NCBI GenBank assembly: GCA_012517355.1
Contig: JAAYVD010000057.1
Span: 1 to 64,000 of the forward strand
Length of the DNA stretch: 64,000 nt
Reading direction: 5' to 3'
Origin: Candidatus Rifleibacteriota bacterium
Lineage (GTDB): Bacteria > Muiribacteriota > Ozemobacteria > Ozemobacterales > Ozemobacteraceae
Shown: in pieces, positions 1 to 64,000 of the stretch
Layout of the letters: each line of letters starts with the position of its first letter
How positions within the stretch are numbered: position 1 is the first letter of the stretch
Position numbers and translations under genes: made by a program
The notes under the pieces: generated by a model
Told to the model about the DNA's origin: nothing
What the model saw: only the letters and a program-made list of their open reading frames with translations
The model's database searches: none

Positions 1-1
1 C

Positions 2-131
2 CAGCCGCCGGCCACAGCCGCCGGCCACAGCCGCCGGCCACAGCCGCCGGCCACAGCCGCCGGCCACAGCCGCCGGCCACAGCCGCCGGCCACAGCCGCC
101 GGCCACAGCCGCCGGCCACAGCCGTCTGCCA
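2..131. repeat. 13-bp tandem repeat array at left edge
   Basis: The unit CAGCCGCCGGCCA repeats head to tail without spacers: nine exact copies from base 2 to 118, then one degenerate copy to 131. The array runs off the left edge, so its true length is unknown. A 13-base unit is not a multiple of three, so translation would give a 13-residue period; no gene start or stop is visible in it. It lies downstream of prmC, which reads toward it. A simple variable-number repeat is the likeliest explanation. Confidence 0.9.
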
Positions 132-211
132 CAGCCACCGGGAGCGCCCGACGCCCTTCCATGGCCCTCCCGGGGTGCCGGGTGGGCCGGTCTCCAGGCC
201 CTGATCGGGGG

Positions 212-1072
212 TCAGGAACGGGTCCAGACCAGGCAGCGCTCGCGGCCGGCGGCATCGTCGACCGCCACCTGGAAAGCCAGGCCCGGGGCGGGCAGAGCCA
301 ATATCGCCGCCCGCTGGCCGTGGCCGTGCTCGATGGCCAGCCGGCCGCCCTGCCGCAGGACCCGTGCCGCGTCGGCCAGCAACCGCGCGATGACGGTGAG
401 CCCCCCCTCTCCGCCGTCGAGGGCGAGTCGCGGTTCGTGGTCGCGCACTTCCGGCTCGAGGCCCGGCAGGTCGGCCCGATCGACGTAGGGAGGGTTGGAC
501 ACCAAAAGATCGAGGGAACCGGTGGCCACCGGGGCGGTCAGGTCGCCCTGCACCACGACCACCCGGGGAGCCGCGCCCGGATACCGGGCGAGGTTGCGGC
601 GGGCCACCGCCAGGGCCGCCGGTGAGAGGTCGATCAGCATCCCGGTGGCGCGTGGCCAACCGGTGGCCAGGGCCAGGCCGATGGCCCCGGTGCCGGTGCC
701 GACATCCGCGAACCGGGGGGCCGGGTCGGGGCCGATTCCCCCTCCCAGGTCATCGGCGAGCAGCCGCCCGACCCAGTCTTCGGTCTCGGGGCGGGGAATG
801 AGGACGGCGGGCCCGACTTCGAGGACCAGGTCGAGGAAGGGCCATTCCCCGAGCAGATACTGCAGGGGTTCGCGGGCCTGCCGCCGGGTGGCCAGATCGG
901 CCAGGCGGGCGGTTTCTGTGGCCCCGAGGGAACGCGTGAGCCACAAGGGGATCTCGAGCCGGGGGATGCCCAGGACGGCGGCGAGCAGCAGATCGACGTC
1001 GATCTGCGGTTCGGGCAGGCCGGCCCTGGCCAGTTCCGCGGCCCACCGGGCCCGCGCCTCCCCGATGGTCAC
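212..1072 (-). CDS. prmC: Release factor glutamine N5-methyltransferase PrmC
   Basis: PrmC uses S-adenosylmethionine to methylate the Gln of the GGQ loop in release factors 1 and 2, in the cytoplasm. The 286 residues match the usual length. An N-terminal helical release-factor-binding domain (about 1-80) is followed by a Rossmann methyltransferase domain with the SAM-binding DVGTGTGAIG stretch (about 123-132) and the diagnostic NPPY motif at 193-196, which grips the target glutamine. PRPETE at 93-98 is also typical. The start is GTG, six bases after the prfA stop, so the enzyme and its substrate are co-transcribed, a very common arrangement. It is the last gene of the long minus-strand run. 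Identification is secure. Confidence 0.96.
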   Translation of the reverse strand: MTIGEARARWAAELARAGLPEPQIDVDLLLAAVLGIPRLEIPLWLTRSLGATETARLADLATRRQAREPLQYLLGEWPFLDLVLEVGPAVLIPRPETEDWVGRLLADDLGGGIGPDPAPRFADVGTGTGAIGLALATGWPRATGMLIDLSPAALAVARRNLARYPGAAPRVVVVQGDLTAPVATGSLDLLVSNPPYVDRADLPGLEPEVRDHEPRLALDGGEGGLTVIARLLADAARVLRQGGRLAIEHGHGQRAAILALPAPGLAFQVAVDDAAGRERCLVWTRS

Positions 1073-1078
1073 GCGCGG

Positions 1079-2158
1079 TCAGCCGGCGGCCGGGGTGGTG
1101 GCGGCCAGCTTCTTGAGGTTGTCGGCCTCGATCAGGCTGCGGATGATCTCTTCGAGGTCGCCCTCGAGGATGTCGGTCAGCTTGTACAGGGTCAGGCCGA
1201 TGCGGTGGTCGGTCATCCGCTGCTGCGGGAAGTTGTAGGTGCGGATGCGTTCGGAGCGGTCGCCGGTGCCGATCTGCAGGCGGCGGTTCTCGGCGCGGTT
1301 CTTGTCCTGCTCGGCGCGGGCGTTGTCGAGCAGGCGGGCGCGCAGGATGCGCAGGGCCTTGGCCTTGTTCTTGTGCTGGCTCTTCTCGTCCTGGCAGCTG
1401 ATGACGATGCCGGTCGGCAGGTGGGTCACCCGCACCGCCGAGTCGGTGGTGTTGACGCTCTGGCCGCCGGGGCCGGAGGAGCGGAACACGTCGATGCGCA
1501 GCTCCTTCTCGTCGATCTGCACATCGACGTCCTCGGCTTCGGGCAGCACGGCGACGGTGGCGGCCGAGGTGTGGATGCGCCCCGACGCCTCGGTCTCGGG
1601 AACACGCTGCACGCGGTGGACGCCGCTCTCGAACTTGAGCTTCCCGAACACGCCGTTCCCCTGGACGCCGAAGATCACTTCCTTCAGGCCGCCCAGGCCG
1701 GTGTCGCTGATGCTCATCACCTCGCACTTCCAGCCCTGCCGGTCGGCATACCGCGAATACATGCGGTAGAGGTCGGCCGCGAACAGGGCGGCCTCCTCGC
1801 CGCCGGTGCCGGCGCGGATCTCGATGATGGTGTTCTTGCCGTCGTCCTCGTCCTTGGGGATCAGCAGGAACTTCAGCTGCTTGTCGAGTTCGGCGACGCG
1901 GGGGGTCAGGGCGGCGATCTCCTCTTCCGCCATCGCCCGCATGTCGGGATCGGTCTCGGTGGCCAGCAGCTGCCGGGCGTCCGCGAGGCTCTTGTCCGCC
2001 TGTTCGAACTCGGTGAAGGCGAGCTTGATCGGCTCGAGTTCGGCGCGCTTTTTGGCGGTCTTCTGGAACTCGGCGGCGTTGCCGATGACGGCCGGGTCGG
2101 ACAGCCGGGTCGTCAGCTCGTCGAACAGGGCGCAGATCGCCTTCAGCTTGTCGTACAT
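1079..2158 (-). CDS. prfA: Peptide chain release factor 1 (RF1)
   Basis: RF1 recognises UAA and UAG stop codons in the ribosomal A site and triggers peptidyl-tRNA hydrolysis. At 359 residues it has the standard RF1 length. The universal GGQ catalytic motif is at about 231-233 within [14 protein letters not shown]. The stop-codon-reading tripeptide is PET (187-189, in [10 protein letters not shown]) where well-studied RF1 proteins have PxT such as PAT or PVT. RF2 would carry SPF there, so RF1 is the right assignment. The gene sits four bases after the purine nucleoside phosphorylase gene and six bases before prmC, consistent with one transcript. Confidence 0.97.
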
Positions 2159-2162
2159 GGGC

Positions 2163-2978
2163 TCACAGCGTCTCGATGAGGTTCTGCACCAGCTTGAGGA
2201 AATACGGCTGGGCGGCGGCGGCGGCTTTGACCACGCTCTCGTGGTCGACCTCCTCGTGCCCCTCCCCGGTGGCCATGTCGGTCACGCAGCTGATGCCCAG
2301 GATGCGCTGCATGCCGGAATGGACCGCCACGATGACCTCGGGAACGGTCGACATGCCGACCGCGTCGGCGCCCAGGATGCGGAAGGCCCGCAGCTCGGCG
2401 GCCGTCTCGTAGTTGGGGCCGGTCACGGCGAGGTAGACCCCCTTCTGGACCGGGGCGCCGATCTCGCGGCCGATCTTCAGGGCCGTCTCGACCAGGGCCG
2501 GGGTATAGGCGTTCTGCATGGGGGGGAACCGGGGCCCGACCTGGTCGTCGTTGGGCCCGATCAGGGGGTTGTCGCCCATGAAGTTGATGTGGTCGGTCAT
2601 GATCATCAGGTCGCCGACCTGGAAGGTGCGGTTGAGCCCCCCCGAGGCGTTGGTGATGATCAGGTCACGGGCGCCGAGGGCGTGCATGACCCGCATCGGG
2701 AAGGTCACCTGGGCCATCGAGTAGCCCTCGTAGAAGTGGAACCGGCCCTGCATGACCACCAGTTCCTTCCCCGCCCAGGTGCCGAAGACGAGTTGGCCGG
2801 CGTGCCCTTTGACGGTCGATACCGGGAAATGGGGGATGTCCTTGTACGGCACGGCCGCGCGGTCGGCCAGGTGGTCGGCGAAGCTGCCCAGGCCCGACCC
2901 CAGGACCACGGCCACCTTCGGCACCCGGAACACCCGGTTCTTCAGATACTGCACCGCCTCGGCGATCTGTTGTTTCAT
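2163..2978 (-). CDS. punA: Purine nucleoside phosphorylase (trimeric class)
   Basis: Phosphorolysis of purine nucleosides to free base and pentose-1-phosphate in purine salvage, in the cytoplasm. The 271-residue protein has the trimeric PNP/MTAP-family landmarks: [10 protein letters not shown] near 24-33 (phosphate loop), [10 protein letters not shown] near 78-87, NASGG near 110-114 and GPNYETAAE near 187-195. At the position where inosine/guanosine-specific PNPs usually have Asn (VTN), this protein reads VTDMATG, with Asp near 234. Asp there is typical of the MTAP branch and some bacterial PNPs and could widen base preference toward 6-aminopurines; that is inference. The ATG is used; 132 bp separate it from the upstream peptidase gene, and prfA follows after four bases. 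Confidence 0.92.
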
Positions 2979-3081
2979 CGTCGTCCCTCGGTTGTGAGGA
3001 TGGAAGCAGGGGAGTCACCGTCAACGGTGATCACGAGCCGATCCGCAGGGTACCACGGCGGGGGTCCCCTGTCAAACCGTG

Positions 3082-3108
3082 ATTCCGGCCCGGGGGCCCG
3101 GGGGGAAT
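3082..3108 (-). terminator. Possible GC-rich hairpin after the peptidase gene
   Basis: ATTCC (3082-3086) can pair with GGAAT (3104-3108), enclosing a CCCGG/CCGGG-type inner stem. It lies directly after the stop of the peptidase-MA gene on the minus strand and before the PNP-prfA-prmC group. There is no T-tract, so it may be only a weak or attenuating structure. Confidence 0.3.
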
Positions 3109-3110
3109 GG

Positions 3111-4400
3111 TCAGCGGCGGGCGGCGTAGACGCGCGCGGCGAGAGGGATGTAGGAACTGCGGGGGAACTCGGTGCGCAGGTAGGTCAGCACGCGGGAGGC
3201 CTCCTCGAAGTTCCCCACCTCGACCAGGATGCGGATGATGTAGTACAGGGCCCCTTCGCGGACCGCCAGGCTGTTGGAGGCGGCGAAGGCCTCGCGGAAG
3301 CCGAGGTAGGCCTCGGAACACAGTCCCATGGCATACTGGGTGTAGGCGCTGAGGAATTTGAACCGGTCGATGGGGATCGACCGCGGGTCCGGCTTGATGC
3401 GCCGCAGGAATGAGAAGGCGGATTGCGGGTTCCGCTCCTGGATGTAGCACTCGGCCAGCAGGTAGGCCGCCTTCTGGAACTCCTCGTCGGTCAATCCGCC
3501 GTAGAGGGCGTCGGTCAGGGCCAGCCGCGCCGACAGAAACTCCTTCTCCTCGAAGAACTGCATGCCACGGGCCAGTTGCTCCCGGGCATGGACGGGCTTG
3601 GTATTGGCGATCAGGGTCCGGGCGATGTAGTCGTTGGCGTAGCGTGTCATCACCTCTTCCGTCAGCCCGTTGAAGCAGACGGTCAGCTCGCGCCGCACGT
3701 CGCCGCTGCGGAGCAACTTCCCGATGAACCGGTGGAAGGCGGGCAACCCGTAGGTCTTGACCAGGAACTGCACCTTCAGGTAATTGGCCACGTATTTCTC
3801 GAGGGAGATGGGGTTCCCGTCGTTGGCCTCGTCCTCGTTCCCGATGAACGACAGGTCGAACCCCCGTCGCATCAAGGCCTTGATCCGGGCCAGGCCCTGG
3901 TCGGCGGCATGGACGGCGGTCCCCTCCTTGACCCACATGGGAAGGTCGTCGTAGCGGTCGAGGCCCATGAGCTGGGCCATGATGGCGTGCGTCAACTCGT
4001 GGGTCATCTCTTCGATCAGCGTCGCCTGGCCCTCCATCAGGAATTCCAGGTCCAGGTAGATGTAGTGCAGGATCACCCCGTCCGGGCCGATCACCGACCG
4101 CCGTTTGCCCCGCAGCCGCATGCCGTTGTGGGTGAGGTTGTCGGAAAAGGCGACGATGACCGCGAGGTCATCGAGGAATGGCAGGCCCAGGGCGTGGTTG
4201 ATCTTCTGCTGCGCTTCCTGGTAGACGAAGGGCAGGTCGGCCAGGATCTTGGCATACTCGGGGAGGCTCTGATACCGGCCGGCGTAGCTGGTGTCGACGT
4301 GCAGCGCCGCCCCCGCCCCCAGCGGGAGGAGCAGCAGGAAGCCCAGGACGGCCCAGGTCCGGCCTGTCCAGCGGGAGGAGCGGGAGAGGCGGCACGTCAT
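3111..4400 (-). CDS. Exported peptidase-MA-like metalloprotease with TPR-like C-terminus
   Basis: A 429-residue protein with an N-terminal signal peptide or anchor (about 14-32). It carries the zinc-metalloprotease motif HELTH at about 134-138 (EEMTHELTHAI). A downstream Glu in WVKEG (about 159) fits the third zinc ligand of gluzincins, as in the peptidase MA family. The C-terminal half (about 270-429) is helical and resembles tetratricopeptide repeats, for example the segments around YLLAECYIQERNPQSAFSFL and GNFEEASRVL. The expected location is periplasmic or surface; the substrate is unknown. Its ATG overlaps the stop of the zinc-ribbon/TPR gene (ATGA), so the two products are probably made together. 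Active-site residues appear intact. Confidence 0.75.
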   Translation of the reverse strand: MTCRLSRSSRWTGRTWAVLGFLLLLPLGAGAALHVDTSYAGRYQSLPEYAKILADLPFVYQEAQQKINHALGLPFLDDLAVIVAFSDNLTHNGMRLRGKRRSVIGPDGVILHYIYLDLEFLMEGQATLIEEMTHELTHAIMAQLMGLDRYDDLPMWVKEGTAVHAADQGLARIKALMRRGFDLSFIGNEDEANDGNPISLEKYVANYLKVQFLVKTYGLPAFHRFIGKLLRSGDVRRELTVCFNGLTEEVMTRYANDYIARTLIANTKPVHAREQLARGMQFFEEKEFLSARLALTDALYGGLTDEEFQKAAYLLAECYIQERNPQSAFSFLRRIKPDPRSIPIDRFKFLSAYTQYAMGLCSEAYLGFREAFAASNSLAVREGALYYIIRILVEVGNFEEASRVLTYLRTEFPRSSYIPLAARVYAARR

Positions 4401-6070
4401 GGGTTCTTTTCCTCAGGGATGTTGAAAGTGGGGGATGCATCGGAGGGGGGAGGGGTCGTCGAGCCGCCCCCCGGGTCGGGAGACCCGGCGGGAGATGACC
4501 CGGTGGGAACCGCCTCGGCCGGGGCGGCCCCGGCAGCGGCGCTCCCCGGAGGGGCAGGGGGGGGCGGAGCGGGCCGGAACAGGGTGTCACCCGTTCCGGA
4601 AGCCCATCCTGCGCCGGGAAGGGTGGCTCCGGACGAGGCCGTTCCCCCCTCCTCGCTGCGGATGGACACCCCCAGGGAAGCGATGGCGGCCGTCACCGAC
4701 CGGCGCAGCATGGGGTCGGACTGCACCTCGGGGCGTTGCCACAACTCCTCGAGGGTCCGGCGCGGTTCGGCCAGCAGACCCATCCCATGGCTGATGACGG
4801 CCATGTGGAAATCGATCTCGGCGGAGACCGATCCCACCGCTTCCTTGATCTGGAGCATCGTCTGGTAGGCCTCGCCGGTCTGACCGTTCTTGTAGAGGGC
4901 CCAGGCGAGGGTGTCCAGGTTGTAGAAGTGGTCGGGTTGGCGTCGCACCGAGGCGCGGGCCAGCTCCAGGGCGGTGCCCAGGTCGCGGTCCAGTTCGAGG
5001 AGGGTGTAGCCGAGGTTGTTCAGGGTGCGGGGGTCCTCCGGATCGAGCTTCAGGGCCTCCCGGTAGGCCTGCACCGCCCCGTCTCCATCGCCGAGCCGCA
5101 ACCGGATGTCGGCCAGGGTCGTCCACGGCGCCGGGTCGAACGGCTTCAGGCCGGCGGCCGCCGACGCGGCGGCCTCGGCTTCGTCGAGCCGCCCGAACTG
5201 GTGCAGGGCCAGGGCCAGGTCGAGCCGGAGGCGGGCATCCCCGGAGGCCAGCCGGGCGGCCCGTTCCAGGTCCTGGAGCCCGGCGGCGGCCCGCTCCCGG
5301 TCGGCCCCGGCCACCAGCAGAAGGCCCCGCAGATGCAACGCCGGCGGGAAATCGGGCTGGGCCGCCAACGACCGTTCGAGGTTCTCGAGCGCGGGAGGGA
5401 TCTGGGAGAATTCGGCCCCCAGCCGGGCGAGCAGATACTCCCGCCGGTGCTCCGGCAGGGCCTGCACGAGCAGGAACCCCGCCACGACGGTACCGAGGAA
5501 GACGGGGGCGGCCCCGAACCGGCTCAGCCGCCGCCACCAGGACCCTTCCGACCCGTTTCCGGCCGGCTGGTCCCGCAGGATCAGCAGCGACAGACCGAGA
5601 CCCAGCAGGGGCAGGAACAGGGCGAAGACCAGGCCCAGCCGTAACCGGTCCTGGTCGGCGAAGGTCAGGCGGGGGAACCCTTCGGGCATCAGCAGTTCCT
5701 GCACGGGCTGCGCCAGCAAGGCGGCGGCGATGAGCTGGAAGGTGCCGAACACCCCGGCCCGCCAGGGCATGGTGGGCCCGAAGGGCAGGCCGAAGCTCCG
5801 GCAGACGATCCAGGCCCCGCCGCCCACCACGAGATAGGACAGGCCGAGGATGGAGACCCCGATGCCGACGCCGGTGTTGACCGGGTCGGGCAGGCCCAGG
5901 TCGAGGGCGAAGGCGATGCCGGCCAGCAGGAAGACGAAGGGGGTGGAAAAGAACAGCAGGCGGCCCCGGGCATCGAGCCCGCCGCCCGTCAGTTCGCCAC
6001 CGCACAGGGTGCAGTAGGCGGCATCGGGTCGGTTCTCCCCTCCGCACGAGGGGCAGCGCATGGCGCTCAT
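4397..6070 (-). CDS. Zinc-ribbon, multi-pass membrane TPR protein
   Basis: A predicted 557-residue protein. Its N-terminus is a zinc ribbon with two CxxC pairs (Cys 6, 9, 20, 23 in MRCPSCGG and YCTLCGG). About four or five hydrophobic segments follow between roughly 35 and 210. A TPR block then covers about 210-470, with recognisable units such as TLADIRLRLGDGDGAVQAY and TLNNLGYTLLELDRDLGTAL. The tail is rich in Gly, Pro, Ala and Ser. I chose the ATG at 6070 because it overlaps the asparaginase stop as ATGA and starts just before the zinc ribbon; the reading frame is open far upstream but that part is antisense-like to the asparaginase. A second ATG lies at 6061. A scaffold role is inferred. 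Confidence 0.75.
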   Translation of the reverse strand: MSAMRCPSCGGENRPDAAYCTLCGGELTGGGLDARGRLLFFSTPFVFLLAGIAFALDLGLPDPVNTGVGIGVSILGLSYLVVGGGAWIVCRSFGLPFGPTMPWRAGVFGTFQLIAAALLAQPVQELLMPEGFPRLTFADQDRLRLGLVFALFLPLLGLGLSLLILRDQPAGNGSEGSWWRRLSRFGAAPVFLGTVVAGFLLVQALPEHRREYLLARLGAEFSQIPPALENLERSLAAQPDFPPALHLRGLLLVAGADRERAAAGLQDLERAARLASGDARLRLDLALALHQFGRLDEAEAAASAAAGLKPFDPAPWTTLADIRLRLGDGDGAVQAYREALKLDPEDPRTLNNLGYTLLELDRDLGTALELARASVRRQPDHFYNLDTLAWALYKNGQTGEAYQTMLQIKEAVGSVSAEIDFHMAVISHGMGLLAEPRRTLEELWQRPEVQSDPMLRRSVTAAIASLGVSIRSEEGGTASSGATLPGAGWASGTGDTLFRPAPPPPAPPGSAAAGAAPAEAVPTGSSPAGSPDPGGGSTTPPPSDASPTFNIPEEKNP

Positions 6071-7080
6071 CCGGTTTCGTGGACCTCCCCGACGAACGAT
6101 TTCAGCATCATCGACTCCACGGTGGGCAGGTCCCGGGCCTGGCCCAGCACCCACATCAGCTTGACCAGGGTGGTCTCGGGGGTCATGTCCATGGCCGGGA
6201 TGGCCCCGGCCTGCAGGGCGGCCCGTCCGACCTGGTACAGTTCCATCTCGGTCGAGCCGACCATGCATTGGGTGCAGACCACCACGGGCACTCCGCGTCC
6301 GGTGGCCGCCGCGATGGCGGGACAGAGCGAGGCCTCGCCCTCGGTGGGCAGGTTCCCCGACCCGAAGCCCTCGAGCACGAGGCCCCGGTGGGTCGAGGTC
6401 AGATACTCGACCACGGCGGGCCGGATGCCTGGATAGGCGGGAACCATGGCCACGTCGGGGTCGAGGAAGGCACGCAGCAGGGGTTTGCGCTTGCTGCGGG
6501 TCCGGTAGGGTTCCTGCAGCCGGATCGACAGGCCGATGGTGCCGAGCGGCGGGGCGTTGACGCTGGTGAAGGCCTGCATGTCGAAGACCGAGGTCTTCTT
6601 GGCCCGCGGCCCGCGGATGATCAGCGAGCCGAAGACCAGGGCCACCTCGGCCAGGTCGAGGGTGGCCACCCGGAAGGCGTTGATCAGGTTGGACCGGCCG
6701 TCCGAGCCCAGGTCCTCGAGGGGCACCTGCGACCCCGTGATGACGACGGGCTTGGGGAGTTCCTGCAGCAGGAAGGAAAGGGCGGCGGCGGTGTAGGCCA
6801 TGGTGTCGGTGCCGTGGGTGACCACGAACCCGTCGTAGAAGGGCATCCGTTCGTAGATGGCCTGGGCCAGCCGCACCCACAGGCCGGGTTGCAGGTTGCT
6901 CGAGTCGACGTTGACCAGGGGCAGCACGTCGATCACGGCCAGCGCGCGCAGTTCGGGCACCCGCTCCAGGAGCATGCCGGCGTCGGCGCAGGGGGACAAC
7001 CCGCCCTCGCCGTCCGAGAGCATGGTGATCGTCCCTCCCGTCGACACCAGGAGGATGCGGGGCTTCTGCGGCTTGCTCAT
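6067..7080 (-). CDS. ansA: Type I L-asparaginase
   Basis: Hydrolyses L-asparagine to aspartate and ammonia. The 337 residues are of normal length. Both catalytic threonine motifs are present: STGGTI at 13-18 and HGTDT at about 89-93. The SDGRSNLINAF region further on supplies the family Ser/Asn signature. No signal peptide is present, so the protein is cytoplasmic, which fits the type I (AnsA) group. It lies 19 bases after the MCE gene and overlaps the next gene by ATGA. Its place among envelope lipid-transport genes has no obvious metabolic logic and may simply reflect operon growth. Confidence 0.92.
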   Translation of the reverse strand: MSKPQKPRILLVSTGGTITMLSDGEGGLSPCADAGMLLERVPELRALAVIDVLPLVNVDSSNLQPGLWVRLAQAIYERMPFYDGFVVTHGTDTMAYTAAALSFLLQELPKPVVITGSQVPLEDLGSDGRSNLINAFRVATLDLAEVALVFGSLIIRGPRAKKTSVFDMQAFTSVNAPPLGTIGLSIRLQEPYRTRSKRKPLLRAFLDPDVAMVPAYPGIRPAVVEYLTSTHRGLVLEGFGSGNLPTEGEASLCPAIAAATGRGVPVVVCTQCMVGSTEMELYQVGRAALQAGAIPAMDMTPETTLVKLMWVLGQARDLPTVESMMLKSFVGEVHETG

Positions 7081-7099
7081 GTGGCGGCTTCCCGGCCCA

Positions 7100-8482
7100 T
7101 CAGAACTTGTACTCGATGGCGAAATTGATGTCCTTCTCGTCGGTGATGTCGTCGACCCGCAGCTGGAACTTCAGTCCCGGCCGGATGGCGTAGGCGCTGG
7201 TGAACCGCACGGTCGGGTCGCGGGTGTCGATGAAGTCGAGGCTGTAGGAAATGTCTTCGGCCCACTGGTAGTCGAGCCCGAGGCCGACCTTCGAACTGAT
7301 GACGCCGGCGCGCTTGATCAGCCTCTGCTGGGCATCGCGGGCCAGCATCAGGTTGAACAGCGGATCGCCGCCGATGTCCTCGACCCCGATGCGGTAGAAG
7401 CTGTTCTCGTTGGGGTAGAGGTCGACCAGGATGTCGGAGAAGAAGGTGTCGTCCTCCTTGTTGTAGCGCAGCAGGTATTTGAAGTCGATGCGGGTCTGCT
7501 TGATGTTGAGGAACACCTTGTCGACCGCCTGGGCGATCTTGTGGGCGTCGTCGAGGCCGGTCTTGATCTTGGTGCGGATATCCTTCTCGGTGATGATCTC
7601 CTTGACCTCGCGGCTGATCTCCTTGGCGTTGTCGGAAGCCTTGCGCAGCGATTCGACGGTGGCCCGCAGGTTGGTGGTCATCTTGCGGTCCTTGTTCAGG
7701 TCGATGATCATCTGGTCGAGGCGGTCGGACACGTCGCGGATGTTGTCGACGATCTCGCCGAGGTTCTCCTTGTTCTCGCCGGCGATGTCGTTCAGCTTCT
7801 GGCTGAAGTCCTTCATGTTGGTGACGATGCCGCGGAGGTTCTCGCGGTTGAGCTCGACCTCGTCGCGGGCTTGCTTCAGGATGTCGTCGAGGTTGGCGAC
7901 GATGCTGTCGGTCTTGTTCCGCACCGATTCGAGCATCTCCTTGACCTTTTCCGAAGCGGTTTCGGCGTTCTTGAAGATGGCCTTGGTGCTGGCCTTCAGT
8001 TCGGGATCGCCGACGATGTCCTTGGCGGAGGCGGCCAGGCCCTGCAGCTTCTTCAGCAGTTCGTTGCCCTGGTCGAACAGTTCCTCCATGCGGGTGGGAT
8101 CGGTGCCTTCGACCACCGCCTTGTCGAACACGTAGGGCGAGTTCTGGTCCCGGGTGGGGATGATCTCGACGAACTTTTCCCCCATCAGGCCGGCGGTGCC
8201 GATGGTGAAGGTGCTGCGGCGCCTGATTTTGTGCCGCTGGTCGCGGATGTAGACGTAGACGAACACCTGGTCGTCGTTGATCTCGATCCGTTCGACCTTG
8301 CCGATCTTGACGCCCGCCATCGAGACGCTCGAACCGACGGTCAGGCTGTTGACGGTGTAGAAGGTGACCGCGAAACGGTAGCCCTGCTCGGTCAGCCGCA
8401 GATCCCCGATGATGAAGATCATGTAGACGAGAAGGGCGGTCGCGGCCAGCGTGAGCATTCCTACCTTGAGCGTCGAGTTCAT
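7100..8482 (-). CDS. mlaD: MCE-domain lipid-transport protein with long coiled coil and beta-rich C-terminus (MlaD-like)
   Basis: Substrate-binding component of an Mla-type ABC phospholipid transporter with the mlaE and mlaF genes just upstream. The 460-residue protein is much longer than E. coli MlaD (about 180). An N-terminal membrane anchor (about 8-27) precedes the MCE domain (about 35-115, with SVSMAGVKIGKVERIEI and GTAGLMGEKFVEII). A long coiled-coil segment follows (about 140-315). The last 130 residues or so show alternating polar/aromatic strands, contain repeated short aspartate-rich turns, and end in EYKF with a terminal Phe, as in outer-membrane beta-barrel proteins. One polypeptide might therefore span from inner to outer membrane; that is inference. 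The domain assignment itself is strong. Confidence 0.88.
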   Translation of the reverse strand: MNSTLKVGMLTLAATALLVYMIFIIGDLRLTEQGYRFAVTFYTVNSLTVGSSVSMAGVKIGKVERIEINDDQVFVYVYIRDQRHKIRRRSTFTIGTAGLMGEKFVEIIPTRDQNSPYVFDKAVVEGTDPTRMEELFDQGNELLKKLQGLAASAKDIVGDPELKASTKAIFKNAETASEKVKEMLESVRNKTDSIVANLDDILKQARDEVELNRENLRGIVTNMKDFSQKLNDIAGENKENLGEIVDNIRDVSDRLDQMIIDLNKDRKMTTNLRATVESLRKASDNAKEISREVKEIITEKDIRTKIKTGLDDAHKIAQAVDKVFLNIKQTRIDFKYLLRYNKEDDTFFSDILVDLYPNENSFYRIGVEDIGGDPLFNLMLARDAQQRLIKRAGVISSKVGLGLDYQWAEDISYSLDFIDTRDPTVRFTSAYAIRPGLKFQLRVDDITDEKDINFAIEYKF

Positions 8483-8509
8483 GTGCAGCTCCTGTGCAGC
8501 GTCAAGACC

Positions 8510-9256
8510 TTACAGCAGGGTCATGGGGCCCTTGGCTTCGCCCCGGATGAACTGCTGGACCAGGGGGTCGGGGGAATGGACGATCTCTTCCTTGGTACCG
8601 ATGGCGACGATGCGGCCGCCGTAGTGGAGGGCCATCCGGTCGCCGATCCGGTAGGCCGACTGCAGGTCGTGGGTGACCACGATCGAGGTCACCCCGAGGC
8701 GCTCCTTCAGGCTGAGATGCAGCTCGTCGATGGCGCAGGTCATGATGGGGTCGAGACCGGTGGTCGGTTCGTCGTAGAGGATGATCTCGGGCTCCATGGC
8801 GATGGCCCGGGCCAGCCCGACGCGTTTGCGCATGCCGCCCGACAGCTCGGAGGGCATCAGGTGGTTCGCGCCGGGCAGGCCGACCATCTCCAGTTTTTCC
8901 GAAACGATGTGGTGGATGGCGATGTCGGACAGGCTGGTGTGTTTGCGCAGGCCGAAGGCGATGTTCTCCTCGACGGTCAGCGAGTCGAACAGCGCGGCCG
9001 ACTGGAACAGCATGCCCATGCGCATACGCAGGGCGTCGAGCCGCTTCTGGTCGAAGGTGGTGATGTCCTCGCCGTCGATCAGCACCTGCCCCTCGTCGGG
9101 TTTCAGCAACCCGATGATGTGCTTGAGCAGCACGCTCTTGCCGCACCCGGACGGTCCCAGGATGACCAGCGATTCGCCGTCGTAGATCTTCAGGTTGATG
9201 CCTTTCAGCACCTCCTTGGGACCGAACCGCTTGTTGACGTTGGAAATGATGATCAT
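8510..9256 (-). CDS. mlaF: Mla-type ABC transporter ATPase
   Basis: ATPase subunit powering the MCE/Mla lipid transporter at the inner membrane. The 248-residue product is a complete nucleotide-binding domain: Walker A GPSGCGKS at about 34-41, ABC signature LSGGMRKRVGLARAI, Walker B IILYDEPTTGLD, and the H-loop in VVTHDLQSAYRI. The start is the ATG at 9256, which overlaps the mlaE stop (ATGA). The frame stays open upstream, but that part is only a shadow of mlaE. The next gene, mlaD-like, starts 27 bases later. Confidence 0.95.
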   Translation of the reverse strand: MIIISNVNKRFGPKEVLKGINLKIYDGESLVILGPSGCGKSVLLKHIIGLLKPDEGQVLIDGEDITTFDQKRLDALRMRMGMLFQSAALFDSLTVEENIAFGLRKHTSLSDIAIHHIVSEKLEMVGLPGANHLMPSELSGGMRKRVGLARAIAMEPEIILYDEPTTGLDPIMTCAIDELHLSLKERLGVTSIVVTHDLQSAYRIGDRMALHYGGRIVAIGTKEEIVHSPDPLVQQFIRGEAKGPMTLL

Positions 9257-10047
9257 GAGGCGAGGAAGGCGCTGTTGAAGTTGTTGATGCCGACGGTCAG
9301 GAAGTAGTTGACGGCCAGGATGAACATGATGGCCAGCACCACGGCGCCGGTGGTGCTCTTGCCGACGCCCTCGGCTCCGCCCTCGGTGGTGAACCCCTTG
9401 TAACAGCCGATGATCCCGATCAGGGCCCCGAAGATCAGGCCCTTGAACAGGCCGCCCATCAGGTCCTGGATCTTGAGGTTCTGCAGGATGGAATCGACGA
9501 AGGTGGTCAAGGTCAGCCCGATCTGATTGACGGCCACGATCGAACCGCCGATCATGCCGATCACGTTGGTGAAGATCGTCAGGAAGAACAACATCAGGGT
9601 GCATCCCCAGAACCGCGGCACCACCAGGTAGTCGACCGGGTTGGTGGCCATCGTCTCGAGAGCGTCGATCTGCTCGGTGATCTTCATCGTGCCCAGCTCG
9701 GCGGCGATGGAGCTGCCGACGCGGCCGGCGACCACGATTCCCGTGAGGATGGGCGCCAGTTCCCGGGCCATGGCCATGCTGACCACGCCCCCGACGTAGC
9801 GCTGGGCACCCAGTTGCGTGAACTGGTAGCCGATCTGCACGACCAGCACCGCGCCGGTCGAGAAGCCGGTGATGGCGACCATGGGGAAGGAATCGACCCC
9901 GATGCGCGACATCTGGTCCATCAGGTTCTTGACGCCGAACCGGCCGGTCCGGATGCCGTGCAGCGTCCAGTAGACCGACTGCAGGAACAGGATGGCCAGG
10001 CTGCCGAACAGTTCGACGAATTCCCGCGCGAGTTGGACGAGGATCAT
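9253..10047 (-). CDS. mlaE: Mla-type ABC transporter permease
   Basis: Integral inner-membrane permease of the Mla/MCE phospholipid transport system. The 264 residues match the MlaE family. Typical features are the amphipathic N-terminus, the segment VAITGFSTGAVLVVQIGYQF (about 58-77), the conserved ELAPILTGIVVAGRVGSSIAAELGTM region (about 90-115, split here by helix), EQIDALETMATNP, and several C-terminal membrane helices. It starts four bases after the S55-like protease gene ends and overlaps mlaF by ATGA, so mlaE-mlaF-mlaD form a coupled unit. The transport direction cannot be told from sequence. Confidence 0.93.
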   Translation of the reverse strand: MILVQLAREFVELFGSLAILFLQSVYWTLHGIRTGRFGVKNLMDQMSRIGVDSFPMVAITGFSTGAVLVVQIGYQFTQLGAQRYVGGVVSMAMARELAPILTGIVVAGRVGSSIAAELGTMKITEQIDALETMATNPVDYLVVPRFWGCTLMLFFLTIFTNVIGMIGGSIVAVNQIGLTLTTFVDSILQNLKIQDLMGGLFKGLIFGALIGIIGCYKGFTTEGGAEGVGKSTTGAVVLAIMFILAVNYFLTVGINNFNSAFLAS

Positions 10048-10051
10048 CGGT

Positions 10052-11929
10052 TCATTCCTCGTTGAGGGAAATGGTCGTATCCACCCGGCCCAGCACGACC
10101 ACGCTGGTCGGCTGGATCTCCAGGTCCTTGTTGGCCAGCTTGATCTTCTTCACCTCTTCGCCCTCGGTGGTGAGCTGGAAAAGCAGGTCGGAGTTCTTCG
10201 GCGAGTTCACCCAGGAGGACATGGCGGCCTCGAACGACTCGGCGCTCTCCTCGGTGCGGGGTTCCTTCCCCTTGCCCGTCTCCTTGCCATCCTCGGCGGG
10301 AACGGTGTCCTCCAGCTTGGCGTTGAGGCTGAACACGGTCAGGGTGAGGTTCTCCTTGCCGATGTCGTGGGGGATCGGCAGCTTGGCCTTGCGCACCAGG
10401 CTCTTTTCCCGGTAGGGGCGGATGGTCACCCAGGCCTCCAGGACCCCGCCCGGGGTCACCGAGGTGTTCTTGACCTCCACCTTCTCGATGGTCAGGGTCC
10501 GGCGGGCCTTCTCCACCTCCACCTTCAGCATCAGGCGGGTGGGGAAGACCTCCTCGAGGTCGCTGTCGATGACCGACTCGAGCAGGGAGGTCACCTCGTC
10601 GACCAGGGTGCCGACGATGTCGGATTTGGCATAGAACAGGTTCTCGCGCCGGAACTGGTACTGCTTGCCGGTCGGATTTGCGCACTCCAGGGCGATGCCC
10701 AAAAGGGCGGTCCCTTCCCCCTCTCGGTCGATGACCTCCTCGATCCCCTGGCTCAGGGTCGACTCGATGACCGAGATGAACACGGTGGGATCGCGCACCA
10801 CCTGGTAGTTGATGCTGCGCGACCGCTTCAGATCCTTGTCCGAGATCTCGAGCTGGATGGGGACCATCACGGGGAACCGGCCGATCTCGCCGGCGATGCC
10901 TTTTTCCCGGTCCTGGGTGATGATGCCTACCATCTCGGTCGGGGCGCCGATCTTGAACGGCATCTGCACGCTGGAGAAGCTGTGGTAGATGTGGGTGCCG
11001 GTCATCAAAAAGGACACGTTCCCCTTCTTGAGGAAGGGGTGGGCGAAGCCCAGGATGCGCTTGCCGTCGCGATGGGTGAGGGTGCCGATGGTCGTCAGGT
11101 TGATGTCGCCGCGCGCCAGCTGGACGCCGAGCGCGGAACCGGGCTCGAGGGTCTCGGAGGCCGACCCGGCGGGGCGGGCGGGGGCAGGGCCGGGGTTCAG
11201 GCCGGGCAGGTTCGGGGCGGAAGCGATCATGGGCACGGAGACGGCCTGCAGGTGCCGGCCCTTGAGCCGCCGGTTCAGCACGAGCAACGATTTTTCCGAC
11301 AACCCCTGCACCACCACGGGGGAGGAGACCCTGACGAACAGCGGGTCCCCGGCGGGAATGCCGCACCGCTGGCGGTCGGCGGGATCGTCCACCTCCCACA
11401 GGTGGGTGAAGGACGTGGTTCCCAGCCGGATCGGCCGGGCGCTGGCCCACCGGACCGGGTTTCCGTCTTCGCCGCCCGGGGCGCGGCTGGTCAGCGGGTA
11501 GTCCCAGATGTCGAGCATCTCCTCGATGGGGGTGACCAGGCCGACCGTGTGGTCGGTCATCACCCACCCGGAACTCAGGCCCCCGACCAGGCGGTTGTTG
11601 ATGTAGACGGGACTGCCGCTCATGCCGGCCGCGATGCCGCCGGCCTCCTCGATCACCTTGCCGCCCACCTTGACCAGGATGGACTGGCCGGAGATCAGGA
11701 TGTTCTCGTTCAGCTTGTTGTTCGACAGGATGCCCATGACCTCGACGGTGAAGGTGGCGATCTCCCGGCCATGGATGACCGTTTTGCCGAAGCCCTTCAT
11801 GCCGACCTTCACGTCCTTCAGGGGAAGGAATTCCTCATCGGCCGCGGCGGCCATCCAGCCCGTTCCCAGGACGGCCAGCACTACGGCGAGCGCGCGCCAG
11901 AGATCAGTTTTTCGTGATGACGATGCCAT
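10052..11929 (-). CDS. Exported SpoIVB/S55-peptidase-like protein
   Basis: A 625-residue secreted or anchored protein; residues about 9-30 form a signal peptide ending in AAAADEE. The N-terminal third resembles the SpoIVB peptidase S55 domain: KVGMKGFGKTVIHG near 41-54 and AAGMSGSPVYINNRLVGG near 100-117, where Ser104 lies in the position of the S55 nucleophile. The long C-terminal part (about 250-600) contains an FAHPFLKKG segment and strand-rich regions I do not recognise. In spore formers SpoIVB acts in sigma signalling; nothing here suggests sporulation, so an envelope protease or scaffold is more likely. Its start overlaps the end of the upstream glycosidase gene by 26 bases. Only the S55-like N-terminus is assigned with confidence. 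Confidence 0.75.
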   Translation of the reverse strand: MASSSRKTDLWRALAVVLAVLGTGWMAAAADEEFLPLKDVKVGMKGFGKTVIHGREIATFTVEVMGILSNNKLNENILISGQSILVKVGGKVIEEAGGIAAGMSGSPVYINNRLVGGLSSGWVMTDHTVGLVTPIEEMLDIWDYPLTSRAPGGEDGNPVRWASARPIRLGTTSFTHLWEVDDPADRQRCGIPAGDPLFVRVSSPVVVQGLSEKSLLVLNRRLKGRHLQAVSVPMIASAPNLPGLNPGPAPARPAGSASETLEPGSALGVQLARGDINLTTIGTLTHRDGKRILGFAHPFLKKGNVSFLMTGTHIYHSFSSVQMPFKIGAPTEMVGIITQDREKGIAGEIGRFPVMVPIQLEISDKDLKRSRSINYQVVRDPTVFISVIESTLSQGIEEVIDREGEGTALLGIALECANPTGKQYQFRRENLFYAKSDIVGTLVDEVTSLLESVIDSDLEEVFPTRLMLKVEVEKARRTLTIEKVEVKNTSVTPGGVLEAWVTIRPYREKSLVRKAKLPIPHDIGKENLTLTVFSLNAKLEDTVPAEDGKETGKGKEPRTEESAESFEAAMSSWVNSPKNSDLLFQLTTEGEEVKKIKLANKDLEIQPTSVVVLGRVDTTISLNEE

Positions 11930-13532
11930 TGGAGATCGGTCGTTCCCTTCCGTCGGAGGGGCGGTTCACCACCCGTCCCTTGACGAGCATGGTGGAAGAG
12001 CCGCCGCCGTCGAGATTGATGCCGTGGCGCCCTCCCAGCCGTTTCAGATAGGAGGCCAGTTCCATCAGGGTCATGCCGGCGCTGCGCGCCGACCGGCCGT
12101 CGACCACGAGGAACAGCAGGTCGCCGTTGTAGGTCTGGGCGACCGCGGTGCGGGGGTGGCGGCCGTTGGTGATCGAGGAGTCGAATTTCTCCTGCTTGCC
12201 GTTGATGTCGATCCGGCCGTCGGCGAGGAGACGTGGCCCTCCGCAGACCGCGTGCTGGACCGTGGTCCAGGGCGGGTTGATCCGGTAGTCGAGGGTCACG
12301 GCATCGCCCAGGCGCACCCCGTCGAGGGCGGCGGCCTTCCGGCCGCCGGCCGAGACCACCACACCGTCGGGGGGGATGATCGCATCGCGCTCGTGGATGC
12401 CCACGACCCGGCCCTGCACCAGCACCAGCTCCTTCCCGGGCTCGGCGGTCATGGTGCTGCGGGCGAATTCGGGAGTGAAGATCACCAGGGAGTCCCCGGC
12501 GCGCGGTTGGTTGACCGCGTCGATGTCGATGCGGTCGGCCCCTGTCTCGAGCGCCCCCGAAAAGTCGGGGTTGCCAAACAGGGGGGTGCCGGTGGTGGAG
12601 ATGCCGAACACCGATCGGTTGTAGAGGGGTGAACTGATCAGGCGGCGGTTGATGATCAGGGTGCCGATGGGATCGCCACGCTGGGTGAAATAGCACCCGT
12701 TGATCGCGGCCACCGCATCGTAGCGCCGGCCGATCGAGCTGAGGATCTCCTTCTGGCAGATGCCCTCGTTGGCCAGCACGGGCACCACGCTGACCGAGGA
12801 TTCGAAGGGTTCCACCCGCAGGAGGAAGACGTCGGCCGGTCCCGCGGCGGTGGGAACACGGTCCCGGAAGTAGGTGACCCCTTCGGCCAGGGTTTCCCCG
12901 CCCGGGAGGGGGAATTCCGTGTCCTTCGCCTGGAAGGGGACGACGAGCTGGGTCAGCCCGGCCGCCGAGGTGGCCAGGTAGGGCTCCCCGATCTTTCCTC
13001 CGGCGTAGAACACGAACTCGGAATAGCGGGGGCCGCGATACTGCGAGAACTTCTGGAAAATGGTGCCCAGCTCGTCGGCCGTCTCCTTGGCCAGCAGGGT
13101 CAGGGCGGGTTGGACCCGGAGCCGGAGCAGCTTGCCGCGGTGGGTGAGCTTGGCGAAACGCACCGGCCCCGCCAGGTCGATCTCCAGTTTCTGGAAGGGG
13201 GCATCCTCACGATGGGTGATCCCTTGGATGGCGATCTCCTCGGGAGCGGTTGCCGGGGCCGCGGGAACGACCGTGGCCGAGGCGGGGATGGAGGGGGTGG
13301 GGGACGTGGGAACGACCGCGGCGGAGCTGGCGGGCGGAACCAGGACGACCCGCTCGACGGCGGAGGCCGTGCCGGAGGCCTGCATGGCATACTGCGCCGG
13401 GCCTTCCTCGCGGTTCCCGGTGACCAGGGACCGGTCCTGGACGATGGCGCCGACCAGGAACACCTGCCCCAGCAGGAGCAGCCCCAGAAATTGTTTCAGC
13501 GATTCTTTGATGGCGATTCCCCCTCGGGACAT
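11904..13532 (-). CDS. Exported phosphodiester glycosidase (NAGPA-domain) protein
   Basis: A predicted 542-residue exported protein. Its signal-anchor is about 14-32 (FLGLLLLGQVFLVGAIV). A linker rich in Ala, Pro, Ser and Thr and an AMIN-like beta segment (about 110-180) follow. The C-terminal 300 residues form a NAGPA domain: AINGCYFTQRGDPIG, the NGRHPRTAVAQT segment, LFLVVDGRS and the hallmark LDGGGSSTM. This family includes enzymes that remove phosphodiester-linked sugars and proteins of exopolysaccharide clusters. I take the ATG at 13532 because it lies just before the hydrophobic anchor and has a GGAAG-type ribosome-binding site; the frame is open to 13703 but that extension is Pro/Gly/Ser-rich shadow. 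It is the first gene of the eleven-gene minus run. Confidence 0.8.
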   Translation of the reverse strand: MSRGGIAIKESLKQFLGLLLLGQVFLVGAIVQDRSLVTGNREEGPAQYAMQASGTASAVERVVLVPPASSAAVVPTSPTPSIPASATVVPAAPATAPEEIAIQGITHREDAPFQKLEIDLAGPVRFAKLTHRGKLLRLRVQPALTLLAKETADELGTIFQKFSQYRGPRYSEFVFYAGGKIGEPYLATSAAGLTQLVVPFQAKDTEFPLPGGETLAEGVTYFRDRVPTAAGPADVFLLRVEPFESSVSVVPVLANEGICQKEILSSIGRRYDAVAAINGCYFTQRGDPIGTLIINRRLISSPLYNRSVFGISTTGTPLFGNPDFSGALETGADRIDIDAVNQPRAGDSLVIFTPEFARSTMTAEPGKELVLVQGRVVGIHERDAIIPPDGVVVSAGGRKAAALDGVRLGDAVTLDYRINPPWTTVQHAVCGGPRLLADGRIDINGKQEKFDSSITNGRHPRTAVAQTYNGDLLFLVVDGRSARSAGMTLMELASYLKRLGGRHGINLDGGGSSTMLVKGRVVNRPSDGRERPISNGIVITKN

Positions 13533-13805
13533 GCCTAGGGTCTTCCAGACTATCGGCAGATCATCGGCCGGGGTTGAGGCTCCCCCGGGGAAGGCGGCCC
13601 CGGGCGGTTGGAGATTCCTGGACGGGGGGCGTCCGGATCTGGACGGAGCGGGGGAAGACGGCCGGCCAAAGGTGAACGCGGCCGGCCCCTCCTTGCCCGT
13701 CAATCAGCCATGGATGCACGTTTCTTCCGATCCTGGCCGCCTGGCATGTCCATTGCTTCTACCTGGATGAAGGTGACCGACAGATCGCAACGGAAGGAGA
13801 AACCC

Positions 13806-14417
13806 ATGAAACGCACCCTGTTGACCCTGTTGACCGTCCTGATGGTGGTCCTTTGCCTGCCCGTCTTCGCCGAAACCCCTGCCGACGACGAAGGCGGCGG
13901 CGACCTGATCGGGCCCTCCGGGCCCGCCGGCAAGGAACGGGAAAGGACCCTGTCTGCCGACCAGATCATCGAACGGATCAAGGGCCGCAAGGGCAAGATC
14001 CTGGAACGGGCCCGCCAGCGCTTCGACAAGTTGATCGAGCGCCTGGCCAAGCTCGAGCAGAAGGTGGGCCAGCGGGGCAGCCGCCTCAAGGGCCAGGGTG
14101 CCGCCGCCACAGGCAAGGAGGGCGCCGCCGCCCCCGCCGCCAGGAAAGAGGAGGTCAAGAAGAAGATCACCGCCAAGTATGAGCAGATCAAGGCGCGCAT
14201 CGCCGAGCGCAAGGAACTGTTCACCAAGAACGCCGCCGCCCGCCAGGAAAAGCTCAAGGAGCGGTTCTCCAAGCTGAAACCCGAGGATCTGGCGCGCGTC
14301 CAGGCCGCCGTCGAGACCTCCCGCCAGGAGATCATGACCGAGCTCGACAAGCTGATCGGGGAAGCCAACCAGAAGATCGAGGCGACCTACCAGAAGATCA
14401 TGGCAAACCTCAACTGA
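13806..14417 (+). CDS. Small secreted helical protein, unknown function
   Basis: A 203-residue protein with a clear signal peptide (MKRTLLTLLTVLMVVLCLPVFA, split before ETPADD) and a strong AAGGAG ribosome-binding site. The mature part is very charged and helical, with Lys/Arg/Glu heptad-like runs (for example DQIIERIKGRKGKILERARQ and KLIERLAKLEQKVGQRG). An Ala/Gly linker near residues 95-115 separates two coiled-coil stretches. I recognise no family; periplasmic chaperones of the Skp type are similar in composition only. The gene stands alone between a divergent operon and a convergent regulator. The larger open frame upstream of this ATG is not used because the signal peptide starts here. 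Confidence 0.75.
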   Translation: MKRTLLTLLTVLMVVLCLPVFAETPADDEGGGDLIGPSGPAGKERERTLSADQIIERIKGRKGKILERARQRFDKLIERLAKLEQKVGQRGSRLKGQGAAATGKEGAAAPAARKEEVKKKITAKYEQIKARIAERKELFTKNAAARQEKLKERFSKLKPEDLARVQAAVETSRQEIMTELDKLIGEANQKIEATYQKIMANLN

Positions 14418-14455
14418 CCGTCGCGGCGGGACACCCGCCGGCCAGCCTGATGACC

Positions 14456-14490
14456 AGACCCCGGGGAGACGACCGGTCTTTCCGGGGTCT
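14456..14490. terminator. Hairpin between convergent genes
   Basis: AGACCCCGG (14456-14464) and CCGGGGTCT (14482-14490) are perfect inverted 9-bp arms around a 17-base loop. It lies between the ends of the small secreted protein gene (plus) and the response regulator gene (minus), so it may serve both. There is no long T-tract. Confidence 0.55.
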
Positions 14491-14504
14491 CGTGCCTCTG
14501 CCGG

Positions 14505-16010
14505 TCAGGACTCCCCCGGCCCGTCGAGCAGGCCGTGCCGCTTCATGCGGTAGACCAGGTTGGGCCGGGAAATCCGCAGCAGGGCCGCCGCCCGGGCCTT
14601 GACCCCGCCGGCCTGCGTGAGTGCCTCCTGGATGAGGCGCCGCTCCAGGGCATCGAGCGCGGCGTTCAGGCCCGGGCCGGCGCGGTTTCCCACCCCCGTT
14701 TCGGAACCGGGCAAACCGTCAGCCCCGTGGCCGGCGGGGGAGGCGAGGCCAGGAACGGGGCCTGTTGTCATGAGGACTCCCTCTCCCCCTCCCTCTCCCC
14801 CTCCTGCGGAAACGGGTCCCGCTCCCCGACCGCTTCCTGTTGGCGTGAGGGGGATGGTGACCTCGTCCCCTTCGGCCAGCACGATGGCCCGTTCGATGGC
14901 GTTCTTCAGCTCGCGGATGTTTCCGGGCCAGGCCTGCCCCTGCAGGGCCGCCAACGTCGACGGCGGGAACCGCAGCCGCGGGCGGCCGAACTCCTGGCGC
15001 AGGCGTTCCAGCAGGTGCTCGGCCAGCAGGCCGACGTCCTCCTGCCGTTCCCGCAGGGGTGGCAGGGCGATGCGCACGACGGCCAGCCGGTAGAGGAGGT
15101 CGGGCCGGAAGGTGCCGGCGGTCGCCATCGCCTCCAGGTCGCGGTTGGTGGCGGCCACGATGCGGGTGTCGACCTTGATCGGGACGGTGCCGCCGACCCG
15201 GACCAGTTCCTTGTCCTGCAGGGCGCGCAGCAGCTTGGCCTGCAGGTGCAACGGCACCTCGCCGACCTCGTCGAGGAACAGGGTGCCCCCCCGCGCCGCC
15301 TCGAACCGGCCGATGCGTCGTTCCCGGGCGTCGGTGAAGGCGCCCTTCTCGTGCCCGAACAGCTCGGCCTCGAACAGCGTGTCGGGAATGGAGGCGCAGT
15401 TCACCCGCACGAACGGCCCGTCGGCCCACGGGGACAGGGCGTGGACGGCGCGCGCCGCGAGTTCCTTGCCGGTGCCGGTCTCACCGGTCAGCAGCACGGT
15501 CGAAGGAAACCCGGCCGCCTTGCGGATGAGGTCCTTGACCGCCACGATCGCCGGGGACTCCCCGACGATCTCGGCCAGCGGGGAGGCCAGGCCGGCCGCC
15601 TCGAGCAGGGTGTCCCGCGCCCGTTCCAGGGTATCGGCCCGCTGGGCGAGGCGCCGCAGGCGCGCCACGCGGTCGATCCGGAAGGCGAATTCCTCGGGGG
15701 GGACCGGCTTGGTGAGGTAGTCGAGCGCCCCCAGCTTCATGGCCTCCACCGCCGATTCCACCGAGCCGAAGGCGGTCATCAGGATCACCTCGGGGGCGGG
15801 GGAGGCGGCGCGGGCGAGCCGGATCACCTCCAGGCCTTCGCCGTCGGGCAGTTTCAGGTCGGTGATGATGAGGTCGAACCCCGTCTGCGCCAGCTGGTGG
15901 CGGGCCTCGGCCACGCTGGCGGCCAGTGCGGCGGTGTGGCCTTCCTGGCGCAGGAAGGTGGCCAGACCACGGGCGAGGGAGGCGTTGTCGTCGACGACCA
16001 GGATGTTCAT
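14505..16010 (-). CDS. Sigma54-dependent response regulator (NtrC family)
   Basis: Phosphorylated by the kinase encoded just upstream, this regulator should activate sigma54 promoters. The receiver domain (1-115) has Asp7/Asp8, phospho-acceptor Asp51 (LIITDLKLPDGEGL) and Lys101 (LTKPV). The AAA+ domain has Walker A GETGTGKE at about 176-183, Walker B GTLFLDEVGEV, and a sigma54-contact loop reading GAFTDA (223-228) instead of the canonical GAFTGA. A Fis-type helix-turn-helix is at the C-terminus (ARAAALLRISRPNLVYRMKR). Between the AAA+ and DNA-binding domains lies an unusually long Gly/Pro/Ala linker of about 70 residues. The ATG overlaps the kinase stop as ATGA. The target genes are not evident in the window. 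Confidence 0.93.
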   Translation of the reverse strand: MNILVVDDNASLARGLATFLRQEGHTAALAASVAEARHQLAQTGFDLIITDLKLPDGEGLEVIRLARAASPAPEVILMTAFGSVESAVEAMKLGALDYLTKPVPPEEFAFRIDRVARLRRLAQRADTLERARDTLLEAAGLASPLAEIVGESPAIVAVKDLIRKAAGFPSTVLLTGETGTGKELAARAVHALSPWADGPFVRVNCASIPDTLFEAELFGHEKGAFTDARERRIGRFEAARGGTLFLDEVGEVPLHLQAKLLRALQDKELVRVGGTVPIKVDTRIVAATNRDLEAMATAGTFRPDLLYRLAVVRIALPPLRERQEDVGLLAEHLLERLRQEFGRPRLRFPPSTLAALQGQAWPGNIRELKNAIERAIVLAEGDEVTIPLTPTGSGRGAGPVSAGGGEGGGEGVLMTTGPVPGLASPAGHGADGLPGSETGVGNRAGPGLNAALDALERRLIQEALTQAGGVKARAAALLRISRPNLVYRMKRHGLLDGPGES

Positions 16011-17494
16011 GGTTCAAGGTGCTCCGGCAGTTCGATGAGGAAACAGGCCCCGCCTTCGGGGGCGGGGCGGAAGAGGAGGCGGCCGTTGTGGGCCTCGACC
16101 AGCTTGCGGGACAGGGCGAGGCCGATCCCGAACCCGTCGGGGCGACCGCTGACGAACGGGGTGAACAACCGCCCGGCCAGGTCGGCCGCCACCCCCGGGC
16201 CGTTGTCGGTCACGGCGATCCGCACCAGGCCACCGTCGCGCTCGCCCGACACGGTGAGCTGGAGGCCGTCGGGCCGGGCCGCCCGGGCGTTGGCGACCAG
16301 GTTGTCGAACACCTGCGCCAGGAGCGTGGGGTCCCCGGTCACGGTCAGCCCGGCAGGCCCCTGCCACGACCACCCGAACGGCGTCCCGACCCGCGCGGCT
16401 CCTTCCATGACCTGTCCGATCAGGGTCGGCAGGTCGATGGGCCCGGCCTGGGGAACCACCCGCCGCGAATAGGACAGGAAGCGGTCGACCAGGGTCTTCA
16501 TGGCTGCCAGTTGCTGTTGGATCTCCCGCACCGGCTCGCTTTCCTCCGGCGTGGTCCCCAACCGGCGGCGAACCAGCGCCAGGTGCATCTCGATGGCCGA
16601 CAGGGGGTTGCGGATCTCGTGGGCGATGGCCCCGCCGAGCAGCGACAGTTCCTGCAACTTCTCGGCATGGACCTCCTGGATGTGCCGGTCGCGCTGGTCG
16701 ATCCGCCGGCCGAGGTCGGCCAGGCCGCGCCGCAGGTCGTCCAGTTCGCGGATGCCCAGGTCCTCGGCGGGAACCGGCTCGCGCCGTTCGAGCCGGCCCA
16801 GATCCTCGAGCAGGACGCCGATCCGGCGCGTGAAGCCACTCGCCAGCAGCCACGAGGCGGCCAGGCACAACGGCACCGACAGGATCACGGCCCAGAGCGC
16901 GGTCTGGCGCGTGGCGATCGACAGGTCGAGATACTCCAGGTCGGCCTCCAGGCCGATCACACTGTCGAGGAAACCCTCGCCGTCGAGCACCGGCCACAGG
17001 ATCGACTTGAACCGGCGGGCGGCCGATTGGGCGAACGGGTCGGGGAAGTAGGGCCGGCCGGCGTCGAGGAGGTTGATGCCATCGTAGATCTGGTCCTCGA
17101 TCTCGTCGAGGGATGGGGGCAGCAGGGTGTCGCGCGGGCCGGTCTCGATCGAGAAGGAGGCTAAAAAGTGGGTGGGGGAGGCTCCCAGGTCGACCCACCA
17201 GACATTCTGGATCCAGCCCAGGGTCTGGCCCGCCCCGAACCGGCGCTCCAGCAGCCGGTGCGCTGCCGGCAGGTCATCTGCCGCCTGCAGGGTCGCGAGT
17301 TCCCCCGCCAGCAGCCGGGCCCCGGCCCGCAACCGCTCGGCGGCCTCGAGGTCGAGCCGCTGGAAGGCCCGATGGTAGAACCACCCGACGGTGGCCCCGA
17401 CGAGCAGCAACGACAACAGGAGGATCGACAGGAAGGTTCGCCCGAACAGGGTTCGCGGCAGGGGCAGGATCCTCCTCCAGGCGCCGGCAGTCAC
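16007..17494 (-). CDS. Membrane sensor histidine kinase, partner of the NtrC-type regulator
   Basis: A predicted 495-residue kinase. A first membrane helix (about 19-38, FLSILLLSLLLVGATVGWF) is followed by a periplasmic sensing region and a second helix (about 190-210, ALWAVILSVPLCLAASWLL). After a HAMP-like linker come the H-box IAHEIRNPLSAIEMH, the N-box DNLVANARAARP, and the G boxes VTDNGPGVAADL and GFGIGLALSRKL. It phosphorylates the downstream regulator, with which it overlaps by ATGA. The start is uncertain: I use the GTG at 17494 just before the first helix; another GTG at 17647 would add a Pro/Trp-rich segment running through the amylase promoter region. The signal it senses is unknown. 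Confidence 0.9.
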   Translation of the reverse strand: MTAGAWRRILPLPRTLFGRTFLSILLLSLLLVGATVGWFYHRAFQRLDLEAAERLRAGARLLAGELATLQAADDLPAAHRLLERRFGAGQTLGWIQNVWWVDLGASPTHFLASFSIETGPRDTLLPPSLDEIEDQIYDGINLLDAGRPYFPDPFAQSAARRFKSILWPVLDGEGFLDSVIGLEADLEYLDLSIATRQTALWAVILSVPLCLAASWLLASGFTRRIGVLLEDLGRLERREPVPAEDLGIRELDDLRRGLADLGRRIDQRDRHIQEVHAEKLQELSLLGGAIAHEIRNPLSAIEMHLALVRRRLGTTPEESEPVREIQQQLAAMKTLVDRFLSYSRRVVPQAGPIDLPTLIGQVMEGAARVGTPFGWSWQGPAGLTVTGDPTLLAQVFDNLVANARAARPDGLQLTVSGERDGGLVRIAVTDNGPGVAADLAGRLFTPFVSGRPDGFGIGLALSRKLVEAHNGRLLFRPAPEGGACFLIELPEHLEP

Positions 17495-17612
17495 CCCGGC
17501 ATGATAGCCCAGGCGCCCGACCCCGACAAGACGCCCGGTCGGTGCCCAGGAATTCCAGGGCAGGATCCACAAGGAAAGCGGCCATGGGTCCTGGCCCCGG
17601 GCCACGGGATTC

Positions 17613-17621
17613 TGGTATACT
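17613..17621 (+). promoter_or_regulatory. Extended -10 promoter element for the amylase gene
   Basis: TGGTATACT (TGn plus TATACT) lies 28 bases before the amylase ATG, with a GGGAGG ribosome-binding site at about 17640. No good -35 is visible, as expected for an extended -10 element. Confidence 0.45.
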
Positions 17622-17649
17622 GGGGGAAATCGGTCTCCGGGAGGCACGC

Positions 17650-18990
17650 ATGCGGTACCAGGCCCGTCTTTCCCTGACCCTCTTCCTTGTCCTTGGGATC
17701 CTGTTCCTGACCGGATCGGCCGGGGCGGCCCCGCGGGCGGCCGGCGGGCATGAGATCATGCTGCAGGGGTTCGGCTGGAACAGCACCAACGGCGGCGTTC
17801 CCGGCCGATGGTACAAGCTGATCGGCGACCGGGCCAAGGACATGGCCGATCTCGGGGTGACGATGGTCTGGTTTCCCCCCGTCTCCCGTTCGGTCAGTCC
17901 GCAGGGCTACCTGCCTGGCGATTATTACGACGTGGGCACCCAGGGCAGCCCGACCTTCTACGGGGAACACGACCAGCTGGTGGCTGCGCTCAAGCGGCTC
18001 GACGAGGTCGGCGTCCTGGCCATCGCCGATATCGTGGTCAACCACCGCTGTGCCGGGAAGCAGGACCAGAACGGCATCTGGAACATCTACCAGTTCCCCT
18101 CGGGCAAGGCCCAGTGGGAACAATGGAGCATCTGCAGCGGCGAGTACGGCGGCACCGGGCGGTCCGACACCGGCGAGAACTACGCGGCCGCCCCCGACCT
18201 CGATCACACCAACGCCACCGTCCAGGCCGACATCATCGAATGGCTGAAGTGGCTGAAGGGCCTGGGGTTCGACGGCTGGCGCTACGACTTCTCGAAAGGC
18301 TACGGCGCCGAGTTCGCCGGGCTCTACGACAAGGGAACCGCCCCCTGCTTCTCGGTGGGCGAGATCTGGACCAACATGTCCTTCAACGGATCCTATCTGA
18401 ATCCCAACCAGGACGCCCACCGGCAGGTGCTGTGCGATTGGCTCGACAAGGCCGGCAAGACCGCCTCGGCGTTCGACTTCACCACCAAGGGCATCCTGCA
18501 GGTGGCGGTGCAGGGCGAGTTCTGGCGCCTGCGCGACGCGGCGGGAAAGCCGAGCGGCCTGATCGGCTGGTGGCCTGAACGCGCGGTCACCTTCCTCGAC
18601 AACCATGACACGGGCTCGCAGCAGGGTCACTGGCCCTTCCCCGGCGAGAAGATCATGCTGGGCTACGCCTACATCCTGACCCACCCCGGCACCCCCTGCC
18701 TGTTCTGGGAACACGTCTACGACTGGCAGTTGCGCGGCCAGATCAAGAAACTGATCGACATCCGCAAGCAATACGGGCTGCACCGCACCAGCAAGGTCGA
18801 GATCGTCAAGGCCGAGCAGAACCTGTACGCCGCCATCATCGACGGCAAGGTCGCCATGAAGCTGGGAGCGGCCGACTGGAGCCCCGATCCCTCCTTCACC
18901 CTGCTGACCTCGGGAAGCCAGTTCGCCGTCTGGGGAAAAGGGGCCGGCTCGCCCGGCGCCACCCGCCGGGGCAGTCCGACCCGCCGCTAA
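17650..18990 (+). CDS. Secreted plant-type alpha-amylase (GH13, subfamily 6-like)
   Basis: Endo-hydrolysis of alpha-1,4-glucans such as starch or glycogen outside the cytoplasm. The 446-residue protein starts with a signal peptide (about 1-28, ending GSAGAAPRA). All GH13 catalytic residues are present: region I IADIVVNHRC, nucleophile Asp213 in GWRYDFSKGY, acid/base Glu238 in VGEIW, and Asp320 in FLDNHDTGS. The compact size, the EIMLQGFGWNS start, the WFPPVSRSVSPQGYLPGDYY stretch and the HPGTPCLFWEHVYDW region are those of plant-type amylases, with a short all-beta C-terminal domain. The last 15 or so residues are an extra Gly/Ser/Arg tail. The ATG has a GGGAGG site six bases upstream. It stands alone, divergent from the histidine kinase. 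Confidence 0.93.
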   Translation: MRYQARLSLTLFLVLGILFLTGSAGAAPRAAGGHEIMLQGFGWNSTNGGVPGRWYKLIGDRAKDMADLGVTMVWFPPVSRSVSPQGYLPGDYYDVGTQGSPTFYGEHDQLVAALKRLDEVGVLAIADIVVNHRCAGKQDQNGIWNIYQFPSGKAQWEQWSICSGEYGGTGRSDTGENYAAAPDLDHTNATVQADIIEWLKWLKGLGFDGWRYDFSKGYGAEFAGLYDKGTAPCFSVGEIWTNMSFNGSYLNPNQDAHRQVLCDWLDKAGKTASAFDFTTKGILQVAVQGEFWRLRDAAGKPSGLIGWWPERAVTFLDNHDTGSQQGHWPFPGEKIMLGYAYILTHPGTPCLFWEHVYDWQLRGQIKKLIDIRKQYGLHRTSKVEIVKAEQNLYAAIIDGKVAMKLGAADWSPDPSFTLLTSGSQFAVWGKGAGSPGATRRGSPTRR

Positions 18991-19056
18991 GGTCCTCCGA
19001 GACCTCCCTCTCCTTCTTTTCCCCTCTCCTCAGGTACGTCCCGGGGGGGAGGTTGT

Positions 19057-20664
19057 TCAATCGCCCAGGTGCCGGAGGATCTGGTTGGGGGAACCCATCC
19101 CGTACAGGCCCAGGGTCATCCGCAAGCTCAGCTTCTGGCTGATCAGCAGCACCAGGAGCACCAGAAGGCCCACCCCGAGGGTGATCATCAGCCGCTTGCG
19201 GCCGACCTGGGGATCGTTCTGGACGGGAAACCACCGGTCGAGTTTCAACAGCAGCACCACCCCGAACGAGATGCCGCCGAACAGCATCCAGCGGAACCGC
19301 TCCATCTGGACCAGGATCCCGGCCAGGGCTTCGTCGGGCTGGCGCCCGGGGGTCACCAGCGCCGCCACCAGGTCGAGGGTGTGCGAGGACTCGTCGCGGA
19401 AGAGGTGACACAGGCCTACCGCCACCCCGGCGAAGGCCCAGGCGGCAAGGCGGGTCCGCCACGGTCGCTCGCGGCCCCCAACCACGGGGAGCCAGATGGC
19501 CAGCAACCCGACCATGGGCAGGTAGCGGACGTCGCCCCAGACGAGGCAGGCGATGAAGGCGGCCGAGGCCACGGCCCTGGCGAACGCTCCTTCCGATCGG
19601 CGGTGCCAGAGCACGAAGCCACAGGCCCCGATCAGGTAGACGTTGAACAGGGTTCCCCGGGTGACCATGGTGGCCATGGCCATGAGGACCACCGCCAGAG
19701 CCAGGGCCGCGATCAGGCCCCGCTCCCGTTGCGCTTCGGTCAGTCCGCCCGCCGTGAGGCTGCTTCCCGCCAAGCCGGCCGGGGCCGGCCCAGGAACCCC
19801 CTGCGCCTTGGTGGGAGGTCGGGTGATCTCGAGGGCCAGCAGGCGGATGGAGGGAAATCTGGAGCCGGCGGCCATTTCGACAAGATCCTCCAGGTCGGGT
19901 CCCATCACCTGCCGCAGAACGTGCATGCCCGATTCCTGGAGGGCGAGGCTGTCGGTGGCCATCATCGCCCGGAGGCGATTGGCCGCGGCCGGCCGGTCAT
20001 GCCGGAACAGGCCACGGATGGCCGCCGCCCGTACCCGGTGGTCGGGAGAATCGGCCAGGGCGGCGAAACGGTCCTTCAGGTCGGGGCGGTCGAGCTCGGC
20101 CAGGCCTTCGAGGGCGTTGGCCACCACCCGGAAATCCGAGTGGTCGAGCCAGGTCATCACCACCCCGGGAATGCGGGAGTCGGGCAGGCGGACGAGCCGC
20201 TTCAGCAAGAAGGAGATCTTGTACAGGTCGGTCTCCTGTTGCAGGAAATCGAGCAGGGGGTCGGCCAGGCCCGGGTCGCGGCTTTCGGTCAACCGCTCGA
20301 GGGCCTCGAATACCACGTAGCGGCTGCCCAGCCGGATCTTGCGCAGCAGCACATCCCGGGTCGGCAGCGGCTCGCCCGGCGCGGGCAGTTCCCCCGGCGC
20401 GGGTTTTTCCGGTTGCAGGGCCGGAAACGCCTCGACCAGGCGCTGCACGGCTTTCCGGGCGAAGAAGCGGGTTTCCGCCTCGGGGTCGAAGACCAGTGGC
20501 TGGAGAAGGGGCAGCAGGGCCCGGCCCTCCTCCTGGTCGACCCGTGACCGGAGGGCCAGGAATTCCAGCGCGCTTCGCCGGTCATCGGGACACCCTTCCT
20601 GCAGGATGGTCAGGATGGTTTCCCCCCACCGGCGGGGCGGGGCAACAGGGGTCGCATCAGGCAT
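19057..20664 (-). CDS. HEAT-repeat protein with C-terminal membrane domain
   Basis: A predicted 535-residue protein. The N-terminal 300 residues or so are helical repeats of HEAT type, for example RKIRLGSRYVVFEALERL, WLDHSDFRVVANALEGLAEL and DSPDHRVRAAAIRGLF. The remainder has several membrane helices (for example LIAALALAVVLMAMATMV and MITLGVGLLVLLVLLISQ), the last close to the C-terminus. HEAT repeats usually bind protein partners, so a membrane-bound scaffold is a fair guess; I do not recognise a specific family. The ATG at 20664 is chosen because the repeat region begins there; no clear ribosome-binding site precedes it, and the frame is open further only as a shadow of the C25 peptidase gene. 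It converges on the amylase gene. Confidence 0.7.
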   Translation of the reverse strand: MPDATPVAPPRRWGETILTILQEGCPDDRRSALEFLALRSRVDQEEGRALLPLLQPLVFDPEAETRFFARKAVQRLVEAFPALQPEKPAPGELPAPGEPLPTRDVLLRKIRLGSRYVVFEALERLTESRDPGLADPLLDFLQQETDLYKISFLLKRLVRLPDSRIPGVVMTWLDHSDFRVVANALEGLAELDRPDLKDRFAALADSPDHRVRAAAIRGLFRHDRPAAANRLRAMMATDSLALQESGMHVLRQVMGPDLEDLVEMAAGSRFPSIRLLALEITRPPTKAQGVPGPAPAGLAGSSLTAGGLTEAQRERGLIAALALAVVLMAMATMVTRGTLFNVYLIGACGFVLWHRRSEGAFARAVASAAFIACLVWGDVRYLPMVGLLAIWLPVVGGRERPWRTRLAAWAFAGVAVGLCHLFRDESSHTLDLVAALVTPGRQPDEALAGILVQMERFRWMLFGGISFGVVLLLKLDRWFPVQNDPQVGRKRLMITLGVGLLVLLVLLISQKLSLRMTLGLYGMGSPNQILRHLGD

Positions 20665-21132
20665 GGGAGGAAGGGTAGCACAATTCCGGCCCGGTGGCAC
20701 CGCCCCTTCCCAACCAGGATCTGCGGTGGGGGCAGACGGATGTGCCTTGGGAGGGCTTCCAGCAACCCGTCGCATCCGGTAGCGGCGGACCCCCGTGTTT
20801 GCCCTGCCAGGATGTTCCTCTCTGGTTCTCCCGGAACCATCGCGAATCCCCGGCCCCACTTTCTCCCGCCAGGGGTGGGGGCCCCTGCCCGGCCTGTGAA
20901 ACGCCGCTTCGCGCCACCATCCGTGGCGGCAAAAGGGAGAAATCCTGCCGATCTCGTTTCGAACGGAGAAAATCCGTCGCCTGGGCCGTCGGATTTCCGG
21001 CAGTTTCCCAGGGTGAGTGAGGAGCTTCCCTGCCGGAGAGAGGGTCTCCCTGATGGCATCGGAATTGCTTCGCCTTGCCCCACGGCATTCGTGTCGATGG
21101 GTGCCGATCGCCTCTCGGGGAGGGAACAAGGA
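20665..21132. other. Intergenic region between divergent HEAT and C25 genes
   Basis: This 468-base stretch has no convincing gene. It contains copy A of the dispersed hairpin repeat (20881-20966). A GGGAGG ribosome-binding site at its right end serves the C25 peptidase start at 21133. I found no convincing -35/-10 pair for either gene. Confidence 0.6.
20881..20966 (+). repeat. Dispersed hairpin repeat, copy A
   Basis: Contains the family core GAAAC, a GTTTCGCGCC-like arm (GCTTCGCGCC), then CCGTGGCGGCAAAAGGG and a degenerate CGATCTCGTTTCG tail. Its orientation is forward. It lies upstream of the C25 peptidase gene; copy B lies downstream of that gene in the opposite orientation. Confidence 0.6.
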
Positions 21133-23331
21133 ATGAAGAACTGGAAGATCGTCCTGGCGGGCCTGTTGCTGGCTTCCGTCACCGTCGGGGCCTGGGCGGA
21201 TTTTGCGACCCGGGTCGACCGCAGCTACAACACCGAGGTTTCGGTCACCTTTCCGGCGGTGCGGTTCGCCCCCGGCACGATCGACGGCAAGAAGGCGTTC
21301 GCCCTCGGGGCCGTCGGCTCTTCCCTCACCCAGGTCAAAGGGGAGCCGGAGTTGCCGTATCTGGCCGGGTTCATGATGGTTCCCCCCACCGGCCGGCCGG
21401 TGGTGGAGATCCTCGACCGCCAGTGCGAAACCCTCCAGCTCGACGCCGTGGTTCGGCCCAGCAAGGGCGCCCTGCCCCGCACCGTCGATCCGTCGACCGT
21501 TCCCTGGGTCTTCGGCAAGGCCTACCAGGACAACGCCTGGATTCCCGCCGATCGCGACCTGGTGAAGATAAGCGCCCCATTCATCTTTCGTGATGTGCGC
21601 GGGGTCAGGATGACGGTGGCCGCCGTCCAGTATCATCCCGGCACCAACCAGCTCCGTGTCTACAAATCCCTGCGGGCCCGCCTCACCTGCGGCGGCTCGG
21701 GGTCCAACCCGTTCCGCGGCCGGGCCCGGATCGACCGGCTGTTCGAGCCGATGTACCAGCGGTTCTTCCGGAACTTCAAGCCCATGGCCCAGCGCCTGCC
21801 CCGCCTGGGCGAGAACGGCCGCCTGCTGATCATCGCTGCCGACGAGCTGTACGAGCCGGTTCTTCCCCTCCTGGTCTGGAAGCTGAAGTGCGGCATCGAG
21901 ACCAAGGCGGTCAAGCTGTCCGAAATCGGCGGGGCGACCCCCGAGGCGATCAAGGGCTTCCTGCAGGCCGAATACAACGGCAAGGGGTTCACCCACGTCA
22001 TCCTGGTCGGTGATGCCGCCCAGGTGCCCACCAACAAGGGCGAGAACGAGAAGGCCGATTCCGACCCCTGCTACGTGAAACTGGCCGGCGACGACCATGT
22101 TCCCGATGCGATCATCAGCCGGCTCTCGGCCACGAAGCCCGAGGAAGTGGCCTACCAGGTGGCCAAGTTCATCAATTACGAGCAGTTCCCCAGCGAGGGC
22201 GAAGAGGCCGACTGGTATACCCGCGCCATGGGCATCGCCAGCGGGGAAGGAACCCCCACCGACTACGACCGCATGAACGACCTGCGCGATGCCCTGCTGC
22301 AGGCCGGTCGGTTCTCTGCCATCGACATGATCTATGACGGGAAGCCTTCCTATGGCGGTGGCAGTGGCGGTGGCGGCGGGTATCCTCCCGACATGCCCGG
22401 CGGTCCCTGGGGCCCCTGGGGCGGCCCGTTCGGCGGGTTCGGCGGCATTCCCAACATTCCGATGATGCAGCTCGCCGGCGATCGGCCGGCCAGCGACACC
22501 CCGGTCACCGAGCCGGCCGCTCCCACGGCCAGCCCCACCGCCCCGACCGCCCCCAGCCATCCGGTTCCCACCGGCAAGGCCAGCAAGGCAGACGTCGCCA
22601 AGGGCGTCAACGAAGGCCGGGCCCTGATCAACTACATCGGCCATGGCAGCAAGGACGCCTGGGTCACCACCGGGTTCGGCACGGCCGACTGCCGCGCCCT
22701 CACGAACAAGTGGAAGCTTCCCTTCATCATCAGCGTCGCCTGCGTCAACGGCAACTTCGTCTCCGGGCCCGACTGCTTCGCCGAGGCCTGGATGAAGGCC
22801 GGCGACATCGAGAACCCCGCCGGGGCGGTGGGCATCTTCGGATCGACCACCAACCAGGACTGGGTGCCTCCCTGTGACGTGCAGAAGGAGATCAACCTCA
22901 ACTACCTGATCAACGACACCTACAAGACGGCCGGCGCCCTGATGATGAACGGCATCCTGAAGGGGCTCGAACAGCACGGCACCGAAGCCAAGAGCGCCGG
23001 CGTGAAGATGGCCGAGCAGTGGCACTGGTTCGGTGACGGCACCACCCTGGTGCGCACCCGCCGGCCGGTGACCGCCAAGATCGATGCCCGGCCCACCGGC
23101 AACGAGACCGAATCGCAGGCCGACTTCACCGTGTTGACCACCGATGGCAAGCCGGTCGCCGATGCCCACGTCACCTTCTACTCGGATAAATTCGACCTCT
23201 GGGTCACCGGCCGCACCAGCCCCGAAGGCAAGGTCAGCCTGAAGATCCCCGCCCCGAAGGGAACCGCCGGCTTCTACACCGTCATCGGCTCCAACCTGGT
23301 GCCCGTCGTCGACGAGAAGATCGCCTTCTGA
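21133..23331 (+). CDS. Secreted C25-family (gingipain-like) cysteine peptidase
   Basis: A 732-residue protein with signal peptide MKNWKIVLAGLLLASVTVGA (cleavage near WA-D). It has the C25 propeptide-like N-terminus (PELPYLAGFMMVPPTGRP, ending in the typical LLIIAADELYEPVLPLLVWK). The catalytic subdomain carries His504 in NYIGHGS and Cys537 in ISVACVNGNF, the expected dyad. A Gly/Pro-rich insertion at about 407-443 and a Pro/Ala/Thr linker to about 480 interrupt the catalytic domain just before the His. The C-terminal 80 residues form an Ig-like domain (ADFTVLTTDGKPVADAHVTF). C25 enzymes are often secreted in a type IX or other dedicated route; no sorting domain is recognised here. The ATG has GGGAGG upstream. 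A large hairpin (repeat copy B) follows the stop. Confidence 0.9.
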   Translation: MKNWKIVLAGLLLASVTVGAWADFATRVDRSYNTEVSVTFPAVRFAPGTIDGKKAFALGAVGSSLTQVKGEPELPYLAGFMMVPPTGRPVVEILDRQCETLQLDAVVRPSKGALPRTVDPSTVPWVFGKAYQDNAWIPADRDLVKISAPFIFRDVRGVRMTVAAVQYHPGTNQLRVYKSLRARLTCGGSGSNPFRGRARIDRLFEPMYQRFFRNFKPMAQRLPRLGENGRLLIIAADELYEPVLPLLVWKLKCGIETKAVKLSEIGGATPEAIKGFLQAEYNGKGFTHVILVGDAAQVPTNKGENEKADSDPCYVKLAGDDHVPDAIISRLSATKPEEVAYQVAKFINYEQFPSEGEEADWYTRAMGIASGEGTPTDYDRMNDLRDALLQAGRFSAIDMIYDGKPSYGGGSGGGGGYPPDMPGGPWGPWGGPFGGFGGIPNIPMMQLAGDRPASDTPVTEPAAPTASPTAPTAPSHPVPTGKASKADVAKGVNEGRALINYIGHGSKDAWVTTGFGTADCRALTNKWKLPFIISVACVNGNFVSGPDCFAEAWMKAGDIENPAGAVGIFGSTTNQDWVPPCDVQKEINLNYLINDTYKTAGALMMNGILKGLEQHGTEAKSAGVKMAEQWHWFGDGTTLVRTRRPVTAKIDARPTGNETESQADFTVLTTDGKPVADAHVTFYSDKFDLWVTGRTSPEGKVSLKIPAPKGTAGFYTVIGSNLVPVVDEKIAF

Positions 23332-23334
23332 CCT

Positions 23335-23430
23335 CCGACCCGACCGACACGAGGCCGGCCATATCCCTTTGCCGCCGCGGCGGGCGGCGCGAAACACCCG
23401 TTTCGCGCCTCGCAAAGGGACCGACCTGCT
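23335..23430 (-). repeat. Dispersed hairpin repeat, copy B (possible terminator)
   Basis: This is the best-formed copy. Inner arms GGCGCGAAAC (23386-23395) and GTTTCGCGCC (23400-23409) pair perfectly over a 4-base loop. Outer arms CCCTTTGC (23365-23372) and GCAAAGGG (23412-23419) also pair. The flank GACCGACACGAGGCCGGCC is shared with other copies. It starts a few bases after the C25 stop, so it may end that transcript. Confidence 0.75.
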
Positions 23431-23564
23431 GACGGCCCGCACCCTCCGACGCGGGCCGTTTCCACTGTCGAACCTGCTTTGGAGGCATCGGACGGGGAAA
23501 GGGCCAGGCCTTGCGCCCGGTGGGCATGGCCTGCTATGGTGAAGACCTGGAGGGAACGACCACC

Positions 23565-24548
23565 ATGCCCGATGCGCCGGCCCGGCCACACGATGCCCTG
23601 CCCACCGTTTTCCGCGAGGTTCTCGAACGCGAGGCCCAGGCCATCCTGGACGCGGCCCGCCGTCTCGACCAACGCCTGCTGACCGCCGTCGATTTGATCC
23701 TGACCGCTCCCGGCCGCCTGATCGTGTCGGGCATCGGCAAGTCGGGCCTGGTCGGCAAGAAGATCTCGGCCACCCTGTCGAGCACGGGCACCCCCAGCTT
23801 CTTCCTGCATCCCACCGAGGCCCTCCACGGCGACCTCGGCATGGTGACCGAACAGGATGTGGTGCTGATGCTCTCGAACTCAGGCGAGACCGAGGAGATC
23901 GTCAAGCTGATCCCCTTCCTGCGCCGGATCGGCACCCGCCTGGTGGCCATGGTGGGCAACCCCGCCTCCACCATGGCCCGCATGGCCGACGTTGTCCTCG
24001 ATACCTCCGTCGAACGCGAGGCCTGCCCGCTGAACCTGGCCCCGACCAGTTCGACCACCGTGACCATGGCCATGGGCGACGCCCTCGCCATCGCCCTGCT
24101 CGAGGCGCGCGGGTTCAAGGAGAAGGACTTCGCCCGCCTGCACCCCTCTGGCAGCCTCGGCCGCCGGTTCCTCACCGTCGGCGACCTCATGCACCGGGAT
24201 GAACGCATCCCCGTCGCCGCGCCTGACCTGCCCCTCAAGGAGGGGATCATCCGCATGTCGCAGGGCGGCTTCGGCGCCCTGGTGATCGTCGGTCCCGAGG
24301 GCCGCCTGCTGGGCATCCTCACCGACGGCGACCTGCGCCGGTTCTTCGAACGCACCGACGGCGACCTGCGCAAGACCCTCAGCGAGGTCATGGTGCGCAA
24401 CCCGCGCCGCATCACGGCCGACCGCCTGGCCATGGAGGCCCTCAAGATCATGGAGGAAAAGGCGATCACCTCGCTGGTGGTGGTCGACGGCGAACGGGTG
24501 GCGGGCTTCCTCCACTTGCACGACATCCTGCGTTCCCGCCTGGTCTGA
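23565..24548 (+). CDS. kdsD: D-arabinose 5-phosphate isomerase (SIS plus two CBS domains)
   Basis: Interconverts ribulose 5-phosphate and arabinose 5-phosphate, the first step toward Kdo for lipopolysaccharide, in the cytoplasm. The 327-residue product has the sugar-isomerase (SIS) domain at about 25-170, with VSGIGKSGLVGKKISATLSS, SNSGETEEIV and LNLAPTSSTT, the motifs of KdsD/KpsF. GSLGRRFLTVGDLMH and two CBS domains follow (about 205-325), as in full-length KdsD. I start at the ATG at 23565, which has GGAGGG upstream and begins at the family N-terminus; an in-frame start at 23511 would add 18 unrelated residues. The gene stands alone. It supports a Kdo-containing outer membrane. Confidence 0.93.
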   Translation: MPDAPARPHDALPTVFREVLEREAQAILDAARRLDQRLLTAVDLILTAPGRLIVSGIGKSGLVGKKISATLSSTGTPSFFLHPTEALHGDLGMVTEQDVVLMLSNSGETEEIVKLIPFLRRIGTRLVAMVGNPASTMARMADVVLDTSVEREACPLNLAPTSSTTVTMAMGDALAIALLEARGFKEKDFARLHPSGSLGRRFLTVGDLMHRDERIPVAAPDLPLKEGIIRMSQGGFGALVIVGPEGRLLGILTDGDLRRFFERTDGDLRKTLSEVMVRNPRRITADRLAMEALKIMEEKAITSLVVVDGERVAGFLHLHDILRSRLV

Positions 24549-24705
24549 AGACGGTTTCCGCCCCGTGTGGTTGGATCCCGCAGGGGGCGCCCGCCTTCCC
24601 CGGGGCTCGCCCTCGCGAAGAGCGGAACGGTCATGGCGCGCCCCCCTCTGTATCGGCAAGAGGCCTTCTGGCCACGTGCCGGTCGGATCGCCGCCTTCCG
24701 GAAAC

Positions 24706-24735
24706 AAGGAAACCCGCCGGATGGCGGGTTTCCTT
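24706..24735. terminator. Strong bidirectional hairpin between kdsD and the giant exported gene
   Basis: AAGGAAACCCGCC (24706-24718) pairs perfectly with GGCGGGTTTCCTT (24723-24735) over a 4-base loop. The paired A/T ends give short U-runs in either direction. It lies between the convergent kdsD and the 1385-residue protein gene. Confidence 0.75.
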
Positions 24736-24758
24736 CGGGAACGGTCTGAGAAGGAGGG

Positions 24759-27700
24759 CTATTTGCGGTTGCTTTCCCGGTCGAGGACACGGATGGTCAT
24801 GGTGGTGGGCACCACGACGAGGCCGAATTCCAGTTTCCGGTTGTTGGCATTGTCGCTCCGGGCCAGGTTGAGGGCGGTATCCTTGACCTCCGCGGTGATC
24901 CTGTACACGCCGGGCTGCCGGAACAGGGTGCGGACCGTGTAGTTCTCGGAAAGGCCGGCATTCAGGGTGACCTCGGTCATGCCGTCCTTGAAATACAGGC
25001 TGCCGGAATCAGGCCCCTTGAGGGTGAAGCGGGGGGCGACCGCGGTGGCCGTGGCCACCGCGATGTTGTCGAGCCACCGCAGCTGCAGGATGGTTTCGAC
25101 CTCGTTGTCGATCAGTTGCGGGTGCTGCGCCGCGAAAACGCCCAGGTCGGTGATGGCGGGGGGCGGGAACCCGAGGAGCGTGGGGGCGTAGATGGTGAAC
25201 CCGGACGAGAAGACGCCCGTCGAGTCTGGTTTCCAGGTCTCGGTGTTCCCCAGCATGTTGTAACAGCCGTGGATGCTTTCGCTGGCGAGGTTGGGATCGG
25301 AGAAGGCGCTGATGTCGAACGGGACCGCCTCGGTCAGGTTGCTCTTCATGTCGGTCACCAGCAGGTAGAGGACCGGCCGCTTGTTGTCGAGAACCTCGAT
25401 GTTGCCCACCATCACCCGGTTGTCGCGCAGGCCCGAGGCGTCCTGGGCGGAGACGGCGATGCCGTACCCGGCATGGGGGGAGGGGATGCCGCCGGCGTTG
25501 TCATACCCCGGGGCGTTGTTGGCGAAGTTCAGGGGCAGGCGGGTGGGATGCTCGTACTTGTCGGCGGGGGTGGAGCTGAAATCGGCCCGGCTGAAATGTC
25601 GCAGCGAGGAGATGTCCAGGGAATAGGCGACCTCGCTGAACAACGACCCGGCGGGGACGGTGGGGAAGGAGCGGCTGACCTTGAACAGGGTGTCGGTGGT
25701 GCCGTTGGCCAGGAGGTCCTGGCCAGGGGCGGAGTACCACAGCACCTTGGCGGCATCGTCGGCGGCCACGGAACCCACCGGATTGCCGGCCTGGACGTTG
25801 GCCTTGATCTGCGCTGCCGTCAGGCCCGTATCGGAGGCCAGGGCGGGGAGGGTGGACAGGGGCACCAGCACCTTGCCCGCGCCGGTCTCGTACTGGAAGC
25901 TCCCCATCTGCTTGGCCTTGGAGTGCCGGGAGATACCGGTGATGGGGCAGGTCGGGGTGGCGTTGCCGAAGGGGTTGTTGTCCCTGACCACCACCTGCAA
26001 CGTGGTGGGATTGCCCGTGACGGAGGAGAGGGTGTCACCCGTCCGGCCCTGCAGGGTCAGGTTCGGCAGGGCGGCGCCGTTGATGGAAACGATCTGGGGC
26101 GGGGTCTGGTCACGCACCAGCAGGGTCACGTTCGCGGAATAGCTGGCGACGTCGGTCTTGGTGAAGATTCCCAGAGGGTTCCCCTGGCTGTCGTAGGCCT
26201 TGTAGTCGTATTCCCACCGGCGCGAGGCGAAGCAGCTGAGCTGGGCCAGCACGGGATCGGTGGGGAAGGGAAGCCCGAACTGGACCTTGGTCGCCGTGTC
26301 GAGCGAGGTCGAATTGGTGGCGACGGTGATCGCGTAGGCATTGTTTCCCGGCAAAGTGACCGAGTAGGACCAGTCGTACGAGGCCTCCGGATCACGCCAG
26401 CGGACCGCCCCGACCTTGTTGCTGTCGGAGACGGTCGGCAGGTTGAACAGCGCGGCCTCTTCCTTCAGTTTCCAGTGGTACTGCACCTGTTCGTCGATGG
26501 CGAAATACTTGTAGGAACCGGCCACCGAGGGATCCTGGAAGACGGTGGCGGTGGCCAGTTTGCACTGGATGTCGGTGGGCTTGCCCAGGAAGATGGGGGG
26601 TTGCACGTTGACCCGCAGGATGGTCACGGCGGTGTCGGCCGGAACGGTCTTGAACCCCGCCGGTTGCGAGGCCACGAGGCTGGCCGGCCACGGGGCTGGA
26701 TTGGCCATGTCGAACCCGACCAGCACGGAAGGCTTGTCCAGGACGGTGGAGCCGAACGGCAGGGCGTTGTAGTTGTACCACTTGAACTTGGCCCGGCACA
26801 TGATCTGGTAGACGCCGGCGGTGAAGTACCGGCCGATGTCCGGGCTGACGGCGAAGGCCGGGCTGGAGCCCGACCCCGATTTCGCCACGAGGGGCGCCGG
26901 GGTCAGCACCTTCCCGTAGGCGTCCTGGATCTGGTAGATGGCCCACTCGTACACGACGTGGTCGGACAGGAGGGAGCTGACGTAGGACCCCGCCTTGGAC
27001 ACGGTGGCGACGAAGTAGCCGAGGGTGCCGTTGCCGTTGGTGTCGGTGACGTTGTTTTTGTTGTTGGCGTTCCAGTCGTCGCGCTCCCACCGGGGGGCGT
27101 TCTCGACGCGGAAGGTGTAATACCCCTGCGGCACGTCGGTGGTGATGTCGTTGACGGGGCCGACGATATCGACCACCGAGGAGGCGCCACCGGGGTCAGG
27201 CGGCGCCGCGACGTTGATGACACCGAGTTGCACGCGGGTGGGCAACGCCACCGAGGGGGTGGGGTCCTTGGCCGGGAGGGTGTCGATCCAGTGCCAGTCG
27301 GCGGTGGGGACGACCGCCACGTAGTTGGTGCGGGTGAGGGCGAGGTAGGACCGCCCGTCGGACAGGGTCATGGGAACCCAGAAGAACTGCTCCCACTTGT
27401 TGTTGCCCAAAAACACGCCGTTGACCAGCTTGCCGGCGGTGGCCCCGTTTGGCAGCTGATAGACGCTCTTGGTGACCTTCTGGTTGAAGACCAGGCGGCC
27501 TTTGGCCACCCCGGTATCGGGAGAGACGGCGGTCCAGGCGATGGTGGCCACGTCGGCAGGGGAGAAACCGGTGGCATTGGGCGGGAAATAGGCGGTCTTG
27601 CCGTAGAACAGGTCCCCGTTCCCATCGGCTTTGATATCGTCGATGCCGGTTCCCAGATCGATGCTGCGGTAGAACGAGGTCGAGCCTTCGCTGCCGTCGC

Positions 27701-28916
27701 TGTTCTCGGTGCGGGTGAACTGGTAGGCCCGACCGTTGCCGGCGTTGTAGGCGAACACGATGCCACCCTTGAGATACCATTGATCGGAAACCGAGACCGA
27801 GGTGACGTTGAACCCGGCGGGGATGGTGTAGCCCAGGGCGGTGAGCCAGTCCTTGATGACCTGGCTGCCGAGCACGTAGACGTAGTCGGAACCGGTATTG
27901 CGCAGGGAACAGCCGACCCACTGGGTGCTGAGGTCGTTCTTGCGGGTGCTCCCGACCAGGGGGCCTCCGTAATCGGCCAGGTCGAGGGTCACCTTCCCGT
28001 CGCTGGTCGATGTCTGGGTGCGGGTGTAGCAGTAGGTGCGGCCCATCGAGGAAAGGGAAATCGAGACATACTGCGGGTCGGCGTCCTGCGTGAGGTTGGT
28101 CTGGTTGGTGCCGCACGGGTCGATGCAGGAACCGAGGATGGCGCGATAGATCTTCTTTTCGTACGACTCGGCCCGCTTGCCCCGGTTCGTGGGGGTATTG
28201 CCGGAAATGCCCGCCCACCATTCCAGCAGGTCGTAGTTGTGGGCCTTGCCCTCGACCCGGTCACGATAAGCCTTGCCGGGGCGGCCGGCGGTATCGGCGT
28301 CCTTGGACTGGTACCAGGACCCGTTGGGGATGTTGCCCTTCCCGGCCGCATTGCGGCTGACCACGTAGACCGGCCAGGTGTTGGCCACCTTCGGGGCGCC
28401 GCACCCGCAGCAACTGCCGACACTGCGGTAGGCACTATAGCCATAGGAGGTCGGCGTCAACGTGTAGTAACCCGGATAGTTCGAAGGGGTTCCGGAAGTC
28501 GTGTAGATGGGGGTGAAATGCTCGCTCCAGTGACTGCGGTGGTCGCAGTGGAAACCCTGCATGATGTTCTGCCCCACCGGTTTGATGTCGACGTCGATGT
28601 TGCCAGGCAAAAGGATGTAGCCATTGGCGATCGTCTCGGTGAACGTGAACACGTGGCGGTTGAGGTTCACCGAGATGCCGTAGGAGGTTCCCGGGTCGTA
28701 CAGGGGGTCGTCGCCACTGTAGGGGACTCCCTCGCCGGCGGGGTCGTTCAGGCGGTAGACCCCTTTTTCTGCCCCGTCACCGATGAGGACGTACACTTCC
28801 CCGTTGCGGGTGTATTCGGCGGCCATCCCAAAAAGCTGGCCGGATAGCCCGTACACGGTCAGCAGCAGGCCGGCGACCAGGAACCAGGACACCCGGGCTG
28901 GTTTCACGCTTTTCAT
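24759..28916 (-). CDS. Giant exported beta-rich protein, possible pilus-tip or surface adhesin
   Basis: A 1385-residue protein, unrecognised by sequence. The N-terminus is a signal peptide (about 10-32, WFLVAGLLLTVYGLSGQLFG). The first 550 residues are beta-rich with Cys clusters (GSCCGCGAP and GSCIDPCGTN) and an Asp/Asn-rich DIKADGNGDLFYG loop that could bind calcium; a second such loop reads DTNGNGTLGYF. The C-terminal half looks like a string of Ig- or cadherin-like domains (for example DQTPPQIVSINGA, YGIAVSAQDASGLRDN, GVYRITAEVKDTALN). It is last in the minor-pilin-like operon, the slot PilY1 occupies in type IV pilus operons, so a tip adhesin is a reasonable but unproven guess. It has an excellent AGAGGTGAT ribosome-binding site and probably its own promoter. 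Confidence 0.7.
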   Translation of the reverse strand: MKSVKPARVSWFLVAGLLLTVYGLSGQLFGMAAEYTRNGEVYVLIGDGAEKGVYRLNDPAGEGVPYSGDDPLYDPGTSYGISVNLNRHVFTFTETIANGYILLPGNIDVDIKPVGQNIMQGFHCDHRSHWSEHFTPIYTTSGTPSNYPGYYTLTPTSYGYSAYRSVGSCCGCGAPKVANTWPVYVVSRNAAGKGNIPNGSWYQSKDADTAGRPGKAYRDRVEGKAHNYDLLEWWAGISGNTPTNRGKRAESYEKKIYRAILGSCIDPCGTNQTNLTQDADPQYVSISLSSMGRTYCYTRTQTSTSDGKVTLDLADYGGPLVGSTRKNDLSTQWVGCSLRNTGSDYVYVLGSQVIKDWLTALGYTIPAGFNVTSVSVSDQWYLKGGIVFAYNAGNGRAYQFTRTENSDGSEGSTSFYRSIDLGTGIDDIKADGNGDLFYGKTAYFPPNATGFSPADVATIAWTAVSPDTGVAKGRLVFNQKVTKSVYQLPNGATAGKLVNGVFLGNNKWEQFFWVPMTLSDGRSYLALTRTNYVAVVPTADWHWIDTLPAKDPTPSVALPTRVQLGVINVAAPPDPGGASSVVDIVGPVNDITTDVPQGYYTFRVENAPRWERDDWNANNKNNVTDTNGNGTLGYFVATVSKAGSYVSSLLSDHVVYEWAIYQIQDAYGKVLTPAPLVAKSGSGSSPAFAVSPDIGRYFTAGVYQIMCRAKFKWYNYNALPFGSTVLDKPSVLVGFDMANPAPWPASLVASQPAGFKTVPADTAVTILRVNVQPPIFLGKPTDIQCKLATATVFQDPSVAGSYKYFAIDEQVQYHWKLKEEAALFNLPTVSDSNKVGAVRWRDPEASYDWSYSVTLPGNNAYAITVATNSTSLDTATKVQFGLPFPTDPVLAQLSCFASRRWEYDYKAYDSQGNPLGIFTKTDVASYSANVTLLVRDQTPPQIVSINGAALPNLTLQGRTGDTLSSVTGNPTTLQVVVRDNNPFGNATPTCPITGISRHSKAKQMGSFQYETGAGKVLVPLSTLPALASDTGLTAAQIKANVQAGNPVGSVAADDAAKVLWYSAPGQDLLANGTTDTLFKVSRSFPTVPAGSLFSEVAYSLDISSLRHFSRADFSSTPADKYEHPTRLPLNFANNAPGYDNAGGIPSPHAGYGIAVSAQDASGLRDNRVMVGNIEVLDNKRPVLYLLVTDMKSNLTEAVPFDISAFSDPNLASESIHGCYNMLGNTETWKPDSTGVFSSGFTIYAPTLLGFPPPAITDLGVFAAQHPQLIDNEVETILQLRWLDNIAVATATAVAPRFTLKGPDSGSLYFKDGMTEVTLNAGLSENYTVRTLFRQPGVYRITAEVKDTALNLARSDNANNRKLEFGLVVVPTTMTIRVLDRESNRK

Positions 28917-28957
28917 AGATCACCTCTTCCCCGTTTCCGGAGGTTTTCTCTCTCTCT

Positions 28958-28963
28958 ATTATA
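28958..28963 (-). promoter_or_regulatory. -10 element for the giant exported protein gene
   Basis: On the minus strand the perfect hexamer TATAAT lies about 36 bases before the inferred 5' end of coding at 28916. A weak TTTCCG is 17 bases upstream. The 258-base gap before this gene (28917-29174) contains nothing else I can identify. Confidence 0.4.
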
Positions 28964-29174
28964 GGAACAGGTCTTGGACCCGGAAAGGCAAAATTTCTTT
29001 CCCCCAGCGAGGGAGGCCTGGAGGTACGTTCCACCAGGCAGGCCTTCCGTATCTCGAGGAAAACTCTGCACCGCCCGATCCTGCCGGGGTTCCCTGGCTC
29101 CCTGTGGGTTCTCGTTCCCGGGCATCCATCCACGGCGGGTGGTCGTTCTCCCGGGGGATTCCCGAGCGGGAGGC

Positions 29175-29840
29175 TCATTTGTCCGGAGGGCCGACCTCGG
29201 GCGTCTCGGTCCCGGAGGCGGGGGACGGGCTGGGAGTGGGGGGGAGGAGGGCTTCCAGCAGCCGGAACAGGTCTGCCGAACGGGTGGAGGAGGTGATCCG
29301 CTGGAACTGCACGATCGGCACCACGCACCCGTCCAGGAGCATGGTCTGGGTCCAGCCGTGGAGGATGGGGGTCTCTCCGATATCGACGACCTGCCCGGCG
29401 GAATCGAGTTCCGTCCAGCGGACGATGGCCCGCTCGGTGTGTTCCAACCTGAGGAGGACATGGGGAAGGAGGGCTTCATCCACCTTCCAGGTGTTCATCT
29501 CCTCGAAATCCGGGGAATAGGCCAGCACACGGTTTCCGATCGCCGCGGTCGGAGCGGAGGCCGTGGCCGGTGGGTCCGTGTCTTCCGGGGCGGGGGGCAG
29601 GGGGAGGCTCGGCGACGCTTCCGGATAGCTCCCGAAGGGTGGGGCTTCCTTCCCGAAGCTCGTCTCGTACCAGACCTTCCACATGGTCAGCAGGGAAACG
29701 GTCGGATCATGGCTGAGGGTCTGCCGCAGGGTCAACCAGCGGTGCTCCCAGGCACTGCAGGCGGTGGCCCGGGCCCCGACCCCGAACAGAGCCAGCCCAC
29801 AGGCCACCAGGAGACCGGCCAGGAACCGGCGGGGGGTCAT
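29175..29840 (-). CDS. Exported protein of the minor-pilin operon, unknown function
   Basis: A 221-residue protein with a signal peptide (about 5-25, FLAGLLVACGLALFGVGARA). A Pro/Ala/Ser/Thr-rich segment covers about 70-100. A compact, probably beta-rich domain follows (about 105-190), and a Pro/Ser tail ends the protein. No family is recognised. Its ATG overlaps the stop of the preceding Skp-like gene (ATGA), so the two are likely co-translated; a shared periplasmic complex is possible. It precedes the giant exported protein gene by 258 bases. Confidence 0.65.
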   Translation of the reverse strand: MTPRRFLAGLLVACGLALFGVGARATACSAWEHRWLTLRQTLSHDPTVSLLTMWKVWYETSFGKEAPPFGSYPEASPSLPLPPAPEDTDPPATASAPTAAIGNRVLAYSPDFEEMNTWKVDEALLPHVLLRLEHTERAIVRWTELDSAGQVVDIGETPILHGWTQTMLLDGCVVPIVQFQRITSSTRSADLFRLLEALLPPTPSPSPASGTETPEVGPPDK

Positions 29841-30799
29841 TCCAACTGCGGCACCAATCGCAGGATCCGGTTGGCGGCATCGCCGGGCACCTTGTAGGTC
29901 TCGAAGATCCGGGCCAGGGCGGTTGCGGTGAGATCTTCGCCGCCGGCCAGGAACAGGCGGGCGCGCAGGTTGGCGATGACGGGCTGCACGGTGGGGGCCT
30001 GGGTCAGGAGCTTCTGGAAGTCCTCCTGGAAGCGGCTCTCCAGGCCGGCAGCCACCCGTTTGGCATGGTCGGGCGGGGTGGAGGGGTCGGTGGAGCCCGG
30101 TGGGAGCTGGAAGTTCGACTGCAGGAGCTGGGCGTACAGGCTTGCCTCCGTCAGGTTGAGGCCGGACATGGCCACCGGGGCCGGGTATTCGACCGCCGGC
30201 GGGGTGACGAAGGCGCGGTCGAGGATGGCCAGGTCGCCTCGCTCGCTGGAGATCCGGGAGAGGACGGCATCGATCTCGGACATGATGGCCGCCAGGTATT
30301 TCCGGCTGTCGTCGCGGGTCAGGAAGAACACGTCGAGTCCGGCCTCCTGGACCTTCAGGTATTCCTTGTCCAGGGCATCGTATTCCTCCTGCAGACGCAC
30401 TTTTTTGCGGGCGAAGCTCTCCTCGATGGAGCCGGTTTCCTTGCCGTCGCGCATCATCTCGTTGATGGTGTTTTGCCGTTGCTGATCGATGTTGCCCAGT
30501 TCCTGCAGCAGGCGGTTGCGGTTCCGGCGGACTTCCGCCAGCCGGGACTGGACCTCCGCCGTCCGGGCGTCGGCCTTCGCCCGCAGCCTGGCCATCTCCT
30601 TGGCATTGCCCAGGGGGACCTCGGGCCGGTAGAACCGTTGGACGGCAAAATCGTACCAGGCCATCTTGGGATGGAAGGCCAGCAGGATCGTGTAATCGAC
30701 GGTGGCCCAGCCCTTGGCCTCGAGGGCGGTCGCCGTGGCCAGGGACATCAGCAGGGCCATGCCGACCAGGGTGACCAAAAACGCGCGCGGGGTGTTCAT
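29837..30799 (-). CDS. Exported OmpH/Skp-like coiled-coil protein (copy 2)
   Basis: A 320-residue exported protein with signal peptide (about 8-26). Right after it comes WATVDYTILLAFHPKMAWYD, which resembles the Skp/OmpH start in which a VDLQRVL-type strand precedes a long helical hairpin. Residues about 65-190 are charged coiled coil (for example RLRAKADARTAEVQSRLAEV and LDKEYLKVQEAGLDVFF). The C-terminus is helical and unknown. It shares this organisation with the next gene upstream, so the pair are probably diverged paralogs. Skp proteins are trimeric chaperones for outer-membrane and surface proteins; a chaperone for the operon's pilins or the giant protein is inference. The gene lies 13 bases after its paralog. 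Confidence 0.65.
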   Translation of the reverse strand: MNTPRAFLVTLVGMALLMSLATATALEAKGWATVDYTILLAFHPKMAWYDFAVQRFYRPEVPLGNAKEMARLRAKADARTAEVQSRLAEVRRNRNRLLQELGNIDQQRQNTINEMMRDGKETGSIEESFARKKVRLQEEYDALDKEYLKVQEAGLDVFFLTRDDSRKYLAAIMSEIDAVLSRISSERGDLAILDRAFVTPPAVEYPAPVAMSGLNLTEASLYAQLLQSNFQLPPGSTDPSTPPDHAKRVAAGLESRFQEDFQKLLTQAPTVQPVIANLRARLFLAGGEDLTATALARIFETYKVPGDAANRILRLVPQLE

Positions 30800-30812
30800 G
30801 GGAACTTCCTCC

Positions 30813-31604
30813 TCAGGGGGTGCCGAACTGGAGGGACGAAACGGCTTCCTGGCGCAGGTCGAGGAAGCCGTGGCGGAAAGGATGCGAAAAACGATCGGGT
30901 TGTTCCTGCCGCAGGAAGCGACGGAATTCGCGCAGCCACGCCTGCAACAGCCGTGGGTCAGGATTCCCCTGCCAGATCACGCCCTGGAGGTTCTGGAACA
31001 GCAGGTTCCGGTCGGGCGGCGGTTCTGGCGCGGCCGGCTGGAAACAGGCCAGATCGAGGATGGGAAGGTTCCCGTGCCGGGCGGTGAGAGCACGCACCAT
31101 CGTCCGAACGTCCCGGACGATCGTCTGGATGATCGGGGCCAGGCTTTCCACACCGGTGCCGGCCCCGTGCAGATAGGTGCCGGCCAGTCTGGTCGCCTCG
31201 ATTGCCTCTTTCAGAGCGGCGATCCGGACACGGATCTCGGACAGGCGGTCCCAGGTTTCCTTGATCTGGGGAGTGGGTCGGGCCAGCCCGGGGGTGCCGG
31301 GGGTTCCCTTCACCTGCTGGACCAGGTTGCGCTGCTGGGCTTCGAGCTGGGCGATCTCGCCCTGGTAGCGGGCCCTGGCTTCCTCGGGATCGGCGACCCA
31401 GGCGGAGGCCGAGTTCTGGAACCGGCGTGAGCGGAGGTCAAATTCCCGCATCAGGGGATGGCGGAGCAGCACCTGCCGGAGGTCGATGAAGCCGGCGACC
31501 GCGGGTCCGGAGGGCGGTTCGGCGGCGGGGGCGGGGTGGGGGGGGGCCAGGATGGGGGAAAAACACAGCAGGAACAACAGGAACGCTGGAGAGCGGTGTT
31601 TCAT
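30813..31604 (-). CDS. Exported OmpH/Skp-like coiled-coil protein (copy 1)
   Basis: A 263-residue exported protein with a signal peptide (about 6-28) and then a Pro/Ala stretch. VAGFIDLRQVLLRHPLMREF (about 36-55) resembles the Skp/OmpH N-terminal strand and first helix. A coiled-coil segment around 70-135 contains YQGEIAQLEAQQRNLVQQVK. The C-terminus contains LLFQNLQGVIWQGNPDPRLL and has no assignment. It lies between the PilW-like gene (16 bases upstream) and the second Skp-like gene (13 bases downstream). The two share plan rather than obvious identity. Function is inferred from organisation only. Confidence 0.6.
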   Translation of the reverse strand: MKHRSPAFLLFLLCFSPILAPPHPAPAAEPPSGPAVAGFIDLRQVLLRHPLMREFDLRSRRFQNSASAWVADPEEARARYQGEIAQLEAQQRNLVQQVKGTPGTPGLARPTPQIKETWDRLSEIRVRIAALKEAIEATRLAGTYLHGAGTGVESLAPIIQTIVRDVRTMVRALTARHGNLPILDLACFQPAAPEPPPDRNLLFQNLQGVIWQGNPDPRLLQAWLREFRRFLRQEQPDRFSHPFRHGFLDLRQEAVSSLQFGTP

Positions 31605-31620
31605 GGGTGGGGCACCTGTC

Positions 31621-32382
31621 TCAGAAGGTTTGGATCATGGTTTCGTTGAGGATCGTGGCGTCGGTGGACTCGGCCACCGTGGTCGTCTCGGCCAGGCGCG
31701 GCCGGCGCAGGAGGATGCGGATGTGCAGCACGCTCTCGGACTTGCCCTCCTCGGCGGACCGCACCTTGCGCTGGAACCCGATGGATTCCACGTCTTCCAG
31801 CACGACGTTGCGGAAGTCCTCGGAGGCCGGGGCCGACTCGAAATCGCTGCCGGCTCCGAGAGACGGCGGGCGATAATCGACCACCGGGCCCGGCAGGTTG
31901 GCGGGGGTGGTGGAATAGGCGTTGGGATCACCCGTGCGGGTGTAGAGGAGCTTGCCGTCCATGGCCCAGAGGCTGACCCCTTTCCAGCGGCCCGGCCGCG
32001 CGGGCGAAAAGACGCTGGCCCGGACGCAGGGCCGGGAGATGCTGAAGAAGGCCAGGGGGGTCCAGGCGGCGGTCCTCACGTTGACCGCCGCGAACGCGGC
32101 GCCTTCCTCGGAAAACCCGGAGGCGGTGAGATGGATCGGGGTGGAGGCCACCACGATGGCGTCCTCGGCCTCGATGACCACGGCCTTGTTGGCCTGGGCC
32201 AGGTCGGCCGCCAGCATGGCCAGGAAGCGCTGGGCCTCTTTCTGCGCCTGCAGTTTCCAGTTCCCGAGCAGGAAGCTTTCGGAGCCCGAACGGTAGATGC
32301 CGAAAGCGCCCATCAGGAAAAGGGAAAGGAGGCCACACCCGATCAGGATCTCCACCATGGTGAAACCGTTGGAGCGGCGCAT
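31621..32382 (-). CDS. Minor pilin / pseudopilin, PilW- or GspJ-like
   Basis: A 253-residue prepilin-like protein. The leader MRRSNG is followed by FTMVEILIGCGLLSLFLMGA, a textbook type III (class III) prepilin cleavage region: Gly at -1, Phe at +1, Glu at +5. The rest is a globular domain with many beta-like stretches. It starts directly after the stop of the PilX-like gene (TGA followed by ATG). Expected processing is by a prepilin peptidase, not encoded in the window. The order PilV-, PilX-, PilW-like resembles the minor-pilin part of type IV pilus operons. Confidence 0.8.
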   Translation of the reverse strand: MRRSNGFTMVEILIGCGLLSLFLMGAFGIYRSGSESFLLGNWKLQAQKEAQRFLAMLAADLAQANKAVVIEAEDAIVVASTPIHLTASGFSEEGAAFAAVNVRTAAWTPLAFFSISRPCVRASVFSPARPGRWKGVSLWAMDGKLLYTRTGDPNAYSTTPANLPGPVVDYRPPSLGAGSDFESAPASEDFRNVVLEDVESIGFQRKVRSAEEGKSESVLHIRILLRRPRLAETTTVAESTDATILNETMIQTF

Positions 32383-32868
32383 TCAGAGATCCCTTTCCCG
32401 GCGGACGTGGACGATCCGCTTGACCTCGCGGACCACCCCGGCCAGTTCGGCGACGGTGCGGATGACCAGGGTGTCGGCGGTGTATTTCTTCTGGGACAGG
32501 ACCTCGTAGGTCGTGGTGTAGGAGGCGTTCCGGGTCGGGTCGTTGGGGTCCTGGATCTCGCCGCGCATCAGGACGTCGGATTGGAATACCGAGATGGGAC
32601 CGAGGTCGCGGCTGGTCGTGGGGGTGGCGATGTTGGCCTTCCAATAGGCGTAATAGAAGTCGGACGGCAGTTCCTTGAACTTCAGGACGGCGTAGTTGGT
32701 CAGCCCCTCGGCCAGGACATCGAGCTGGGCGCGCACCAGCAGTTGCGGGTTCTGCGGTTTGACGTCGGACAGCGACCGGGTGAAGGAGACCCCGAAGATG
32801 AGCAGAGCCATGGCCAGGACCAGGGAGATGACCAGGGCCATGCCGTGACGCGGCGTCGTCCGTCTCAT
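32383..32868 (-). CDS. PilX-like minor pilus assembly protein
   Basis: A 161-residue protein. The short basic leader MRRTTPRHG is followed by a membrane helix MALVISLVLAMALLIFGVSF, the pattern of PilX N-terminal regions (RGxALVISL). A canonical prepilin FTLxE is absent, as in PilX/GspK-type components that lack Glu5. The rest is a 130-residue soluble domain. Its ATG overlaps the stop of the PilV-like gene (ATGA). It probably forms part of the same minor-pilin complex. Confidence 0.65.
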   Translation of the reverse strand: MRRTTPRHGMALVISLVLAMALLIFGVSFTRSLSDVKPQNPQLLVRAQLDVLAEGLTNYAVLKFKELPSDFYYAYWKANIATPTTSRDLGPISVFQSDVLMRGEIQDPNDPTRNASYTTTYEVLSQKKYTADTLVIRTVAELAGVVREVKRIVHVRRERDL

Positions 32869-33416
32869 TCGGTGACCCTCGTCAGGAAGGTGGTCATGCG
32901 GATCTCCCGCTTCTGGGCGCCCAGTTCGTATTCGCTCCAGGTGACCAGGCCCTGGATGCGTTTGACCCGGTAGGCCTGCATGGTGTTGGAATTGTCGAAG
33001 GCCAGGGTGCTGGGGGTGCCGTCGAACACCCAGGTCGAGGGGTTGGTGGCCACGAACGACCCCAGGTCCACGCGGATGGGGCGGTAGCGCATGGATACGG
33101 TCTCCTCGGTCACCTGGAGACTGAGGTTGAAGGTGGTGCCGCCGCTGGCGATGTCGCCCAACGGCAGGGAGAAGGTACCCAGATTCACTGGGGTGGTCAG
33201 GGCCCCGGTGGGAACCCGCGCGTAGTCGGCGGCCAGCACCTGGCGCATGGTTCCCTCCAGGAACTGGACGGCGGTCAGGTTGCGGAAATCCTTGGAGGTT
33301 CCACGGAGGCCGACTCCCATCACCCCGGCGATCGGAATCATGGACATGGCCAGGATGATCACGGCGAACATGATCTCCAGGAGCGTAATACCCTTGGCCG
33401 GATGGTGGTGTCGCAC
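32865..33416 (-). CDS. Minor pilin / pseudopilin, PilV- or GspI-like
   Basis: A predicted 183-residue prepilin. I use the GTG at 33416: it has a GAGGGG ribosome-binding site and gives the short basic leader VRHHHPAKG before ITLLEIMFAVIILAMSMIPI, with Gly at -1 and Glu at +5. The frame is open much further upstream (to 34298), but that part is a shadow of the VWA gene. The mature domain of about 150 residues has a Gly/Thr-rich middle and ends in MTTFLTRVTE. It is the first gene of the minor-pilin operon and lies 161 bases downstream of the large VWA gene. Confidence 0.8.
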   Translation of the reverse strand: MRHHHPAKGITLLEIMFAVIILAMSMIPIAGVMGVGLRGTSKDFRNLTAVQFLEGTMRQVLAADYARVPTGALTTPVNLGTFSLPLGDIASGGTTFNLSLQVTEETVSMRYRPIRVDLGSFVATNPSTWVFDGTPSTLAFDNSNTMQAYRVKRIQGLVTWSEYELGAQKREIRMTTFLTRVTE

Positions 33417-33449
33417 GGAACCCCTCGCCTTCCAGGATGTCTCTCTTTC

Positions 33450-33458
33450 AGCATACCA
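33450..33458 (-). promoter_or_regulatory. Extended -10 element before the minor-pilin operon
   Basis: The minus strand reads TGGTATGCT (TGn plus TATGCT), 34 bases before the GTG start. The hexamer 17 bases further upstream, TTTCCC, is a poor -35, so this may rely on the extended -10. The same layout is seen at the amylase gene. Confidence 0.35.
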
Positions 33459-33544
33459 GGAATTGGCCGGCAGGGAAACCTTCTCAACGGCCCCAGGATC
33501 CCCGATGAAGCCAGGAGAACCTTCTTCGGGACAGCCTCCAGCAA

Positions 33545-33563
33545 TCCTGCGCCTTCGGCAGGA
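33545..33563 (-). terminator. Possible hairpin after the VWA gene
   Basis: TCCTGC (33545-33550) and GCAGGA (33558-33563) pair over a 7-base loop just after the stop of the VWA protein gene at 33578. No T-tract follows. It may separate the two operons on this strand. Confidence 0.3.
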
Positions 33564-33577
33564 GGGGGATCCCCGGC

Positions 33578-36394
33578 TCAGGACCCCTGGTCGGTCTCGG
33601 ACCGCTGGCGGGCGCGGCCCTTGGCCCGCTTCAGGGCCGTGGCCAAGTCGGTCCCGGCGGGTGGGGGGGGGGCGGATTCCGGCTCCAGGGCGGGAGAGCC
33701 CCCGTCGGGGCCGCCATTTCCCCCTCCTTCCGGTGCCAGGCCGGGAGGAGGGGACGGCGCCCTGACGGCGGGACCGGACGGCGAGCGACGGTCCCAGGCC
33801 ACCCCGGGCCACCGCCAGCGGAAGCCGCCCCAGAGCTGGCCAAGGACCCCGGTGCGGCGCTCCAGGACCTCCAGCAGGAAGAGGAAGGCGGCGAGCAGCA
33901 GGAGCCAGGAGGCGATCTCCACCTGGCGCCAGGAGCGGGGCATGTCCTTCCAGATGGCCGGCAGATCCAGGCGGTCCTTGCCACCGGTGGCCGCGGCCAG
34001 GGCTTCGAGGGTCACCGCTCCCTTCAGCCCGTCGTCGGGGGCGAACTCGGCGGAATACGGCAGGCAGACGGGCGGCACCGGCAGCACCTTGCGTGCCGTC
34101 AACCGGATGCCGGCCAGCAGGACCTCGCCGCCCAGCAGGGGGATGTCGCAGGTCAGCAGATCGGGGGCCGCCCAGTCCATGGTCACGCTGAACGAGGCCG
34201 GCTTCTCGCCCGCCCGGGACCGCAGGGCGACGACCTCGGGAGTGACCGAGAAGGGAAGGGTGTCCCGCCCGGGGTCGAGGTGGAGGCGGATCCGGCACAG
34301 GCCGTTGACCAATTCGCGCGTCACCGCCGTGTTCCAGGCCAGGTTCTCGGCCCCGCCCGCCACCCAGCGGGCCAGGCTCGAAAACAGGTCGCCCGCCTGG
34401 TTCCAGGTGGCGAGGGGGCCGGTGAACGGCCCGTCAAGCTCGCCGGCATAGGTCAGAACCCGCCCCGCGCCCGTCTGCCAGGCGGCGACGACCGGGGCCT
34501 TGTACTCGTCGGTGGTGACCGCCCCCAGAAAGGCCCCGGGGCGCAGGTAGCACAGGTTGTACCCGCCGAGGGAAGGTGGCGGCCCGAACATGGTCGGGGT
34601 CAATGTCTGCATGCCCTGGGCGATGGCGAAGGGGGTCGGTTCGTCGACGAAGGTGCTGCGCGAAACGACGAAGGTGTCCTGCGCGAAGATGCGGGGCAGT
34701 TCCTGGGGATTGGGGGTGAAGAACGACCGGCCGCCGCCGCGCTTGGCGATATCGACCAGCAGGGGGGCATCGGGGTCGGTCGGCTCGCCCAGACCGACCA
34801 CGCTGACGGTCATGCCTGCCCGCCGGCACTTCTCCACCAGTTCCCAGTACTGGCCGGGTTGCTCGGAATCACAGGCGTCGGCGAACAGGATCATGTGCTT
34901 CGTCTGGGCCTGGGCCGAGTTGAGCATCTGGGCCCCGGCTGCCAGGCCCTCGTAGATGAAGATGCCCCCGCCTTCCGACTCGACCGATAGGATCTTGCTC
35001 CGCAGGGTGGCGGGGGCGGTGATCGGGCCGATCGGCACCACCACGTGCGGCGAACTGTCGACGGCGATGACCCCGAGCTCGTCGTTGGTCGACATCAGGT
35101 TCAGCACTTCGACGGCGGCCAGGTTGGCCAGGTCCATCTTGGTCTTCCCTCCGCCGGCCGCCATGGCCATGCTGCCCGACCGGTCCATGACGATGGCGAT
35201 GGCCATGGCCATCTTGCGGTGCTCGCTGCGCAGTTCCATCGAGACGGGCAGCAACGGGTCGAGAGAGGAGCGGAAGTAGCCGCCCGGGCCGAAGCTGTTC
35301 TTCCCCCCGGCCATCAGCAGGCCTCCCCCGGTCTCGGTCAGCCAGGCGCCGAGGGTCTGCATGCCGTGCAGGCCCAGCTGGCCGGCCGGCACGTTGTCGA
35401 GGACGATGCCGCAGAACTTCGCCAGCTCGTCGAGGCTCCAGGCCAGCTCCCCGGGGCCGGCCACCCGGACGCGCAGCCCCGCTGACTCGATCAGGCGCGG
35501 GAAGGCCGACCCGGGGTGGTTGGTCACCAGCAGCAACGGCCGGGCCCCCGCCACCCCTACCAGGGCCTGGGCGGCGTTGTTCTCGGGCAGCGGGTCAGGG
35601 GCCGAGGCCACCACCTGGAAGGAATACCGCAGCACGCCGCCGTCCTCGCCGGCCTGGTCCTTCAAAAAGACCCGGCTGAGGCCGGCCGGCACCTGGCGCA
35701 GGCCGTTGGCCAGCCGCTCGGCCCCCCGCCAGGCGGTGAACCGGACCTCCTGGGCCACCGGCGACCGGATCCAGCAGGTGACGAGGAAGGACTCGCCCGG
35801 CTGCACCAGGGGCGGGACGTCGATGCGGTCGAAGGCCAGGTCGAGCAGGCCCGATCGGCCGTACAGGCGGTAATCCACCGGCACCTGGCGGTGGCCCGCC
35901 CGGTGGACCGCCCGCGCCGGGTCGATCCCGGTCCAGTTCCCGTCTGACAGGATCAGGATCCGGCCCGGGGCGTCCTGTGGGATCAGGGACAGGCCCTTGT
36001 CGAGCGCTTCCCCGAGCACCGAGCCGTCGCGGCCGATCTCCTGGAAGAACCCCTGGAAAGGGGCGTTGCCGGGGGCCAGCTCGACCGCCGAGGTCTCGCC
36101 GAACGAGACCACGGCCATCCGTCCATGTTCGGGCATGGCGGCGCGCACCCGCTTGATCGTCTCCTGGTGCTGGCTGTCGGCTTCCGCCGGCATCGACCGG
36201 CTGCGGTCGGCCACCACCACCACGACCCCCTCCCGACCGGGGATGGGGATGATCGGCTCGGCCAGGGCGAGCGCCACCAGCAAAAAGACCAGGGACCGCA
36301 GCCACCAGGTGCCGCGCGACGGGGGGGGGCGCAGCAGCAGCAGGATCACCAGCGGGATCAGCAGCAGCAGCCAGGCGGGGGCGAGCAGCATCAT
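33578..36394 (-). CDS. Large double-VWA membrane protein (BatA-like)
   Basis: A 938-residue protein. Two membrane helices at the N-terminus (about 3-20 and 31-46) are followed by a von Willebrand factor A domain with DRSRSMPA (about 63-70) and a GATase-1-like middle part. A second VWA domain near residue 400 has the metal-binding DRSGSM motif and a DACDSEQ segment. A further membrane helix (about 855-875) precedes a Pro/Gly-rich, basic C-terminal tail. VWA membrane proteins of this type work with MoxR ATPases. Its start overlaps the previous gene by ATGA and it is the last gene of the MoxR operon. Its binding partner is unknown; the metal-site motif DxSxS is intact in the second domain and at least partly in the first. 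Confidence 0.82.
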   Translation of the reverse strand: MMLLAPAWLLLLIPLVILLLLRPPPSRGTWWLRSLVFLLVALALAEPIIPIPGREGVVVVVADRSRSMPAEADSQHQETIKRVRAAMPEHGRMAVVSFGETSAVELAPGNAPFQGFFQEIGRDGSVLGEALDKGLSLIPQDAPGRILILSDGNWTGIDPARAVHRAGHRQVPVDYRLYGRSGLLDLAFDRIDVPPLVQPGESFLVTCWIRSPVAQEVRFTAWRGAERLANGLRQVPAGLSRVFLKDQAGEDGGVLRYSFQVVASAPDPLPENNAAQALVGVAGARPLLLVTNHPGSAFPRLIESAGLRVRVAGPGELAWSLDELAKFCGIVLDNVPAGQLGLHGMQTLGAWLTETGGGLLMAGGKNSFGPGGYFRSSLDPLLPVSMELRSEHRKMAMAIAIVMDRSGSMAMAAGGGKTKMDLANLAAVEVLNLMSTNDELGVIAVDSSPHVVVPIGPITAPATLRSKILSVESEGGGIFIYEGLAAGAQMLNSAQAQTKHMILFADACDSEQPGQYWELVEKCRRAGMTVSVVGLGEPTDPDAPLLVDIAKRGGGRSFFTPNPQELPRIFAQDTFVVSRSTFVDEPTPFAIAQGMQTLTPTMFGPPPSLGGYNLCYLRPGAFLGAVTTDEYKAPVVAAWQTGAGRVLTYAGELDGPFTGPLATWNQAGDLFSSLARWVAGGAENLAWNTAVTRELVNGLCRIRLHLDPGRDTLPFSVTPEVVALRSRAGEKPASFSVTMDWAAPDLLTCDIPLLGGEVLLAGIRLTARKVLPVPPVCLPYSAEFAPDDGLKGAVTLEALAAATGGKDRLDLPAIWKDMPRSWRQVEIASWLLLLAAFLFLLEVLERRTGVLGQLWGGFRWRWPGVAWDRRSPSGPAVRAPSPPPGLAPEGGGNGGPDGGSPALEPESAPPPPAGTDLATALKRAKGRARQRSETDQGS

Positions 36395-38142
36395 ACGCGG
36401 GGCCCTCCTGCGCCGGCGACCGAGATCAGGAACAGGTGCAGCCCGAGCAGCAGGGCACCCGGGAGCAGGAAGGCCCAGCCGAGGTCGAGGGACTCCTGCC
36501 GGAAGGCCTCGGACCGCGTCCAGTCACCCCACCGGCCGCTGGCACCACGTGTCAGATCGGATTCGCCCCGGGCCAGGCAGTTGACGGCGAAGGTCGAGGT
36601 GGCCGGCCCGTTCTCGACCGTGTGGAGACCGGGGCCGGTGGGCAGGAAGACGGCCACCTCGCCGTTGGAGCGCACCGGCACCGTCTCGCCTTCGGGGGTC
36701 CGCACCCGCAGGTCGGGAACGCCGGGCACCGCCTGCAGACGCGCTTCCATGCCCAGGCGCAGGTTGGGCTGGGCGGGGCCGGGCAGCAGCGACTGCCGCC
36801 AGCGGACGAGATTCCAGAAGAGGATCGGCCAGTTGGGGGTGTTGTGGAAGTTCGACTGGCGCGGGTCGTAGCGGGCCTGGAACCGGCGTGCCCCCTGGGC
36901 CAGCCGTTCCTCGGTCACGAGGGGGGTGTTGGCCAGCAGCAGAACCGGTACGCCCCGGAGGGTGCCCGAGGCGGGGGCGCCCCAGACCACGCCGCCGAGG
37001 GACAGGCCCTCGGCCAGGGGAGAGGTGCGGTCGATGGCGAATGGCCCCAGGAAAGGCTCGGCGTCAGAGGCGGCGGCGAACTCCCAGACCCACTGCCCGG
37101 GGGCGGGGGGGGCCTCCGAAGTCGTCCGGACCAGGAGCTCGGCGGGCCCGGTGGCGGCCATGACCAGGCCGGTGGCCTCCAACGCCCGCTCCGTCAGTTG
37201 GTGCAGCGGCCCGCCGCCGAGCCGGACGGCCGTTTTGACCTGCCGTTGCTGGGGGGCGACCAGGATCATCTCGTTGTCGATGGGCAGGGCATCGGCGGGC
37301 AGCCGCACCCGCACCGGGGCGGTGGCCGACTCCAGATCGAAGACCTCCCGGCGGGTGTCGAATGCCCCGATGTCGAGGGAAAAGTCCCGCCCGACGGGGG
37401 TCTCGGCCCGGCCCGCCACCCGGACGGGCTGGGACGACAGGTTGGCGATCTCCACGAAGAAGCGGTCCTTCGCCCCGAACATGGTCCGGCCGCCGTTGAC
37501 GATGGCCAGGTTGTCGAGGGGGCGGCCGAACGCCCACCACTGCAGGCGGCCGTCGGCGGGGGGATCGGCCGGGGCCCGGTCGGTGATGACCAGCAGGCGC
37601 GCGCTGTGTTCGCGGGTCTCCCGGGCCAGGGCGACGCCCAGGTCGAGGTCGCCGGCCGGCGACCCGCATTTCCACAAAGGCCAGAGCGCGCGCAGCTGGG
37701 CCACGGCGCGGCAGGTCTCGCCCAGGAACTCGGCGCGCCCTCCCGCCACGATCAGCCGCACCTGGTAGCCGGGATGGGCGGCCAGTTCGGCTTCGACGGC
37801 CCGGATCGCCTGGGCGCGCGGCGAGTCGGGTTCACCGGCCCGCATCGAGAAGGAATCGTCGAGGATCACCAGCAGCGGCAGGGCCTGCCCGGGGGCCACA
37901 CCGCGGGGGCTGGCGGCAGCCAGCGCGACCAGCACCACGATCAGGATCTCGAGGGCCAGCAGCAGCGGCATCTGCGGCTGTTGCAACCAGCGCCCGCCTT
38001 CCGAAGGCCGCCGCTGCTCGGCCCACAGCAGCAGGGAACCGACCGTCCGGGGCTGGGAGCGGGTGCGGAACAGGTAGATGCCGACCAGGGCGACGACGAT
38101 GGCGAACCCGCCCCACAGGGCGGTGGCGAAGGTGAGGGTCAT
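36391..38142 (-). CDS. BatA-like membrane protein with VWA domain
   Basis: A 583-residue protein. N-terminal membrane helices (about 5-24 and 60-78) match the BatA/aerotolerance-regulator N-terminal region, with a Gln/Arg/Pro-rich loop between them. A VWA domain (about 88-230) has the metal-binding motif DDSFSM (about 94-99). A long beta-rich extracytoplasmic region (about 235-540) and a C-terminal helix (about 550-575, LDLGWAFLLPGALLLGLHLF) follow. It begins three bases after the DUF58 gene and overlaps the next VWA gene by ATGA. The pair of large VWA proteins probably forms the output of the MoxR module. Confidence 0.82.
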   Translation of the reverse strand: MTLTFATALWGGFAIVVALVGIYLFRTRSQPRTVGSLLLWAEQRRPSEGGRWLQQPQMPLLLALEILIVVLVALAAASPRGVAPGQALPLLVILDDSFSMRAGEPDSPRAQAIRAVEAELAAHPGYQVRLIVAGGRAEFLGETCRAVAQLRALWPLWKCGSPAGDLDLGVALARETREHSARLLVITDRAPADPPADGRLQWWAFGRPLDNLAIVNGGRTMFGAKDRFFVEIANLSSQPVRVAGRAETPVGRDFSLDIGAFDTRREVFDLESATAPVRVRLPADALPIDNEMILVAPQQRQVKTAVRLGGGPLHQLTERALEATGLVMAATGPAELLVRTTSEAPPAPGQWVWEFAAASDAEPFLGPFAIDRTSPLAEGLSLGGVVWGAPASGTLRGVPVLLLANTPLVTEERLAQGARRFQARYDPRQSNFHNTPNWPILFWNLVRWRQSLLPGPAQPNLRLGMEARLQAVPGVPDLRVRTPEGETVPVRSNGEVAVFLPTGPGLHTVENGPATSTFAVNCLARGESDLTRGASGRWGDWTRSEAFRQESLDLGWAFLLPGALLLGLHLFLISVAGAGGPRV

Positions 38143-38145
38143 GCG

Positions 38146-39018
38146 CTACACCGCCGACAGGAACTGCCGTTCCACGATGGGGGTGGGCTTCCAGCCTTCG
38201 ACGAGCCGCTCGGCGACGATGGTCACCAGGGTCGCCCCGACCTTGCGGCAGGCCAGGAGCCAGTGGTCCTGGTGGCGGGCGAGGTGGGCCCGGTAGCGGG
38301 CCAGGGCGGCCTGGTCGAGGAACACCTCCTCCTCGCGTCCGGTCTCGCTGTCGATGAGGCAGACGTTGCCCTGGAAGGGCGGCTGCAGTTCGTCGAGCGC
38401 CAGCACCTGCACCACCAGCACCGCCGCTGCCTGGTGGGCGAGCAGGCGCAGGATCGAGCCGGGGTCGGCCTCCCACAGCAGGTCGCTGACCAGGATCCGC
38501 AGCCCGTGCGGCCGCAGGGTGGGGGGCAGCCGGGCCAGAGCACTGCCGGCATCGCCGGGGTGGTCGAGGGTGATCCCTTCCCAGGAACTGGGGGGGAGGT
38601 GGCCGTTGCGCACCCGCTCGCAGCCGGCCCCGATCCGCCAGGGGACGCAGGTGAACCCGGCGTTGTCCGCCGCCTTGGCCAGCAGCGCGGCCAGCCCGAC
38701 CGTGGCGCGGCCCTTCTGGGTGCCTGGCAGGGCCATCGAGACCGAGGCGTCGAACAGCACGTCGGCGTGGGGCGAGATCTCCTCGCGGAACAGCTTGATC
38801 GACAGGCGGTCGTTGCGGGCCAGGGCCTGCCAGTTGATGTGGCGGATGTCGTCGCCGGGCTGGTACTCGCGGTGGTCGAGGAACTCCAGCGAACTTCCCA
38901 CCCCGCGGCCGACCCGGGTTCCCGACAGTCCCCGTTGCAACTGGTTCGGCACCCCCAGCAGATAGGGGGCCCCGGCCACCTCGCCTTCCCGCAGGAAGGT
39001 CCGCTCGGCTTCACCCAT
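38146..39018 (-). CDS. DUF58-domain protein
   Basis: A predicted 290-residue protein of the DUF58 family, which is almost always encoded next to MoxR ATPases. The family signature is clear near residues 38-80: FLDHREYQPGDDIRHINWQ followed by ALARNDRLSIKLFREE. A VWA-like fold is suggested by VLFDASVSM (about 86-94) and the later ILVSDLLWE. No membrane helix is seen. I start at the ATG at 39018, which has a good G-rich ribosome-binding site and overlaps the upstream permease gene by eight bases; a GTG at 39048 is possible. It may bind target proteins or bridge MoxR to the VWA partners. Confidence 0.9.
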   Translation of the reverse strand: MGEAERTFLREGEVAGAPYLLGVPNQLQRGLSGTRVGRGVGSSLEFLDHREYQPGDDIRHINWQALARNDRLSIKLFREEISPHADVLFDASVSMALPGTQKGRATVGLAALLAKAADNAGFTCVPWRIGAGCERVRNGHLPPSSWEGITLDHPGDAGSALARLPPTLRPHGLRILVSDLLWEADPGSILRLLAHQAAAVLVVQVLALDELQPPFQGNVCLIDSETGREEEVFLDQAALARYRAHLARHQDHWLLACRKVGATLVTIVAERLVEGWKPTPIVERQFLSAV

Positions 39019-40519
39019 CCGCCGTTCCCCCCTTGCCCCGCGCGACACGGAAAGGGGCGGGCGGCGGCAGCGGGATGAACTTCGCCCACTGTTCCGACAG
39101 CCAGGGGAGGTTGGCCAGGCCCGACAGCAGGGCCCAACCGGCCTGGGTGCCCAGCACGGCGAACTGGTGCCGCCGCTCCCAGGCCAGGAACGGCGAGAAG
39201 TACAGGAAGGCCGGGGTTTCCCGGGTGCTGAGGCCGAGGACGGCCGCGCCCAGGAAGGGGAAGATGCCCGTCAGCAAAAACAACCCGAGGGGGAAATGGG
39301 CCCCGTACTCGTCGGCCAGCCCCATGGCGATCGACCACCGCCGCAACAGCAGGCCGGTCATGGCCAGGTTGAAGGTATACAGGATGGTGGTGAAGGCCCC
39401 CACTTCGCTCTCGGCGTTCCCGATGCCCGCCACGCTCCGCCCGAGGGCAAGGCCCCCGCCCTTGAAGCCGACGATCAAAAACAGCGTCAGCAGCGAGGCC
39501 CAGGCCATCCCGCCCGCCGCTCCCGAGGAGAACAGGAAGCCGCGCAGCCGGCCCAACGGCCCGGCCGGGGTTTCGGCCAGCACGCGCCGGCCGGGTTCGA
39601 GGCGGTCGGCGGCCGACATGGGAAGGGCGAAGACGGCCACGACGGTCAGCAGCCCCGCCCAGAACTCGAACGGCTGCGGGCTGCCGCCGACCGAGGTGAG
39701 AACGGCCGTCAGGATGAAGGTGAGCCCGAAGAACCAGGTGAGGAACCGCCGGGCCCCTCCGGAGCGGTTGGCCGCCGGCGGACTGACCTGGGCGATGGCC
39801 ATCTCGTAGGCCACCCCGCCGAGCAGGATGATGATCAACAGCGGTTCCCAATACTGGGCGAGCATTTCCCCCCAACCGGTGAATCCGCGCCGCCGGACGG
39901 ACTGGATGAACCCCTGGAAGGCCATGTTCCCCATGTACAGGAACCAGCCGCCAACCAGGAGCATGCCCGCCGCCGAATTCTGGCGGGATGGCCCCACGGC
40001 GGCCAGGACGACCAGCAGGTAGATCAGCCCGGTGAACAGAAAGCCCCCGCCGAGAATGACGAAGATGGTGGGGAAGTCGATGCCGCGCAGGAAGACGGCG
40101 AGGGTGGCGAGCGGGGAATGCAGGGCGTAGAACATCGCCGTCATCACCATGGGCGAGACGACCTTGCCGTGGATGATCTGGCGCGGGGTGAGGCCGGTGA
40201 TCAGGAACAGGTCCTGCTCGCCGGGGGCGAAATCCTGGTTCAGGCGCCAGGCGATCACCAGAGGCATGATGCCCATGGTGGTCACCACCAGGATCTGCAG
40301 CATGGCGTGGAAGACCTCCCAGCCGGCCTGCATGGAGCTCCGGCGGATCTCCCCGTCCATGGCGGCGAACAGCACCAGCAGCTGCAGAAACAGGAAGATC
40401 AGTACCGCCCCCTGGAAGAACCGGCCCCGGCAGGCCTGGCGGAGATCCTTGACCAGGAGCGGGTTGAGCCGGTCGTCCGCCCAGGTCGCCAGGTTGCGTG
40501 CCGCCGCCGAAACGTCCAC
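39011..40519 (-). CDS. ABC-2-type membrane permease (second of two)
   Basis: A 502-residue polytopic protein with about 11-12 hydrophobic segments. It begins with a short soluble part containing LNPLLVKDLRQACRGRFFQG, then the first helix. This 'NPhhVKELRQ' entry and the motif DLFLITGLTPRQIIHGK are shared with the next gene upstream, which shows the two are paralogs. The ABC ATPase is encoded just before them. I read these as membrane subunits of an exporter-type ABC-2 complex, possibly a heterodimer. The start is GTG at 40519, eight bases after the upstream stop. No substrate can be named. Confidence 0.8.
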   Translation of the reverse strand: MDVSAAARNLATWADDRLNPLLVKDLRQACRGRFFQGAVLIFLFLQLLVLFAAMDGEIRRSSMQAGWEVFHAMLQILVVTTMGIMPLVIAWRLNQDFAPGEQDLFLITGLTPRQIIHGKVVSPMVMTAMFYALHSPLATLAVFLRGIDFPTIFVILGGGFLFTGLIYLLVVLAAVGPSRQNSAAGMLLVGGWFLYMGNMAFQGFIQSVRRRGFTGWGEMLAQYWEPLLIIILLGGVAYEMAIAQVSPPAANRSGGARRFLTWFFGLTFILTAVLTSVGGSPQPFEFWAGLLTVVAVFALPMSAADRLEPGRRVLAETPAGPLGRLRGFLFSSGAAGGMAWASLLTLFLIVGFKGGGLALGRSVAGIGNAESEVGAFTTILYTFNLAMTGLLLRRWSIAMGLADEYGAHFPLGLFLLTGIFPFLGAAVLGLSTRETPAFLYFSPFLAWERRHQFAVLGTQAGWALLSGLANLPWLSEQWAKFIPLPPPAPFRVARGKGGTADG

Positions 40520-40527
40520 GTCCGGCC

Positions 40528-42030
40528 TCAGCTAGGCAGGGCGGAGACGTCGTCGAGATCGATCGCCCCCTCGCCGACCGGCTGGAACCGGTCCCACTGC
40601 GCTTTCATCCAGGGAAGGTGCACGAGCAGCATGAGGCCCGCGAACCCGGCCGCGAACAGCAGGCTCGTCTCCCGCCAGGAACCGTTCTGCATGCCGAGGA
40701 AGGGGTTTCCCAGCAGCCACCCCTCCTCGTCGGAGCCGAACAGGATGAACCCGATGATGGGGGGGAGGGCCCCGCCCAGGCCGGCCACCAACGCCACCAG
40801 GAACCAGGTGAAGGCTACGGGGATCCGGTCGGGGAAGAAGGTCCGGCGGATCCAGGCCCCCAGGAGGCTGTACCCGATCACGTAGAGGGTCAGCGCGACG
40901 ATCCCTTCCCGCTCGCGTTCGAAGCTGTAGCCGAGGTCCAGGCCGCCGAGCCCCCAGGCATCGAGCAGGACCACGGGCAGCACCTGGGTCATGACGATCA
41001 GGCCGATCGCCCAGGCCAGACCGCCTGCTGATCCGCTGTAGAACAGGAAAGCCAGGCGGCGCCCCAGGAAGTTCGTGGGAATCGTGCGGGCCACGCGGCG
41101 CCCGCACCAGGTGCGCTCGCTGACCGCCCCCAGGATGGCCATGCACAGCAGGCCGGTGGCGATGATGATCCAGGCCCCCAGAGGGCGGGCGTTGGCAGCC
41201 TTGACCGAGTAGACCAGCATGATCCCCAGCGACAGGGCCCAGAACCCGGTGACGAAGCGGCGGATGCCGTAGGCCCGGTTGGTGGCGGGCGGCGAGATGG
41301 CCGCCACCGACAGCACGTAGAGCATGCCCAGGCAGAAGACGAGGAACAACAGGACCGGCGTCATGTCCTCCCACAGGCCCCAGGTCAGGAGGCGGGCGCC
41401 GATGCCCATGCGCAAAAACTCGCTGGTCATCGCCACCGACAGGCCGAACACCCAGAACAGCGGCATCAGGGCCCCGAGGCCGACCACGATGCGCAGGGCG
41501 AAATTCAGGGGCAGGCAGGCGATGAACAGGCAGATGGCGATGTTCAGGCCGACTCCGACCAGGCTGAGCACCACCAGCACGAAGATCGACAGCAGGTCGA
41601 TGCCCCGGAAGAAGTAGGTGATGGTCATGTAGGGCAGGCTCGCGCAGTAGAACAGCATGACCAGGGCGAACGCGGCCAGGAACTTGCCTCGCACGATCGC
41701 CCGGGGGGTGATGGTGGTGATGAACAGCAGGTCCGAGTCGAGGTCGGACCGCTCGGTGGCGAACCGATACCCGCTGTAGACCGGCACCGCGAGCGTGCCA
41801 GCCAGCAGCACGAAGGTCATCAGGACGACGAAGGTCTCCCGGCCCAGGTCGAAGTTGTTCGTGGCGGCCTTGTCGATCAGCGAAAAGGCGAGGGTCCCGA
41901 TCTGGAAGAACAAAAACAGGATCAGGATGCCGGTGATGAACTTCCCCTGGACCGCCTGGCGCAGCTCCTTGACCACGATCGGGTTGAGGGCATCGTCGAT
42001 CCACTCGTAGGCGGCATGCAGGATCCTCAC
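40528..42030 (-). CDS. ABC-2-type membrane permease (first of two)
   Basis: A 500-residue polytopic membrane protein, similar in layout to the next gene: an N-terminal LNPIVVKELRQAVQGKFITG, about 11-12 membrane helices and the shared DLLFITTITPRAIVRGKFLA stretch near residue 105. The start is GTG at 42030. It lies 55 bases after the ABC ATPase gene and eight bases before its paralog, so ATPase plus two permeases form one transporter set. The presence of two permeases suggests a heterodimer. Confidence 0.8.
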   Translation of the reverse strand: MRILHAAYEWIDDALNPIVVKELRQAVQGKFITGILILFLFFQIGTLAFSLIDKAATNNFDLGRETFVVLMTFVLLAGTLAVPVYSGYRFATERSDLDSDLLFITTITPRAIVRGKFLAAFALVMLFYCASLPYMTITYFFRGIDLLSIFVLVVLSLVGVGLNIAICLFIACLPLNFALRIVVGLGALMPLFWVFGLSVAMTSEFLRMGIGARLLTWGLWEDMTPVLLFLVFCLGMLYVLSVAAISPPATNRAYGIRRFVTGFWALSLGIMLVYSVKAANARPLGAWIIIATGLLCMAILGAVSERTWCGRRVARTIPTNFLGRRLAFLFYSGSAGGLAWAIGLIVMTQVLPVVLLDAWGLGGLDLGYSFEREREGIVALTLYVIGYSLLGAWIRRTFFPDRIPVAFTWFLVALVAGLGGALPPIIGFILFGSDEEGWLLGNPFLGMQNGSWRETSLLFAAGFAGLMLLVHLPWMKAQWDRFQPVGEGAIDLDDVSALPS

Positions 42031-42085
42031 GGCCGGACCCTCCCCGCCGCGTCCATGGTCAGGCTCTCCCGGGCCGGCGTCGCCC

Positions 42086-43015
42086 TCACTGCACGTCCCC
42101 CTTCGTCACGTTCATGAACACCGCCTCCAGGTTGCTCAGGCGGGGCCGGAATTCCACCACCGCGAAGCCCTTGCCGATGATGGCGGCCAGCAGCGCCGCG
42201 CAGGCCTGGTCGTCGCCGTCCAGGTCGATCTCGACGTCGGTGCCGATCAACCGGGCCTCCCGGACGTTCGGCAGGAGCAGGGCCTCCTCGGCCAGGCGGG
42301 CGTGGTCGGCCATCACGCGCACCAGCATGGCCCGCCCCATCCGCTCGGGGGCGGTGATCTCCTCGAGGGTGCCCGAGCGCAGCAGCCGCCCCTGCTCGAT
42401 GATCAGGGCGGAATCGCAGATCTCGGCCAGCTCGGTCAGGATGTGGGAACTGATCAGGATCCCCTTGCCGCGGCCGGCCAGCACGCGCACCAGTTCGCGC
42501 AGCTCGATGCGGGCGCGCGGGTCGAGGCCGGCGGCCGGTTCGTCCATCAGCAGGATCTGCGGGTCGTGGATCAGGGCGCGGGCCAGGCTGACCCGCTGTT
42601 TCATGCCTTTCGACAGCTCGCCGAGCATCTTCTCGCGGATGCCCATCAGGTTGGTGAACTCCTCGAGACTCTGGATCAGGCTTTCCCGGCGCCGCAGGCC
42701 GATGCCGTAGGCCCGGGCGAAGAAGTCGAGATACTCGTGGATGGTGATGTCGCGATGGACCGGCAGCGAGTCGGGAACGTAGCCGATGACCGCCCGGGCC
42801 CGCTCGGGATGCTCGAGCAGGGAAACCCCTTCCAGGAGCGCGTCGCCGGAAGTGGGCTCGTCGAGGGTCGACAGGATGCGCATCGTCGTGGTCTTGCCGG
42901 CCCCGTTCGGGCCGACGAACCCCACGATTTCCCCCGACCCGATGGTGAAGGAGACGTCGTCGAGGGCTTTTGTTTCGCCGTACAGCCGGCGCAGGTGGCG
43001 CACTTCCAGCTTCAT
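42086..43015 (-). CDS. ABC transporter ATPase of the MoxR/VWA operon
   Basis: A predicted 309-residue ATPase. Walker A GPNGAGKTTTMRIL (about 34-47), the signature LSKGMKQRVSLARALIH, Walker B ILLMDEPAAGLDPRAR and the His switch ILISSHILTELAEICD are all present. A C-terminal extension of about 80 residues is typical of ABC-2 exporter ATPases. The start is the ATG at 43015, overlapping the upstream gene's stop by ATGA; the frame is open upstream only as a shadow. It should energise the two permeases that follow. Confidence 0.93.
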   Translation of the reverse strand: MKLEVRHLRRLYGETKALDDVSFTIGSGEIVGFVGPNGAGKTTTMRILSTLDEPTSGDALLEGVSLLEHPERARAVIGYVPDSLPVHRDITIHEYLDFFARAYGIGLRRRESLIQSLEEFTNLMGIREKMLGELSKGMKQRVSLARALIHDPQILLMDEPAAGLDPRARIELRELVRVLAGRGKGILISSHILTELAEICDSALIIEQGRLLRSGTLEEITAPERMGRAMLVRVMADHARLAEEALLLPNVREARLIGTDVEIDLDGDDQACAALLAAIIGKGFAVVEFRPRLSNLEAVFMNVTKGDVQ

Positions 43016-44742
43016 TCCCCGTCCCCCTTCATGATGCCGAAGACGAACGATTCCTCGCGCAGCTCGGTGGGATTCTGCAGCGGCACCTCGAAGAACGGCG
43101 CCGCCTCGAGCTGGGCCAGGTAGGTGCCGGGCGACAGCAGCCGGCTGGGGTCGCGCCCCGCCTCGCGGGTGCGGGTCAACCAGTCGTTCGTGTAGAGGTC
43201 GCGCAGGGCCTCGTAGGGCTGGGCGGCCGTCGAGCGGCTGTCCCGCGACAGGCGCCGTTCCTGCCCGGGTTCGAGATCCTGCCCGTGCAGGATCTCCCCC
43301 TTGGGATCGCACAGCCAGAGACGCTTGATGCGCTTGCCGAACCCGTTCACCACCCCCAACCCGCCATCGGCCAGGGTTTTCGTGGACAACCGCTCGCGCC
43401 GGATCTCGCAGCGCCGCACCATGAGATGGGTGGGCACGCGCGCCGCCAGCCAGCCCTGGCCGAGGTGCAGGACATGCCCCCAGTCGATCTCGCGGCCGCG
43501 GGCGTTGCGGTTGTAGCGGTAGGTCGAGGCGCACAGGGTGACCTCGGTGTCGGGGGTGAACCGGAACCCGTCGCTGTAGGTCAGCGGCGAGTAGAAGCCC
43601 GCCCAGGCCAGGGTCGTGGCGCGGTGCGAGGTTTCGTCGAGCACGGTGAACGAGACCGTCTTGGCCGTGATGTTCCAGCCCTCGGCGAAGGCGGCGTAGC
43701 CGAAGATGACGGCGCAGGTCGCCAGGGAGAACAGCGGGATGGTCCAGAAGATCCAGATCTTCCGTTTCATCCGCGACAGGACCCAGAGATTGATCGGGCC
43801 GATGGCCAGCGTGAAAGCGAAGATCAGCAGGAACATCGCCCGCACCGGGATGGCCGTCCCCTCGGTGACGGGCAGCCGCCGGTTGGCCTCCTCCTCGCTG
43901 ATCTCGGTCGACCAGAAGTAGGCGCCTTCCTCCCAGGCCTTGCGGACCTCGTGCCACTGGTCGTCGGACATGTACTGCGGCTGCCCGCCCGGGAAGACGT
44001 GCCACCGGCCGAACCCCACCGCCCAGGTGCGCAGGCTGTCGCGAGGCGCCGGCGGCGCGGCCGACCAGGGCGCGGGAACCTCGCCGTCCCCGATCATCAG
44101 CAGGCTGCCCCCCGCCTCGACGTACCGCACCAGGGCCCCCTTCACCTCGGCGGGGGCCCCGCCGTACTCGCGGGCGGCCACGATCACGCCGTCGTAGCGG
44201 GTGTAGCTGAGCCAGGAGGTGGGCCATTTGCCCATCTGGGTGGCCGACTCGGTGACGTGCAGCTCGCGGGAATAGGACTCCTTGTCCTTGATGCCCAGCT
44301 TCTCCTCGATGACGTCGAGGTCGAGGCTGCGGTCCATGAACACCAGCGGGTTGCGGTCGCGGCGCAGGTAGGTCAGCGCCGAGCGGACGGGCAGGACGTT
44401 GGCCTGCAGCCGCCCGTCGATGGACACCTTGACCGAGTCACCGTCGAAAGCGAGACAGGGCTGGAACAGCGAGACGGAGACCTCCGCCCCGGGCCCGACG
44501 AACACCACGCGCCGGATCGTCTCGAGGTCGGAAGACCGGTTGACCGAGCCGTCGGGGCTGAACTCGAGGGTCACCTCGTGGCCCTGGGCCGCCGACCGGT
44601 TGACGATGATGAAGCGGTAGTCGAGATAGCCGTGCGTGGGGGTTTCGGAATACATCGGCTCGGCCTCGATCGACAGGTTGCCGAAGGTCTCGGCGGCGGC
44701 CGGCCGCAGGGAGGCGGCCAGCAGGAGGGCCAGCACCAGCAT
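43012..44742 (-). CDS. Membrane protein with GATase-like domain (MoxR operon)
   Basis: A predicted 576-residue exported membrane protein. A signal peptide (MLVLALLLAASLRPAAA) is followed by a beta-rich domain. A class I glutamine-amidotransferase-like fold (about 155-240, YDGVIVAAREYGGAPAEVK then LVRYVEAGGSLLMIGDGE) resembles that used by DUF4350-type proteins. Two membrane helices follow (about 285-325, including MFLLIFAFTLAIGPINLWVL and IWIFWTIPLFSLATCAVIFG), then a beta-rich C-terminus. The start is uncertain: the frame is open to an ATG at 44964 overlapping the moxR stop, but that extension would translate repeat copies E1/E2. I therefore use the ATG before the signal peptide, which lacks a clear ribosome-binding site. 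It is coupled to the ABC ATPase by ATGA. Confidence 0.72.
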   Translation of the reverse strand: MLVLALLLAASLRPAAAETFGNLSIEAEPMYSETPTHGYLDYRFIIVNRSAAQGHEVTLEFSPDGSVNRSSDLETIRRVVFVGPGAEVSVSLFQPCLAFDGDSVKVSIDGRLQANVLPVRSALTYLRRDRNPLVFMDRSLDLDVIEEKLGIKDKESYSRELHVTESATQMGKWPTSWLSYTRYDGVIVAAREYGGAPAEVKGALVRYVEAGGSLLMIGDGEVPAPWSAAPPAPRDSLRTWAVGFGRWHVFPGGQPQYMSDDQWHEVRKAWEEGAYFWSTEISEEEANRRLPVTEGTAIPVRAMFLLIFAFTLAIGPINLWVLSRMKRKIWIFWTIPLFSLATCAVIFGYAAFAEGWNITAKTVSFTVLDETSHRATTLAWAGFYSPLTYSDGFRFTPDTEVTLCASTYRYNRNARGREIDWGHVLHLGQGWLAARVPTHLMVRRCEIRRERLSTKTLADGGLGVVNGFGKRIKRLWLCDPKGEILHGQDLEPGQERRLSRDSRSTAAQPYEALRDLYTNDWLTRTREAGRDPSRLLSPGTYLAQLEAAPFFEVPLQNPTELREESFVFGIMKGDGE

Positions 44743-44793
44743 TGGCCACCGCCCCGGGAGGCGCGGCGAAGGCCGCGGGCTCGGCGGCGTCGC

Positions 44794-44947
44794 ACGAACC
44801 GGGCGTTTCGCCCCACCGGCCGTGGCGGCGAGGGGGTTCTTCCGGCCTCTTGCCGGTTGGCCCCCTTGCGGTGCGGGGAACGGGCGTTCCGCGCTGCCGG
44901 CCGTGGCGGCCAGGGGGCAGGTCTGATCCCGTGTCCGTCGGATCCCG

Positions 44948-44948
<1 letters not shown>
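44794..44948 (+). repeat. Dispersed hairpin repeat, tandem copies E1 and E2
   Basis: Two copies side by side: E1 at about 44794-44836 and E2 at about 44860-44948. Both hold GGGCGTTtCGC-type arms followed by CCGTGGCGGC and a G-run; E2 also keeps the CCCCCTTGCGGTGCG left arm and a CGTGTCCGTCGG tail. They lie between moxR and the GATase-fold gene and are in frame with an N-terminal extension of that gene. Confidence 0.65.
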
Positions 44949-46036
<1,088 letters not shown>

Positions 46037-46073
46037 GATGGGAATCGTGGGGTGAGCGGGACGGGCGCCCCGG

Positions 46074-47510
46074 TCACCGGCCTCCTTCCTGGCGTTGGAA
46101 ATACCGTTTGACGGTGGACTGGTGCTGGGGCAGGATCCGCTGGGTGTGGGCCGCCGCGGTGCCGTGGGCCCCCTCGGCGAAGCCGCCGGCGCCGACCGGT
46201 TCGAACCGGGTCTCGACGGCGGGGGCGCTCAGCCCGACCCCGATGGACTGGCTGTTGTCGAGGGCCGGCAGACGGGCGGGCGGCAGCGCCTCCTCCTTGA
46301 AGCCGACCCCGCCTTCCTCTGTCTTGCCGTTGAACCGCAGGGGGGCATCGCCCCGGCCCTGGCTGATGCCGCCCTTGCCGGTCTGGTTGCCGCCCGGCAG
46401 GTCGAGCAGGATGGCTTCCGAACCCGGGGAACCCTCTTTCCCTTCCTCGTCGAACACGATCATTCCCTTGTCCGGGTTGGGGCAGGAACCGGACCCGGCC
46501 TTCTTCTTCAGGGCCTCGAAGGTCTTCTTGTCGATCAGGCCGACCTTGCCCAGCTTGATCAGCTTGGCATCGAGGTTCATCTGCTGCTTGCCCAGCTTGT
46601 CGAGCAGCTGCTGGATCTGCTCGGGAGTGGCGCTTTCGTCGAGGGGGGTGACCATGTCGGGATCGTTGAACCCGGCCGGCATGCTGGCCGTGCCCGATGC
46701 CCCCTCCAGGCCGTCGAGGTTCTCGTTGAGGGCGCCGAGCCGGCTCTGGAAGGTGGACGAGGCGGGGTCTTCGAGCAGCCCCTCGGCCAGGGCCCCGGCT
46801 TCGGCGAGTTTCTGGTTGCGGTCGAGGGTCTTTTCGAGGGCCTGGCTGGTGACCTTGGCCAGCATCTCCTCGAGGTGGTCGAGCGCCTCGTAGGTCTTGG
46901 CGGGATCGTCGCTGGTGGCTTCTTTCATCAGGGCGCTCAGCTTCTCTTCCAATTTCTCGGCCTGGGTGGCGTCCAGAAGGTCCTCGTTCTTCAGGGCGTC
47001 GATCTTTTCCTGCAACCTCTCGCTCTCGGCCTGCAGGTCGAGGTGGCGCGGGCCGGAAGGTTTGACCATCTGCTGGGGAAGGGCGAACCCGAGGACGAGG
47101 TAGGCGGACGCCGCGGCGAAGACCAGCAGGCTGCGCCGGCTGTGCCAGGTGACGGGCGGTTCGACGGGCCGGTCCAGGCGGCCGGTCCAGGCGCCGATCG
47201 GTCCCTCGCCCGCCGCCATCAGCAGCCCGCCCGCCCGGTTTTCCCGGTCGAGCAGGGCCATCAGCGTCTGGTCGTCGGGCAGCCGTTGCCCGGCCTGCCA
47301 GGCCCCGAAAGCGAGAGCCATGAGCAACCCGGGAACCACCCAGGCCATGGAAGGATTGGCCACCCCCCACACGGAGCGGAAGACCAGGATCGCCGTCCCC
47401 CCGGTGAAGAACCAGAACGAAGCCGCCCACAGGGTGCTCTCGAGAAACAGGAGACCGTGCAGGCGCCGGCGGAACGAGTCTTGCAGTTGGAGGATGTGGG
47501 AGCGGTCCAT
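46074..47510 (-). CDS. Coiled-coil membrane protein heading the MoxR/VWA operon
   Basis: A 478-residue protein. Two N-terminal helices (about 26-45 and 53-71) and a third near 128-145 (SLLVFAAASAYLVLGFALPQ) are followed by a long charged coiled-coil region (about 155-320) and a Gly/Pro/Asn-rich tail. The arrangement recalls DUF4175-like proteins found beside MoxR/DUF58/VWA genes in some lineages, but I cannot assign a family with certainty. It has a GGAGAGG ribosome-binding site and a good promoter at 47531-47559, so it is the first gene of the nine-gene operon. Confidence 0.7.
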   Translation of the reverse strand: MDRSHILQLQDSFRRRLHGLLFLESTLWAASFWFFTGGTAILVFRSVWGVANPSMAWVVPGLLMALAFGAWQAGQRLPDDQTLMALLDRENRAGGLLMAAGEGPIGAWTGRLDRPVEPPVTWHSRRSLLVFAAASAYLVLGFALPQQMVKPSGPRHLDLQAESERLQEKIDALKNEDLLDATQAEKLEEKLSALMKEATSDDPAKTYEALDHLEEMLAKVTSQALEKTLDRNQKLAEAGALAEGLLEDPASSTFQSRLGALNENLDGLEGASGTASMPAGFNDPDMVTPLDESATPEQIQQLLDKLGKQQMNLDAKLIKLGKVGLIDKKTFEALKKKAGSGSCPNPDKGMIVFDEEGKEGSPGSEAILLDLPGGNQTGKGGISQGRGDAPLRFNGKTEEGGVGFKEEALPPARLPALDNSQSIGVGLSAPAVETRFEPVGAGGFAEGAHGTAAAHTQRILPQHQSTVKRYFQRQEGGR

Positions 47511-47530
47511 GTCCTCTCCAGGGATGGCCC

Positions 47531-47559
47531 ATTATCCCATCCCCAGGAGGGAAATACAA
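47531..47559 (-). promoter_or_regulatory. Sigma70-type promoter of the MoxR/VWA operon
   Basis: On the minus strand, -35 TTGTAT (47554-47559) and -10 GATAAT (47531-47536) are separated by 17 bases. The predicted start is near 47524 and the ATG of the coiled-coil gene is at 47510, leaving a short leader with a GGAGAGG ribosome-binding site. Confidence 0.65.
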
Positions 47560-47634
47560 CCGCACCGCCCCAGCCATCCAGCCCTGTCTGTCGACTTCCA
47601 CTCGGGAGACACCGGGCGGGAACAAGGGGCGCCG

Positions 47635-47670
47635 CGGATGGACGCGGATGGACGCGGATGGACGTGGACG
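47635..47670. repeat. GCGGATGGAC short tandem repeat
   Basis: About three copies of the 10-base unit GCGGATGGAC, then a degenerate GTGGACGAAGGCGGAC. Translated on the minus strand it gives an SIRVHPRPSAA-like string, a pattern I know from dispersed repeats mis-annotated as genes in environmental genomes. Confidence 0.6.
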
Positions 47671-47761
47671 AAGGCGGACAGGGATCAGCGGATTTCCATG
47701 GCATCCGCGGCCGGGTCTTGTTTGGCCTTGTCCAGGCCGGCTCGAGAAGGAGCGGATGCAC

Positions 47762-47790
47762 CGCGCCCCCGGCGGCGGGCCGGGGGCGCG
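47762..47790 (-). terminator. Hairpin after the lysine-rich regulator gene
   Basis: CGCGCCCCCGGC (47762-47773) pairs perfectly with GCCGGGGGCGCG (47779-47790) over a 5-base loop, 27 bases after the stop of the regulator gene. No T-tract follows, so it may be a Rho-assisted end or a transcript stabiliser. Confidence 0.45.
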
Positions 47791-47816
47791 GGAGGAGGGC
47801 TGAACGGGAGGGGGGA

Positions 47817-48455
47817 TCAGGTCAGGGAGTAGGCTTTGCCTTCGACCTTGACCCGGTCTTCCTTTTTCAGCAGGTTGATCACCTTGATGAGCTTCTGGTA
47901 GTTCTCGGCCCCGAGCTTCTTCGTCATCTGGACGAGGGTGGCTCCCGGGTGGTCCTTGAGGTAGTCGAGGACGGCGGCCGGTTTGACCGGAGGCGCTTTG
48001 CGTTCGGCGGCCACGCCGGGACCTTTCCGGATGCGGCGCTTGAGGTAATAGACCTCATGGGCGCAGTCGAGATCCTGCTTGTCGACCAGTTTGCCGAGCA
48101 TGACTTTGAGCAGCGAACGGCGGGCCCCGAAATGCTTGGCCAGGACGGACAGCTTGGCCCCATCGGTCTTGCCGTGGAGGAACTCGAAGACCTGCCGGGG
48201 CTGGGGAAGCTGCTGCCGGGCGGCGCGGATCTTGGCACGCTTGGCTTTCAGCTGGGCCTTGGCCCGGGCGGTCGGGGACATCGGCTTGCGACCGGGCTTC
48301 CGGCGCTTGGCCTTGGCCGCGGCCCGCCCCTTGCCGTTGGCTTTCCCGGCCTTGACCGAGGCTTTCCGGCCTTTGCCGCGGCTGACGATCTCGAGGCTGC
48401 CGTTGAGCAAACCGCGCAGGAGTCTCCGGACCGCGGTCAGGTCGATCTTTTCCAT
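47817..48455 (-). CDS. Lysine-rich DNA-binding-like protein with two winged-helix domains
   Basis: A 212-residue basic protein, probably a regulator or nucleoid protein. Residues about 25-75 are a histone H1-like run rich in Lys, Ala, Arg and Gly, with an AT-hook-like segment RKPGRKPMSP. Two helix-turn-helix/winged-helix-like domains follow: about 85-135 (FEFLHGKTDGAKLSVLAKHF) and about 160-212 (VLDYLKDHPGATLVQMTKKL, ending VEGKAYSLT). The pair look like repeats. AAAGGAG precedes the ATG. Upstream are a good promoter and an overlapping palindrome, which suggests autoregulation or control by another repressor. No family is recognised; the DNA-binding role is inference. Confidence 0.7.
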   Translation of the reverse strand: MEKIDLTAVRRLLRGLLNGSLEIVSRGKGRKASVKAGKANGKGRAAAKAKRRKPGRKPMSPTARAKAQLKAKRAKIRAARQQLPQPRQVFEFLHGKTDGAKLSVLAKHFGARRSLLKVMLGKLVDKQDLDCAHEVYYLKRRIRKGPGVAAERKAPPVKPAAVLDYLKDHPGATLVQMTKKLGAENYQKLIKVINLLKKEDRVKVEGKAYSLT

Positions 48456-48466
48456 CGTTCGCTCCT

Positions 48467-48488
48467 TTGTAAGTGGATTTACCTACAA
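48467..48488. promoter_or_regulatory. Operator-like palindrome at the regulator promoter
   Basis: The 22-base element has the half-sites TTGTAAGTGGA and TTGTAGGTAAA (the second on the other strand), which agree at 8 of 11 positions. It covers the predicted transcription start (about 48486) of the lysine-rich regulator gene, where a bound repressor would block transcription. Confidence 0.5.
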
Positions 48489-48492
48489 GGGC

Positions 48493-48521
48493 ACTCTACC
48501 GGAGAAGCACATTCCATGCAA
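48493..48521 (-). promoter_or_regulatory. Sigma70-type promoter of the regulator gene
   Basis: Minus strand: -35 TTGCAT (48516-48521), 17-base spacer, -10 TAGAGT (48493-48498). The argF promoter has the same -35 and a similar -10. Confidence 0.6.
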
Positions 48522-48579
48522 GCATTTTTCCAGCTTCGCCGACAATCGCGCGGAAGGCGATTTATCGAACCGATCTACG

Positions 48580-48615
48580 AAAAAAAACAAAAACCCGCGC
48601 CGCAAGCGGCGCGGG
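48580..48615 (-). terminator. Rho-independent terminator of argF
   Basis: CCCGCGCCGC (48594-48603) and GCGGCGCGGG (48606-48615) form a 10-bp stem with a 2-base loop. In the argF (minus) direction it is followed by a long T-rich tract (the A-rich run at 48580-48593). It lies just after the argF stop. Confidence 0.9.
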
Positions 48616-48629
48616 AATGAGGTTTGCGG

Positions 48630-49610
48630 TCAGCGGACGCCGAGCGTGGCGACCATCACGGCCTTGATGGTGTGCAGGCGGTTCTCGGCCTGATCGAAGA
48701 CCTTCGAGTGTTTGCTCTCGAAGACCTCGTCGGTCACCTCCATGGCCCCGACCTCGCGGGAGACCTCGGTGTCGTGGTTGTGGAAGGCCGGCAGGCAGTG
48801 CAGGAAGATCGGGCTTTCCTTGCCGGTGGCCTTCATCATCTTCATGGTGATCTGGTACGGCTTCAGCAGTTTGATGCGGGCGGCCATCTCGGCCTCCTCG
48901 CCCATGCTGGCCCAGACGTCGGTATACAGGACGTCGGCGCCCTTGACCCCCTTCTCGACATCCTCGGTCAGGGTGATGCGGGCCCCCGACTCCTTGGCAT
49001 ACCGTTCGGCGGCGTGGACCAGGTCCTTTTCGGGAAAAAGCGATCTGGGGGCGACGATGCGGAAATCCATGCCCATCTGCGCCGCGCCGATCATCAGGGT
49101 GTTGGCCATGTTGTTGCGGCCGTCGCCCAGGTAGGCGAACCCGATGTCCTTCAGCCGGCCGAAATTCTCGATGACGGTCTGGAAGTCGGCCAGCACCTGG
49201 GTCGGATGATACTTGTCGGTCAGTCCGTTCCAGACGGGGACGCCGGCGTATTTCGCCAGTTCCTCGACGGTCTCGTGCTTGAAGCCGCGGAACTGGATGC
49301 CGTCGAACATGCGGCCCAGGACCCGGGCGGTGTCCTTGACGGTCTCCTTCTTGCCGAGCTGGATGTCGCCCTTGCCCAGATACTCGGGGTGCGCCCCTTC
49401 GTCGACGCAGGCGACCACGAAGGCACACCGGGTGCGGGTGGAGGCCTTCTCGAAGATCAGGGCCACGTTCTTTCCCTCGAGGTTGCGGGGCTTGACGCCG
49501 GCCCGCTTCAGCCGCTTGAGGTCGGCCGACAGGTCGAGCAGGTACTGGATCTCCTCCGGGGTGAAGTCTTCCAGGCGCAGGAAATGCCGCCCATTCAGGT
49601 TGATGGCCAT
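48630..49610 (-). CDS. argF: Ornithine carbamoyltransferase
   Basis: Transfers the carbamoyl group from carbamoyl phosphate to ornithine, giving citrulline in arginine biosynthesis (or the reverse in catabolism). The 326 residues are of normal length. The carbamoyl-phosphate motif STRTR is at about 57-61, HPTQ at about 139-142 and the ornithine-binding/catalytic [12 protein letters not shown] further on. An AAGGGG ribosome-binding site precedes the ATG. It has its own promoter and a strong terminator, so it is a single-gene unit; no other arg gene is near. Assignment is secure. Confidence 0.96.
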
Positions 49611-49701
49611 GGGATTCCCCTTTCCTTACGGTTGACGTTGGTCCGGCCGGGCCGGCCCGGGGGGACAGACCCCCGCCGTGGCGCCCAGACGCCGGCTCCT
49701 T

Positions 49702-49731
49702 CATCTACCACGCGGGCCGCGCTTGATGCAA
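49702..49731 (-). promoter_or_regulatory. Sigma70-type promoter of argF
   Basis: Minus strand: -35 TTGCAT (49726-49731), 18-base spacer, -10 TAGATG (49702-49707). The predicted leader is about 85 bases, with a small GGGGG/CCCCC hairpin before the ribosome-binding site. It is divergent from the cupin promoter. Confidence 0.5.
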
Positions 49732-49784
49732 CCGCAGACCCCCGGGAATCCGGGTTCCAGCGGTCGGGGGCCGCCCCTTCCTCC

Positions 49785-49814
49785 TTGACAACCCCTCTGG
49801 GGTGCAGCTAGAAT
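49785..49814 (+). promoter_or_regulatory. Sigma70-type promoter of the cupin gene, apparently leaderless
   Basis: Consensus -35 TTGACA (49785-49790), an 18-base spacer and a -10 TAGAAT (49809-49814). The ATG at 49822 begins seven bases after the -10, where the transcript should start, and there is no ribosome-binding site. A leaderless mRNA is the simplest reading. Confidence 0.75.
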
Positions 49815-49821
49815 CCCTGCC

Positions 49822-50637
49822 ATGAAGACACCAAGACCGTCCCCCCTCACCCCTTTCCTTTCTGCACGGAACGCGGGCGCCGGCCGGCTGCTCGTTTTGG
49901 GTATCATCTTCTTCCTGCTCCTGGCCGGGACCGCCGCCGCCCGGTCGAAGAAGAAGGCCGCCGCCCCTGATTCCCACAACTTCTTCGCCTTCGCGGACGC
50001 CCACTACTACACCTCCCCCGACCAGCGCATCGGGGCCAAGCTGCTGATCGACCCCGCCCGGGTCGGGCCGACCCTGGCCACCCTGCAGCACCTGACCTAC
50101 CTGCCGGGGGCGCACGTCAAATCCCACCGGCATGTCTACGTCACCGAGGTCCTCTACGTCCTCAAGGGCAACCTGACCCTGCGCATCGGGACGGACGTCA
50201 AGGTGATGGGCCCCGACACCGCGGCCTACATTCCGCCGCAGACCTTCCACGAGTATCTCAACGAGGGCTCCGATGTCTGCCAGTTCCTGCAGTACTTCTC
50301 CCCCGGCGGCCCCGAAGAGGAATACCGGAACTGGGTCCGCCCCGAGGAGGCCGCGGCCAAGGCCGCCAAGGCCGCCAGCGACACGGCGGCCGTCCAGGAG
50401 AAGAACATCGTCCGCGGGCCCCTTCCCCCCATCCCCGGCAGTCCACTGCCCCGGCTCCAGCGCGTCGATGAAGAGACCCTGTCCCGGCCGGCCGGCGGTT
50501 CGTCCGCCGTCACCCTGGTGCGGCCCGCCCCCGTGGTGGCCGACGACCAGGCGCCCATTCCGGCCGCCTCCGGCCCGGGCTCGCTCGAGTTGAAGACCCG
50601 GTTCGAGAAGATCGAACCCGCCCTCAAGAAGCCGTGA
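49822..50637 (+). CDS. Exported cupin-domain protein
   Basis: A 271-residue protein with a signal/anchor helix at about 22-40 (RLLVLGIIFFLLLAGTAAA), preceded by a basic stretch. A single cupin domain covers about 65-165. The metal-binding motif is SHRHVYVTE (His102, His104, Glu109), with His143 in PPQTFHEY as the likely fourth ligand. A long Pro/Ala/Ser-rich, low-complexity C-terminal region of about 90 residues follows. Cupins range from enzymes to sugar- or metal-binding proteins; no substrate can be named. The promoter is close to consensus and the gene appears leaderless. It is divergent from argF. Repeat copy C lies after its stop. Confidence 0.8.
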   Translation: MKTPRPSPLTPFLSARNAGAGRLLVLGIIFFLLLAGTAAARSKKKAAAPDSHNFFAFADAHYYTSPDQRIGAKLLIDPARVGPTLATLQHLTYLPGAHVKSHRHVYVTEVLYVLKGNLTLRIGTDVKVMGPDTAAYIPPQTFHEYLNEGSDVCQFLQYFSPGGPEEEYRNWVRPEEAAAKAAKAASDTAAVQEKNIVRGPLPPIPGSPLPRLQRVDEETLSRPAGGSSAVTLVRPAPVVADDQAPIPAASGPGSLELKTRFEKIEPALKKP

Positions 50638-50730
50638 CCCGACCGGCACGACGTCGGAAGGGCTTCCCCTTTGCCGCCACGGAGGGCGGCGCGGAACGTC
50701 AGTTTCGCGCACCGCTTAGGGGCCGCCCCA
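50637..50730 (-). repeat. Dispersed hairpin repeat, copy C
   Basis: Same organisation as copy B: flank CCGGCACGACGTCGG, left arm CCCCTTTGC, core GCCGCCACGGAGGGC, inner arms GCGCGGAAC and GTTTCGCGC, and a decayed right outer arm (GCTTAGGGG). It lies between the cupin and TPR genes. Confidence 0.65.
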
Positions 50731-50743
50731 AAAGGACCAGCCG

Positions 50744-51502
50744 GTGACCGACGGGAAGCCTGCGTCGGGCTATTACAGCGAGGGCCTGCTCGAGGAACTC
50801 TGCGAGGAGAACCGCAAGAAGCTCGCCCAGGATCCCGGCAACCATCTGCTCCGCTGCAGCCTGGCCAACGCCCTGGCCCAGCTCGGCCGCCTCGACGAGG
50901 CCCTGTCGGAATACCGCCGGCTGATCGAGCAGCAGTCCACCCCCGAATACTGGAACAACTTCGGCAAGGCCCTGCTCAACGCGGGGCAGTACGAAGAGGC
51001 GATCGCCGCCTTCGGCGAGGTCCTGAAGGCGGGCTGCCGCTGGCCCGACGCCCATTTCCACCTGGCCCTGGCGTTCCACGCCACCGGCGCCCTGGAACAG
51101 GCCGACGAACAGCTGCGTGAGGCCATCGCCCTCAACCCCAAGTACCGCGAGGCCCTGAACGAGCGGGCCCAGCTGCTCGAGGCCCTGAACCGGCCGGCGG
51201 AGGCGCTGGTCGAGTACAAGAAGGTCATCGCCCTCTTCTTCGCCGAGTACCAGTCGCAGGATACCGACGCCTACAACTACGAGATCTCGGTGCTGTTCGA
51301 CAGCGCCGACCTGGTCGAGGAATCGATCCGGCAGCTGAAGCGGTTCGTCCAGAAATTCCCCGGGTTCGCCGATGCCTACTACAAGCTCGGCCAGGCCCTG
51401 GAGGCCAAGGGCCTGCAGAGCGAGGCGAAGCTGGCCTACCGGCGGGCCCTCGAGATCAACCCGCGCTACGAGATCGCCCGCCAGAGTTTCTGGAAACGCT
51501 GA
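50744..51502 (+). CDS. Cytoplasmic TPR protein preceding the type II secretion genes
   Basis: A 252-residue protein made almost wholly of tetratricopeptide repeats. Units are visible at about 30-62 (SLANALAQLGRLDEALSEYR), 68-98, 102-134 (HLALAFHATGALEQADEQLR), 136-168 and near the C-terminus (YYKLGQALEAKGLQSEAKLA). No signal peptide is present. The start is GTG, with AAAGGA upstream. It lies 19 bases before gspE and is co-directional, so it may be a scaffold for secretion-system assembly; that role is inference. Confidence 0.75.
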   Translation: MTDGKPASGYYSEGLLEELCEENRKKLAQDPGNHLLRCSLANALAQLGRLDEALSEYRRLIEQQSTPEYWNNFGKALLNAGQYEEAIAAFGEVLKAGCRWPDAHFHLALAFHATGALEQADEQLREAIALNPKYREALNERAQLLEALNRPAEALVEYKKVIALFFAEYQSQDTDAYNYEISVLFDSADLVEESIRQLKRFVQKFPGFADAYYKLGQALEAKGLQSEAKLAYRRALEINPRYEIARQSFWKR

Positions 51503-51521
51503 GGGAAGGCAGCCCACACCC

Positions 51522-53279
51522 ATGCCGGCACCCGCCACCACCACCCAACGAAAGCGCCTCGGTGACACCCTGGTCGAGGCCGGCCTGATCAATGCCGAAC
51601 AGCTGAAGGAAGCCCTGGCCAAGCAGAAGACGCTGGGCGTCCGGCTGGGCAAGGTCCTGGTCGACATGAATCTCGCCACCGAGGAGAGCATCGGGGTCAC
51701 CCTGGCCCGCCAGATGGACATCCCCTTCCTCAACCTGAACGACGTGACGATCCCGCCCGAGGCCCTCACCACCATCCCCGAGGGCATCGTCCGCAGCCAC
51801 AACCTGCTGCCCATCAACCTCGACGGCAACCGGCTGCAGATCACGATGGCCGACCCGCTCGACGTCTTCATCATCGACGAGATCACCTACCAGACCGGCT
51901 ACGAGGTCCGCATCGGGATCAGCCCCGAGTCCCAGATCGAGGCCGCCATCCGGCATTACTACGGGGCCAGCGACACCCTGCAGGCCGCCGTCGATACCCT
52001 GACCGCCGCCCGCAAGGACGAGGTGAGACTCGACGAGAGCTTCTTCAACACCTTCGACCTGGCGGGGGGCGACCAGACCGCCCCCATCATCAACCTGGTC
52101 AACAACGTGATCCAGCAGTCGATCAACGACCGCGCCAGCGACATCCACATCGAGCCCGACGAAGAGGTGATCCGGGTCCGCTACCGCCTCGACGGCATCC
52201 TCAACGAGCTGATGAAGGCGCCCAAGAGCATCCAGAACGAACTGGTGTCCCGCCTGAAGATCATGGCCCAGATGGACATCTCCGAGAAGCGCCTGCCGCA
52301 GGACGGCCGCATCAAGGTCAAGGTGAAGGACACCTCGATCGACCTGCGCGTTTCCGCTCTGCCTACGGTGTTCGGCGAGAAGATCGTCATCCGCATCCTC
52401 GACAAGAGCCGCATGCAGCTCACCCTCGAGCAGGTCGGGTTCGACGACCAGCTGCTCGACATGTTCAAGACCCTCAGCCTGTCGCCCAACGGCATCATCC
52501 TGATGACCGGCCCCACCGGCTCGGGCAAGACCTCGACCCTGTACGCCGCCATCAACTTCATCCGCAACGGGCAGATCAACATCACCACCGTCGAAGACCC
52601 GGTCGAATACCTGATCCCCAGCATCAACCAGGTGCAGGTGCGGCCTGACATCGGCCTGACCTTCGCCCGCACCCTGCGGTCCATCCTGCGCCAGGATCCC
52701 AATGTCATCCTGATCGGCGAGATCCGCGACTTCGAGACGGCGCAGATCGCCATCGAGTCGGCCCTCACCGGCCACCTCGTCTTCTCCACCCTGCATACCA
52801 ACGACGCCGCCTCGGCCATCACCCGCCTGATCGAGATGGGGGTCGAACCCTACCTGGTCGCTTCGGCGGTGATCGGGGTCGGCGCCCAGCGGCTGGTCCG
52901 CAAGATCTGCACCTCCTGCAAGACCACCGGCACCCCCGATCCCGTGGTCAAGGCGGCCCTCGAGAAGGCCCGGCTGCCATCCCAGAGGGTCTTCCGCGCC
53001 ACCGGCTGCCTGACCTGCCGCAAGAGCGGCTTTTTAGGCCGCACCGCCATCCACGAGATCATGACGATCAGCGACGAGATCCACGCCCTCATCCTGCAGT
53101 CCGCCTCCGCCCGCACCATCCGGCAGGCGGCCATCAAGAACGGCATGCGGACCATGCGCCAGGACGGCATGAAGAAGGTGGCCAAAGGCGTCACCACCTA
53201 TGACGAGGTGGTCCGGCTGACCCGCCGCGAGGAGGTCGAACAGGTGGCCGAGCGCGGCAGCGGCCACGGGCGGGCATGA
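51522..53279 (+). CDS. gspE: Type II secretion / type IV pilus assembly ATPase GspE (PilB-like)
   Basis: Cytoplasmic hexameric ATPase powering pseudopilus assembly. The 585-residue protein has an N-terminal MshEN/T2SSE-N domain (about 10-145), then the ATPase core: Walker A GPTGSGKTST at about 330-339, the Asp box, Walker B and LHTNDAASAI with the conserved His. Two CxxC pairs (CTSC near 466 and CLTC near 497) form the zinc-binding module usual in GspE/PilB. The ATG at 51522 is in frame with the family N-terminus; the frame is open upstream as a shadow of the TPR gene. It overlaps gspF by ATGA. Confidence 0.95.
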   Translation: MPAPATTTQRKRLGDTLVEAGLINAEQLKEALAKQKTLGVRLGKVLVDMNLATEESIGVTLARQMDIPFLNLNDVTIPPEALTTIPEGIVRSHNLLPINLDGNRLQITMADPLDVFIIDEITYQTGYEVRIGISPESQIEAAIRHYYGASDTLQAAVDTLTAARKDEVRLDESFFNTFDLAGGDQTAPIINLVNNVIQQSINDRASDIHIEPDEEVIRVRYRLDGILNELMKAPKSIQNELVSRLKIMAQMDISEKRLPQDGRIKVKVKDTSIDLRVSALPTVFGEKIVIRILDKSRMQLTLEQVGFDDQLLDMFKTLSLSPNGIILMTGPTGSGKTSTLYAAINFIRNGQINITTVEDPVEYLIPSINQVQVRPDIGLTFARTLRSILRQDPNVILIGEIRDFETAQIAIESALTGHLVFSTLHTNDAASAITRLIEMGVEPYLVASAVIGVGAQRLVRKICTSCKTTGTPDPVVKAALEKARLPSQRVFRATGCLTCRKSGFLGRTAIHEIMTISDEIHALILQSASARTIRQAAIKNGMRTMRQDGMKKVAKGVTTYDEVVRLTRREEVEQVAERGSGHGRA

Positions 53280-54493
53280 CGATCCAGCGGTTCGCCTACA
53301 AGGCTCTCGATGCCCGGGGCAAGCCGATGAACGGGGTCATGGACGCCCAGTCACCCGAGGAGGTCGGCGCCTGGCTGGCCGACCGGCAGTTCTTCGTGGT
53401 CGAGATCACGGCGGCGCCGCTCGGCACGCTGGCGGCCATGTCCCAGCAGACGTTGCGCATCTCGCAACGCGAGATGAACTACCTGCTGATGCAGTTGTCG
53501 AGCCTGCTCAATGCCGGCTGCCCGTTGATCATGAGCCTGCAGGCCCTCTACCGCCAGCTGCCCGACTCCAACCTGCGGACCCTGTTGAAGGACCTGAAGG
53601 AGAAGATCGAGACCGGGAAATCCTTCTCCGATGCCCTCAAAGGACACCAGGGGGTGTTCTCCAACCTGTTCATCACCATGGTCGAGGTCGGCGAGATCGG
53701 GGGCATCCTCGACCAGGTGCTCGAGCGGTATGCCCAGCTCTACGATGCCATGTACCGCATCCGGTCGAAGGTCCTGCAGTCGATGATCTACCCGGCCATT
53801 CTGCTGTTCGTCACCATCGTGGTGGCGTGGGCCCTGCTGGTGTTCGTCTTCCCCAACTTCGTGGCCAACTTCGAAGGGAACGGCCAGCCTCTTCCCGGGC
53901 CGACCCGTTTCGTGCTCGCCGTCTCCGACCTGCTGACCACCTACAGCTGGCACCTGCTGATCGGCATCCCCCTGGCCATCTTCCTGTTTTCACTGTTCGC
54001 CCGCTCCGAGAAGGGCAGCCGGATGCTGGGGGTGGTCGGCCTGGGCATCCCCCTCGTCGGGGCGCTCATCCGGCACATCGAGCTGGCCCTGTTCTCGCGC
54101 ACCCTGGGCACCCTCCTCAAGTGCGGCGTTCCCATCCTGACCTCGCTGGGGGCGGTGGAACGGGCCCACGGCAACGCGATCTTCAAGGAGGCGATGGCCG
54201 AGATCAAGGCGGGGGTGGCGCGCGGGGAGTCGCTGTCGCAAGGCATGAACCGGCACCGCGACCTGTTCCCCGACAGCCTGATCCTGATGGCGGACGTCGG
54301 CGAGCGCAGCGGCAACACCGGCGGCATGCTCGAGAAGGCCGGACAGATGTACGAGCGCGACCTCGAGACCACGATCGAGGCGGTGGTCACCCTGATCCAG
54401 CCGATGCTGGTCATCTTCATGGCGATCTTCGTGGTCATCCTGGCCCTGGCCATGTATCTCCCGATGTTTGACTTAATCAAGATGGTGCGATAG
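53276..54493 (+). CDS. gspF: Type II secretion inner-membrane platform protein GspF (PilC-like)
   Basis: Inner-membrane platform protein that contacts GspE. The 405-residue product has the T2SSF layout: an N-terminal FAYKALDARGKPMNGVMDAQ-type segment, two similar cytoplasmic helical domains (about 70-190 and 270-380) and three membrane helices (about 172-195, 220-242, 375-400). Motifs include GGILDQVLERYAQLYD and SGNTGGMLEKAGQMYE. Its ATG overlaps the gspE stop. The next gene, gspG, follows after 50 bases. Confidence 0.94.
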   Translation: MTIQRFAYKALDARGKPMNGVMDAQSPEEVGAWLADRQFFVVEITAAPLGTLAAMSQQTLRISQREMNYLLMQLSSLLNAGCPLIMSLQALYRQLPDSNLRTLLKDLKEKIETGKSFSDALKGHQGVFSNLFITMVEVGEIGGILDQVLERYAQLYDAMYRIRSKVLQSMIYPAILLFVTIVVAWALLVFVFPNFVANFEGNGQPLPGPTRFVLAVSDLLTTYSWHLLIGIPLAIFLFSLFARSEKGSRMLGVVGLGIPLVGALIRHIELALFSRTLGTLLKCGVPILTSLGAVERAHGNAIFKEAMAEIKAGVARGESLSQGMNRHRDLFPDSLILMADVGERSGNTGGMLEKAGQMYERDLETTIEAVVTLIQPMLVIFMAIFVVILALAMYLPMFDLIKMVR

Positions 54494-54543
54494 AGTACCC
54501 TCGAGTCCCTCGCGGGCGCGGGAACTTTGTCTTGGAGGCCCCC

Positions 54544-55059
54544 ATGAATCGGAACGGTTTCTCCCTGGTCGAACTGTTGATCGTCGTCCTGGTCATCGGC
54601 ATCCTGGTGGCGATCGCCATTCCCCGCTACCAGAGCATCGCCTCGGTGGCCCGGGCCAAGTCGTGCCTGTCCAACCAGAAGGCCATCGAAAGCCTGGTCT
54701 CGTTGTGGGAGGCCAAGAACTTCGAGCTCGACCCCGGGAAGAACCGGTTCGCCTGGATCGACCGTTCCGGCAACCTGCGCTGGAAGTATTCCAACGCCCT
54801 GTTGCAGCTGAACGACATCGCCAAGGACTCCAAGCTGTTCATCTGCCCCGAGGCCTCCAACCGGTGGGGCTACACCTGGCCGGGTTCCAGCTACCGGTTC
54901 TACAACACCGACAACACCGGGCTGTGGATCATCGGTTCCAGCGGCAGCATGGGCGGGCGCGGCGTGGTCTGCGCCCTGCGCCTCGGGCCCCGCTGGATCG
55001 GCATGAACGGCCAGATGGGCGCCGACGGCTCCAAGGACAGCGCCCATCACTACTGGTAA
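54544..55059 (+). CDS. gspG: Major pseudopilin GspG-like prepilin
   Basis: A 171-residue prepilin with the leader MNRNG and the mature N-terminus FSLVELLIVVLVIGILVAIA, including Glu5. TTGGAGG is six bases before the ATG. The first prepilin after gspF is GspG in type II secretion clusters, which supports the name. The C-terminal domain is slightly longer than standard GspG and has a Cys pair (CPEASN and CALRLG) and the Gly-rich SSGSMGGRG, so it is not a close match to the best-known GspG proteins. Confidence 0.85.
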   Translation: MNRNGFSLVELLIVVLVIGILVAIAIPRYQSIASVARAKSCLSNQKAIESLVSLWEAKNFELDPGKNRFAWIDRSGNLRWKYSNALLQLNDIAKDSKLFICPEASNRWGYTWPGSSYRFYNTDNTGLWIIGSSGSMGGRGVVCALRLGPRWIGMNGQMGADGSKDSAHHYW

Positions 55060-55090
55060 CCGGGACACCCCCCCCCTGGGGAAGCCCCTC

Positions 55091-55594
55091 GTGAGCCGAC
55101 CCGGGACCCGCGCCTCCCCCGCCCCGTTCCCGCCTCCCCGGACCTTATCCCCCGCCGCTTCGCCGCCGGCCGGTCGGATGGCGGCCGGTCATGCCCGGCG
55201 GGCCTTCTCGCTCGTCGAACTGTTGATCGTGATGCTGGCCATCGGTACGATGGCCGCGATGGGGGCGGGCTACTACGGATCGGTCGCCCGCGAGGCCCGC
55301 GTGCGCGCCGTCTCCGACACGCTTGGCGCCTTCCTGGCCGCCTGCCGGGCCCGGGCCGACCAGCGAGGCCTGCCGGTCACCGTCGAGGTCCGCGGCCTGC
55401 GACTGGTCGCCGCCGATTCGCTCGCGCTGTCCTGCCCCCTGCCCCCGCTGGCCGGCTCCGGGGCGGCCCTCCTGCACGGCCTCCGCTTCGCCGGGACGCG
55501 GGCCTTCGCCCCCGGCGGGGAGCCGCTCGAGCGGCTCGATCTGACCCTCCGCCTGCCCGGCGAATCGCTGGTCACGCTCACGTTCCCCCTGTAG
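55091..55594 (+). CDS. gspH: Pseudopilin GspH-like, with Ala before the cleavage site
   Basis: A 167-residue prepilin. The cleavage region is HARRAFSLVELLIVMLAIGT: Ala, not Gly, at -1; Phe +1 and Glu +5 are present. The start is uncertain: the GTG at 55091 has a GGGGAAG ribosome-binding site but would give a 37-residue leader, while the ATG at 55178 gives MAAGHARRA, a normal 9-residue leader, with a weak ribosome-binding site. The domain after the helix is of GspH type by size and position. The gene lies 32 bases after gspG and 10 before gspI. Confidence 0.75.
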   Translation: MSRPGTRASPAPFPPPRTLSPAASPPAGRMAAGHARRAFSLVELLIVMLAIGTMAAMGAGYYGSVAREARVRAVSDTLGAFLAACRARADQRGLPVTVEVRGLRLVAADSLALSCPLPPLAGSGAALLHGLRFAGTRAFAPGGEPLERLDLTLRLPGESLVTLTFPL

Positions 55595-55603
55595 GACCCG
55601 CCG

Positions 55604-56017
55604 ATGAACCGACTGCCCCCCCCCATCCGTCCCGCCGCCGGCTTCACGCTCCTGGAGATCCTGCTGTCGCTGCTGGTCATGGCCGGTTCGATGGGCCTGT
55701 TCTTCTCGGGGCTGCAGACGGCCGAAACCCTCGACCGGCAGGCGGGTTCCGAGGAACGGGCGGCCCGGGCCGGCGAGCGCGAGATCGAGCTGCTGAAGAA
55801 CGACCTGGTGGCCGGCCGCCGGCCCCGGGAAGGCGCGGCGCGTGGCCGGTTCCGCCTGCCCGCCGGCTGGAAGTCGGTGATCCGGTGGGCTCCGCTCGCC
55901 GACGAGGAGTCGGTGCGCCTGTGCGCCCGGGTCCTGAAGCCGGGGGTCGACGTCCAGGTCGAGTCCTTCCTGTTCCTGCCCCCCTCGGCGCCCCCCCCCG
56001 GAGGGAAGCGGAAATGA
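55604..56017 (+). CDS. gspI: Minor pseudopilin GspI-like
   Basis: A 137-residue prepilin with leader MNRLPPPIRPAAG, then FTLLEILLSLLVMAGSMGLF (Gly -1, Phe +1, Glu +5). It lies in the GspI slot of the cluster and overlaps the next pseudopilin gene by ATGA. The rest is a small soluble domain ending in a Pro-rich, basic PPGGKRK tail. Confidence 0.75.
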   Translation: MNRLPPPIRPAAGFTLLEILLSLLVMAGSMGLFFSGLQTAETLDRQAGSEERAARAGEREIELLKNDLVAGRRPREGAARGRFRLPAGWKSVIRWAPLADEESVRLCARVLKPGVDVQVESFLFLPPSAPPPGGKRK

Positions 56018-56409
56018 CCCTGCGCGGCGGCTTTTCCCTGCTCGAGATCACGGTGGCCCTGCTGATTCTGGGCATGTCGGTGACCGGCCTGTTGAACCTG
56101 CTGCAGTTCGGGCAGCTGCGCTACGGGGCCATCGACACGGGCTGGCGGCAGCGACAGCTGCTCACCTCCCTGCAACGCCGGTTCCGGGCCGCCGCCACCA
56201 CGGGCTCCATCGCCTCCCTGACCCTGCCCGACCTGTCCGCCGCCGCGGGCCGTCTGCGGGTCGCCACCTGGTCGTGGTCCCCCTGCCCGCCTGACGCCGT
56301 CTTCGTCCAGGCCCGGCTGTTCGACGACCGCAACCGCAACGGCCGCGCCGAACCCGTCGAGGCACTGCCGGCGCAGGTCTGGGTCTTCCGCACGAGGACC
56401 GGCCGATGA
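56014..56409 (+). CDS. gspJ: Minor pseudopilin GspJ-like
   Basis: A 131-residue prepilin: leader MTLRGG and mature start FSLLEITVALLILGMSVTGL with Glu5. Its size is smaller than classical GspJ (about 190). Its position between GspI- and GspK-like genes supports the name. ATGA overlaps join it to both neighbours. The frame is open upstream only as a shadow of the previous gene. Confidence 0.72.
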   Translation: MTLRGGFSLLEITVALLILGMSVTGLLNLLQFGQLRYGAIDTGWRQRQLLTSLQRRFRAAATTGSIASLTLPDLSAAAGRLRVATWSWSPCPPDAVFVQARLFDDRNRNGRAEPVEALPAQVWVFRTRTGR

Positions 56410-56912
56410 CGGTGACGATGCGGTCGACACGACATCCGCCATCCCCCGCCGCTGCCCGGGATGGCCGCGCGATACTCCCGTCTCGCGCCCCGCGCAGGGT
56501 CCGGCACCCGCGCGGGGGCTTCGCGCTCTATCTGGCCTTCCTGGTCACCTCGGTCCTGTTCTTCCTGGTGCTCGGGGGCCAGGATGTCGCCCGCCTGACC
56601 CTCGACCTCGGCCGTTCGGCCGCCCTCGAGGTGATCGGGTTCCAGGCCGCCGACGGCGGTCTGGAACGTGGCCTGGCCAGACTGCAGAAGGGGTTCCGCC
56701 CCTTTGCCTGGTCCTACGTCTCGCCGCTGGGCCGGTTCCGCCAGGTCCAGGTCGAAGTGGCCGCCCGCCCCGCCCGCGACGGCCTGGACCTGATCGCCAC
56801 CGCCACCATTTTCGAGGGCGGGCGCCCGGTGGCCCGCCGCTGCCTCGAACGACAGGGCGTGCAGAAACGCCCAGGCCGCACCGGCACCGGCCGATTCCTG
56901 GAGGCCTCATGA
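56406..56912 (+). CDS. gspK: Short GspK/PilX-like membrane protein
   Basis: A 168-residue protein: a long basic Pro/Arg-rich leader (about 37 residues) precedes GGFALYLAFLVTSVLFFLVL, which resembles the helix of GspK/PilX proteins that lack Glu5. A small soluble domain with AADGGLERGLARLQK follows; full GspK is roughly twice as long, so this is a short version. It overlaps its neighbours by ATGA on both sides. Position rather than sequence identity drives the name. Confidence 0.6.
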   Translation: MTVTMRSTRHPPSPAAARDGRAILPSRAPRRVRHPRGGFALYLAFLVTSVLFFLVLGGQDVARLTLDLGRSAALEVIGFQAADGGLERGLARLQKGFRPFAWSYVSPLGRFRQVQVEVAARPARDGLDLIATATIFEGGRPVARRCLERQGVQKRPGRTGTGRFLEAS

Positions 56913-58609
56913 AGACGATTCTGGCAGACGGGTTGTACGCCGCGTTCGATCTCGGCGCCCATTCGGCCAAGGCGGCCCTGATCGACCGCCGTGGCGGCAA
57001 GGACCGGCTGGCCGCGGTCGAGCAGGAACCGCTGAAACCGGTGTCCGAGTTCCCCGGCGAGGCCGAGTACCGGGAGCACCAGGTCCAGCAGCTGAAGGTG
57101 CTGTCCGAGCGGCTTCCGATGGGAGAGATCCGCGAGTGTGTCGCGGTGCTCAACAGCCGCGAGCTGCAGGTGAAGCTGGTGGAGCCGCCCGCCCAGGTGC
57201 AGCCCGACAAGATCGAGGGGGTGCTGCAGTGGGAAGCCAAGAAGCTGCTGTCCCCCACCTATCGCAACGAACCGTTCCTGCACGCCTGGAGGATGATCCG
57301 CGAGAGTCCGCCGGTCGCTGCGCTGGCGGTCATCCCCCAGTCGGTCCTGCAGCGCCACAGCGACCTGTACGAGGCCGCGGGCATCCGTCTGGCGGGGGCC
57401 TACGCCGAGGTCTTCGGTGCCATGGGGCTGAAGGCGGGCAGCGTCAGTCTCGGGTTGCCCTCGCTGTCGCTGATCAATCTCGGTCACGCCGGCACCCATC
57501 TGCAGATCTTCGCCGCGGGCGAGCTGAAGTTCTACCGGTTCATTCCCACCGGCCTGTCCGAGTTCTCCACACCACCCCTGCCTGGGGAGATGGACGGCTT
57601 CTCGCAGAAGATCCGGTTCAGCTTCGACTACTTCCGGGCGGTCAGCAAACTCGGGCACATCGACGAACTCCTGTTCCTGGGCGGCGGCGCCACCAGCCCC
57701 GAGTATTTCGCGTTTGCCCGCGACTACTTCGCGCCCGGGAAGATCGACACGCTCGACGTCTCCAAGAGCGTCGACATCTCCCCGATCCTCCCCGAGATGG
57801 CTGCCCCCTCCGGCCCCGGGCCACGGCACGTCAAACTGCTGCCGTTCCTGCCCGCCCTGGGCGCGTTCTGGGCGCACGCCGACCCCCAGGGACCATCAAC
57901 CAACCTGCAGGGGCGGCTGAACGAAAAGGCCTGGCAGGCCCGGATGTCGAAACTGTCCGTGGCCATGCCGCTCTGGATCGGCCTGGTCGGCTCGGTGGTC
58001 CTGCTGGTGGCCCTGCTGTTCTGGCGCCTGTCGCTGGCCGACCAGGTCGAGCAGGTCCGGCAGAAGGCTTCGATCGCCGCCAACACTCTGACCACCCTCC
58101 AGGTCAAGGTGGCCCGCCTGAACAAGGCCCGGGTTCCCGAGATCAGGCTCGCTTCCCGTGACCAGGCAGCCCTGCAGGAATTCCTGCGCGACCACCGCAC
58201 CGCCGACGAGATCCTGTTCCTGATCGAGCGTCAGCGCCCCGAGGGGGTCTCCGTCTCCCGGCTCCAGATCCAGACGAAAGCCCAGGCGGAGGAGGAGATC
58301 CAGGAAGAGGAACCCACCTCCGGACCGGCCGGCGGCCAGGACGCCCTGGCGCCGGGCAGCGAAGGCGGTGAACCGGCCCCGGTTCCCATGCCCACCCTTG
58401 GCGGCACCCCCGACCAGGACGCCGAGATGGTCGAGGAGCTCGGCGGCGAGGTCCTGGTCATCCACGGTCGGGCCTCCGGCTACCAGGCCCTGTCGACCTT
58501 TGCCGAGCGTCTGGTGCAAGCCAGGGTCATGCGGCGAGTCCGGGTCGTGCGCCTGTTGCCGAAGGCGGCGGGAGAGTCGCGATTCCTGCTGAAGGGAGAC
58601 CTGCCATGA
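56909..58609 (+). CDS. gspL: GspL-like protein, PilM-PilN fusion
   Basis: A 566-residue inner-membrane protein. Residues about 1-320 have the actin-like PilM fold (FDLGAHSAKAALIDR, LFLGGGATSPEYFAF). A membrane helix lies near 352-374 (MPLWIGLVGSVVLLVALLFW), and a PilN-like periplasmic domain with coiled coil and an acidic/Gly-rich linker follows (to 566). Fusion of a PilM-like cytoplasmic part to a PilN-like periplasmic part is the GspL architecture. It would recruit GspE. Its ATG overlaps the GspK-like stop, and it overlaps the PilO-like gene by ATGA. Confidence 0.85.
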   Translation: MKTILADGLYAAFDLGAHSAKAALIDRRGGKDRLAAVEQEPLKPVSEFPGEAEYREHQVQQLKVLSERLPMGEIRECVAVLNSRELQVKLVEPPAQVQPDKIEGVLQWEAKKLLSPTYRNEPFLHAWRMIRESPPVAALAVIPQSVLQRHSDLYEAAGIRLAGAYAEVFGAMGLKAGSVSLGLPSLSLINLGHAGTHLQIFAAGELKFYRFIPTGLSEFSTPPLPGEMDGFSQKIRFSFDYFRAVSKLGHIDELLFLGGGATSPEYFAFARDYFAPGKIDTLDVSKSVDISPILPEMAAPSGPGPRHVKLLPFLPALGAFWAHADPQGPSTNLQGRLNEKAWQARMSKLSVAMPLWIGLVGSVVLLVALLFWRLSLADQVEQVRQKASIAANTLTTLQVKVARLNKARVPEIRLASRDQAALQEFLRDHRTADEILFLIERQRPEGVSVSRLQIQTKAQAEEEIQEEEPTSGPAGGQDALAPGSEGGEPAPVPMPTLGGTPDQDAEMVEELGGEVLVIHGRASGYQALSTFAERLVQARVMRRVRVVRLLPKAAGESRFLLKGDLP

Positions 58610-59274
58610 ACCGGATGACCGTCTCGCTGGTGGTGGCCGGGCTGATCCTCATCGCCGTCTTCCTGGCCGGCCGCTGGGTCCTGCTGGGCTCCCTCGACGC
58701 CCGCCTGGCCGAGGAGTCCCGGCGCCTCGAGGAGAGCGAAGGCGCGCTCGCCGGGGTGCAGGCCGAGCACGATTCCCTGAAGGCCTTTCTGGCCAGCGCC
58801 CCGGTGCAGGTGACCCGTCCCTGGCTGGGGGTGGGCGACGAAGCCGGGTTGGTGAGGGGCCTGTACGATGCCGCCTCCGCCTCGGAGGTCCTGATCCGGA
58901 AGCTCGAGTATCTGAAGATCTTCCACCTGAAGACCGACAGCATGGAGGGAGGGGGCGGCACCCGGGGGGCCGGCGCCCCCGAGCAGCTGCCGGAGTTCGA
59001 CGAACGGACCGGTCAGGCCATCGGCGCCCAGACCGAAGAGGCCGAGGGCGATTGGCCCGGCGTCGAGGTTCTGCCGGTGCGGATCGAGCTGAAGGGCGTG
59101 TTCGTCAACGTCGTCGGCTTCTTCCTGAAGGCGCGCAAGACCCTGCCCAGGTTCCAGGTCCGTTCCATGGATCTGGGCATCGACCCCTCCGGGATCGTGA
59201 AGGCCAAGGCCATCCTGGTCTTCCCCCTCCTCGAAAAGAGCATCCCCGCCGCCGGGGCCGCCTCCGGCGGGTAA
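58606..59274 (+). CDS. gspM: GspM/PilO-like inner-membrane protein
   Basis: A 222-residue bitopic protein: membrane helix at about 5-27, coiled coil at about 32-62 (LDARLAEESRRLEESEGALA) and a periplasmic ferredoxin-like domain (PVRIELKGVFVNVVGFFLKA) characteristic of PilO. A Gly/Glu-rich insertion lies near 110-145. It is coupled by ATGA to the GspL-like gene and should form the inner-membrane alignment complex with it. Confidence 0.82.
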   Translation: MNRMTVSLVVAGLILIAVFLAGRWVLLGSLDARLAEESRRLEESEGALAGVQAEHDSLKAFLASAPVQVTRPWLGVGDEAGLVRGLYDAASASEVLIRKLEYLKIFHLKTDSMEGGGGTRGAGAPEQLPEFDERTGQAIGAQTEEAEGDWPGVEVLPVRIELKGVFVNVVGFFLKARKTLPRFQVRSMDLGIDPSGIVKAKAILVFPLLEKSIPAAGAASGG

Positions 59275-59309
59275 CCGGCATTCCGACCAACCGAGCACGG
59301 GAGCACATC

Positions 59310-59627
59310 ATGGATATCGGCAATGAATCATGGAAATGGGGCCTGGTCCTGATCCTGCTGGGCGTCTTCGTCCTGGTTGCCAACCAGGCCTACGTCGCGG
59401 TCACCAGCCAGGAGGACTATCCGCCGCCCACTGACTACCAGGAGGGCGACTCCTTCGACATCGAGCACAAGGGCGGCCCCGGGGCCGGCCAGCCGATGGA
59501 CGTGCCGGCCCTGCCGGGAGAGGCGTCGGGAACGGCCGTCGCCCCGCCCAGGACCCCCGTCCAGCCCCCTATCGACCATCCCGAGATCGACCTGAACCAG
59601 ATCAAGAACCCCGGCCAGTCGAACTGA
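59310..59627 (+). CDS. Small bitopic protein after gspM
   Basis: A 105-residue protein with one membrane helix (about 10-30, GLVLILLGVFVLVANQAYVA) and a Pro/Glu/Asp-rich periplasmic tail. GGGAG precedes the ATG. Its position is that of a PilP- or GspC/GspN-type component, but no domain is recognised. It may be an accessory or linker protein. Confidence 0.65.
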   Translation: MDIGNESWKWGLVLILLGVFVLVANQAYVAVTSQEDYPPPTDYQEGDSFDIEHKGGPGAGQPMDVPALPGEASGTAVAPPRTPVQPPIDHPEIDLNQIKNPGQSN

Positions 59628-59637
59628 CCCTTCGCCC

Positions 59638-60921
59638 ATGTCCGTCGCCACGCCCGCCACGGGCCACGTCACGGCCGGTCCAGGACGGCCTTTCGTTCCT
59701 TTGCCCCCCCCCCTCCCGAGGGATCGTGGGGCTCCCTTGCGGCGTGCGAAACCCGCGGTTGGCAAGATCAGCCGTGGCGGCAAAGGGGTGGGGCCGACCT
59801 CGTGTCGGTCGGTTCCAGGCGAGGGAGCCGGGACCGGATCCCTCGCTTTGGCGGGCCTGGGAACGACCGCCCGACGTTCGCGGCCGATCACGCCTGCCTG
59901 GGAAAACGGTCTTGTCAGGTGTCGCCCTCTCGCCAGCGGTAACGGCTCAGCGGCAAGGCTTCGCTCCCGGCCTGCCGCGTTCTGGCCCGCCCCAGGAGTC
60001 CCTCTTCCCCTGCTGGTCGCCAGCCTGCTTCTGTTCGCTCTGAGCCCGGCCGGCTTTGGCAAGGAGCTGTCGCCGCCGCTGCGCGAGGCTTCCGAACTCC
60101 TGCGGCTGGGGCGGCTTGCCGAGGCGCGGACGCTGGCTGGGTCGGTCCAGCGGGCCTTCCCCGACAACGTCGAGGCCCTGCTGCTGCTAGGCCGGATCGA
60201 AGTGGCCGCCGGCCGCCTGGCCGAAGCGAAGACCTGGATCCGCCTTGCGGGGTCGCGGTCTCCGCGCCATCCGCTGGTGACCCGCTACATGCGGTTGTTC
60301 GAGGAGTGGGAACACCGGCACGGGCCGCTTTCCACCGAGTATCTCCCCCTGCCGACCGCCGATCCCGACCTGACCGCCAAACGGTTCAAACGGGGCTGGT
60401 TCGGGCCCAACTTCCTGTATACCGCCCCCCGCGTCGGGGTGGCCTCGGTTCCGGCTTCGGCGGCCGATCTCACCCCGGCCGGGGTCGCCGCCACCTGGAC
60501 CACGCCACGGATCAGGACGCCCGATGACGGAGCCCCTGGTGGCCTTCCCATGCCTGGACAGGGCCCGGATGGCCGTAATCCGGGTGGCCGGACCCCTGAC
60601 GTGTTCGTCAAGAACACGCAGGTCCTCGAGGCCGAGGAAGCCCTTGCCCAGAGGCAGTTCCTGAAAGCCTACCTGCTGTTCTCCCGCCTGTTGGCCGGGG
60701 AACCTGACCGGCCCCTCTATCTCGTCGGGCAGGCCCGGGCCGACCTGGGCATGGGCCGGTTCCGCGATGCCCGGCGTCTCCTCGACCCCTTCGTTGCAGG
60801 GGAAAGGGAACTGGAGCCGCCTCTCACCGCCGAGGAGATCGACGACCTCTACCGCCAGGCCACCGCCGGCCCCGACCTCCACCGCCGGCTGCCTCCCGAT
60901 CGCGAGCCCAGCCGCCGCTGA
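59638..60921 (+). CDS. Exported helical-repeat protein at the end of the type II secretion cluster
   Basis: An open frame of 427 codons whose true start is uncertain. The ATG at 59638 would give about 125 residues that are largely translated repeat (copy D) before a hydrophobic segment PLPLLVASLLLFALSPAGFG (bases about 60003-60062) that looks like a signal peptide. Only TTG, GTG and CTG codons lie nearer. The mature part has TPR-like helices (LRLGRLAEARTLAGSVQRAF; VEALLLLGRIEVAAGRLAEA) and a Pro/Gly-rich linker, then more helices (QFLKAYLLFSRLLAGEPDRP). I do not recognise a family. It ends the plus-strand run. Confidence 0.6.
   Translation: MSVATPATGHVTAGPGRPFVPLPPPLPRDRGAPLRRAKPAVGKISRGGKGVGPTSCRSVPGEGAGTGSLALAGLGTTARRSRPITPAWENGLVRCRPLASGNGSAARLRSRPAAFWPAPGVPLPLLVASLLLFALSPAGFGKELSPPLREASELLRLGRLAEARTLAGSVQRAFPDNVEALLLLGRIEVAAGRLAEAKTWIRLAGSRSPRHPLVTRYMRLFEEWEHRHGPLSTEYLPLPTADPDLTAKRFKRGWFGPNFLYTAPRVGVASVPASAADLTPAGVAATWTTPRIRTPDDGAPGGLPMPGQGPDGRNPGGRTPDVFVKNTQVLEAEEALAQRQFLKAYLLFSRLLAGEPDRPLYLVGQARADLGMGRFRDARRLLDPFVAGERELEPPLTAEEIDDLYRQATAGPDLHRRLPPDREPSRR
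59731..59815 (+). repeat. Dispersed hairpin repeat, copy D
   Basis: Left arm CCCTTGCGGCGTGCGAAAC, then a decayed second inner arm, CCGTGGCGGCAAAGGGG and the shared GACCTCGTGTCGGTCGG tail. Forward orientation. It lies inside the 5' part of the open frame of the last type II cluster gene and is in phase with it. Confidence 0.65.
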
Positions 60922-61141
60922 TCGTCGACGGTTCCAGAGGTGATGGGAGGGGGAAAAGCCGCCCACTGGAGCGTTGAACAAGGACCTTGAGGGTGCCGGG
61001 GAAACGGGGAAAAGGGGGAAATGGCGAAGGGTGTCAGAGCAACCTGGCGGGGCCAGGATGTTCGAGGGCTGAATGGGAGGGGGAAAATCGACCTTCTGCC
61101 GCCAGGAACGAAGAGGCTCGAAGCAGGGGATCAGCAGGTGA

Positions 61142-61852
61142 TCATCTGGTTCCCGGGACGGGTGTCTTCTCCGCGCCCGCGGACGGGGTGCGCTTTTTCG
61201 GCATGCCGGGGTGGCGGCGCATCAGGTCGGTCAGGGCCTGCTGCCGGATGTCTTCCAGCCGGCGGCGGGCCAGGACCGTCTGTTCCGGGGTGAGCCGTCG
61301 GCCCAGGTCGGCCAGCACCCGGCGGGCCTCGTCATACTCGCCGGGGGGAGCCAGGGTCAGACTGGCGGAGGCCGACTCGAGCAGGGCCCAGGCTTCCACC
61401 TGGTCCTGGTGCGATCCCTTTCCCGCGGCGATCATCAGGGCGAGATCGACCCGGGCCGGCAGGAACCCGGCTTCCCCGGCCACCCGGAACCATTCGACCG
61501 CCTGGTAGGGGTCGGGCGGGACGCCGATCCCGTCGCGGTAGATGCGGCCCAGGCGGGCCATGGCGGGGGCATGCCCCTGGTTGGCCGCCGCCTGTACCCA
61601 GGACAGGCCGTCGGCAGGGTCGGAAGCCCCGAAGTCGCCCTGCAGCAAGGCCACGCCGAGGGAGAACTGGGCCGCGGGGTCGCCGTCGGCCGCCTTCTTC
61701 GTCAGGGCCAGGCGGGCCGGGGAGGCGGCGGGGCCGGCCATCCGCGGCGCGGGGGTGTTCGTGCCTTCGGGTGGGATGGCCAGAACCGGCAGGGCGCGGA
61801 GCGAAAGGGTCAGGAGACAGGCGACGACGAACCAACGGGCAGGCGATGACAT
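61142..61852 (-). CDS. Exported Sel1-repeat protein
   Basis: A predicted 236-residue protein with a signal peptide (about 8-26, FVVACLLTLSLRALPVLA). Sel1-like (SLR) units occur at about 60-95 (DGDPAAQFSLGVALLQGDFG), 97-131 (NQGHAPAMARLGRIYRDGIG) and 133-165 (AVEWFRVAGEAGFLPARVDL). The C-terminus is charged and helical. I use the ATG at 61852, which has a perfect GGAGG site seven bases upstream; an in-frame codon at 61900 would add 16 residues and run through the leader hairpin. Sel1 proteins usually mediate protein-protein contacts. It converges on the type II cluster. Confidence 0.82.
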   Translation of the reverse strand: MSSPARWFVVACLLTLSLRALPVLAIPPEGTNTPAPRMAGPAASPARLALTKKAADGDPAAQFSLGVALLQGDFGASDPADGLSWVQAAANQGHAPAMARLGRIYRDGIGVPPDPYQAVEWFRVAGEAGFLPARVDLALMIAAGKGSHQDQVEAWALLESASASLTLAPPGEYDEARRVLADLGRRLTPEQTVLARRRLEDIRQQALTDLMRRHPGMPKKRTPSAGAEKTPVPGTR

Positions 61853-61869
61853 GGATCTTCCTCCAGGCG

Positions 61870-61888
61870 GGGGCCCGCAGCGGGCCCC
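61870..61888 (-). promoter_or_regulatory. Hairpin in the leader of the Sel1-repeat gene
   Basis: GGGGCCCG (61870-61877) pairs with CGGGCCCC (61881-61888) over 3 bases, just upstream of the GGAGG ribosome-binding site. It could influence translation or mRNA stability, or it could be a terminator for transcripts from upstream. Confidence 0.35.
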
Positions 61889-61983
61889 AGGAAAAATCAT
61901 GATCCGTTCCAGGGCTGACGAAGCGCGAAGCGGAGCTTCCGCGAGGGGAACACGTTGGCGTTCATCCCGCCATCAGAATGGAT

Positions 61984-62027
61984 CCAGGGACTTGGCCCCT
62001 GGTGGAGTGAAGGGGCAAAGCCCCTTC
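61984..62027. repeat. Two small adjacent hairpins
   Basis: CCAGGG/CCCTGG (61984-61989 with 61997-62002) and GAAGGGGC/GCCCCTTC (62009-62016 with 62020-62027). They lie between the terminator of the TPR gene and the Sel1 gene. Confidence 0.5.
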
Positions 62028-62053
62028 GGAAAGTCTTGAAGCAAGATCATCGT

Positions 62054-62084
62054 AAAAAAACGCCGGCCCAGGTCAGGCCGGCGT
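62054..62084 (-). terminator. Rho-independent terminator of the TPR/repeat protein gene
   Basis: Stem ACGCCGGCC/GGCCGGCGT (62060-62068 with 62076-62084), 7-base loop, followed in the minus direction by a run of seven T (A-run 62054-62060). It lies 17 bases after the stop codon. Confidence 0.88.
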
Positions 62085-62100
62085 CGGTCTCGGGCGGGGA

Positions 62101-63306
62101 TTACCGCTGGTGCATGCTGTCGAACTTCTTCATCTGATCGGCGCTCTTGAGAGCCTGCCGGACGATGTCGAGGCCCATGTCCTCTTTCTGCAGCTGTTTG
62201 GCAGTGGCCTCGATCTCTTTCTTCGACTGGACGGCCTTGATGAACCAGTTCACGCGGCGGACCTTTTCCTGGTCCATGTCGAAGCCGGCGCTGAAGGGAT
62301 CGGAAGGCGAAGCCTTCTCGACCGGGGTGGCCTTGGCCGCGGGGGCGGCATCAGGTCCCTGGTCGGCATACTGCCGGCCGGGTTCCATGGCGTAGTTGGG
62401 GTGGTGACCGCCGTTACCGACCTTCTCGCGGGCGATGGCCAGGATCTGGCTCTTGGTGTAGCTGTCGGTGGCCGCCTCGGTGATGATGCTGAAATCCTCG
62501 GCGGTCTGGGCGACGTTCTTGGCATAGGCCAGCAGCAGCTGGTTGCGGTAGTAGGAGTTGGAAGTGGTGCGGGCCAGATCGACCACGTCGAAGGGGATCA
62601 TCCGGGCGAAGACCCGCGACTGCATGGCGGTCGAGATGATCTGCCACTGGGTGTACTGGTTGCTGGTGGCACGGGAGATGGCCACGAAATCCTGCCCGTT
62701 GCGGGCCCGGGAGGCAGCCTTGAGCAGCATCTGGTCGGCGGAGTAGGAGTTGGGGTCCATCTTCGCGAGCCGGATCATGTCGGCGATCTCGGGGGAGACG
62801 CCATGATAGCCGGGGCCGGGAGGTGGGGGAGGCGGCGGGGGATAGTGGCCACCATCGCCGCCACCGATGAGCCGGAGGCGATCTTCGGACTTGGAGGCAA
62901 ACTCGGATCCCGCGAAGCGGTCGCGACAGCGCCGGTAGACCCGGCGGGCGTCGTCGATGCGGTTGACGTTCTCGTAGGTGCGCCCCAGGACATACAGGGC
63001 ATCGGGAATCAGGAAGTCGCTGGAACTGCTCTGATAGCGGCCAAGGAACCGCTCGAGCGCTTCGATCGCGCCCCACGGGTCACTCATCTTCACGCAGCAG
63101 AACCCGACGAAGTAGCTGGCTTCCCGGGCGATGCGGGGGGACACATAGGAATCCATGGAGAGGTCACGGAACTGACCGAGGGCGAACCGGAAGTCCCCAC
63201 GGTTCATCGCATCCTTGGCCAGCTGCAGTTGATGCTCCCCGGCTGCCGACGCGGTCAGGGCCACCAGTAAAAAGAAGAACGCGGTCCAGAAACGCTTGTT
63301 TGCCAT
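62101..63306 (-). CDS. Exported TPR protein with poly-Pro linker and a novel helical repeat
   Basis: A 401-residue protein. A signal peptide (about 5-22) is followed by TPR-like units (about 25-140, for example LQLAKDAMNRGDFRFALGQF and ALYVLGRTYENVNRIDDARR). A Gly/His/poly-Pro linker (about 150-165) precedes about four repeats of roughly 32-36 residues (about 172-300), each with a core like SNSYYRNQLLLAYAK, SNQYTQWQIISTAMQ, TDSYTKSQILAIARE or PNSYSADQMLLKAAS. An Ala/Pro linker and a charged C-terminus follow. The gene has a GAGGGAG ribosome-binding site, an extended -10 and a strong terminator. The function is unknown; a periplasmic scaffold is inferred. Confidence 0.75.
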   Translation of the reverse strand: MANKRFWTAFFFLLVALTASAAGEHQLQLAKDAMNRGDFRFALGQFRDLSMDSYVSPRIAREASYFVGFCCVKMSDPWGAIEALERFLGRYQSSSSDFLIPDALYVLGRTYENVNRIDDARRVYRRCRDRFAGSEFASKSEDRLRLIGGGDGGHYPPPPPPPPGPGYHGVSPEIADMIRLAKMDPNSYSADQMLLKAASRARNGQDFVAISRATSNQYTQWQIISTAMQSRVFARMIPFDVVDLARTTSNSYYRNQLLLAYAKNVAQTAEDFSIITEAATDSYTKSQILAIAREKVGNGGHHPNYAMEPGRQYADQGPDAAPAAKATPVEKASPSDPFSAGFDMDQEKVRRVNWFIKAVQSKKEIEATAKQLQKEDMGLDIVRQALKSADQMKKFDSMHQR

Positions 63307-63344
63307 GTCGTCTCCCTCTCAATGAAAATTGGGGTCAGGCTTCC

Positions 63345-63353
63345 ATTTTATCA
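63345..63353 (-). promoter_or_regulatory. Extended -10 element of the TPR/repeat protein gene
   Basis: The minus strand reads TGATAAAAT (TGn plus TAAAAT), giving a leader of roughly 30 bases. The -35 position (TCCGGA) is poor. Confidence 0.4.
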
Positions 63354-63398
63354 GAAAACCCCCCGGGTCCGGAAGGACGATCAAATGGTTGGGTATCC

Positions 63399-63427
63399 TT
63401 GCGGGATGTGCCCTGCGTCCGTACAAT
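63399..63427 (+). promoter_or_regulatory. Sigma70-type promoter of the right-edge gene
   Basis: -35 TTGCGG (63399-63404), 17-base spacer, -10 TACAAT (63422-63427). The leader to the ATG at 63492 would be about 58 bases, with a GGAGG ribosome-binding site. It is divergent from the TPR gene. Confidence 0.5.
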
Positions 63428-63491
63428 TGAAATACTTCGCCGTCGTTCTCCAATTCGCCGGAAATAGGCTCAACCCTAAGGGAGGATACCC

Positions 63492-64000
63492 ATGAAGGTC
63501 TCCTGGTCGCGGTTCCTGGCTTGTTCTCTCGTGTGTTTCGGACTGTGTCAGGGCGGTGTGTTCGCCGACAACCCCTTCGGGGACGAAACCGTCAATGCGC
63601 CTGTCCAGACCCAGACCGGCAGCCGGGGCGGCGAGGCCACCCCACCCCCCATCACCGAGACGCTCGCGGCCGTCAGGGGCAGCAATGTCTACGCCCCGGG
63701 CGATTACCAGGGGTACACGGTCAGCTACGGCATCATCAAGGCGACCATCCGGTTCGACGACCCGCTCAAGGATGCCGAACGGCTGGTGTGGTTCCAGCAG
63801 ATCCTGTCCGAGCATGGGGTGAAGACCCTGAAACTCGATCAGAAGCAGAACCAGACCGGCAACATCTTCAACCGGAAGAAATGGCTCACGGTGACGGCCG
63901 AGATCGAAGGGCGCGGGTTCGTGCTCAAGGCGATCAAGGACTACTACGGCGGCACCCTCACCGGAAACCCCGATGGCTGCACCCCTGCCAACGACCCGGC
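63492..64000 (+). CDS. Exported protein of unknown function, cut by the right edge
   Basis: The frame is open from the ATG at 63492 to the end of the window (about 169 residues seen, no stop), so the gene is partial. GGAGG lies seven bases before the ATG. A signal peptide (MKVSWSRFLACSLVCFGLCQ onward, cleavage near VFA-DN) is followed by a Gln/Thr/Gly/Pro-rich segment (about 45-60). A beta/alpha domain then begins (YQGYTVSYGIIKATIRFDD; FEG-free helix DAERLVWFQQILSEHGVKTL). No family is recognised from the visible part. It is divergent from the TPR/repeat protein gene. Confidence 0.8.
   Translation, partial: MKVSWSRFLACSLVCFGLCQGGVFADNPFGDETVNAPVQTQTGSRGGEATPPPITETLAAVRGSNVYAPGDYQGYTVSYGIIKATIRFDDPLKDAERLVWFQQILSEHGVKTLKLDQKQNQTGNIFNRKKWLTVTAEIEGRGFVLKAIKDYYGGTLTGNPDGCTPANDP

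What the first reader, a model, noticed from the sequence alone, without database searches (positions are those of the whole stretch)
7100..8482. MCE protein with outer-membrane-like C-terminal part
Seen: anchor, MCE domain and long coiled coil, then about 130 residues of alternating pattern ending in Phe (EYKF). Known: a C-terminal aromatic residue is typical of outer-membrane barrels, and MCE proteins normally end in helical or short regions. Inference: one chain may bridge inner and outer membranes in place of a separate lipoprotein such as MlaA.
Basis: partly seen in the sequence, partly recalled or inferred. Interest (0 to 1): 0.58.

Follow-up and report, generated by a model that had tools for sequence, protein, structure and literature searches.

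The report
Lipid-transport protein bridging both membranes
This gene encodes a long MlaD-type lipid-transport protein whose tail is predicted to be a small outer-membrane barrel, so that one chain spans the cell envelope; it is a further member of a protein type already described in 2023 in Veillonella.

Summary
Window 7100-8482 (minus strand) encodes 460 residues: inner-membrane anchor, MCE domain, about 193 helical residues, and a C-terminal domain (331-460) that AlphaFold2, run on residues 308-460 alone, predicts as ten antiparallel strands (mean pLDDT 88.7, pTM 0.77). All 28 aligned proteins end in Phe. The closest public records are Candidatus Ozemobacter and Riflebacteria. The gene is the last of mlaE-mlaF-mlaD. 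No MlaC was found in the genome, and its one MlaA match was a weak, sub-threshold hit to a helical lipoprotein. MlaA is absent from 39 of 39 genomes of the phylum. BamA, TamB and LpxC are present. A Megamonas MlaD, from the same class as Veillonella, matches our barrel profile over 145 columns (hhalign 98.9%). Verdict: new member of a known kind, low interest. How six narrow barrels would pass lipids remains open.

The parts
7100..8482 (-). mlaD, elongated type: anchor + MCE + helical region + C-terminal barrel, 460 aa
8408..8476 (-). residues 3-25, N-terminal transmembrane anchor (inner membrane)
   Evidence: helix 3-25 in the model; fold matches to MlaD/Mce1 chains
8156..8386 (-). residues 33-109, MCE (MlaD) domain
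   Evidence: PF02470, E 9.4e-17
7511..8089 (-). residues 132-324, long helical region, presumed periplasm-spanning tube of the hexamer
   Evidence: helices with pLDDT under 50; one single-residue indel in this region among 22 family sequences
7103..7492 (-). residues 331-460, ten-stranded barrel, presumed in the outer membrane
   Evidence: C-terminal model pLDDT 88.7, pTM 0.77; fold matches to omptins and designed transmembrane barrels
7103..7126 (-). residues 453-460, NFAIEYKF, C-terminal strand resembling the outer-membrane-protein beta-signal (motif recalled)
   Evidence: 22 of 28 fit the strict form, 26 of 28 with Ala allowed for Gly; the window protein has Ala
8510..9256 (-). mlaF, ABC ATPase
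   Evidence: PF00005 E 6.3e-36; NCBIfam best hit MlaF, below its cut-off
9253..10047 (-). mlaE, permease
   Evidence: PF02405 E 4.4e-79; TIGR00056 over cut-off

Best explanation
The gene is an elongated MlaD, the substrate-binding subunit of a minimal three-gene Mla system (mlaE-mlaF-mlaD). The N-terminal helix anchors it next to the MlaE/MlaF ABC transporter in the inner membrane. Six MCE domains should form a ring, the helices a hydrophobic tube across the periplasm, and each chain should end in a ten-stranded barrel inserted in the outer membrane. Glycerophospholipid would move along the tube between outer and inner membrane with ATP hydrolysis by MlaF, most likely from outer to inner, so that no MlaA lipoprotein or MlaC shuttle is needed. 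Shown here: gene order, domain order, predicted barrel, homology to a Negativicutes MlaD barrel, and no credible MlaA/MlaC match. Inferred: hexamer, membrane insertion, lipid cargo and direction, all from V. parvula and E. coli work.
For: MlaE-MlaF-MCE order in 27 of 29 loci examined; the other two are cut by contig ends. Barrel prediction. Fold matches: Y. pestis Pla, a ten-stranded omptin (strand count recalled), Z 15.0, rmsd 2.6 over 126 residues, and a designed transmembrane barrel TMB10, Z 12.6. Terminal Phe 28 of 28. Outer-membrane-type C-terminal motif 26 of 28 in the loose form. Hydrophobic face 3% charged, polar face 39% charged. Even strand number puts both barrel ends on the periplasmic side (inference). 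Megamonas MlaD C-terminus matched by the Riflebacteria-side profile, hhalign 98.9%, E 1.5e-17, 145 columns. V. parvula barrel construct co-fractionates with TolC, and its barrel has ten strands (PMC10665443). MlaA 0 of 39, MlaC over cut-off 0 of 39 in the phylum. BamA, TamB, LpxC present.
Against: The full-length model is poor (pLDDT 53.6, helical part under 50). The fold search also returns soluble barrels (nitrobindin-like Rv2717c Z 12.6, fatty-acid/retinoid-binding proteins Z about 8.5), so the fold alone does not prove membrane insertion. The polar face is not more conserved than the hydrophobic one (entropy 1.59 against 1.74, p 0.45). Hexamers were not modelled.
Confidence: 0.86

Rival explanations
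1. The C-terminal domain is a soluble periplasmic up-and-down barrel of the fatty-acid-binding or nitrobindin kind that receives lipid near the outer membrane, rather than a membrane barrel.
For: Soluble ten-stranded barrels are among the fold matches, e.g. Rv2717c Z 12.6 over 132 residues, nitrobindin Z 12.2. Loops on both ends of the predicted barrel are short.
Against: Outer-membrane-type C-terminal strand in 26 of 28, Phe last in 28 of 28; homologous V. parvula barrel sits in the outer-membrane fractions (PMC10665443); best Foldseek and VIA matches are mostly membrane barrels.
Confidence: 0.08
2. The barrel only anchors the tube; lipids enter or leave through another, unidentified outer-membrane partner. 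This is a variant of the best explanation and overlaps with it.
For: Grasekamp et al. note that the predicted barrel is too narrow for a phospholipid. The predicted polar face is 39% charged, which would fill a narrow lumen if it faces inward (inference).
Against: No candidate partner gene in the conserved cluster; the conserved neighbours upstream are an S55-peptidase-like and an NAGPA-like gene.
Confidence: 0.35
3. The alternating C-terminus is a chance pattern in a disordered tail.
For: Low confidence (about 60) of this part in the full-length model.
Against: Domain alone at pLDDT 88.7; a profile of the domain matches 103 of 381 genomes searched; 0 of 5000 permutations reach the face contrast.
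Confidence: 0.01

Closest known systems
Elongated MlaD with C-terminal barrel of Veillonella parvula (MlaEFD system; Grasekamp et al. 2023, PMC10665443)
   Same: Anchor, MCE, long helical region, ten-stranded C-terminal barrel; mlaE-mlaF-mlaD gene order; no MlaA or MlaC; TamB in the genome; homologous barrel shown against Megamonas.
   Different: Longer helical region (about 193 against about 150 residues). Upstream NAGPA-like and S55-like genes; no tolC next to mlaD, whereas the Megamonas locus has one.
E. coli MlaD (MlaFEDB)
   Same: Anchor and MCE domain; fold matches to MlaD chains; NCBIfam TIGR04430 69 bits, below its 135 cut-off.
   Different: E. coli MlaD has 183 residues, no long helix and no barrel, and works with MlaC and MlaA.
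Mycobacterial Mce1 complex (8fed/8fef)
   Same: MCE domain followed by long helices; best full-length fold matches.
   Different: Heterohexamer; as cited in PMC10665443, one strand per chain forms a six-stranded barrel. Here each chain carries ten strands.
PqiAB
   Same: MCE proteins that span the periplasm; a PqiA-like and a two-MCE protein exist elsewhere in this genome.
   Different: Separate locus, several MCE domains, no ABC permease/ATPase of the MlaEF type seen in that stretch.

Membership tests
MlaD / MCE family | MCE domain over the Pfam cut-off | tested here: met
   PF02470 61.5 bits, cut-off 25.1
MlaD / MCE family | Encoded with MlaE permease and ABC ATPase | tested here: met
   mlaE-mlaF-mlaD adjacent in the window; same order in 27 of 29 loci, 2 cut by contig ends
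E. coli-type equivalog MlaD (TIGR04430) | Score over the equivalog cut-off | tested here: not met
   69 bits, cut-off 135; so not filed as E. coli-type MlaD
Elongated transenvelope MlaD (Grasekamp 2023) | Long helical region after the MCE domain | tested here: met
   helices 132-324 in the model, low confidence
Elongated transenvelope MlaD (Grasekamp 2023) | C-terminal barrel of ten antiparallel strands | tested here: met
   ten strands, pLDDT 88.7; ten strands in V. parvula
Elongated transenvelope MlaD (Grasekamp 2023) | Sequence homology of the barrel to a Negativicutes MlaD | tested here: met
   hhalign 98.9%, E 1.5e-17, 145 columns against Megamonas; V. parvula itself was not compared
Elongated transenvelope MlaD (Grasekamp 2023) | Absence of MlaA and MlaC (a tendency of the type, not a strict rule) | tested here: met
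   no match over either family's cut-off in the own genome; phylum MlaA 0 of 39, MlaC over cut-off 0 of 39. The sub-threshold MlaA hit is a helical lipoprotein
Elongated transenvelope MlaD (Grasekamp 2023) | Barrel located in the outer membrane | not testable with these tools
   needs cell fractionation
Elongated transenvelope MlaD (Grasekamp 2023) | Hexamer with hydrophobic tunnel | not testable with these tools
   no multimer prediction available
Outer-membrane beta-barrels | C-terminal aromatic residue and beta-signal-like last strand (motif recalled) | tested here: met
   Phe last in 28 of 28; motif 22 of 28 strict, 26 of 28 loose; the window protein meets only the loose form
Outer-membrane beta-barrels | Hydrophobic face outward | tested here: inconclusive
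   faces are clearly separated, but which one is outside could not be measured without coordinates

The most novel reading that the evidence does not exclude
The helical length acts as a ruler matched to a wide periplasm, and the six ten-stranded barrels, joined side by side or as a ring, form the lipid gate in the outer membrane, an arrangement for which I know of no structure. In this family the protein length stays at 460-461 residues while the helical part falls to 36% pairwise identity.
Probability: 0.15. Interest if true: 0.5.

Novelty: new member of a known kind. Interest (0 to 1): 0.2.

Why it matters
It adds Riflebacteria and relatives, a group whose name does not occur in the main text of the 2023 paper, to the bacteria with a minimal three-gene Mla system, and agrees with the claim that the shuttle-and-lipoprotein form of Proteobacteria is the exception. 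The near-constant length of the helical region gives a simple testable prediction about periplasm width. Otherwise the finding is already explained.

Tried and rejected
MlaA elsewhere: the single weak match in the own genome (E 0.03, 16 bits) lies in a 196-residue helical lipoprotein ('helical lipoprotein' is my reading of the sequence, not a search); rejected as MlaA. MlaC elsewhere: none in the own genome. Four of 39 phylum genomes gave sub-threshold matches. I read two of the four: the ORF at the L082 match is a lipoprotein with a carboxypeptidase-regulatory-like tail, the one at L084 a small secreted protein (both labels are my reading, not a search). The other two were not read.

Conserved polar face as proof of an inward-facing salt-bridge network: tested and not supported (p 0.45).

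Solved relative of the barrel: none by sequence (best E 1).

A ViennaRNA fold of 51 bases at the mlaD-asparaginase junction gave nothing (z 0.45).

Own-genome Pqi system as the missing partner: it is a PqiA-like plus two-MCE protein at another locus; kept as a separate pathway. PqiC was not searched.

Rows dropped before counts: of 42 loci, 27 went into the alignments A2 and A4; left out were L056 (cut at residue 215), L058 (near copy of L057), L064 and L065 (other tails, not read as barrels) and L066-L076 (short matches over the MCE part only). Absence of a family from the VIA list is not used as evidence.

In one search a count for 'strong' barrels was also printed with a hand-made exclusion list that left out two rows under E 1e-3, and a count restricted to MlaE-bearing genomes that relied on my reading of the listing; neither is used.

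Full report
What is there. The ORF 8482-7100 on the minus strand encodes 460 residues. Residues 33-109 match the MlaD/MCE domain of Pfam (E 9.4e-17). AlphaFold2 on a 28-row alignment gives an N-terminal helix (3-25), the MCE domain, helices from 132 to 324 and ten strands from 331 to 459; mean pLDDT is only 53.6, the helical part under 50 and the strands about 60. Residues 308-460 predicted alone give pLDDT 88.7 and pTM 0.77 with ten strands: in protein numbering 331-341, 346-356, 361-368, 375-382, 388-395, 398-408, 411-418, 424-434, 437-444, 451-459.

More than chance. The alternation of hydrophobic and polar positions exceeds shuffles by the beta-moment measure (12 of 2000 reach it) though not by a second one (166 of 2000). 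On the predicted strands the two faces differ by 1.12 units against 0.47 expected, 0 of 5000 permutations. The hydrophobic face is 3% charged and 25% aromatic, the other 39% charged. All 28 aligned proteins end in Phe. The last eight residues fit the outer-membrane beta-signal pattern (recalled) in 22 of 28 strictly and 26 of 28 when Ala may stand for Gly; the window protein, NFAIEYKF, is of the second sort. The polar face is not more conserved than the other (p 0.45), so that expected sign of a barrel lumen is missing.

Fold. Foldseek and VIA matches of the C-terminal model are mostly membrane barrels: Pla of Yersinia pestis (Z 15.0, rmsd 2.6, 126 aligned), a designed transmembrane barrel TMB10 (Z 12.6), OmpT and others. 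Soluble barrels are also listed (Rv2717c Z 12.6, nitrobindin Z 12.2). The fold alone therefore does not decide between membrane and soluble.

Surroundings. The gene follows mlaE (10047-9253) and mlaF (9256-8510). In 29 loci compared, MlaE-MlaF-MCE stand in this order in 27; the other two loci are cut by contig ends. An S55-peptidase-like gene lies upstream in 24 of 29 and an NAGPA-like gene in 20 of 29; the Megamonas locus and two Wallbacteria loci lack both. The closest public records are Candidatus Ozemobacter sibiricus (86%) and other Candidatus Riflebacteria.

The genome. The 7.1-Mb, 184-contig assembly (96% complete) has this MCE protein and one other MCE locus, a PqiA-like plus two-MCE protein. 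MlaC is not found; the only MlaA match is weak and lies in a helical lipoprotein. In the phylum MlaA is found in 0 of 39 genomes and MlaC over the cut-off in 0 of 39, with 4 sub-threshold matches, of which two were read and do not look like MlaC to me. BamA-type Omp85, TamB and LpxC are present, so this is a diderm that should make lipid A (the last step is inference).

Relation to what is known. Grasekamp et al. 2023 (PMC10665443; I read the abstract, sections 8 and 9 in full, and passages) describe an elongated MlaD in Veillonella parvula: anchor, MCE domain, about 150 helical residues and a ten-stranded C-terminal barrel, in an MlaEFD-only system. The separate barrel construct was found in the outer-membrane fractions with TolC, and the type is reported as widespread and tending to co-occur with absence of MlaA and MlaC. 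Here, a profile of 16 C-termini from the window's side matches the Megamonas (Negativicutes) C-terminus over 145 columns at 98.9%. V. parvula's own sequence was not at hand. The word Riflebacteria does not occur in that paper's main text; searches for Riflebacteria with outer membrane and for two or more of Riflebacteria, Ozemobacter, MlaD, phospholipid transport and cell envelope (12 of 234 listed) showed no paper on this protein.

Distribution. A profile of the C-terminal domain finds 103 of 381 genomes at E 0.01. Two of these 103 have MlaA against 32 of the other 278; outside the phylum 2 of 73 against 32 of 269 (Fisher one-sided p 0.011, not corrected for relatedness). This agrees with the published tendency.

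A detail. Among 22 family sequences the MlaD length is 460 or 461, with one single-residue indel near residue 234 and one near residue 386, although mean pairwise identity of the helical part is 0.59 (lowest 0.36). The neighbouring asparaginase, more conserved overall (0.71), has more internal gaps per pair (0.90 against 0.34), while MlaE and MlaF, still more conserved, have none. A helical part under length constraint is what a periplasm-spanning tube would show; this is suggestive only.

How it likely works. Six chains would form the MCE ring on MlaEF, a helical tube across the periplasm and an outer-membrane anchorage of ten-stranded barrels; lipid would pass along the tube, driven by MlaF. 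The hexamer, the membrane insertion, the cargo and the direction are inferred from homologues. The barrel is held to be too narrow for a phospholipid, so the way in or out of the outer membrane is open.

Verdict. The observation and the interpretation are sound, but the protein is a new member of a known kind.

Noticed in passing
   Followed up: partly
window 10052-13703 (-): An S55/SpoIVB-peptidase-like gene (10052-11929) and an NAGPA-like phosphodiester glycosidase gene (11904-13703) lie upstream of mlaE and are kept there in 24 and 20 of 29 loci; no role in lipid transport is known to me.
   Followed up: partly
L086:3122-6685 (-) (own genome, contig C6): A PqiA-like gene and a 487-aa protein with two MCE stretches, next to a 486-aa protein with a weak match to PF13557: a second, Pqi-like lipid pathway.
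   Followed up: partly
window 6067-7080 (-): An asparaginase gene directly follows mlaD and is found beside it in most family loci.
   Followed up: no
own genome, contig C19:25871-30391: An Omp85/BamA-type gene and lpxC lie within 5 kb of each other, suggesting an outer-membrane gene cluster.
   Followed up: no
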